Below are positions 1 through 34,214 of a DNA stretch of 34,214 nucleotides, piece after piece (position 1 is the first letter of the stretch; the number at the start of each line of letters is the position of its first letter). The notes below the pieces were generated by a model. The model made no database searches, was not told the DNA's origin, and saw nothing but the letters and a program-made list of their open reading frames with translations. The stretch spans positions 1-34,214 of the forward strand of contig JADHNB010000007.1 of assembly GCA_016779705.1 (NCBI GenBank), given 5' to 3'. Source of the DNA: Candidatus Poseidonia sp. GTDB lineage: Archaea > Thermoplasmatota > Poseidoniia > Poseidoniales > Poseidoniaceae. Made by a program: the position numbers and the translations under genes.

Positions 1-1224
1 AACGCCCATCCACTTGAGAATGGTGATGCCGTTTTTGGCCACCGGGTCAGCGGCGAAGGGTTTCGTGCCCAACCAAAGGCCGAGCAAGAAGATGATGAAG
101 CCGTAGCCGAAGTCGCCCAAAATCAACCCGTAGATCATCGGGAAGGTCAGCATCAGGAAGAAGGTCGGGTCGAACGTGCCGTAGGTTGGCCGACCAACAA
201 GACCCACCATGAGCTCAAAGGGCCTTGACACCGGGTCATTTTCCAAGGCCACGGGAGGCGTTGGCTCTTCGTGGTGGCCGTGATCGTCGTCGTGATGGTG
301 GTGGTGATCGTCAACAAAGGCTTCAACCTCGATGTGGGAGGCTAGCGGCTTGAGGGCCGAGCGAACTTCGCCCTCTTTGGAAGTGGGAATCCAAGCGTCC
401 AGAGCGAAGGCTTGCCCCGTCACGGCCAACTGCGTTGGTGCGGTGTGGATTTCGTCTTCCTTGGCCAAATACTCGTGCACAGCAAGGATGTTGCGACCGT
501 TGTTTCGCGCCCAGCGAGCAGCGTCTTCGGAAGCGGAGTACATCGTGCCTTCCACTTCCTTGCGCTTCGACATCAAGGTCTTGAGCGCCTCGCTGGCCGT
601 TCCTGCCATGTTGGGGATTTGAACGGGTTTGCCACCCAATTCGCCCAACGCCATCTGAACCTCAGCGCTTTCCGAAGGAAGGCAGGCCACGGCGACGATG
701 CCGGGAGCGGTTGAAACCTGTACTTTGGACATCAAGGAGCCGAAGGTGCTGGTGGTTTTGCTGGCTTTACCGGTCTCGGCGACAAAGACCTCAACGCGGT
801 CCGAGCCAGAAAGAAGCTCAAGGTCCATGTTCAACGGTGCCAACCGTTGCAAAAGGTGGATTTGTTCGTCCAAGACGGCGAGTTCGGCTTCGGCGTCACG
901 CTGCGTGTCAAGAAGGTCAAGGCCTTTTTGCAACTCGTCGGCAAACGACCCTTCCAACAAGTCCTTGACTTTGGACATCGGAACCGGCCCGTCGGTGTTG
1001 ACGGGTTTGAAGGCTGAAACGGCGGCGCGTACCTTGACCAGCAAAGAACTGACGCGGTCAGCTTCCTCTGAACCCGAAGCACGCCCCACGTGGACGCCGT
1101 CTTCGAAATTGTTGTATGCTTCGAGATGAACGCAACCGAGGTTGGTGCACGCACGGAGCACTTCGGCCATTTTGTCAACGGGAGCGGCCACGGTCAAACG
1201 AGACATGGCCACCGTGTCGAACAT
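1..1224 (-). CDS. atpI: V/A-type ATP synthase subunit I (a-subunit homologue), partial; C-terminus runs off the window
   Basis: Reverse-strand frame read by hand from ATG at 1224: MFDTVAMSRLTVAAPVDKMAEVLRACTNLGCVHLEAYNNF..., ending in membrane segments ...PTYGTFDPTFFLMLTFPMIYGLILGDFGYGFIIFLLGLWLG. It lies directly downstream of an H-subunit-like gene. It is absent from the ORF track because it has no stop inside the window. Confidence 0.88.
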   Translation of the reverse strand, partial: MFDTVAMSRLTVAAPVDKMAEVLRACTNLGCVHLEAYNNFEDGVHVGRASGSEEADRVSSLLVKVRAAVSAFKPVNTDGPVPMSKVKDLLEGSFADELQKGLDLLDTQRDAEAELAVLDEQIHLLQRLAPLNMDLELLSGSDRVEVFVAETGKASKTTSTFGSLMSKVQVSTAPGIVAVACLPSESAEVQMALGELGGKPVQIPNMAGTASEALKTLMSKRKEVEGTMYSASEDAARWARNNGRNILAVHEYLAKEDEIHTAPTQLAVTGQAFALDAWIPTSKEGEVRSALKPLASHIEVEAFVDDHHHHHDDDHGHHEEPTPPVALENDPVSRPFELMVGLVGRPTYGTFDPTFFLMLTFPMIYGLILGDFGYGFIIFLLGLWLGTKPFAADPVAKNGITILKWMGV

Positions 1225-1233
1225 GATATCGCC

Positions 1234-1551
1234 TCAAGCGGAAGTGAGGGCATCGACAACCATCTGGACGGCTTTGTCCTGGTTGCTGGCCGAGTTGGAT
1301 TCAATGTTGGCGACTTCTTTGGCGCCCGTGGATTTCACGGCGTCGGCTTCGACTTGAGCCTTGGACCGGGCGTCGTCAAGGATGCCTTGGGTCAACGTCA
1401 CCGTTTCATCGGCGGCGTTTTGCACGACCTCTGACGACTTGCGGCGGGCGTCAGAGAGGATCTTCGAGGCCTCTTCTTGCGCATCCGAAAGGCGCTTTTC
1501 AGCCTCCTGTTCGGCGTTTTTGATGCTTCGGAGCACTTCGGACATACCCAT
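1234..1551 (-). CDS. atpH: V/A-type ATP synthase subunit H
   Basis: About 105 aa, helical and Ala/Glu-rich (SEVLRSIKNAEQEAEKRLSDAQEEASKILSDARRKSSEVV...). Adjacent to and upstream of subunit I, as in archaeal ATPase operons. Confidence 0.82.
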   Translation of the reverse strand: MGMSEVLRSIKNAEQEAEKRLSDAQEEASKILSDARRKSSEVVQNAADETVTLTQGILDDARSKAQVEADAVKSTGAKEVANIESNSASNQDKAVQMVVDALTSA

Positions 1552-1590
1552 ACGGAACACCTGTTGCTTGTGCCACCTAAGGAGGGTTTA

Positions 1591-2364
1591 TCAGTCTAAC
1601 GACCCCATTTGCTGAACCGTTTCCTCGGGTTTCGTGCCACGGAAGCGACTCGCCATGCCAAAGGGATACAGCAGTCGCCCCTGTACCTGCTGGAATCCGA
1701 CGTCCTTCAACATGCGACGGTAGTAGCCGTTGGTCCCGTAATGGGTGTAACTGCGGGCCAATCCCTTCCACGGGTGGTCTTTCTCCCCGGTGATGAGGCG
1801 CGCCATGATTTGGACCACCGAGTTCATCCACAAGTAGCCAAAGACGCCGTGAAGTTTGTTGGCTTTACCGGCATCGCAGATCACGAGCCGACCGCCCGGC
1901 TTCAGCACCCGATAGATTTCCTTCAAGCCTTGAGCCTTGTCTTGGAAATCTCGAAACGAGAACAGACAAAACACCATGTCGAAGGTGTTGTCTGGCAAGG
2001 GGATGTCCTCTGCGATGGCTTGAACGTAGGCTGCAGGAGCTTCGCCGCGCGTCGCACGTGCAGCGTCCACCCGTGGCTGGGCCACGGCCAACATTTCAGG
2101 CGAAGGGTCAAGGCAGGTGACGTCCAAGCCGACCAGGTCTTCGGCAAACGAACCGGGGCCGCACCCCACCTCCAGCACCTTCATGCCGGGCGAAGCGTGG
2201 TCCCTCACGTTGCGTCGCCATCGCTTGTCTTGGCCAAACGTCATCCAAGCGTTGACTCGGTCGTAGTTTGGAATCGTGGCCTCGAGTTGGCCTTCCAGTT
2301 CCTCCCACGCTTCCGTGTCGATGCCGGAGGGGTCAAACCCGCCCGTTGCAGCACGCTTGCCCAT
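1591..2364 (-). CDS. Class I SAM-dependent methyltransferase (UbiE/MenG-like)
   Basis: SAM motif I VLEVGCGPGSFAEDL, acidic strand DVTCLDPSPEML, post motif NTFDMVFCLFSFRDFQDKAQGLKEIYRVLKPGGRLVICD. Confidence 0.85.
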   Translation of the reverse strand: MGKRAATGGFDPSGIDTEAWEELEGQLEATIPNYDRVNAWMTFGQDKRWRRNVRDHASPGMKVLEVGCGPGSFAEDLVGLDVTCLDPSPEMLAVAQPRVDAARATRGEAPAAYVQAIAEDIPLPDNTFDMVFCLFSFRDFQDKAQGLKEIYRVLKPGGRLVICDAGKANKLHGVFGYLWMNSVVQIMARLITGEKDHPWKGLARSYTHYGTNGYYRRMLKDVGFQQVQGRLLYPFGMASRFRGTKPEETVQQMGSLD

Positions 2365-2419
2365 GGTGGTGCCGAGGCCCCGACCGTTTTGGACATGTCG
2401 TTTGGTCCACGAAACAACG

Positions 2420-3223
2420 TCAGGCGATACGTTCCACGGTTTCGGGCGTAATGCCTTCTTCAGGCGTTACACGGAAGACAAGAATCTTCAGGTTCTCCGG
2501 TGCGTTTCGGAATTTCGAGACGATCATTGAATTTTCAAAATCCGTACCAACGGTCCTGACCTTGAACGACAGCACCATGTCGGCGATGGAGGACAACTCT
2601 TGCTTGATGGAGGGGTCCAAACCATCGGTTGAAACGGAAATCATCAGCAGTCCTCGAACCATCTGTGCGTGGGCCTGAAGCATGCGGACCATGGAAATTA
2701 CACGGGCGGGGTCCTCACGCTGCAAGAAGAAATCCAGGTTGTCAAGCACCGCACGAAAGTAGGGGCCCAAACCCATGATTTCGTTCGTGACTTCGGTCAA
2801 GTAGTCCTGATTGTTGTCGTCCACGAAACGCGTTTGGGCGAGGCGTTGAATGTCGGCGAGTTGAAACCCTTCCAAGCGGTAGCGGCTGGCCAGCAACTGG
2901 CGCTCAAGCACGTTGGCGTTGTACTCCTCTCCAATGGTTCGAACGTTGATGTCGAGCGGCCAGCCGTACTTCTGGAAGATCCGAATGATTTCGGCTTGGC
3001 CTTCGTCGGTGGCGATGTAAAGCGTGTTTTCCGGTTCTTCGGCGGGCGATGTGAATTGCTTGGCGAACAGCTCGCTTCCCGACCCGGTTTCGGTGAATGC
3101 AATCATGGTGAAGCCACGGGGAACGCCCCCACGCATCTCTGAATCGAATTTGGGGACGCCAAAGGAGCCCACCTTGCCGAAAAATTCCTCGTCTTCGGGG
3201 TCAAACGTGACTTTTCGTGCCAT
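2420..3223 (-). CDS. KaiC/RecA-superfamily-like protein with degenerate Walker A
   Basis: KaiC-like N-terminal layout (FGVPKFDSEMRGGVPRGFTMIAFTETGSGSELFAKQF), but no GxxxxGK[TS]: the P-loop position reads TETGSGSELF. Strong SD-like GAGGTGATG before the ATG. Confidence 0.65.
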   Translation of the reverse strand: MARKVTFDPEDEEFFGKVGSFGVPKFDSEMRGGVPRGFTMIAFTETGSGSELFAKQFTSPAEEPENTLYIATDEGQAEIIRIFQKYGWPLDINVRTIGEEYNANVLERQLLASRYRLEGFQLADIQRLAQTRFVDDNNQDYLTEVTNEIMGLGPYFRAVLDNLDFFLQREDPARVISMVRMLQAHAQMVRGLLMISVSTDGLDPSIKQELSSIADMVLSFKVRTVGTDFENSMIVSKFRNAPENLKILVFRVTPEEGITPETVERIA

Positions 3224-3234
3224 GCATCATCACC

Positions 3235-3819
3235 TCAGAGGAGAACCACCTGGCCTCGGTCGACGAGGTCCGTGCAATAGGTGTCCAGATTGGCCAGCAC
3301 CAGTGGAGGGGTTTGGTCGGGGACATTGAGAATCACCGACAACACCTCTCGTTGACGGAACGTGTTGATGAACGTATGCAAGTATTCGGCCAACATCCGG
3401 TCGTCGTTGTAAATCGCCAAGGCATTGACGCTGTCGAGGAACACGAAGTTGCGTTGGCTGCTGACGGTGCGAAGGGTGTACAGCGTTCGCAACAGGATGC
3501 TTTCGAGCATGATGGGGCTGTCAACGAAGGAGATGTTGGAATAGGGCACGTCCGTGCCCCCCAACACGCCCGATGAGACCAAATCAAGGAAGTGAATGTT
3601 CGACACGTCCACACCCACCGCTTCGAAGGCCTGAATGATTTCAGCGGCGCCACGGCTTGCCGAGATGTACACTCCGCCCATTTCGAACATCTGCATCAGG
3701 GGAACCATCGTGCTGGCGGTCACGGCAAACGTGTTGGCAGCGCTCATGCGCACTTGGATGGAACTGCTCAAGGACACTTGGGTGAGTTGTTCGGCAATCC
3801 GTTGGTCGAGTTCAAACAT
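3235..3819 (-). CDS. RecA/KaiC-superfamily-like protein lacking a P-loop Lys
   Basis: The P-loop position appears to be FAVTASTMVPLMQMFEMG. A Walker B-like strand is kept (NFVFLDSVNALAIY). Sits between the other two KaiC-like genes, 2 bp from the upstream stop. Confidence 0.55.
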   Translation of the reverse strand: MFELDQRIAEQLTQVSLSSSIQVRMSAANTFAVTASTMVPLMQMFEMGGVYISASRGAAEIIQAFEAVGVDVSNIHFLDLVSSGVLGGTDVPYSNISFVDSPIMLESILLRTLYTLRTVSSQRNFVFLDSVNALAIYNDDRMLAEYLHTFINTFRQREVLSVILNVPDQTPPLVLANLDTYCTDLVDRGQVVLL

Positions 3820-3821
3820 CG

Positions 3822-4604
3822 CTACTGCCCCCACCTTGATGTCTTGTCAGCGGATGCCCCCCATTTGAGCATCGGGATGAGCATCACGCCAAGCGGCGTT
3901 AGTTCAATGGCGTGCTTGGCGCGACTGTGGGAAGTGCCACGCATCTTCACCACTTGCAGGAACCGAAGCAAGTGACCCATGCGCTCGGAGTCACCCATCA
4001 CGATGATGCCGTCAGCGATGGCTTCTTCCACACCGAAGGACGACCAGTGAGCGTTTTCGGTCGCCGAGGTGATCTCGGAGATGAGAATCGTGGTGCAGCC
4101 AAGGGTGGCGAGTTTTTTTCCGAGCGTGAACAGGAAGTCTCGAATCAATTGTTCTGACTTGATTTTGTAACACAGCGTGGTGACCGAATCGATGACGAGG
4201 CGGGTCACACCGATGGTGTTGACGATGTCAACAATGGACTTGATGAGGGCGTGGACATCGTCGAGTTCAAAGGAGGCTTTATCCAAACCCAGCCAAGAGT
4301 ACAGCACGTCCATGTCAAAGACGTTGATCAGGCCCGAATCGACCATGTTCATGTCAAAGAAGGCGTACTGGCGGATGTTTTCCAACAATTTCACCGAAGG
4401 TTCCGTGGCCGTAAAGTGAGCGCAGGCTTCGCCAGCCAGGGCCCCACGCACGAGAAATTCCATCCCAAGGGTGGTCTTGCCCGAACCGCAAGTTCCGGCG
4501 GCCAGGACCGTGGAGCCGTAAGGGATTCCCCCTCGAAGAATTTCATCCAATCCGTGAATGCCCGTCACGCATCGGTCTCGGGTGTAAACGCTGCTTGGCT
4601 GCAT
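3822..4604 (-). CDS. KaiC-like/RAD55-family ATPase with intact Walker A
   Basis: TGIHGLDEILRGGIPYGSTVLAAGTCGSGKTTLGMEFL (Walker A GTCGSGKTT) and TRLVIDSVTTL (Walker B-like). Confidence 0.87.
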   Translation of the reverse strand: MQPSSVYTRDRCVTGIHGLDEILRGGIPYGSTVLAAGTCGSGKTTLGMEFLVRGALAGEACAHFTATEPSVKLLENIRQYAFFDMNMVDSGLINVFDMDVLYSWLGLDKASFELDDVHALIKSIVDIVNTIGVTRLVIDSVTTLCYKIKSEQLIRDFLFTLGKKLATLGCTTILISEITSATENAHWSSFGVEEAIADGIIVMGDSERMGHLLRFLQVVKMRGTSHSRAKHAIELTPLGVMLIPMLKWGASADKTSRWGQ

Positions 4605-4672
4605 GGGACCGAACCGGAGGAGAAGCCGCGGGTTGATGAAGTGTTTGCACCGTTGCCGTCATCATCCCGTGG

Positions 4673-5773
4673 TCATGAAGCGGAGGTTTCACCGGGCGAA
4701 GGGGCGTCCGAGATGCTCCAAGCAGCGTCGGAGAACCGGTCCGTTCCGTCCCACACCAACGATTGGCCCGTGACCAAAAACAGGCCGGTGTTTCCGCCCC
4801 ATTCCACCTTCGCCACATCAGCTGGGGTGACTTCGGCAAGTTGGGTGTAGCGCAGGCGAAGTACGCCTTGACCATCGGCGAGCCCGTTGAGTTGCCCCAC
4901 GCCCAAAAAACCGCTTTGGCCGAGGTCGATAACGTGGGTGGCGTTTCCGTATTCTTGCGTGGAAGGGTCGCCGCTGAACACCGAAATCGAGCGACCCGAG
5001 AGCACGCCGTCTTGGAGCAAGATGTTGCTGCCGGACGAACCCGAAGTGTGGTTGAACGACCAACCTTTCAGCGAGACGGCGAAGTCGTTCGGATTGTACA
5101 CTTCAATCCATTCGGGCCCGCTCTGGGACGGACGATTCATCACTTCCATGAGGTGAAGGTGGTTGTGTTTCCGCCCTCCGTCGTGGACCTCCAACACCAG
5201 GCGAATCAATTCCCCGTCCTGCTGGAAGGACCGGTAGGCGGTGGACGAAGCGGGGGCAGTGCCCCGCTGGGTGCCGCCGTTAAACAGAGCAAACCCCTCA
5301 CGTGAAGCGTTGGAGCTCTCAATGACCACGATGGAAAGGTGGAGGCTCATGTCGTCGGCGAGCCCAAGGCCGGCGGCCATCCCGTCTTCCGTGACGTTGT
5401 GAAGCGCCTCAATCCGGTCCATATCGAGGCGATAGCCCGCCATGAGGCCGGGCTGAACGCGCCCGTCCGAGAGCGCTTCTGCTGATTCAAGATGCCAATC
5501 CTCCGTTGCGTTCCCGTAGTCCAACCCATTATCGGCGGGCACAAACCAGCCACTGCCGGAGGTCAGTCGGTCAACACCGAGCGCAGCAGCCCGATCGAGC
5601 CGGTCCACTTCGGGGTCGTTGGAACCCATTTGGAGTTGGGCCAGCGAAATGAACGCCGTGAGGATCATCAAAAACAGGGTAAAGGCCGAAAGAAACTCGA
5701 TGACCGCTGTGAGCCCCCCTTCGTCACGCTCGTTGGAGACGGACGCAAGGTGGCGCATGGATGAACGAAGCAT
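4673..5773 (-). CDS. Type IV pilin-like N-terminus protein with lamin-tail (LTD)-like domain
   Basis: N-terminal NERDEGGLTAVIEFLSAFTLFLMILTAFISLAQLQM resembles archaeal class III signal peptide/pilin helices. Mid-protein EVMNRPSQSGPEWIEVYNPNDFAVSLKGWSFNHTSGSSGSN matches the LTD consensus. Confidence 0.6.
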   Translation of the reverse strand: MLRSSMRHLASVSNERDEGGLTAVIEFLSAFTLFLMILTAFISLAQLQMGSNDPEVDRLDRAAALGVDRLTSGSGWFVPADNGLDYGNATEDWHLESAEALSDGRVQPGLMAGYRLDMDRIEALHNVTEDGMAAGLGLADDMSLHLSIVVIESSNASREGFALFNGGTQRGTAPASSTAYRSFQQDGELIRLVLEVHDGGRKHNHLHLMEVMNRPSQSGPEWIEVYNPNDFAVSLKGWSFNHTSGSSGSNILLQDGVLSGRSISVFSGDPSTQEYGNATHVIDLGQSGFLGVGQLNGLADGQGVLRLRYTQLAEVTPADVAKVEWGGNTGLFLVTGQSLVWDGTDRFSDAAWSISDAPSPGETSAS

Positions 5774-5911
5774 CAGCGATTCATGAGGTTGCCGCCCCCT
5801 CTTGGGCCCTGTTTGACAAAATCACCGAGGGCAATCAGCGCTGCGGAGAAGGGCGGTTCACACCGGGTACAGAGCGATGAGTCTTTGAAGCACGGATGCG
5901 AGGGAACCTTG

Positions 5912-8863
5912 ATGAGCGAGCGAAAGCCAAGCAAAGGTTCGACCAAACATTTCGGCCTCGGACTCGTGGCCATGTTGCTGCTTTCCTCCATGGGCGGCTT
6001 GCTGTTGGTACCGGCCACCAGCGCTAACCACACGGTTTCGGGAAGCCTCGGCATCACCGCCAGTCTCTCGCCGACGCCGGACATGTGGTACCAAAACATG
6101 GACGTCATCACCTTCACGGCGGAAGTCACCAATTTCTACACCACCCCGAGCGGTGGCGCCCGTACGCTGAATTGGTATGCTTGTGCTGGCAACATTGCAG
6201 CCAACCTGTGCAAATCGACCTACACCGATACCGGCACGTTCCTTGTCCCGAACATCGACAACGGGAACCCAGAGAACCTCACGTCAAGTGCCACCTGGTC
6301 CCCAAACGGAGCGAGCGGCATCCATACCATCGTTTACGGCTTTAGCCACAACGACCAAAACGCGTCCGACGACGCTTACGTCTTCAACATCAACCTCACG
6401 GAATACTTTGTTGACATCAGCCTTGACGCCGCCCATGACCCCCTTGAACATCTCCAAAACCTGGCCGAATATGACGGCGATACGGTGTTGAACACCGGCA
6501 CCGCCTACACCTTCAAAGCGAAGGGGACCTCGTACATTTGCGGAAACCCGTGCACGTTAGCTGCTGAATTCGGTTGGCAACTTTGGGATTTGGCTGAAAC
6601 CGTGAAACTCAAGGAAGGATACCGTACGCTTTCCATGACCGGTTGGGGCGGAATTGACCCGTTGAACGTGAACCTGCCCAACCTCACGTTTGAGCAAGAA
6701 GGGCGGTTTTTGCTCAAGTACGGCCTGTTTGGCAGCACCGGGAACCCCAACCCCGATTTGAATGCCCACAACAACCTCGCCTCGTTTGAACTGGTCTTCA
6801 ACGACAGTTTGGACTTGAAAATCAACGATGTTTATCCAAGTCACGACCGGACATCAAGCCAATTTTACTTCGGAACCGACCGGGTCGTGGTGGAGATTTC
6901 CAACGATGGCAACATGACGGTGGACGGAACCACGCTCAATTTTGAGGTCTATGACCAGCAATACGAACTTGAAGTGCAGGATGCTTGCGAAATCCCAACG
7001 ATGTATCCCGGTTCGGTGACCACCTGTTCGCTCAACCTCACGACCACCGGTGCTTCTCGGTTGTTTCGCGCTCAATTGCCGACCGTTTTCACCGAAGGCG
7101 AGGACGTGCGCATGGGCGACAACTTGTATTCCGTGACCGCCGATGTCGTCATCGGTCCAATTCAACCCAACATCCAGATCAACTCTCAAACGAAGGTGTT
7201 CCTCAGCAGCGATGACGTGGAACTCGTGGGACGGTTCAGCCCCATCGCGTCTCAACCGCTCAATTACACCTGGAGGGAAGGCTTCTACACCTGGGGGCAC
7301 GGCCAAGTACTCAACGTCACGGGCGAGGAGTTCGGCTTGGGCCCGCACAACGTTTCGCTTCAGGTGCAGGACCCGTGGGGGAACACCGAGTATGCCTACA
7401 TTGAATTTGATGTCCTCAACGCCATCAACATCACCAACGAACCCTACTTCAGAGGAAGCGTCACCTCCGACCAAGAAGCGACCTTCACCCACGACATCGT
7501 GTTGCCCACCCTTGGCGCATCCTACAGCATCGGACAAGGAAAATCGCCGCTGTTGCTCATCGACCTGAACGTCGAGGGCATCAACGGTGCTGAAAACGGC
7601 CTTCGTAGCATCGAACTTGACCTGAACCTCACGGCGTTGCTTCCCGAGAGCATCGACTTCACCACGGTTGACTTGCGATACTTGCCCGCCACGGACACCC
7701 AACTGTGGAGTTACATTGAAGGCGTGGACACCTTTGAGTTCAACCCGACGGGAGACCGAGTTTCGGTCTCCCTGACCAAAGACGGCGTCATCCTCCTCAT
7801 CGGCGTGCTGCCACCGACCGATGTCAAGGCCATTGAGTTTGATTGGAGCCAACGCAAGGGAGGCCAAATTCAATTGGATTGGAGCGCCGAAGGTGACATC
7901 ACCAACCCCTACGTCGGCGGTTGGAACATCTACAAGGTCCAAGGCATCACCGGAACCACGGTGTTCCCCGACCCGGAGGGCGGTGTGGGAACCAACGTGT
8001 GGGAGGAGTTGACCGCCACCACCCGGGTCGCCACGCTCTCCATTGAAGCCACCCAATGGCAGGACCCAGAATTCCTCGAAACCGGCATCTGTGCGTCCTA
8101 CGCCATTGCCCCCATCGACCGGGAAGGCTTGCCCAATTACGACATGATCAACGTGACCCGAGTGAACGGAGTGGCCGAGTTGTTGTGCGGCGACGCCTTG
8201 CCACCAACCACGACGGTTGAGCAATTCAGACACACCTGGCAATTCACCAACGACACGGCGTGCTTTGACCTGCGCAAGGACTGGTCCTCGTGCTACGAGG
8301 TCACCCTGAATTGGGTCTGGCCCGCTCATGAACCTCAAGGCAACGTGAGTTGGAACCTGTATCGCGTGGAGTTTGCACCCGATAACGTCGACCTCCGGTT
8401 CATTGACCCCATCGCCTTTGACCTCGCTGGCGTCCCCGGGGAACAAGGCACCTTCTCACAAGCGGGATTGGACAACGATGGCATCCGCCCCTATCGAACC
8501 TACTACTACATCCTGGCCCCCATCGACAGTGTCGGTAACGAGTTGATGATCGCTGACTACCCGTCCCCCAACATCGAGCGCGTCCACATCGACGACGACT
8601 GGTGGGCGTACAACCAACACATCATTCCGCCCGAGCCGGAACCTCCCGAACCCCCCTTGGGCATTCCTTGGCTTCAGAAACTCAACGATGCGACGCAAGT
8701 CACGGAATTCCAACTCGCCGGGGCAGCCCTTTTGGCGACCATCTTGCTGAATTTCATCCTGCTGCCCTTGATTCTCAAGAAGCGAAAGCGGCTGAAGCGC
8801 GTGGTGGAGGCAAGAAAGCGAAACGCTGCCGCCACCAACGAGTTTGACGACTTCTTTGAGTGA
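5912..8863 (+). CDS. Large secreted, C-terminally membrane-anchored surface protein (beta-sandwich-like repeats)
   Basis: The ORF extends to 5783, but the likely start is ATG at 5912 (MSERKPSKGSTKHFGLGLVAMLLLSSMGGLLLVPATSANHT, a signal peptide). Many NxS/T sequons. C-terminal TM plus basic tail (AALLATILLNFILLPLILKKRKRLKRVVEARKR). Confidence 0.75.
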   Translation: MSERKPSKGSTKHFGLGLVAMLLLSSMGGLLLVPATSANHTVSGSLGITASLSPTPDMWYQNMDVITFTAEVTNFYTTPSGGARTLNWYACAGNIAANLCKSTYTDTGTFLVPNIDNGNPENLTSSATWSPNGASGIHTIVYGFSHNDQNASDDAYVFNINLTEYFVDISLDAAHDPLEHLQNLAEYDGDTVLNTGTAYTFKAKGTSYICGNPCTLAAEFGWQLWDLAETVKLKEGYRTLSMTGWGGIDPLNVNLPNLTFEQEGRFLLKYGLFGSTGNPNPDLNAHNNLASFELVFNDSLDLKINDVYPSHDRTSSQFYFGTDRVVVEISNDGNMTVDGTTLNFEVYDQQYELEVQDACEIPTMYPGSVTTCSLNLTTTGASRLFRAQLPTVFTEGEDVRMGDNLYSVTADVVIGPIQPNIQINSQTKVFLSSDDVELVGRFSPIASQPLNYTWREGFYTWGHGQVLNVTGEEFGLGPHNVSLQVQDPWGNTEYAYIEFDVLNAINITNEPYFRGSVTSDQEATFTHDIVLPTLGASYSIGQGKSPLLLIDLNVEGINGAENGLRSIELDLNLTALLPESIDFTTVDLRYLPATDTQLWSYIEGVDTFEFNPTGDRVSVSLTKDGVILLIGVLPPTDVKAIEFDWSQRKGGQIQLDWSAEGDITNPYVGGWNIYKVQGITGTTVFPDPEGGVGTNVWEELTATTRVATLSIEATQWQDPEFLETGICASYAIAPIDREGLPNYDMINVTRVNGVAELLCGDALPPTTTVEQFRHTWQFTNDTACFDLRKDWSSCYEVTLNWVWPAHEPQGNVSWNLYRVEFAPDNVDLRFIDPIAFDLAGVPGEQGTFSQAGLDNDGIRPYRTYYYILAPIDSVGNELMIADYPSPNIERVHIDDDWWAYNQHIIPPEPEPPEPPLGIPWLQKLNDATQVTEFQLAGAALLATILLNFILLPLILKKRKRLKRVVEARKRNAAATNEFDDFFE

Positions 8864-8865
8864 AG

Positions 8866-8952
8866 TGGCGCGGCAGGGGAGATTCGAACTCCCGAGGTGA
8901 GACACCACCGGATTAGCAATCCGGCGCAATGGCCAGGCTATGCGACTGCCGC
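8866..8952 (-). tRNA. tRNA-Ser(GCT), class II, CCA encoded
   Basis: Reverse complement GCGGCAG...CCGGATTGCTAATCCGG...(long variable arm GTGGTGTCTCACCTC)...GGGAGTTCGAATCTCCCCTGCCGC-G-CCA. 7-bp acceptor stem, anticodon GCT, T-arm TTCGAAT, discriminator G. Confidence 0.95.
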
Positions 8953-9028
8953 TCGCAAGTGGGCGACCTGTGAACTTCACATGAACATGACGGTTTGACC
9001 CATTCATCCGCGGGCCGTCAAAATCGCA

Positions 9029-10039
9029 TCACAGCGGGCCCAGCACGCCAAGCCACTCGCTTGGAATGAAGATGATGAACACCAGGGAGAGAAACATCCA
9101 GCCCAAGTAAAACAAACTTCGGAAAAAGGAGGAGGCGGCTTTTGGCATCCGCCCGTTTTCGTCAAACGGTTCACGGGGGTCAATCGCCCACACCGAAGCA
9201 GCGTACCAGAGCGTAAGGCCACCCGAAACGAAGGCCCACAGCAACGGCAAGCCTGATTCCGGCCAAAAACACGGTACGGAACCGAGCAGAAGCAACAGTA
9301 CACAGTAGACCTTGGATTGCCTCACCGTGTGTTCAGGTCCTCGAACTTCGTTCATCATGGGGATGTTGACCTTGCCGTATTCGCCCGACCGATAGAGGGC
9401 CAGCGCCCAGAAGTGAGGGGGGGTCCAAAGGAAAATCAGGAAAAACAGCATCCAAGGAATGGGAGACCCCAAATCAAACACGTTGGTGTTGGCGATGGAA
9501 TCTCCAGCCGCTGCCGCCCAACCGATGAGGGGGGGCGTTGATCCAGCGATTCCTCCAATCACGATGTTTTGTGGGGTCCGGCGCTTGAGCCAAATCGAGT
9601 ACACCAGAACGTAAAACACGACGGAAAAGGCCGACCAAAACGCCGCTTTCGCACTGACGAGCAAGAAGAGCGCGGACCCCACCACGGCGATGATGGAGCC
9701 GAACACCAAGGCAAAACGCGGGGTGGCGTGGCCAAGCGGGATGGGGCGGTTTTGCGTCCGCCGCATGTGAGGGTCAATGTCGGCGTCGTACCACATGTTG
9801 ATGGCGTTGGAACCCCCTGCGGAAAGCGTGCCCCCGACGAGGGTGACCAACGCGACGGTCAACGTGTCCAACCACGTTCGCTCCACATCGAGCACCCCTG
9901 ACCGGGCCAACGTATCGTGAACCAGAATGGCACACAAGGCCGTGATTTGCAACAGGACGATGACGCGGAGTTTCATCAACTGCATCATGACCGAAAGCCG
10001 ACCGGGCGCCGCCTGATGAGCGGTGGAAGTTTTGCTCAT
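9029..10039 (-). CDS. ctaB: Protoheme IX farnesyltransferase (heme O synthase)
   Basis: UbiA-superfamily motifs NAINMWYDADIDPHMRRTQNRPIPLG and WTPPHFWALALYRSGEYGKVNIPMMNEVRGPEHT. Likely start MSKTSTAHQ at 10039. Confidence 0.95.
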   Translation of the reverse strand: MSKTSTAHQAAPGRLSVMMQLMKLRVIVLLQITALCAILVHDTLARSGVLDVERTWLDTLTVALVTLVGGTLSAGGSNAINMWYDADIDPHMRRTQNRPIPLGHATPRFALVFGSIIAVVGSALFLLVSAKAAFWSAFSVVFYVLVYSIWLKRRTPQNIVIGGIAGSTPPLIGWAAAAGDSIANTNVFDLGSPIPWMLFFLIFLWTPPHFWALALYRSGEYGKVNIPMMNEVRGPEHTVRQSKVYCVLLLLLGSVPCFWPESGLPLLWAFVSGGLTLWYAASVWAIDPREPFDENGRMPKAASSFFRSLFYLGWMFLSLVFIIFIPSEWLGVLGPL

Positions 10040-11121
10040 TCGCTCTCGACCTCGCGGGGGGTTGATTTCGTCTCGGGTAGCGACGCCGAGGCAAAGCGTA
10101 CACTCAGCATCATGTACACCGCCGAAAGGAACGCAGAGACGCCAACGACGAGGTGCAACAAAGAGAGCCACTCAGGAAAATCGCCCACCTTGGCAAACAC
10201 GATGTATGAACCGCCCACGATGACGTTGAGCATCCAAAGGCCGGTGGTCACCTCGGCGAGGCGCAGCACGGCGAGGCTTCCGCGTTCTTGGTCGGTCGTG
10301 GTCCGCATGGAGCTCAAATTGAGAATGAGAATAAGGCCAACCACCAAGGCACCGAACCGGTGAATCATTTGAACGAACACGCCTGGGCCGTCCAGCGATG
10401 GAAGGATGGAGCCTTGACATTTTGGCCACCCGTTTGGAAATCCGAAGGAACAACTCTGGTTGTATTGCCCCCCCGCGGAGGACGACACCCAAGCACCCAA
10501 GACCAACAACACGCCGACCGCTGCGGTCATGGCATGGATTCGCCGCATGTGGGCGTCAAGAAAAGCAGCGGGAGTGGACATGAAGGCCCATGTGGCCCCC
10601 TCCTTCAGGCGCATCGCCATGTACTGCCAAATCAAGCACGAGGTGAACAAACACGCCAGCGACAAATGCAGGGCCACGGTCCAATCAGCGTTGTCAAAAA
10701 AGACCGTCACGGCTCCTGCCGCGGCTTGGACGACGAGGAGAACCGCAGAAAACAGCGCCGCCTGACCCACGGAACGGCCGTAGGTGGTTTCCAAACGGCG
10801 CATCCAAACCACGTTGATGAGGATGGGAACGGCAATGATGCCGACCAACAATCGGTGGAACCACTCAACAAAGATTTGGAACGTGGTGTATCGGTGGTCG
10901 GCTCCTCGGGAATCTTGGTGTTCGGGGTTGGCCGCCCAAAAAGCCGCCTGCTCGTCTTCGGAGACGTCGAAATGCCACGTCCCGAAGCAGGTTGGCCATT
11001 CAGGACATGACTCGCCGGCATCGTTGATGCGTATGGAGCCGCCCACCACGACGATGAGCAGAGCCATTGCCACCAGAAGGATGGCGAGCGCGGAAGGGCG
11101 ACGCCACCACGCAGACTCCAT
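10036..11121 (-). CDS. ctaA: Heme A synthase (COX15/CtaA family)
   Basis: GGSIRINDAGESCPEWPTCFGTWHF, VEWFHRLLVGI, VALHLSLA, MIHRFGALVVG; multi-TM. Its stop overlaps the ctaB start. A GTG start at 11163 is also possible. Confidence 0.9.
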   Translation of the reverse strand: MESAWWRRPSALAILLVAMALLIVVVGGSIRINDAGESCPEWPTCFGTWHFDVSEDEQAAFWAANPEHQDSRGADHRYTTFQIFVEWFHRLLVGIIAVPILINVVWMRRLETTYGRSVGQAALFSAVLLVVQAAAGAVTVFFDNADWTVALHLSLACLFTSCLIWQYMAMRLKEGATWAFMSTPAAFLDAHMRRIHAMTAAVGVLLVLGAWVSSSAGGQYNQSCSFGFPNGWPKCQGSILPSLDGPGVFVQMIHRFGALVVGLILILNLSSMRTTTDQERGSLAVLRLAEVTTGLWMLNVIVGGSYIVFAKVGDFPEWLSLLHLVVGVSAFLSAVYMMLSVRFASASLPETKSTPREVESE

Positions 11122-11172
11122 GGAGGCTTGGGGGAGCAGACCCCTTTTGAACAAATGCCTCACCCCCTGTGC

Positions 11173-12090
11173 ATGGATTGGGGACCATGGCGGCGTACGG
11201 CGTTGGTCGTCATCACGCTCCTTCTCGCCTCATCGGCTCCGGCGGTCGTGGCCGGTCAGGCCGCCGAGGGAGAGAACCTCCATCTCCAACGGCTTGACGT
11301 TCGCGTGGTCCCGGCATCGTGCGTGACCAGCGAAAACTGCTCCATCACGCAACCCTCCCATCTGGTCGAGTACTTCAGCGCCGATTGGTGCGAACCCTGC
11401 GAGCAGGTCACCCAGCAACTGGAAAACATCAGCGACGAAACCCTGGTCGTTCTCCAGCACCACCCTTCTCCCAGCGATGCGTCCTTCCTTTCGGCCTCCA
11501 AAGGACGGTTCGACCAAACCTACCGGCTGCTGTTCCTCCCGTCGCTGGTGGTGGATGGAGCGCATCTCCTCACCGGCACTCGCCAAGCCATGGACCTCCC
11601 CACCGTCCTCAACAACTCAACGCTGCCAACCTCTTCCTTGGATTCGCTTCGCGTTGAAAACGGCACGATGACGTGGCAAGCTCCCAATTCCACGATGTTG
11701 CGCGTGTGGTACGCTGAACCCACGCCACATGAAACCAACGGGAAAGTCCACGATTCGTTGGCGAGAGCCATGGTCGAAGTCAACGCATCAGCGGGGAGCA
11801 TGAACCTCTCCACGCTACCGAGCAACCCCTCAGGGATGTTTGTGGTCATTTTGGAACAACCGGGAACCCCTGCCCTGACGGTTGCGTCGCTCGCCCCCAC
11901 GGGTTTGATGGATCTCAGCGATGTCACGACCGATCAAACCGGCCGTCAGGACGGCTTCGGTCAAGGCGGATGGGCCATGTTGGCCACGCTTGGCCTGGTG
12001 CTCCTGCTCTTGCCAGCCTTGGTCATGCACCGAAGGTTGATGAAAAACAGCGAGCATGAACCCCACGCCGGTTCCTCGGCAGAAGAGTGA
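11173..12090 (+). CDS. Secreted/membrane-anchored thioredoxin-fold protein with CEPC motif
   Basis: Signal peptide MDWGPWRRTALVVITLLLASSAPAVVAG; LVEYFSADWCEPCEQVTQQL (WCxxC); candidate cis-Pro loop RLLFLPSLVVDG; C-terminal TM LATLGLVLLLLPALVMHRR. Confidence 0.72.
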   Translation: MDWGPWRRTALVVITLLLASSAPAVVAGQAAEGENLHLQRLDVRVVPASCVTSENCSITQPSHLVEYFSADWCEPCEQVTQQLENISDETLVVLQHHPSPSDASFLSASKGRFDQTYRLLFLPSLVVDGAHLLTGTRQAMDLPTVLNNSTLPTSSLDSLRVENGTMTWQAPNSTMLRVWYAEPTPHETNGKVHDSLARAMVEVNASAGSMNLSTLPSNPSGMFVVILEQPGTPALTVASLAPTGLMDLSDVTTDQTGRQDGFGQGGWAMLATLGLVLLLLPALVMHRRLMKNSEHEPHAGSSAEE

Positions 12091-12149
12091 GGTAGATTCA
12101 AAAAGAGTCGCTATGTCGGCGAAGTGCGAAAGCCTCGCATGTGATTGAT

Positions 12150-12404
12150 ATGGTGAAACCAGCACGACAACACACCCGCTTCGAACGAGCTCGAATCATC
12201 GGCGCTCGGGCGCTTCAAATTGGAATGGGCGCTCCGCTCTACGCTACCGAAGATGTGCTTCGTGAGCAATTCAAGGAAGAGCTCGTGTCGTTGTACGGCC
12301 TGGAAGAAGCCAACATTCGTTTCGTTCTCGACCCCCTGAAGATCGCCCTTTACGAATACGAGAACCATTTGATTCCCATCGATGTCGACCCTCACGAAGA
12401 CTGA
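12150..12404 (+). CDS. rpoK: DNA-directed RNA polymerase subunit K (Rpb6/omega homologue)
   Basis: [23 protein letters not shown] is the hallmark Rpb6/RpoK motif; 84 aa. Confidence 0.9.
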
Positions 12405-13495
12405 GCGTCCGATTGGAAACCGTAAAATTCGGGGTGCTCAACCTCGGCAAGCGCTTCACGCTTGACCAAGAGGGTTCGAACCGCCCACAGATCAACGAAC
12501 ACGCGATACTTGGTGGTTGCATCCAGATAGTCAACACCGCTTGAGCCACCGGTGCCCATTCGTCGACCGATCATCCGCTCCACCATGCGTGCGTGGTGGG
12601 TTCTGAAAAGCAGCATGGATTGCTCAAGTTCCACGAAACTATCGATGAGTTGACGTGGCCATGACAACAACGGCAACTCCCTGTACGATTCTATAAACAA
12701 GAGACCTGCTCTCCCACGATGGACGTTGCCGTCGGGTAATAGGAAGGTTTCAGCGGCCTTCACGCCGCCTTCAATTCTCGGGCGGAGGCTTTCCTCGGTG
12801 CCGTGCCCGATGGCCACCATGTGTTGAATCACCTCTTCGCCATGCTCGGCCATGGACCGGAGGTGGGCATCAACATAGGACCGAACGACCTCTTCGTCCC
12901 CCGTGGACCCCGGAAGCGAGCCATGGATGGGCGTTCGAGCGAGCCAAGCGGAAAGGGTGTCGTTCAGGGAGGGGGCGTTGTACGTCACCTCAAAGGCGGC
13001 CATCGTCTCTGGTGTGACTTTCCCTTCCTCACTCAGGCGGCGCATGTGAGCCAACGGGTCCATGCCTCCGACGCGTTGCTCCTGCTCGAGGCCCAACAAC
13101 ACCTCCAATTCTCGCATCTGCCAAGACTCAAAACCTGAGGAGGTCCCCAAGCGGTCACGGAAAGCGAGGAAATCTTGGGGCGAGAGCGTTTCCATCACCT
13201 TCCATTGGTCGGCAAGAAGACGGAAAATCTCACTCACGCGCTCGAGGTGATGAACGATCACGGGGATTTGATGCTCTTCGATTTTGGGGGCGAGGAGGGC
13301 GTCACGGGCCTCCTTCAACTCACGAAGGATGAGCTTGAACCACAATTCAAACGCCTGATGGACGATGATGAAGTGCAATTCGTCGTTGGAGGGCGGAGGT
13401 GAATACCCTTCGGGACCGTCTTGAAGGTTCAACAATTCATCAAGCCGCAGGTAGCCCCCGTAGGTCATCCGAACGCCCGGCGCCCCATCTGCCAT
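12392..13495 (-). CDS. kynA: Tryptophan 2,3-dioxygenase
   Basis: [16 protein letters not shown]...[76 protein letters not shown]. The start could be 13519, 13495 or 13468. Confidence 0.93.
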
Positions 13496-13655
13496 GGGCC
13501 AACGAAGCCCAACGCCCACATGAATGCTTCACTTTGCATTGACCGCTGCTTCGAGGTTTCCTCCACCCGTTCGCCTGACGAAAGAAGACACAGGATGCCC
13601 GGAAATCAATTTCTATGGACATAATACTCATAGAGCGATTACAAAACCCCTCCAT

Positions 13656-14768
13656 ATGGGCGTACCGTTCGATACCGTGCGAGATTGGCTAGCGGCCTAC
13701 GACCGGGAGTCCATCACCATCGGGGTTGTGGCCTCCCACTCATCGCTGCAAATTCTTCACGGAGCACGGCAAGAAGGGTTTCGAACCCTGGGCATCGCCG
13801 TTGGCGAGAATCGGCGCCGATTCTACAAGGCCTTCCCCGGGGCAGACCCCGATGAGTGGCTGATGCTCGATGATTACCGAGAAATGCTGGATTATGCAGC
13901 ATGGTTTCGGGAGAAGAACGTCATCATCGTGCCCCACGGATCGCTGGTCGAGTACCTCGGCGCCAACAATTTCCGCAACCTCGAGGTACCCACCTTCGGA
14001 AACAGGAACATTCTGCATTGGGAAAGCAGCAGGGCGCTTCAACGGCAATGGTTGGAAGACGGGGGATGCACCATGCCCAAGGTCATTGAGGACCCCCACA
14101 ACATCGCTGGGCCAGTGATTGTCAAATATGCAGGCGCGAAGGGTGGCCGTGGGTACTTTATTGCCCGTGACTACCGTGATTTCCGACGAAACGTGGACAT
14201 TGAAGAGGAATTCACCATCCAAGAATACGTCCTTGGTTGCCGATACTACCTCCATTTCTTCTTCGACCCCACCGCCGAGGACGGCTATCAGGTGCAAGGA
14301 CGTGGAAAACTCGCTGGCAAGAACCTAGGCCGGCTCGAATTGTTGTCGATGGACCGACGTGACGAAAGCAACGTCGATGAGTTCTACAAGTTGGGTTCGC
14401 TTCGCGACCTTCGCGAGATGGCCCTTGAACCGTCCTTCGTCGTGACGGGAAACCAGCCGGTCGTGATCCGTGAATCCTTGTTGCCCCGAGCCTTTGAGAT
14501 GGCCGAAGGGACCGTTGCTGCCTCGTACAACCTCGAAGATGAATCGCGAGGCATGCTGGGGCCGTTTTGCCTTGAGACCATCGTGACCGACCAACTTGAA
14601 TTCAAGGTGTTTGAGATCAGCGCTCGCATCGTCGCTGGGTCAAACCCGTTCATTGGGGGCTCACCTTACTCGGACATCAACGAGCGATTCATGTCCACCG
14701 GTCGACGCATTGCACGGTCCATCCGCAACGCCCTCAAGGACGACCGCCTCGAAGACATCATTTCGTGA
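13656..14768 (+). CDS. purP: 5-formaminoimidazole-4-carboxamide ribonucleotide synthetase, PurP family
   Basis: IGVVASHSSLQILHGARQEGFRT...IIVPHGSLVEYLG...FGNRNILHWESSRALQRQWLEDGG...VKYAGAKGGRGYFIA; C-terminal FEISARIVAGSNPFIGGSPYSDI. Likely start ATG 13656 (MGVPFDTVRDW). Confidence 0.92.
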   Translation: MGVPFDTVRDWLAAYDRESITIGVVASHSSLQILHGARQEGFRTLGIAVGENRRRFYKAFPGADPDEWLMLDDYREMLDYAAWFREKNVIIVPHGSLVEYLGANNFRNLEVPTFGNRNILHWESSRALQRQWLEDGGCTMPKVIEDPHNIAGPVIVKYAGAKGGRGYFIARDYRDFRRNVDIEEEFTIQEYVLGCRYYLHFFFDPTAEDGYQVQGRGKLAGKNLGRLELLSMDRRDESNVDEFYKLGSLRDLREMALEPSFVVTGNQPVVIRESLLPRAFEMAEGTVAASYNLEDESRGMLGPFCLETIVTDQLEFKVFEISARIVAGSNPFIGGSPYSDINERFMSTGRRIARSIRNALKDDRLEDIIS

Positions 14769-14787
14769 GCCCGACCAAGCTCGGCCG

Positions 14788-14828
14788 AAGCGTCCTCATC
14801 AGCGGCCATGACAACGGCCACGACGCTT
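14788..14828. terminator. Candidate hairpin between convergent genes
   Basis: AAGCGTC...GGCC...GGCC..GACGCTT inverted repeat, followed on the + strand by GCTCGGTGATGTTTTT. Confidence 0.35.
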
Positions 14829-14843
14829 GCTCGGTGATGTTTT

Positions 14844-16586
14844 TCACTCGTCACCGGACAGGGCGTCAAGGTCGGGTGCAGAGGGCAGTGATTCGTCCGG
14901 GTCAACGACGTCTTCCTCCTTTGGCTCATCGGCGACCTGCGAGGGTTGACCTCCGGTGGAGGCATGTTCGAGTTGAGCCTCCAATTCACGTCGACGGGCT
15001 GCTCGCTCCTCAGGCGAAGGGAGGGTGAATTCCGCCACGAGCATGATGGGGTCGCCAGAGGAGAGTTCCCCGTTGTACTCGAGGTGGTCACCGCCTTGAT
15101 TGACAATGATTTGGAATTTGGTCGGGTCCTTGCTCTTCCGCTTGTCGTGCTTTTTGTAGTGGTGAACGTAGACCTGATATTTTCCAGCAGGCGCCTTGCC
15201 TTCTTCCCAGAAAACGTTCTCCACCGGCTTTCGAGTCTCGGCGCGTACGTTGGCGTCAACGTCGAGTTCACCACCGCAAGCGGACTTCTTGTTCCCGCCA
15301 TGAATTCGCTCGCCAGAGGGGCAGACCACGTGGAGATCGAGGTCGTTGTAATTGTTCCACATCAAGGAAATTTGGACATCCGAGGATTGCGCCCCTTCAC
15401 GCTCCAGGCGAGCCTTGAGTTCAGCCATCGCTCGTTGCGCTGCATCGCGGGATTCCAGAAGTTCCTGTTCACGGGCCGCTTCGATTTCGGCAAGGCGCTG
15501 GGCTTCGGCCTCGGCAAGGTCGGCCTGCCGTTGGGCTTCGGCCTCTTCGGAAGCGTGGTTCGCCTCGGGAACTTCCACGCCGGCGGCGCGCAATTCGGCT
15601 TCCAATTCACGGCGACGAGCCGCCCGCTCTTCAGGAGAAGGCAGGTCAAACTCGGCCACGAGCATGATGGGGTCGCCGGTCGATAATTCGCCGTTGTATT
15701 CTCGCATATCACCGCCCTGATTGACGATAACTTGGAATTTGGTCGGGTCCTTGCTCTTTCGCTTGTTGTGCTTCTTGTAATAGTGAACGTAAACTTGGTA
15801 CTTCCCAGCCGGTGCTTTGCCGTCTTCCCAAAACACGTTTTCAACCGGTTTCCGGGTTTCGGCCCGTACGTTGGCATCGACGTCCAGTTCACCGCCGCAG
15901 GCGGATTTCTTGTTGCCGCCGTGAATGCGTTCACCGGACGGACAGACCACATGGAGGTCAAGGTCGTTGTAATTGTTCCACATCAAGGAAATTTGAACGT
16001 CCGAGGATTGAGCACCCTCTCGCTCGAGACGGGCCCGTAACTCGGCCATGGCCCGCTGGGCGGCCTCGCGGGATTCGAGTTCTTCTTGCTCTCGAGCGGC
16101 TTCGATTTCGGCAAGACGCTCGGCTTCTGCAGCGGCCAGCGCTGCTTGCCGTTCCTCTTCTCGCTCGGCAGCGAGACGGGCTTCTTCCTCGTCACGCTCC
16201 GCCGCTCGGCGGTCGGCTTCTTCTTGTTCGCGACGAAGGCCCTCCTCCTGCTCGGCACGCAAACGCTCAGCCTCGGCTTCGCGTTGACGACGTGCTTCTT
16301 CCTCAGCGGTTTGTTGCGCTTGGCGCCGCTGACTGAACCGCTCTTCGGCCAAGGCCCGGTCGCCTTGGTTTTGGCGACGGAGCATGTCCTGAACCGTGGC
16401 AAGTTTGCGGTCAAGGTTCTTCTTGGCTTTTCCAAAACCCATGCTGGAATGTTGTTGCATCAAGCCCTCGGCGTTCAGACCGCTCTGGATGTTCACTTGA
16501 GCTTCACGCCGCATGACGATGAACAAAAGGCCCAGAGCAAAAGCGCCGCCAAGAGCCATGGTGAGGACATAATCTTCCATGGGCAT
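14844..16586 (-). CDS. N-terminally membrane-anchored coiled-coil protein with two DUF2135/YfaP-like domains
   Basis: TM YVLTMALGGAFALGLLFIVMRRE, then long charged coiled coil, then two copies of DVQISLMWNNYNDLDLHVVCPSGERIHGGNKKSACGGELDVDANVRAETRKPVENVFWE(D/E)GKAPAGKYQVYVH.YKKH. Confidence 0.7.
   Translation of the reverse strand: MPMEDYVLTMALGGAFALGLLFIVMRREAQVNIQSGLNAEGLMQQHSSMGFGKAKKNLDRKLATVQDMLRRQNQGDRALAEERFSQRRQAQQTAEEEARRQREAEAERLRAEQEEGLRREQEEADRRAAERDEEEARLAAEREEERQAALAAAEAERLAEIEAAREQEELESREAAQRAMAELRARLEREGAQSSDVQISLMWNNYNDLDLHVVCPSGERIHGGNKKSACGGELDVDANVRAETRKPVENVFWEDGKAPAGKYQVYVHYYKKHNKRKSKDPTKFQVIVNQGGDMREYNGELSTGDPIMLVAEFDLPSPEERAARRRELEAELRAAGVEVPEANHASEEAEAQRQADLAEAEAQRLAEIEAAREQELLESRDAAQRAMAELKARLEREGAQSSDVQISLMWNNYNDLDLHVVCPSGERIHGGNKKSACGGELDVDANVRAETRKPVENVFWEEGKAPAGKYQVYVHHYKKHDKRKSKDPTKFQIIVNQGGDHLEYNGELSSGDPIMLVAEFTLPSPEERAARRRELEAQLEHASTGGQPSQVADEPKEEDVVDPDESLPSAPDLDALSGDE
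14970..16141 (-). repeat. In-frame tandem duplication, 621-bp (207-aa) period, inside the preceding CDS
   Basis: The 32-bp match GGTCGTTGTAATTGTTCCACATCAAGGAAATT begins at 15341 and at 15962 (offset 621). TCGATTTCGG occurs at 15481 and 16102 with the same offset. Copies run approximately 14970-15520 and 15591-16141. Confidence 0.9.
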
Positions 16587-16690
16587 GATTTCCCCATGAC
16601 GAACTACCTCTTGAAACATACGATTCAACCCCCACAGACCTGTTCATGAACGCCGATAGGTAAAACAAGGACTACGGAGGAGTGAACCCC

Positions 16691-17326
16691 ATGCGAGAGG
16701 TCACCTTGCGATGGGAAAGGGAGGCCCTCGCATCAACTTCCATGGCCGCCTTGGACGAGATCGTTAGCCGACTCTCCATTCTGGGGAACCTCCACATTTC
16801 CCCCGACGGCGTTCGACAACTCATTGCTCCGGTGTACCGCGAAGGAAAGAACGTTGATGACCTCAAGGTCATTGAGTTCATCGAGGTGAAGGAAGTCCTC
16901 TCCGAGCGCGAACAGAACGCCGTGGTCATCTTCAACACCCACCCGCTGGTACGGATGGCCACCAACACGGAGGACATCCACATTCTTGTGCCCTGTGCCT
17001 ATGAAAACGGAGCGTTCACCATCACCGTTCGGGGACTGCCCAAAGCCGTGGCGCAATTTGTTCGATTGACGGAGGCCTTCATACCTCCCTCGCACGTGAA
17101 GGTGCAAAACATCACCGAACAAGTCGATGGGTTGGCCGAGGTGATGACGCAGCGCCAACTGGAATGTTTTGCCTTGGCTGCCAAACACGGGTACTTTGAG
17201 GAACCAAAACGCATCACGGTGCAGGGATTGGCCGAGGTGATGGGCGTGGCCCGCTCAACCTACCAAGAACATCTCTCCAGCGCTGAACAAGCCGCCCTGC
17301 TTTGGATCGCTGAGCGCCTTGACTAG
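16691..17326 (+). CDS. HTH_10 (bacterio-opsin activator-type) transcriptional regulator
   Basis: C-terminal LTxRQ-type HTH: MTQRQLECFALAAKHGYFEEPKRITVQGLAEVMGVARSTYQEHLSSAEQAALLWIAE. SD GGAGG at 16676-16680. Confidence 0.87.
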   Translation: MREVTLRWEREALASTSMAALDEIVSRLSILGNLHISPDGVRQLIAPVYREGKNVDDLKVIEFIEVKEVLSEREQNAVVIFNTHPLVRMATNTEDIHILVPCAYENGAFTITVRGLPKAVAQFVRLTEAFIPPSHVKVQNITEQVDGLAEVMTQRQLECFALAAKHGYFEEPKRITVQGLAEVMGVARSTYQEHLSSAEQAALLWIAERLD

Positions 17327-17372
17327 ATTGAATCAAACAAACCTTTGATGACTGCGGCGTCTTCCCACCATC

Positions 17373-18170
17373 ATGGACAAGGCCTCAAGGCTTCGCGCCC
17401 TTCTACCCAATCAGCGTGGCGTCTGGATTCCAATTGACCACGGCGCCTCCGATTACCCCAATCCCGGACTTGAAAACCTGGACCAACTTATTCCTCAACT
17501 CATCGATGCCGGCGTGGATGTGATTCTCGCCCAGAAAGGAGTGGTGGGTCAATACGCACCGCTTTGCGAGGGCACCAGGACCAACATGGTGGTCCATTTC
17601 TCCGTTTCAACGCGGCATGCAGGGCCGAATTCAAACAACAAAGTGATGGTCGGGCACGCCGACGAAACCCTCGCTCGTGGTGGAATGGGCGTTTCCAGTC
17701 AGGTGAACATGGGAAGTGAAGCGGAACCGGAAATGATTGAACGCATGGGCGACCTCAACCGCCACGCTCACCTGCTCGGCCTCCCGGCGTTCGGCATGGT
17801 CTATCCACGGGGCCCCAATCTCAACCCCGTACCCGGAGATGTCACGGGCGGCCAAGCCCACGCCGTTCGGTTGGCCTTTGAGTTAGGGTGCGACGCAGCG
17901 AAATGCACCTGGACCGGCGACGCATCGTCCTTTGCTGAGGTGGCCTCGGCAGCGCCCATTCCGGTTTTGGTCGCCGGAGGGCCCGCTTCGGGCAACGAAC
18001 GAGAGGTCCTCACCATGGTCCACCAAGCCCTTCAGGCAGGGGCCAGCGGCGTATGCATGGGGCGACAAGTCTTCGCTCATCCCAATCCCGGTGCGATGGC
18101 GAACGCCCTCGTGAAGATGGTCCACGAGGGGGCTTCGGTGGATGAGGCCCTCGCCCAAGTTGAATGGTAG
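17373..18170 (+). CDS. 2-amino-3,7-dideoxy-D-threo-hept-6-ulosonate (ADH) synthase / DhnA-type class I aldolase
   Basis: VWIPIDHGASDYPNPGLENL, MVYPRGPN, GCDAAKCTWTGD, PVLVAGGPASGNEREVLTMVHQALQAGASGVCMGRQVF. Followed directly by DHQ synthase II. Confidence 0.88.
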   Translation: MDKASRLRALLPNQRGVWIPIDHGASDYPNPGLENLDQLIPQLIDAGVDVILAQKGVVGQYAPLCEGTRTNMVVHFSVSTRHAGPNSNNKVMVGHADETLARGGMGVSSQVNMGSEAEPEMIERMGDLNRHAHLLGLPAFGMVYPRGPNLNPVPGDVTGGQAHAVRLAFELGCDAAKCTWTGDASSFAEVASAAPIPVLVAGGPASGNEREVLTMVHQALQAGASGVCMGRQVFAHPNPGAMANALVKMVHEGASVDEALAQVEW

Positions 18171-19207
18171 GTGCCCCCGTGGAAGTTTGGGTCCGTTTAG
18201 AGGAAGGTGAACCCCTGCCCAACCTTGCAGGAGTGGACCGTTACATCACACCGACGCTTGACCCCGCAGCGGTCCGAGTCGAAGACGGTGTCTTGTTCGG
18301 GTCTGAAGGCGTATTGGGCGCCCACGTGGTCATCACCGACGGCAGCACGCAAGACAACGGGAGAGCCTTGATGGGAACCGTGGAGTGGATTTGGGCCGAG
18401 TGCCAAACATGGTCCATGATTCCGCTGGAAAACCTGATCGCTGCCCGAAGCGGGAGTGCGACCAAAATCGCCGCCACCATCACCTCGGTCGCCCAAGCCC
18501 AAGGCGCCGGATTTGCGCTTGAACAAGGCGTGGACGCCCTCGTGGTGGCCAATCAAACCGAACTCATTGAAGCGGCGTTGATCGTGAAGTCCCAGCGGGG
18601 CGAAGTGGCCGAAATTGAAACGCCTGAAACCCCGTCAACCGGCGAATTGTCCATGGCGGTTCTTCGGTTGACGTCGGTGGAACAGGCCGGTGTTGGTGAC
18701 CGGTACTGCCTTGACTTTCTCTCCTTGTTCTCTGAAGGCGAGGGGGTGCTCATCGGGTCGTCGGCATCCTCCATGGTGCTCGTTCACAGCGAAACCGTGC
18801 CGTCCACCTTTGTCCCGACGCGCCCGTTCAGGGTGAATGCAGGCTCACCGCATGCCTACGTCATGATGGCTGACGGCTCGACGAAATACCTCGCCGAGGT
18901 GATGGCGGGCGATGCGCTGCTGGCGGTGACCGTCTCGGGTCAAACCCGTGCGTTGGTTTTGGGTCGAATCAAAATCGAACAACGTCCGATGCTGAAAATC
19001 AGTTTCACCGTCGATTCAGACAACGAACGGAAGCCTAAAGAGGCCCATGTGTACATGCAACAAGCGGAAACGGTTCGCCTGTTGGACCATCGTGCTCAAC
19101 CGCAATCGGTCACCAACCTCTCCTCAGAGGACACGGTCATCGGTTGGACCGGGCACGGCGGGCGCCACCTTGGCCAATCCATCGGGAGCCGTGTGGAGGA
19201 ACGTTAA
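18164..19207 (+). CDS. 3-dehydroquinate synthase II (archaeal type)
   Basis: WSMIPLENLIAARSG, GVLIGSSASSMVLVHSET, PFRVNAGSPHAYVMMADGSTKYLAEVMAGD; overlaps the upstream aldolase gene by 7 bp. Confidence 0.92.
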   Translation: MVGAPVEVWVRLEEGEPLPNLAGVDRYITPTLDPAAVRVEDGVLFGSEGVLGAHVVITDGSTQDNGRALMGTVEWIWAECQTWSMIPLENLIAARSGSATKIAATITSVAQAQGAGFALEQGVDALVVANQTELIEAALIVKSQRGEVAEIETPETPSTGELSMAVLRLTSVEQAGVGDRYCLDFLSLFSEGEGVLIGSSASSMVLVHSETVPSTFVPTRPFRVNAGSPHAYVMMADGSTKYLAEVMAGDALLAVTVSGQTRALVLGRIKIEQRPMLKISFTVDSDNERKPKEAHVYMQQAETVRLLDHRAQPQSVTNLSSEDTVIGWTGHGGRHLGQSIGSRVEER

Positions 19208-19209
19208 GC

Positions 19210-20103
19210 ATGGCGGTGTTGGGCAAAGGTTCGGCTCACGGAGCATGCAGTCTCCTTCACGCCGCGGCCCTGGGATACGGCGCGTGCATGGCCCTCGACC
19301 TTCCCATCACCGTGCGCCTCCTTGACCGACCCAGCAAACGCGAGCTGGTTGACAAGGACGATGTCTTGGGTCACCTTTTGCAAGCGTGGTGTGACGCCGG
19401 TCATCCCCTACCCGAGGGGTACGATATCGATGACCTGCACTGGGGCGTCAACTCCAAAATCCCTCCCAAACAAGGCCTCAAATCATCCGCAGCCACCTGC
19501 ATCGCTGCCCTCCGTGCCTTGTGCGACGCCACCAGCATCGTGCTCGAGGAGCCAACAATGGTTCACCTCGCCGCCACGGCCCAACTTGCAGCGGGCGTTT
19601 CGCTGACCGGTTCCATTGACGATGCGTGGGGATGCATGAAACCGGGATGGAAACTCGTGGATGTCCAAGCACCCATCACGGAGGGCGTCCTGTTGGAAAA
19701 CAAGGGTCTTTCCAGCGACGATTGGATCGTCGTTCTGGTGCTGAGGGGCGAACGTGAACAGCAACCCAACTTGCAAGATTTTGAACCTCATCAACAAGCC
19801 TTCCGGGAGGCCTTTGAGGCGCTCAAAGCCAATAACCCGCTCATGGCGATGACGTGGAATGGGCGAGGTATTGTGGCGGTCCTTCAGGACATTGAGGGGC
19901 GGAAAATGACCAATGACTCGTTCATGAACAGCGCTCGAGCGGCCGGCGTTTCCGGCTCCGGACCGGCCCTTGTCTTGGTCATCCCTCAACTTCAACACGC
20001 CATGGTGGACCGGGTCAAGGCTTGGTATTCAAGCCGATACAAGGACGTGGAGTTCGTGGTGACCTCCTTCCTTTCTCACGAAGGCGATGACGAACTTGAG
20101 TGA
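19210..20103 (+). CDS. Archaeal (GHMP superfamily) shikimate kinase
   Basis: SKIPPKQGLKSSAATCIAALRAL (GHMP P-loop GLKSSAA) and ARAAGVSGSGPALVLV; in the shikimate operon. ATG at 19210. Confidence 0.9.
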   Translation: MAVLGKGSAHGACSLLHAAALGYGACMALDLPITVRLLDRPSKRELVDKDDVLGHLLQAWCDAGHPLPEGYDIDDLHWGVNSKIPPKQGLKSSAATCIAALRALCDATSIVLEEPTMVHLAATAQLAAGVSLTGSIDDAWGCMKPGWKLVDVQAPITEGVLLENKGLSSDDWIVVLVLRGEREQQPNLQDFEPHQQAFREAFEALKANNPLMAMTWNGRGIVAVLQDIEGRKMTNDSFMNSARAAGVSGSGPALVLVIPQLQHAMVDRVKAWYSSRYKDVEFVVTSFLSHEGDDELE

Positions 20104-20130
20104 ACACCTTCTAAAAGGGCCATTAGGTCC

Positions 20131-21228
20131 ATGGTCCGTTTCAACATGCAGATGACACTCGGCGAGGTCTTGCGTGTGACGTTGTTGGGCTCAAGCCACG
20201 GCCCGTTTGTCGGAGCCACCCTCGAAGGCGTCCCCAAGGGACTGGCGTTGGATGAATCGGTGGTACTGGCGGCGATGCAGTTGCGAAAAACCGGCGGAGC
20301 CTACAGCAGCAAGCGTCAAGAAACCGACCGCGTGGATTGGGTGAGCGGTGTGGTGGACGGAAAAACCACGGGCGACCCCATCGAACTCCGGATTGCCAAC
20401 AACGATGCGCGTTCTTCCGACTATACTTTTCTCCCGGACCACCCTCGACCTGGTCACCAAGATCTGGTGATGCACATGCGAACCAACGGGGAAGCGGACC
20501 TTCGAGGTGGAGGGACCTCCAGTGCAAGAATGACCGCTCCGCTCGTGGCGGCAGCGGCCCTGTTTCGGCCTTGGCTCCAACATCTCGGGGTTCATGTCGA
20601 AGCCCACCTCGGTGCAGTGGGTGCCGTTGAGGCCGATGCGATGGACGCTTGCCCGCCGCGCTGGGCCTCGCCAGATTGTGAAGCCTTGCGATGTCGCGAT
20701 CCAGCAGCGGCTCAAGCCATGGTTGAACTCATCAACGCCACGAAGAAATCGCTTGATTCCATCGGTTCAAGGGTGGACTTGACCATAACGGGCCTTCCGC
20801 TTGGCCTGGGTGAACCCTGGTTTGACGGGCTTGAACCCGCCCTTGCCAGGGCGATGATGGCCATACCGGCGGCACGAGGCGTGGAGTTTGGCCACGGGTT
20901 TGGCGTCCAAACCATGAAGGGAAGCGAGCACAATTCTCCTTGGGCAGGAACAGCGGATCAACCGGTCCTTGAGGGGGACCAGCCCGATGGCGCCCTTGCC
21001 GGATTGGCCACGGGGTCACCGGTTCATGTTCGCCTTGCGCTCAAACCGCCATCGAGCATCCCACAGGAACAACTGACCCTCAATTTGGCCTCCAACCGAC
21101 AGGAACCGCTCATCGTCAAAGGAAGGCACGATCCCGTCCTCGGCCCTCGGGGCGTGGCCGTGGCCGAGGCCATGGCCATCATCGTCGTGGCCGATTTATT
21201 GTTGCGTGGAGGTTTTGCCGATGCATGA
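20131..21228 (+). CDS. aroC: Chorismate synthase
   Basis: LRVTLLGSSHGPFVGATLEGVPKGL; RPGHQDLVMHMRTNGEADLRGGGTSSARMTAPLVAAAAL; RHDPVLGPRGVAVAEAMAIIVVADLLL. Confidence 0.94.
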   Translation: MVRFNMQMTLGEVLRVTLLGSSHGPFVGATLEGVPKGLALDESVVLAAMQLRKTGGAYSSKRQETDRVDWVSGVVDGKTTGDPIELRIANNDARSSDYTFLPDHPRPGHQDLVMHMRTNGEADLRGGGTSSARMTAPLVAAAALFRPWLQHLGVHVEAHLGAVGAVEADAMDACPPRWASPDCEALRCRDPAAAQAMVELINATKKSLDSIGSRVDLTITGLPLGLGEPWFDGLEPALARAMMAIPAARGVEFGHGFGVQTMKGSEHNSPWAGTADQPVLEGDQPDGALAGLATGSPVHVRLALKPPSSIPQEQLTLNLASNRQEPLIVKGRHDPVLGPRGVAVAEAMAIIVVADLLLRGGFADA

Positions 21229-22534
21229 TGCCCCTGAAATCCACAAGTTCGGAGGCTCCTGTCTCCGCGACGCTTCGGATTTGGAACGCATTGCGAACAT
21301 CGTTATGGAATCGGAGCAGCCGGTGGTCTTGGTCGTCTCGGCCTTGTGGGGCACGACCGACCGATTGATGCGGGCTGCCAAAGAACCCCGATATGCAGGG
21401 CGTCTGGTGAACGACCTCGCCAGCCATCACCTTCGCTTCGCCCCTTCGCTGGTGAATTCACCGCTCTTCGATGTCTTCCAACGCGTGCTGGCAGGAATCG
21501 AGGATTCCCTCGCTGCGTTGGAAACCGAACGGTCCGATACATCGGCATACAACCGCTTGCTCGCCTCAGGTGAACGCCTCTCGGCCCTCATCATCGCTCA
21601 CCACCTGGTGGAATGCGGGATTGATGCCCACCCTGTCGGCGCCGAAGACATCGGGCTGTGTTTGGACGGCATGGGCACCGCACGAACCGTGGACATGCAA
21701 CGGTCGGCCGAACGATTGGACAAGGAGGCCTTTTGGGGCGTCCCGGTGGTCACGGGCTGGTTTGGCGAAGGCAACGACGGTGACATTGCGTTGTTGGGCC
21801 GCGGTGGCAGTGACCACACGGCCACGGCCCTTGCTGCGTTGCTTAACGCTCAACGCGTGGTCTTGTGGAAGGACGTGTTGGGCATCTATCCCATCAATCC
21901 GAGATGGGGCGTGTCGGCATCGCCCATACCCTACCTCGGCTACGGAGAAGCCATTGAATTCGCCAACGCTGACGCCACCATCCTTCATCCTGCCACGGTT
22001 CAACCGGTGTACACCATTGGTATTCCCATTGAGATTCGTCACTTGTCAGGATACGGTCGAAACAACATGAAAACCGTGATCGGCCCCGATATTGACGGTA
22101 CGCCCACGGTGAAAGCCGTGGCCTGCATCCCTCGGGTGGCGTGTGTGAACGTCCAACTCACCTACTCGGACGACGCTGTTGCGGATTTGAGTGACGCCAT
22201 CGGCCAGCTTCAGAAACACGACGTCCGAGTCTGCTCCTTTGAAGCCACTCCGAACCGATGGAGATTCATCTTGCCTCAACACGAAGTGAGTCGGAGCATG
22301 AGCATCTTGAACCGTTTCAGCGGCGAGGTGACCTACGACTATCACGCCGCCATGCTGTCGTTCATCGGTTGTAGTGACCCCAAAACCGTCCTTGCGTTGC
22401 TGGAAGAGGGTTCCAATTATCGAGAAGAAGACGTCCTGGTGACCAACCGTTCCACCCACTTGCTTACGCAACGTCACGACATCTCAGCCATGCTCGACGA
22501 AGTGATGGTGCGAGTGAACGCCAATCAGGGTTGA
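21221..22534 (+). CDS. lysC: Aspartate kinase
   Basis: HKFGGSCLRDASDLERIANIV, LGRGGSDHTATALAALLNAQRVVLWKDVLGIYPINPR, SYGEAIEFA-like LGYGEAIEFANADATILHPATVQP; ACT-like C-terminus. Overlaps aroC by 8 bp. Confidence 0.92.
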   Translation: MHDAPEIHKFGGSCLRDASDLERIANIVMESEQPVVLVVSALWGTTDRLMRAAKEPRYAGRLVNDLASHHLRFAPSLVNSPLFDVFQRVLAGIEDSLAALETERSDTSAYNRLLASGERLSALIIAHHLVECGIDAHPVGAEDIGLCLDGMGTARTVDMQRSAERLDKEAFWGVPVVTGWFGEGNDGDIALLGRGGSDHTATALAALLNAQRVVLWKDVLGIYPINPRWGVSASPIPYLGYGEAIEFANADATILHPATVQPVYTIGIPIEIRHLSGYGRNNMKTVIGPDIDGTPTVKAVACIPRVACVNVQLTYSDDAVADLSDAIGQLQKHDVRVCSFEATPNRWRFILPQHEVSRSMSILNRFSGEVTYDYHAAMLSFIGCSDPKTVLALLEEGSNYREEDVLVTNRSTHLLTQRHDISAMLDEVMVRVNANQG

Positions 22535-22538
22535 GGGT

Positions 22539-23462
22539 TCACTCGGCTTGCTTCTCACGGAAACGTTGCAAGTGCGTTGGCAGGTTCAAGCCAAACAAAA
22601 TGCCGACCGTGATGAACACAAACAAGGTGCCCAAGGCAACGCCATACACGGACGTGAGTTCAACCGATTCACGCATTCGCAAGGCGGTGTCGCCCGAGAA
22701 AATGCCAACGATGGCGGGAAGGATGGTGTTGGCGGAGAGGACGAACCAAGCCAGCAACGTGGCCAAAATGGGGTTGATCACCAACGAGCGGTGGTATTTT
22801 GACACGATTTTCTTGGGGTTCATGACATAAACTTCGTTGGTGCGAATGCTGGTGTCAAGCATCGAGTAGCGAATCACGCCGTTGCTCAACTCGAAATACA
22901 TGATGAGCAGGACGGAATAAACAACCACCAGAACGGAGAGCATCGTGGGGCTGTCCTGCAACCCAAAGAGGTCGTTGGAAAGGGCGGTCTTGGACGAGGC
23001 AAACCGAAGGATGGCGAGAATGAAAAGCAGATTACTGCCAAGCGACATACGAGCGTCTCGCTTGAAGGTCCCCATGAAACCAAGCACGGTGGCGGCCGCA
23101 ATCACGACGAGTTGCATGATGTTGGCAAAACCCAAACTTCCGGTCATGATGTACCACATCGTCCCTTGTGGAGGGGAGATGATGTAGGTGAGGAAGGCCA
23201 AAGCCACCAAGACCCCGTACACTGCGATTTGCAAGTTTTGGACCATTTTGTCCGGAGGGAGGAACTTCATTTTGGGGACCAACGGGCCACCAAGCAGGCT
23301 CTCGATGAAGGTTGGGATTTCAACGGTGGGGATGGCGTCTTGTGGAATGTCGCTGCCGGAGCCGACCTGACCTGCTGCCTTCTTCCGCGAGGGGGCCGAG
23401 GAACGAACCGTCTTGCCGTCGTAGAGGTGCGAGGTGTCATCGGATGGCTTGTTGATGGTCAT
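22539..23462 (-). CDS. Multi-pass membrane protein of unknown function in the MoxR/DUF58 cluster
   Basis: Several hydrophobic helices (IAVYGVLVALAFLTYIIS, LVVIAAATVLGFMGTF, MLSVLVVVYSVLLIMYF, ATLLAWFVLSANTILPAIVGIF); SD GAGGTGATC before ATG. Confidence 0.65.
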   Translation of the reverse strand: MTINKPSDDTSHLYDGKTVRSSAPSRKKAAGQVGSGSDIPQDAIPTVEIPTFIESLLGGPLVPKMKFLPPDKMVQNLQIAVYGVLVALAFLTYIISPPQGTMWYIMTGSLGFANIMQLVVIAAATVLGFMGTFKRDARMSLGSNLLFILAILRFASSKTALSNDLFGLQDSPTMLSVLVVVYSVLLIMYFELSNGVIRYSMLDTSIRTNEVYVMNPKKIVSKYHRSLVINPILATLLAWFVLSANTILPAIVGIFSGDTALRMRESVELTSVYGVALGTLFVFITVGILFGLNLPTHLQRFREKQAE

Positions 23463-23473
23463 GGTTGATCACC

Positions 23474-24787
23474 TCAGAATCCTCGAGCTCCTGCAAGAGC
23501 GGTGGAAAGGAGCATGTCAGGCTCCCAATCCATGATGTTCACGCCCAATCCACGGAGTTCACCGATGAGCACGTCGCGTTCGGTCTTCATGACCTCATAC
23601 CCGGTTCGGTCAATGCGCTTGGCATCGAATTCAAACTCGAGCGAGGACGGTGAAAGCACCGTGACGTCGAAGTCTCGGGCTCGGAAGTCACGCAGGGCGT
23701 TGACGATGGTCGGGTCGTCCTCCAAATTGGAGAGGAAGATGATGGGGCTCCCTTTGTTGATGTGAGGCAAAATCCGGTTGACCACCACTTGCAGCGGGAT
23801 GTTCCCGCGGGCAACGGCCCCGGCAAGTTTGGTCAATATGACATAGAGTTGCTTCTTGCCAGTATCACGGTCAACGCTGACGACTTCATCGCCATAGACA
23901 ATGACACCCACCGAGTCACGACGACCAAGGAAGTACTTCGCCAAGGACGCCGCCGCTCGAGTGGAATACACCAAGGCGTTTCGGGAAACCGGGCCGGTTT
24001 CAGCCACCGCACGCGAATCAACGATGATGATCACGTCGGACACGGCGTCTCGCTCGCGTTCGTTCACCATGAGTTTGCCCGAACGGGCGTAGGCTGACCA
24101 GTTGATGGCTCGGAAGGAATCGCCCTCGAAATATTCACGAAGCGAGTAAAACTCGGATCCGGGACCGGGTTGGCGAATGTTGACCGCACCGGTGAAAATC
24201 TTGGGCACTCTGGACTTGACGAAGGTTTCTTTCAAATCCTCCATCTTCGGGAACACAAGGAAATCGTTGTAGACATGCAATTCCTTTTCCTTGTGGAACA
24301 ACCCGAAGGCGTCCTGGATGCGAACCGTGACCGGCCCGAGGCTGTAGAAGCCACGAAGCGGACACTCAACGGTGTATTCGATGAACGTCTCTCGTCGTGG
24401 GCCGAGTTCCATCAAGATGTAATTGGCACCTTCTTTGATGCGCATCACTTCGGGAACTCGGTCACGAACCTCCAAGATTTTCGGCAACGATGAAGAGTTT
24501 TGCATCCTCAAGGTCACGTTCAATTCGCCGTCTTCAAACATGCGGGCACTGGAGAGTTTTCGCATGGCAACCACGTTGCCAAGCGCAGCTCCTTCTTCGC
24601 CGGACCACTCTTCGGCTCGTCGTCCACTCGATGCGACGTCTGCGTGATTCCCCAAGAGTGCAGCCCAGGTGAGGAACACGAAGATGACCACGGCGATGGT
24701 GACGAGTTGGGTGTTGCGGAGCGTCAAGCCGAGCAAGTACATGGCAACAGCAAGGCTGCCAAGCATGGCTGACTTTCGGCTCCACAT
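23474..24787 (-). CDS. DUF58 family protein
   Basis: EFYSLREYFEGDSFRAINWSAYARSGKLMVNERERDAVSDVIIIVDSR is the DUF58 signature; two N-terminal TM helices. Confidence 0.92.
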   Translation of the reverse strand: MWSRKSAMLGSLAVAMYLLGLTLRNTQLVTIAVVIFVFLTWAALLGNHADVASSGRRAEEWSGEEGAALGNVVAMRKLSSARMFEDGELNVTLRMQNSSSLPKILEVRDRVPEVMRIKEGANYILMELGPRRETFIEYTVECPLRGFYSLGPVTVRIQDAFGLFHKEKELHVYNDFLVFPKMEDLKETFVKSRVPKIFTGAVNIRQPGPGSEFYSLREYFEGDSFRAINWSAYARSGKLMVNERERDAVSDVIIIVDSRAVAETGPVSRNALVYSTRAAASLAKYFLGRRDSVGVIVYGDEVVSVDRDTGKKQLYVILTKLAGAVARGNIPLQVVVNRILPHINKGSPIIFLSNLEDDPTIVNALRDFRARDFDVTVLSPSSLEFEFDAKRIDRTGYEVMKTERDVLIGELRGLGVNIMDWEPDMLLSTALAGARGF

Positions 24788-24816
24788 GTTTGATTCACCT
24801 CAGTTCAAGTCCAACT

Positions 24817-25941
24817 TCAAACCGTTGGCACAGGGACTTCCCGGAGGATGGTCTGGATGACTTCTCCGGATTCAAGACCCTTGATTTGGTGCTCAGGCTT
24901 CAAGATGATACGGTGGGCGATGGCGAGCTCAGCGATGGCCTTGACGTCATCGGGGGTGACGAAGTCGCGTCCACGCAGGGCAGCGGCCGCACGGGAGGTC
25001 TTGAGGAGGGCTTGCGAACCACGAGGGGAGGAGCCCACGAGAACACGAGGGTCTTCACGGGTGCGGGACACGATCTCGACCATGTACATGCGGAGGGCTG
25101 GGTCAACGTACACGTCTTCACAGGCCTGTTGCATGGCGATGACACGAGCGGGGTCGGTGATGACGTCCACATCGACAGCGTCCTTACCACGGTTGATACG
25201 TCGGGCGAGGATTTCGTCTTCGTCAGCGCGGTCGGGGTAACCCACAGACATCTTGAACATGAAACGGTCAAGTTGTGCTTCAGGGAGCGGGTAGGTACCT
25301 TCCTGCTCCACAGGGTTTTGCGTGGCCATAACGATGAACGGGGCTGGCAACTTGTGGGTGACGGTACCGATGGTCACCTGCTTCTCCTGCATGGCCTCAA
25401 GCAAAGCGGCTTGGGTCTTGGGAGGGGCACGGTTGATCTCGTCAGCGAGGAGAAGGTTACAGAACAACGGACCTGGCTTGAAGGTAAACTCGCCCTTCTT
25501 GGCGTCGTAGATGTTCGTACCGGTGATGTCAGCGGGGAGCAGGTCAGGGGTGAACTGAACACGCTTGAAGTCACAACCGAGAGCATCGGCGAAGGTGTTG
25601 GTCATCAGCGTCTTGGCCAATCCGGGGTAGTCTTCGAAGAGAAGGTTCCCGTTGGACAGGATGTTGATCAACACGTTGTCGATGACGTGTGACTTTCCGA
25701 TGATGACCTTCTGGACCTCGGCGGAGATTGCTTGTGCAATCGCACCGACGGCCTTCAGGCGCTCTCGGACTTCAGGGGTACTCTGGTGCTTCGGCTGGGC
25801 CGGAGCGGCCGGTGCTGCAGGTGCAACGGGTGCGGCGGGTGCTGCCGGTGCCATGGGAGCGGCGGGGGCAGGGGCCACGGGTGCTGCTGGCGCTGCAGGC
25901 GCTGGCGCGGGCGGGGCTGCGGGGGGGGCTGGGGGTTGCAT
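24817..25941 (-). CDS. MoxR-family AAA+ ATPase with Pro/Ala-rich N-terminal extension
   Basis: LLFEDYPGLAKTLMTNTFA, FKPGPLFCNLLLADEINRAPPKTQAALLEAMQEKQVTIG, MATQNPVEQEGTYPLPEAQLDRFMFK. N-terminus MQPPAPPAAPPAPAPAAPAAPVAPAPAAP.... Confidence 0.94.
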   Translation of the reverse strand: MQPPAPPAAPPAPAPAAPAAPVAPAPAAPMAPAAPAAPVAPAAPAAPAQPKHQSTPEVRERLKAVGAIAQAISAEVQKVIIGKSHVIDNVLINILSNGNLLFEDYPGLAKTLMTNTFADALGCDFKRVQFTPDLLPADITGTNIYDAKKGEFTFKPGPLFCNLLLADEINRAPPKTQAALLEAMQEKQVTIGTVTHKLPAPFIVMATQNPVEQEGTYPLPEAQLDRFMFKMSVGYPDRADEDEILARRINRGKDAVDVDVITDPARVIAMQQACEDVYVDPALRMYMVEIVSRTREDPRVLVGSSPRGSQALLKTSRAAAALRGRDFVTPDDVKAIAELAIAHRIILKPEHQIKGLESGEVIQTILREVPVPTV

Positions 25942-25958
25942 GTCTTATCCTCCTTGTT

Positions 25959-27536
25959 TCAATTTCCCCAACGACGGATGTGAGGGATGAGTTCCCTCAA
26001 TTCTTCGCTGGAGTAGACACGGTTCGAACTCACCAGTTCGACCAATCGGGGTTCGCGGATCATCTGCATGACTTCCGCTGGGGACTTGCGAGCAAAATCG
26101 TCTCGCGTCAGGTCATTGAAGTTGCGAACTTTGTTGAGGAAAGCCTCACGCGTTCGCCGTTGGTAATGGGAGGGGTCCAACTTCGTTGGGCGCTCCCGGA
26201 ATCGAGTCAAGTCGAAGACGTGACGCCAGTTCTCTTTCTCGGGCACCACCATGATGGCAATGGCGAGCAGAGCGAAGAGATTCAGGATGATGAGCCACTT
26301 GAGGACGGCATCGCTGGTGAGCAAGACGATGGCGCCCATGGCTTCGGTAAACGGCATGGAAAGGGTGCTGGAAACGTGCCGGCTCTCGTCGAAAACGATG
26401 TTGAACGACCCCGTGTTACGGGCGATGGTGGCGGACAACTGCTCGTTGTCAAATTCCATCATGTCGTTGATGAGGGCCGTGAAATACATCTCGTTGCCTC
26501 GCCAGGTGGTGTCACCGAGTCCCTTGTTGAGCCCCTCGGAGTCGGTGTCCCAGCACATGTGGCCGTGTTGGATGTAAAGCTCGGAGTCGCATTGCATCTT
26601 GCCCGTCTCCTCGGCCATGTCTTGGTCCCAGAGGTGGTTGGCCAGCACCGAGTGGTCGGAAACGAACACAATGCTCCCCGTTGCGGTGATTTCTCCGATA
26701 TCGCCGCCAAAGTCCAGCGACCGCTGGTCAAGCACGGTTTGTCCGGGGTAGTCGATTCGAATGATGAGGCCGGTCTCTCCTTCGCCGAGCGTGGGGTTGG
26801 ATTCGCCCTTGCCAGCGTCGATTTCAGCCGAGGTTGAAGCAGCAGCCAGCACGTGGATGCTTCGACCGGATTCACCTTGTTCATCCAACACCTGGATGGC
26901 GGTGGGTCGATGGAACAGCACCGGCATGCGGCAGTTCTCCACCCGTTCTTGGTTGACATCGTCTTCTGAACATGGAACGGCTTTCTCATCGCCCATGGTG
27001 GAGATGTCGCGGGTCACGCTGGCCACGGACCAAAGTTTCCGCGTGTCGGGCGAGACACGGGTGCCGTCATCGGCCGTCACTTCGTAATAGCGACCGGTGT
27101 TGATGTCATCGCGAACGGGAGAATCAAAGTACTTGACACCGAATTCTTCGGCCACCAACTGAGCGTTGGTCGAGTTGGCCGCCAAGATGACCTTGCCACC
27201 TCGTTTCGTAACGAAATCATGGAGGGCAGCCGCCTCAGCTGCATCGAAGGGCTTCTCTGGTGCGGCGATCACCAACAGGGTTCGGTGGGGGTTTTGCCAG
27301 TCGTTGACGAGCATGGGTGTGGACATGGTGTTGGCCACGTTGAAATCCTTCAAACTCTCGCGCATCAGCGTCAGTTGTTGGTCAGCGTATTCATCGTCGT
27401 TCTGGTAGGGTGAAAACACGGTGGTTTTCCCGGACGAGACGACGGCGATGATGACGGTTGAAAGGGCCACTGAAACCACGAGGCCAATCATGAGCCAAGC
27501 CTCGAGACTCAATTTGGACTTCTCAACTTCAGCCAT
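25959..27536 (-). CDS. DUF4350/GldG-like membrane protein of the MoxR cluster
   Basis: N-terminal TM (EAWLMIGLVVSVALSTVIIAVVSSGKTTVFSPYQND), GATase-like fold region (NDWQNPHRTLLVIAAPEKPFDAAEAAALHDFVTKRGGKVILAANSTNAQLVAEEFGV), C-terminal TM. SD GGAGGAAG before ATG at 27536. Confidence 0.7.
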   Translation of the reverse strand: MAEVEKSKLSLEAWLMIGLVVSVALSTVIIAVVSSGKTTVFSPYQNDDEYADQQLTLMRESLKDFNVANTMSTPMLVNDWQNPHRTLLVIAAPEKPFDAAEAAALHDFVTKRGGKVILAANSTNAQLVAEEFGVKYFDSPVRDDINTGRYYEVTADDGTRVSPDTRKLWSVASVTRDISTMGDEKAVPCSEDDVNQERVENCRMPVLFHRPTAIQVLDEQGESGRSIHVLAAASTSAEIDAGKGESNPTLGEGETGLIIRIDYPGQTVLDQRSLDFGGDIGEITATGSIVFVSDHSVLANHLWDQDMAEETGKMQCDSELYIQHGHMCWDTDSEGLNKGLGDTTWRGNEMYFTALINDMMEFDNEQLSATIARNTGSFNIVFDESRHVSSTLSMPFTEAMGAIVLLTSDAVLKWLIILNLFALLAIAIMVVPEKENWRHVFDLTRFRERPTKLDPSHYQRRTREAFLNKVRNFNDLTRDDFARKSPAEVMQMIREPRLVELVSSNRVYSSEELRELIPHIRRWGN

Positions 27537-27614
27537 CTCTCTTCCTCCAAGTATCAAGTCAAAACGACAGATTTACATCCTTCGGAGACACATTCCACAC
27601 ATAATAGTTGCTCA

Positions 27615-27628
27615 CCCTTGGACAAGGG
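27615..27628. promoter_or_regulatory. Palindrome CCCTTG-GA-CAAGGG upstream of the MoxR-cluster leading gene
   Basis: Perfect 6-bp inverted repeat with a 2-nt spacer in a 180-bp AT-richer intergenic region, near a TATA-like AACTATTATG on the minus strand. Confidence 0.35.
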
Positions 27629-27716
27629 CATGTTCCGATTTTCAAACAACAGCGACGCTCTTTCTAGCGAATCAAGACGGCAAAATCCTTCAAAAATTAC
27701 AGTTTTCGGAGTTGAA

Positions 27717-28664
27717 TTACTGCAATCCAGCACGTCGACCTGAAAACATGAAGGCCAGCAGCGTCAACACAAGGAGGTCAACCGGCCCCGACCATGACAG
27801 GCTGGGGTCATCGCTGACCTCAATGTCTTCATCATCTTCATCACCTACCACGGGGTCATCGACTGAAGGGGCTTTCACCTCCACGTTCATGGTGCTGGAC
27901 CGCTGAGTCTGGTCCCCTTCCGATTCCAAGGCGAGCGAGACTTCGCACGTCCGCTCTTGATGGCTGCTGCTGGCTTCCAAACGCAACGTGAATTCAACGG
28001 CGTTGCCACCGTCATCAGCCGTCACTTGGACGACGGTGTCTTCCAGTTCCTCAAGCCCAACAACCGAAAGATGCGGGCAACTGCGAATCGTTGCTTCAGC
28101 ACCACGAATGGCGTCTTGAGTGTTGCCCATGTTTTTCACCTTCATCGTAAAGTCAACCCAGGAACCAGCAAACAACGTTTCAGTCGGTTCAAGCGCTTCG
28201 GGGATCAATCGGAACATGCGAGGCACCGTAACATCAGCCTGGATTTCTTGGCTTCGGATGGTCGAACTCCCGACTTGCTCCTCGCCCACCACCGTGAGTT
28301 CGATCTTTGAATTCGGTGAAAACGATCTCACTTCATCGGCCTGGCCACCCGTGATGCTGATGGTGAACGTGTCGTTGGCGTTCCCCGATACGGAAAAGGT
28401 GTCAGGCCCATCAAAAGAAAACGGTCCGTCCTCGTCGTAATCGTAGGTCAAGGCCAAGTTCAATTCGGCCGGCCCATCGTTTTGAATATACACCACCAAT
28501 TCACCCGTCAAATCCCAATCTTCCTCAAGTTCAACGACGTACTTTGGGTCAACGTCCGTGACCCAACCCATGTCCCATGAAGGACCTTGCACGTCCTGAG
28601 CAGCAACGGGAAGGGCGGTGAGGAGCAAGACCAGCGCAACACCTGCGCAAAGGCTTGGCCGCAT
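27717..28664 (-). CDS. Secreted surface protein with C-terminal membrane anchor/possible sorting tail
   Basis: Signal peptide MRPSLCAGVALVLLLTALPVAAQ; beta-rich middle; acidic linker DDPVVGDEDDEDIEVSDD; TM plus RR at the C-terminus (LLVLTLLAFMFSGRRAGLQ). SD AAGGTGA. Confidence 0.62.
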   Translation of the reverse strand: MRPSLCAGVALVLLLTALPVAAQDVQGPSWDMGWVTDVDPKYVVELEEDWDLTGELVVYIQNDGPAELNLALTYDYDEDGPFSFDGPDTFSVSGNANDTFTISITGGQADEVRSFSPNSKIELTVVGEEQVGSSTIRSQEIQADVTVPRMFRLIPEALEPTETLFAGSWVDFTMKVKNMGNTQDAIRGAEATIRSCPHLSVVGLEELEDTVVQVTADDGGNAVEFTLRLEASSSHQERTCEVSLALESEGDQTQRSSTMNVEVKAPSVDDPVVGDEDDEDIEVSDDPSLSWSGPVDLLVLTLLAFMFSGRRAGLQ

Positions 28665-28665
28665 G

Positions 28666-29637
28666 TCATTCACCTTGTTGCAGCGCCCGTAGCGCCCTTT
28701 TGGTTAAGGTCTTCACCATGGACCGACGATACCTTGGTGGCAGGGCGGTGTTGTTCACGGGCTTTACCGCCTTGTGAATCGCCGCCGCCATGGCTACGGG
28801 CTCCATGCCGTTTGAGGCAAGGGTTTTCGAAACTTCCTCGTTGTGGAGGCGGGGAATGGATTCAAGCGCCGTACTGGCAATTTTGAGACTCTCGGGTTGC
28901 GATGGAATCCACGAGGCGGCGACACCGGCTTCGGGAAAATCCCACGAATCACGAACCCGGAGTTTCTGATAGGAACCTACTCTGGAGAACGCCTCCTCAG
29001 GCAAGGTCACCTTGAGCAAAAATTCACCGGGCTCAAGCACGTTTTTCTTCATGCCGTCGAGCGCGTAGAATTCGGAGAGCGGCAGTTGCCGTTCGCCTTG
29101 TGGACCGATGAGGTGGACGCTGGCTCCCAAGACCATGAAATTGGGCGCGAGGTCGCCTTGGTAGGTGGCGACGCACAAGGTGTTCTGGTTGGGAATGACA
29201 CGGCAATCGGCTCCTGTGCCGCAGTCTGCTTTGTGACACCAATCGATGGAGCGACGCCAATCTTCGCCTTGGTTATACCAGAAACATCGGGTGTCAAGGC
29301 ACAAATTACCGCCAACCGTGGCGCTCTTGCGGATCAGCGAAGAAGCCACCTTGGCCGCAGCTTCAACCAACAGCGGGTGAACGCCGTTATCGGCCGTCAA
29401 TGCATCAAGTCGAACCATGCAACCGATGGAGGTTGGCAGCAACGAATGGGCCTCTTCAATGGCCGCGAGTGAAATCACGTGAGGTTGGGGGTTGATGCGC
29501 CACTTGTAATTTGGCAGCACGTCGGTGCCCCCTGCCACCCAATCAAAACCCAAGCCCTGTTCCATCAAGGAGGAGGCGAGGTCCACCGCCTCAGCCACCG
29601 AAGTGGGGTGGTGAAGTTCAAACGGTGGCATTAGCAT
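28666..29637 (-). CDS. FAD-binding (medium) subunit of a molybdenum hydroxylase, 4-hydroxybenzoyl-CoA reductase beta-like
   Basis: PPFELHHPTSVAEAVDLAS, AGGTDVLPNYK, ATVGGNLCLDTRCFWYNQGEDWRRSIDWCHKADCGTGADCRVIPNQNTLCVATYQGDLAP. Start overlaps the stop of the Mo subunit. Confidence 0.87.
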   Translation of the reverse strand: MLMPPFELHHPTSVAEAVDLASSLMEQGLGFDWVAGGTDVLPNYKWRINPQPHVISLAAIEEAHSLLPTSIGCMVRLDALTADNGVHPLLVEAAAKVASSLIRKSATVGGNLCLDTRCFWYNQGEDWRRSIDWCHKADCGTGADCRVIPNQNTLCVATYQGDLAPNFMVLGASVHLIGPQGERQLPLSEFYALDGMKKNVLEPGEFLLKVTLPEEAFSRVGSYQKLRVRDSWDFPEAGVAASWIPSQPESLKIASTALESIPRLHNEEVSKTLASNGMEPVAMAAAIHKAVKPVNNTALPPRYRRSMVKTLTKRALRALQQGE

Positions 29638-32438
29638 CAGGCATCGCCTCCCATGTGCCGTTGCTCTTTCTTCAACCATGCACGGCCCGCAAAGCCCAGT
29701 TCGGCCAGCTGTTCAGGCAGCGGTTCATCGGCTTCTCGCCAACCCTCTACTTGTTCAGCGAGGGGACGGTTCGGGTCAAAGCCGAACAACACGCCGTTGA
29801 CGTAGGCCGACGTGTCTTCGCTTCGCTGGCGAAGGCGGTCCCGTTCCCGGTGAGCCTCGCTTCGAGCTTCAAGGGTGGCCTGAAGCGGCCCGTGCTCAAG
29901 ACGAGGGGATGGAAGGTCGAGTGGGTCGTCCAAGCCCAGCGTTTTCATGTGCTTTTCAATCCCGTTGTACACCACATCAGGGGTTAACGGCAAGTCACGA
30001 AGTCGAACTCCAATGGCATCGTAAACGGCGTTGACCACGGCTGGCAAAATCGGGAGCAGCGGACCTTCACCGGCTTCTTTGGCCCCAAACGGACCCTCGG
30101 GGTCACTCGATTCAACGATGATGGCTTCGACATGTGGCATTTCGTGAACCGAGGGAATCTTGTATTCGAGCAAGTTGGCGTTTTGGAGATGACCGGTTCG
30201 GCCATAGACCATTTTCTCGCTCAGGACCTGCCCGAGCCCCATGTGGCATGAGCCGATGATTTGTCCTTTGACCGCCAAGGGGTTGAGCGCTTTGCCGCAA
30301 TCGTGAGCCGCCCACACGTTGGTGCAGGAAACTCGACCGGTCTCAACGTCAACGTCCACTTCGGCCACGTATGCCGAAAAGGAGTAGGCCGGCGCCAAGC
30401 CCGCTGCAGCCCCTTTGTGAACGCCTCCCATGGGCGGCGAGCGATAAGCACCACGGGCGATCAAGGCCCCCGTGTCTTCCTGGGCCTTGTGAAGCGCCTG
30501 CAAGTACGAAACACCAATCGACGGGTCATGCTTGTAGTAGATGCGCCGGTCGTTGAGGACCAAGACGTTAGGGTGATACCCGAGCATCTCCCACGCTGCT
30601 TTGAGCAATTGGTCTCGAACGTCAATCGCCGCTCGGATGGCCGCGTTGGCGTTCATGAACGTCACTCGACTGGAGTAGGATCCAAGGTCGACGGGGCTTG
30701 TGTCGCTTTCGTGGCTTCGAACGTGAATCATGTCAACGGGTAAGGCAAGCACTTCAGAAACGACCTGCGCAACGGCCGTGGTGGAGCCTTGCCCGATGTC
30801 GGCGGCCCCGGTGTGAACGGTCACGCCACCGTCCATGTCCACCTGGATGTGGACCGTGGCGTGTGGGAAATTTTTCGGGTCCCAGTGAATGGGCAGGCCG
30901 GAGCCCGAAATGAAGAACCCGCAACCGATGCCGATGCCCTTGCCCAGCGGGAGTTGGCGGAACTTTTCGGACCAGTTTGAACCCTCACGAACCCGTTCGA
31001 GCGCTTCTCGCATCCCGTTCGACGTGATTCGGAAACCGCTGATGGTTCGGCTGTGAGGCGGCAAAAGGTTGGCCAAACGAAGGTCAATCGGGTCCACGGC
31101 CATGGATTCGGCCATTTCATCCAAGCCAACCTCAACGGCACAGCGGGTGTTGACCGCACCGTGACCTCGCATGGCACCTGAAGCGGGTTTGTTGGTCCAA
31201 ACACGGGCTCCGGTGTAATGGAAGGAGCCCAACTCATACGGAGCCGTGGCAAGGACGCCGTTGTAGTAGGAAGTCACGTGACCAAACGAGGCAAAGCCAC
31301 CGCCGTCAATGAGCGCATCGATATCGAAACTCGAGATTCGACCGTCGGTGTCGGCCGTCATTTTGACATCAATGTGACTGGGGTGTCGGCCACGGTTGAT
31401 CCAATACACTTCCTCCCGGTCAAACGTAATACGGACCGGTTTTCCGGCTTTGCGGGCCAAGAGAGCAGCGCACATCTCGTGCGGGAACGGGTCGGATTTA
31501 CCACCGAAACCCCCGCCCACAAAGGTGCGCACCACGTTGATTTGATGCATGGGCACGTCGAGCACGGTTGACAAGGCTCGATGGGTGTAATGGGGCACTT
31601 GTTGAGGCGTGTACAGTTGGAGCCGGCCGTTGGGGTCCCAATGCGCCACGACGGCATGGGGTTCGGTGAACCCGTGGTGCACACCCGACATGGTCCATGT
31701 CCCGTGAGAGGAAGCGTGGGGGGAATTCACGAGGGAGCGGTCGCCGAATTCTTGGAACACGCGCTTTTGGACATTCGTGCGTGCGAGGTGGTACTTTCCG
31801 CGCCAATGAATCGGTTCATCGTGGTCTTCAAGCCCGAGCTTGGGGTCAAAAACGGGTTCCAATTCCTCCCATTCAATGTCGAAGAGCGAAAGCGCTTCAA
31901 TCGCCGTGGCCTCGTCAATCGCTGCAACGCAGGCGACCAAATCGCCGACGTGCCGAACCTTCTCAACCGCCATGGCATGTTCGTCCTTGGTAACCGGAAG
32001 CACACCGAATCGGTTCGGTGCATCTTGTCCGGTCGCCACGGCAATGACGCCCGGGAGGGCCTCAACCCGAGAGGTGTCAATGGATTTGATGCGTGCGTAG
32101 TGGTGCGGTGAACGGAGAATTTTGCCGATGAGTTCGCCTTGGAGGCGGACGTCGTCGCCGTACCAGGCCTGACCGGTGACCTTGGCGTTGGAATCCACCA
32201 ACGGCATGGCTTTGCCGACCGAAGTGCCCGTTCGGGCACGGTCGTGGATGTGGTCACCGGCCGGTTTGGGTTCGCGACCACCGACCGTTTCGGGGATGTA
32301 ATCCAAATCGCGTGGACGCATCCGGGGCTCGGAACCGCCTGAACCGGGTGGAGGAAACGATTGCTTTCCAGCCACCCGCTTGCCGTCGCGTCGGATTTCC
32401 GAAGCATCGCTGCCGGGCTGTTGTTTGTACGAACCCAT
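29637..32438 (-). CDS. Molybdopterin-binding (large) subunit of the xanthine dehydrogenase/4-HBCR family
   Basis: TGQAWYGDDVRLQGELIGKILRSPHHYARIKSID, FVGGGFGGKSDPFPHEMCAALLARKAGKPVRI, AMRGHGAVNTRCAVE, GAADIGQGSTTAVAQV, GSYSSRVTFMNANAA, GPFGAKEAGEGPLLPILPAVVNAVYDAIGVRL. ATG at 32438. Confidence 0.92.
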   Translation of the reverse strand: MGSYKQQPGSDASEIRRDGKRVAGKQSFPPPGSGGSEPRMRPRDLDYIPETVGGREPKPAGDHIHDRARTGTSVGKAMPLVDSNAKVTGQAWYGDDVRLQGELIGKILRSPHHYARIKSIDTSRVEALPGVIAVATGQDAPNRFGVLPVTKDEHAMAVEKVRHVGDLVACVAAIDEATAIEALSLFDIEWEELEPVFDPKLGLEDHDEPIHWRGKYHLARTNVQKRVFQEFGDRSLVNSPHASSHGTWTMSGVHHGFTEPHAVVAHWDPNGRLQLYTPQQVPHYTHRALSTVLDVPMHQINVVRTFVGGGFGGKSDPFPHEMCAALLARKAGKPVRITFDREEVYWINRGRHPSHIDVKMTADTDGRISSFDIDALIDGGGFASFGHVTSYYNGVLATAPYELGSFHYTGARVWTNKPASGAMRGHGAVNTRCAVEVGLDEMAESMAVDPIDLRLANLLPPHSRTISGFRITSNGMREALERVREGSNWSEKFRQLPLGKGIGIGCGFFISGSGLPIHWDPKNFPHATVHIQVDMDGGVTVHTGAADIGQGSTTAVAQVVSEVLALPVDMIHVRSHESDTSPVDLGSYSSRVTFMNANAAIRAAIDVRDQLLKAAWEMLGYHPNVLVLNDRRIYYKHDPSIGVSYLQALHKAQEDTGALIARGAYRSPPMGGVHKGAAAGLAPAYSFSAYVAEVDVDVETGRVSCTNVWAAHDCGKALNPLAVKGQIIGSCHMGLGQVLSEKMVYGRTGHLQNANLLEYKIPSVHEMPHVEAIIVESSDPEGPFGAKEAGEGPLLPILPAVVNAVYDAIGVRLRDLPLTPDVVYNGIEKHMKTLGLDDPLDLPSPRLEHGPLQATLEARSEAHRERDRLRQRSEDTSAYVNGVLFGFDPNRPLAEQVEGWREADEPLPEQLAELGFAGRAWLKKEQRHMGGDA

Positions 32439-32443
32439 GATGA

Positions 32444-33046
32444 TCACTTCGCATGGCCGGGTGGCATGGTGGGCTCTTCGGGCCCTGCAGGATGTGGATC
32501 GTGATGGGGATCGCTGGCCGGAGAAGGTGCCGCGGTTTCGCCCCGAACCATGGCAGCCGCCGCTTCCACAGCGTCGATGATTTGCTGATAACCGGTGCAT
32601 CGGCACAAGTTCCCCTCAATGGCCGTCGCAATCTCGTCTCGGCTGGGAGAGGGGTTGGTGTTGAGCAAGGCCTGAGAGGTCACGAGGAATCCAGGCGTGC
32701 AGAATCCGCATTGTGAGCCACCGTGGGTGGCAAAACACGTCTGAATCGGGGCCAGATGGGCGCCGTCCGACAGGCCTTCAACGGTGATGATTTCGCGCCC
32801 TTCCACCTGACCGGCGAGCGTTAGACAAGAGAGTTGGGGTTCACCGTCGATCATCACCGTGCAGCAACCGCATGTACCGAGGTCGCACCCACGCTTGACG
32901 CCGAGCGTTCCAACCTTATCTCGCAGGACATCAAGGAGCACGGCGTTGCTTGGTGCCAAGACCTCAACCGGTTGTCCGTTGACCGTGGCCGACCAAGCCC
33001 GCCCTTTTGGCGTGGGAATCATCGGTACGTGTTCCTTGCTTACCAT
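32444..33046 (-). CDS. [2Fe-2S] (small) subunit of the molybdenum hydroxylase
   Basis: VKRGCDLGTCGCCTVMIDGEPQLSCLTLA and GSQCGFCTPGFLVTSQALL...EGNLCRCTGYQQIIDAV. Confidence 0.94.
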   Translation of the reverse strand: MVSKEHVPMIPTPKGRAWSATVNGQPVEVLAPSNAVLLDVLRDKVGTLGVKRGCDLGTCGCCTVMIDGEPQLSCLTLAGQVEGREIITVEGLSDGAHLAPIQTCFATHGGSQCGFCTPGFLVTSQALLNTNPSPSRDEIATAIEGNLCRCTGYQQIIDAVEAAAAMVRGETAAPSPASDPHHDPHPAGPEEPTMPPGHAK

Positions 33047-33113
33047 GGTCGTCCCTGCCTCTCCGTAGGTCATTCACCCTTTGATAATTGGGGGGAGGAG
33101 CCCTCGTTGCGAG

Positions 33114-34178
33114 TCACTCCTCTTCGCCAACTTCGCCCCCCAATTGGCTCTCCACCGCTTCGATGGCGTTGCGGAGCACCAAGCCGTGATACACGCGGAT
33201 TTTGCGCTCCTTCACCTTCTGGTTGACCTTCAACTCAATTTCGTAAAGGGAAGACAGGGTCTTGACCGAATGGATCTCCTCAAGCAACACCCGATACTCG
33301 TTTCGACGTGCGAAAAACACGCCGAGGTAGATGGGGATGAGCAACAACGGGATGACCAATTCTTCGAACACGATTTCAGCCACGCCGGACATGGAGAGTT
33401 CAAGCGAATCGGCGTCGTAATCAAACGAGAACGAACCTGGCCCAAGCCCGCCTTTGTAGAAGATACCGGTGTTCACACCGAAATACATCGTAAAGGGCGT
33501 TTCCGTGTCATCATACACGTCCGAGCCACGGTCAAATTCAACATCGTCGGGCCAGCCGTCGTTATCGTTGTCGTCGTCCAAGACATCGGGTATGGTGTCT
33601 TGGTCCGTATCGGGCGGTGTTGATTCGGGATTGAAGGGGTCGTACAGCACCGTACCGGAGGATGCCTGTCGTTCCATCTCGTTCCGGATGCCGTCGCCGT
33701 CGGCATCGTCGTCGTACTGGTCTGGGATGAAATCACCGTCGATGTCGGAGCAACCTCTCAACCGGATTTTGCTCTTGCCGTAGATGCTGGGACAGTTGTC
33801 ACTCAGCGAATGCAGTCCCTGATCGGCATACCCGTCGCCATCGGTATCGGACCAAATGAGCCCGTCTTCGGGCCAAACATCCTTCTCGTTGTTGACGCCA
33901 TCGCCGTCCATATCAGGGTCAACCCCGTCACCCAATCCGTCGCCGTCAAGGTCGCGGTGTTCGCTGGCGTTGTCTGGAAACGCATCGGCGCCCATGCTGA
34001 CGTTCCATTGGTCATCGGGGTCCGACCAACCGTCGCCGTCGCTATCGAGGCAACCGACACGGTCCTCGGTCGAGGTCCCCTCGGTCACGCAATTGGGTTG
34101 CTGGCTCTCTTGGGCGTGGGCTGAGCCGAGCAAGAGGACGGTAACAAGAAGGGCAGAGGCCAGCGCTTGTCCCCTCAT
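33114..34178 (-). CDS. Secreted thrombospondin type 3 repeat (Ca-binding) protein with C-terminal TM and cytoplasmic tail
   Basis: Signal peptide MRGQALASALLVTVLLLGSAHA; repeated D.DGDG..D..D (DSDGDGWSDPDD, DLDGDGLGDGVDPDMDGDGVNNEKD, DTDGDGYADQ, DDDADGDGIRNE); TM EELVIPLLLIPIYLGVFFARR followed by about 70 charged residues. Confidence 0.8.
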   Translation of the reverse strand: MRGQALASALLVTVLLLGSAHAQESQQPNCVTEGTSTEDRVGCLDSDGDGWSDPDDQWNVSMGADAFPDNASEHRDLDGDGLGDGVDPDMDGDGVNNEKDVWPEDGLIWSDTDGDGYADQGLHSLSDNCPSIYGKSKIRLRGCSDIDGDFIPDQYDDDADGDGIRNEMERQASSGTVLYDPFNPESTPPDTDQDTIPDVLDDDNDNDGWPDDVEFDRGSDVYDDTETPFTMYFGVNTGIFYKGGLGPGSFSFDYDADSLELSMSGVAEIVFEELVIPLLLIPIYLGVFFARRNEYRVLLEEIHSVKTLSSLYEIELKVNQKVKERKIRVYHGLVLRNAIEAVESQLGGEVGEEE

Positions 34179-34214
34179 GTGGGGAACCAAGAACCCCCTC
34201 CTAATGGCTTTTTT

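What the first reader, a model, noticed from the sequence alone, without database searches (positions are those of the whole stretch)
2420..4604. Three consecutive KaiC/RecA-type genes, one with Walker A and two without
The first gene (3822-4604) has an intact GTCGSGKTT. The next two, separated by 2 and 11 bp, keep RecA-like architecture but have no GKT (TETGSGSELF; TASTMVPLMQ). Tight coupling of one active ATPase with two degenerate paralogues suggests a hetero-oligomeric switch with pseudo-ATPase regulatory subunits. KaiC/FlaH-type proteins form rings; a three-component ring with inactive members would be unusual.
Basis: partly seen in the sequence, partly recalled or inferred. Interest (0 to 1): 0.65.

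Follow-up and report, generated by a model that had tools for sequence, protein, structure and literature searches.

The report
Archaeal KaiC trio with two pseudo-ATPases
Three neighbouring genes in a marine archaeon encode one working clock-protein-type (KaiC) ATPase and two relatives that have lost the ATP-binding loop; the three-gene set is kept in order across much of an archaeal phylum and often sits beside pilus genes, so it looks like a built-in regulatory complex rather than gene decay.

Summary
A (3822-4604) is a single-domain KaiC ATPase with an intact P-loop. B (3235-3819) and C (2420-3223) follow 2 and 11 bp later and lack a Walker A lysine. C is clearly KaiC (Pfam 2e-15, PDB KaiC 1e-28); B is a shortened KaiC fold (profile 1e-6; Foldseek top 50 all KaiC-like). 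The host is a Poseidoniaceae (Marine Group II) genome.

The trio is no local oddity. C lies directly downstream of B in 74 of 86 C loci sampled outside Poseidoniaceae across Thermoplasmatota, and A heads most fetched loci. dN/dS is 0.01-0.02 for all three. C has not decayed: its altered loop carries an invariant Lys-Gln, and it keeps the KaiC subunit-interface K-x-R/K-N. B lacks both loop and interface hairpin.

It is not the archaellum's ArlH, which this genome encodes elsewhere. In nine loci a type IV pilin is the next gene; all ten pilin-motif genes in 40 loci lie there. Best reading: a hetero-oligomeric KaiC switch (ATPase, trans-activating pseudo-ATPase, adaptor) regulating a type IV pilus or other surface filament. 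The complex and its target are inferred. Inactivated KaiC domains are known in archaea; this fixed 1+2 module appears to be a new variant.

The parts
3822..4604 (-). Gene A: single-domain KaiC-family ATPase, 260 aa
   Evidence: PF06745 3e-52, PDB KaiC 2e-39
4470..4496 (-). A: Walker A GTCGSGKTT (residues 37-45)
   Evidence: GxxGxGK[T/S] kept in all A homologues that cover the site
3936..3947 (-). A: K220-M-R-G, KaiC-type subunit-interface (trans-acting) motif
   Evidence: K220, R222 and H226 invariant in the A6 alignment; aligns to KaiC KLRG/KMRG
3235..3819 (-). Gene B: 194-aa KaiC-fold pseudo-ATPase without P-loop and without the C-terminal interface hairpin
   Evidence: hhalign to A E=1.2e-6; Foldseek top 50 in PDB all KaiC-like
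3430..3435 (-). B: Walker-B-like D129-S130 (hhhhDS), D129 invariant
   Evidence: Invariant/near-invariant in 32 sequences
2420..3223 (-). Gene C: 267-aa KaiC-family pseudo-ATPase
   Evidence: PF06745 2.3e-15; PDB KaiC 1.4e-28; hhalign to A 2e-15
3056..3094 (-). C: altered loop T44-ETGSGSELFAKQ-56; Walker A K and T replaced (S50, E51); K55-Q56 invariant
   Evidence: K55, Q56, E74 and G37 invariant in 28 sequences down to 21% identity
2504..2515 (-). C: K237-F-R239-N240, counterpart of the KaiC KxRG interface motif
   Evidence: N240 invariant, K237 nearly so, basic residue at 239 in all
4673..5773 (-). Upstream gene: pilin-like hydrophobic N-terminus plus lamin-tail domain (LTD), likely exported; syntenic with the trio in Poseidoniales and in L136
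   Evidence: PF00932 1.5e-7 (just below cut-off), synteny
1591..2364 (-). Downstream UbiE/COQ5-type methyltransferase; neighbour in Poseidoniaceae, probably not part of the module
   Evidence: PF01209 6e-30; synteny in Poseidoniaceae only

Best explanation
A, B and C are three ancient, co-transcribed members of the KaiC superfamily that work together as one regulatory complex in Thermoplasmatota. Shown: A keeps all ATP-site elements. C has lost the Walker A Lys/Thr in a fixed way but keeps the KaiC interface residues. B keeps only the core sheet and the Walker-B-like Asp. All three are under strong purifying selection in a fixed gene order. Inferred: A binds and hydrolyses (or autophosphorylates with) ATP as part of a KaiC/ArlH-like ring or partial ring. 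C docks beside A and supplies the trans-acting K-x-R/K without firing itself, so A's activity depends on C. B, lacking both loop and finger, caps or interrupts the ring and links it to a partner. Inferred with less certainty: the partner or output is a type IV pilus-type surface filament, because pilin genes follow the module directly in several families and a pilin-like LTD protein precedes it in Poseidoniales. In some lineages sensor genes join the module (MetOD1-like protein, or a KaiC-PAS-histidine kinase), which points to signal-dependent switching.
For: KaiC homology of all three. P-loop kept in A, absent in B and C throughout the phylum sample. Invariant K-Q/E/G signature and K-x-R/K-N in C. 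Order A-B-C in Poseidoniaceae. C directly downstream of B on the same strand in 74 of 86 non-Poseidoniaceae C loci. Overlapping or near-zero gaps. dN/dS medians A 0.012, B 0.020, C 0.017. A and C each come out as one clade. Pilin directly downstream on the same strand in 9 loci; all 10 pilin-motif ORFs among 552 ORFs of 40 loci are there. MetOD1-like sensor gene between B and C. B-B pair beside a KaiC-KaiC-PAS-GAF-HisKA-HATPase protein. 142 of 144 genomes with B also have a T4P-type ATPase match: compared by hand.
Against: No direct evidence of physical interaction or ring formation; co-transcription is inferred from spacing. Pilin adjacency is limited to 9 of 40 loci, and in most lineages the flanks are unrelated. 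A subset of lineages has A-B without C, so C is not always needed. In Thalassarchaeaceae the trio, the C106 pilus ATPase and the Tad-like ATPase are all absent from the same small-genome genera, which may be a single genome-reduction event and does not single out one partner. The AlphaFold model of C was poor and that of B moderate, so structural claims for C rest on sequence alignment.
Confidence: 0.5

Rival explanations
1. The trio is the ArlH (FlaH) component of this organism's archaellum, triplicated and partly decayed.
For: C's best NCBIfam hit is ArlH (6.5e-13), and ArlH is a KaiC-like ring protein that binds but does not hydrolyse ATP (PMC8978795).
Against: The genome has an archaellum operon on contig C81 with its own ArlH (244 aa, P-loop intact) directly before ArlI. 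Hits to the ArlH model are far below the equivalog cut-off (49 and 35 vs 215 bits). Thalassarchaeaceae genera g14 and g21 have a 34%-identical ATPase of the size and kind of the archaellum ArlI but no trio.
Confidence: 0.05
2. A KaiC-type cytoplasmic signalling hub (ATPase plus two inactive partners) whose output is not pili but transcription, metabolism or another process; the pilin neighbours are incidental.
For: KaiC-like ATPases, some inactivated (iKaiC), are proposed archaeal signalling hubs (PMC5847659, citing Makarova 2017). MetOD1-like and PAS/histidine-kinase neighbours occur. Flanking genes differ among lineages.
Against: Every pilin-motif ORF found in 40 loci is directly downstream of the module. 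Pilin-like LTD gene upstream in Poseidoniales. Near-universal presence of a T4P ATPase in genomes with B.
Confidence: 0.33
3. B and C are non-functional remnants of tandem duplication.
For: Both lack a Walker A motif; B is shortened.
Against: dN/dS about 0.02, near that of A; phylum-wide retention, order and invariant residues.
Confidence: 0.01
4. A, B and C are co-transcribed but act separately, for example B and C bind other ligands or proteins on their own with the KaiC fold reused as a scaffold.
For: A-B occurs without C; C occurs in ten sampled genomes where B was not detected; C's fixed loop with invariant K-Q could bind a non-nucleotide ligand.
Against: Tight coupling of all three genes in most lineages; C keeps the subunit-interface motif.
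Confidence: 0.11

Closest known systems
KaiC-like ATPases of archaea (PF06745) and inactivated iKaiC domains (Makarova, Galperin and Koonin 2017; cited in PMC5847659)
   Same: Same superfamily; inactivated members and links to sensor/output domains are known
   Different: Here a fixed operon of one active and two distinct inactive stand-alone paralogues, kept across Thermoplasmatota; published iKaiC examples that I could read are haloarchaeal domain fusions. The 2017 paper itself was not available to read.
ArlH/FlaH of the archaellum (4YDS, 4WIA)
   Same: Single-domain KaiC fold; C profile matches ArlH structures; ArlH works as a regulator of an ArlI/T4P-type ATPase
   Different: Different gene, outside the archaellum operon, two P-loop-less partners; own ArlH present elsewhere
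CirA of Haloferax volcanii (KaiC-like regulator linked to type IV pilin-mediated motility; PMC13286277, citing Chatterjee 2024)
   Same: KaiC-like regulator linked to pilin and motility output
   Different: No two-pseudo-ATPase operon described; homology to A specifically not tested here
Cyanobacterial KaiC (1TF7 and relatives)
   Same: Closest solved structures to A and C; P-loop and KxRG interface logic
   Different: Double-domain, all sites active, with KaiA/KaiB; this is three single-domain proteins, two without P-loop
Pfam DUF7090, DUF7125, DUF7504 (described as KaiC/RecA-like families)
   Same: Weak matches to B (DUF7090) and C (DUF7125, DUF7504)
   Different: All below curated cut-offs

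Membership tests
KaiC superfamily (PF06745) | Score above the curated cut-off of 26.6 bits | tested here: met
   A 177.7 and C 57.1 bits met; B 20.6 bits not met on its own, though profile-profile and fold search place B with KaiC
KaiC superfamily, active ATPase | Walker A GxxxxGK[T/S] | tested here: not met
   Met by A only; B and C lack it in all homologues that cover the site, apart from a K followed by E in the MGIII-type C
KaiC superfamily, ring interface | C-terminal K-x-R trans-acting motif | tested here: met
   A KMRG, C K-x-[RK]-N; B ends before it
ArlH (archaellum) | NCBIfam NF052589 equivalog cut-off 215 bits | tested here: not met
   C 48.9, A 35 bits
ArlH (archaellum) | Encoded in the archaellum operon next to ArlI/ArlJ | tested here: not met
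   Archaellum operon with its own ArlH is on contig C81
Circadian KaiC | Two tandem KaiC domains | tested here: not met
   All three are single-domain, 194-267 aa
Circadian KaiC | KaiA/KaiB partners | not tested
   No genome-wide search for KaiB was made
DUF7504/DUF7125/DUF7090 inactive KaiC-like families | Score above curated cut-off | tested here: not met
   C: 14.6 vs 27 and 23.2 vs 29.1; B: 18.9 vs 27
Hetero-oligomeric KaiC ring | Physical assembly of A, B and C | not testable with these tools
   No multimer prediction available

The most novel reading that the evidence does not exclude
A previously undescribed, phylum-wide hetero-ring switch in which one KaiC ATPase is controlled by two dedicated pseudo-ATPase subunits (one donating the trans finger with a repurposed P-loop, one capping the ring) and which sets the activity of an archaeal type IV pilus motor, a counterpart of ArlH for non-archaellum pili.
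Probability: 0.3. Interest if true: 0.75.

Novelty: new variant of a known kind. Interest (0 to 1): 0.52.

Why it matters
KaiC-like ATPases are thought to be central to archaeal signalling, but their partners are mostly unknown. A conserved one-active, two-inactive set in abundant surface-ocean archaea gives a defined, testable complex, a conserved alternative P-loop signature (G-x-x-G-x-G-x-[ED]-h-h-x-K-Q), and a candidate regulator for archaeal type IV pili that have no ArlH.

Tried and rejected
(1) Archaellum ArlH: rejected, the genome has a separate archaellum operon with ArlH. (2) Gene decay: rejected by dN/dS and conservation. (3) Using co-occurrence in Thalassarchaeaceae to name the C106 pilus as the specific partner: the Tad-like ATPase of contig C23 shows the same genus pattern, so it does not discriminate and may be one loss event. 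(4) hmmsearch of the B profile against the PDB gave nothing at E<=1; fold search was needed. (5) AlphaFold of C with a shallow alignment was too poor to use. (6) DUF7090/DUF7125: matches to B and C are below cut-off; each family is over its cut-off in only one of 14 control genomes, which the tool does not single out; not pursued. (7) Papers: no description of this trio found in the library; Makarova 2017 (mBio 01959-17) is not held.

Full report
What is there. On the - strand, three ORFs follow one another: A 4604-3822 (260 aa), B 3819-3235 (194 aa), C 3223-2420 (267 aa), with gaps of 2 and 11 bp. Upstream, 68 bp away, lies a 366-aa protein with a pilin-like hydrophobic N-terminus and a lamin-tail domain (LTD, 1.5e-7); downstream a UbiE-type methyltransferase. 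The window belongs to a 1.51-Mb, 68% complete genome of Poseidoniaceae (Marine Group IIa): its nearest loci carry titles such as 'Poseidonia sp.' and 'Candidatus Poseidoniaceae archaeon'.

Family. A is a KaiC ATPase (PF06745 177.7 bits; PDB KaiC 2e-39). C passes the KaiC cut-off (57.1 bits) and its profile hits KaiC structures at 1.4e-28 and archaellum protein H at 7e-10. B scores below the cut-off (20.6 bits), but profile-profile comparison with A gives E=1.2e-6. The AlphaFold model of B (pLDDT 65, pTM 0.70) retrieves only KaiC-like proteins in its top 50 PDB matches (E from 1.6e-4, TM 0.4-0.5). The model for C was too poor to use (pLDDT 43).

Conservation of the set. In Poseidoniaceae the block LTD-A-B-C-methyltransferase is syntenic in essentially every locus that is long enough, and C is in 140 of 146 family genomes. 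B occurs in 144 of 293 Thermoplasmatota genomes sampled, 70 of 137 genera; C at E<=1e-8 in 184 of 293, a figure that includes other KaiC paralogues. Taking strong C matches outside Poseidoniaceae, 74 of 86 lie directly downstream of a B hit on the same strand. In ten, no B was detected in the genome; in two, B is elsewhere. Seventeen genomes with B lack a strong C. In 40 loci read in full, A precedes B in most, with gaps from -50 to +30 in typical cases; a few loci are A-B without C, or A-B-B. Larger apparent overlaps come from over-extended ORF starts. A and C each form one clade in a maximum-likelihood tree (C 98/98; A 93/46, so weaker), which fits one ancient split. Long branches make the position of the ArlH outgroup unsafe.

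Which residues survive. A keeps GxxGxGK[T/S], the Glu of TEP and the Asp of Walker B in nearly all homologues. C has a conserved altered loop, consensus G-x-P-G-S-G-x-E-L-F-A-K-Q: the Walker A Lys is mostly T/S/M/I, the Mg-binding Thr/Ser is E or D, and K55-Q56, E74 and G37 are invariant in 28 sequences down to 21% identity. In MGIII-type genomes a Lys reappears at the Walker position but the following Thr is still Glu. C also keeps K-x-[R/K]-N, aligned to KaiC's KLRG/KMRG at the subunit interface; that these KaiC residues contact the neighbouring subunit's ATP is established knowledge, not tested here. B has neither loop nor C-terminal hairpin; its invariant residues are F77, D79, P102, E106, D129 and E145. 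dN/dS within Poseidoniaceae is 0.012 (A), 0.020 (B) and 0.017 (C), lower than the LTD protein (0.053) or the methyltransferase (0.032); dS is high, so the values are approximate.

What it is connected to. The genome has an archaellum operon on contig C81 with two archaellins, CDE, F, G and H and the start of ArlI, where the contig ends; the homologous operon of a relative shows ArlI and ArlJ complete. So the trio is not ArlH. The genome also has a PilB/ArlI-like pilus locus (C106) and a Tad-like locus (C23). In 9 distant loci (families f2, f7, f22, f30, f37, f38, f42) a typical archaeal pilin (PF07790, xVSPVIAT) is the next gene after B or C on the same strand; the 10 pilin-motif ORFs found among 552 ORFs in 40 loci are all at this place, one of them as a second copy. 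In two families a protein with MetOD1-like domains sits between B and C, and in 18 further genomes a gap of about 690 bp separates B and C matches; in the loci read, a 172-188 aa ORF of the same BLAST cluster fills that place, though it has no Pfam hit itself. In one lineage a B-B pair follows a 1512-aa KaiC-KaiC-PAS-GAF-histidine kinase. Of 144 genomes with B, 142 also have an ArlI/PilB-type ATPase match (compared by hand), but many genomes have the ATPase without B.

Co-occurrence test with limits. Within Thalassarchaeaceae, C occurs only in genera g15, g17, g19 and g22, exactly those with the C106-type ATPase; g14 and g21 have only the 34%-identical archaellum-type ATPase and no trio. However, the Tad-like ATPase shows the same pattern, and the lacking genera have smaller genomes, so this may be one loss event. 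It argues against dependence on the archaellum; it does not name the partner.

Mechanism. Most likely A is the nucleotide-driven subunit, C a pseudo-subunit that docks like a KaiC protomer and offers the trans residues, and B a capping or adaptor subunit; together they form a switch acting on a type IV pilus-type system, sometimes with a sensor. Homology, residue patterns, order and constraint are shown. Assembly, stoichiometry and target are inferred. ArlH (PMC8978795) and CirA (PMC13286277) are precedents for KaiC-like control of such filaments, and iKaiC (PMC5847659) for inactivated members; KaiC-family genes near archaeal pilus loci were noted before (PMC4858521). I found no description of this trio in the papers available, but the key survey (Makarova 2017) could not be read, so novelty is provisional.

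Noticed in passing
window 4673-5773 (-): Pilin-like N-terminus (TAVIEFLSAFTLFLMILTAFISLA) fused to a lamin-tail domain, always upstream of the trio in Poseidoniales and in L136; a possible secreted or surface partner.
   Followed up: partly
L126 (genome contig C106) and L170, L171, L172: A second type IV pilus locus with an ArlI/PilB-like ATPase, two TadC/ArlJ-like platform proteins (about 339 and 515 aa, the latter with a large extracellular insert) and two minor pilin-like proteins.
   Followed up: partly
L167:8466-13004 (-): A 1512-aa protein with two KaiC domains, PAS and GAF domains and a histidine kinase, next to two B-type pseudo-ATPase genes.
   Followed up: partly
L134:3751-4875 and L136:8285-9400: Duplicated MetOD1/ATC-hydrolase-like protein inserted between B and C, a candidate small-molecule sensor for the module.
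   Followed up: partly
L132, L133, L147 (MGIII-type genomes), gene C: A Lys is present at the Walker A position (GSxGSGKELLAKQ) but the following Thr is still Glu; possibly the ancestral or a reverted state.
   Followed up: no
window 5783-8863 (+): 1026-aa secreted, membrane-anchored protein with weak CARDB similarity, divergent from the LTD-A-B-C block.
   Followed up: no
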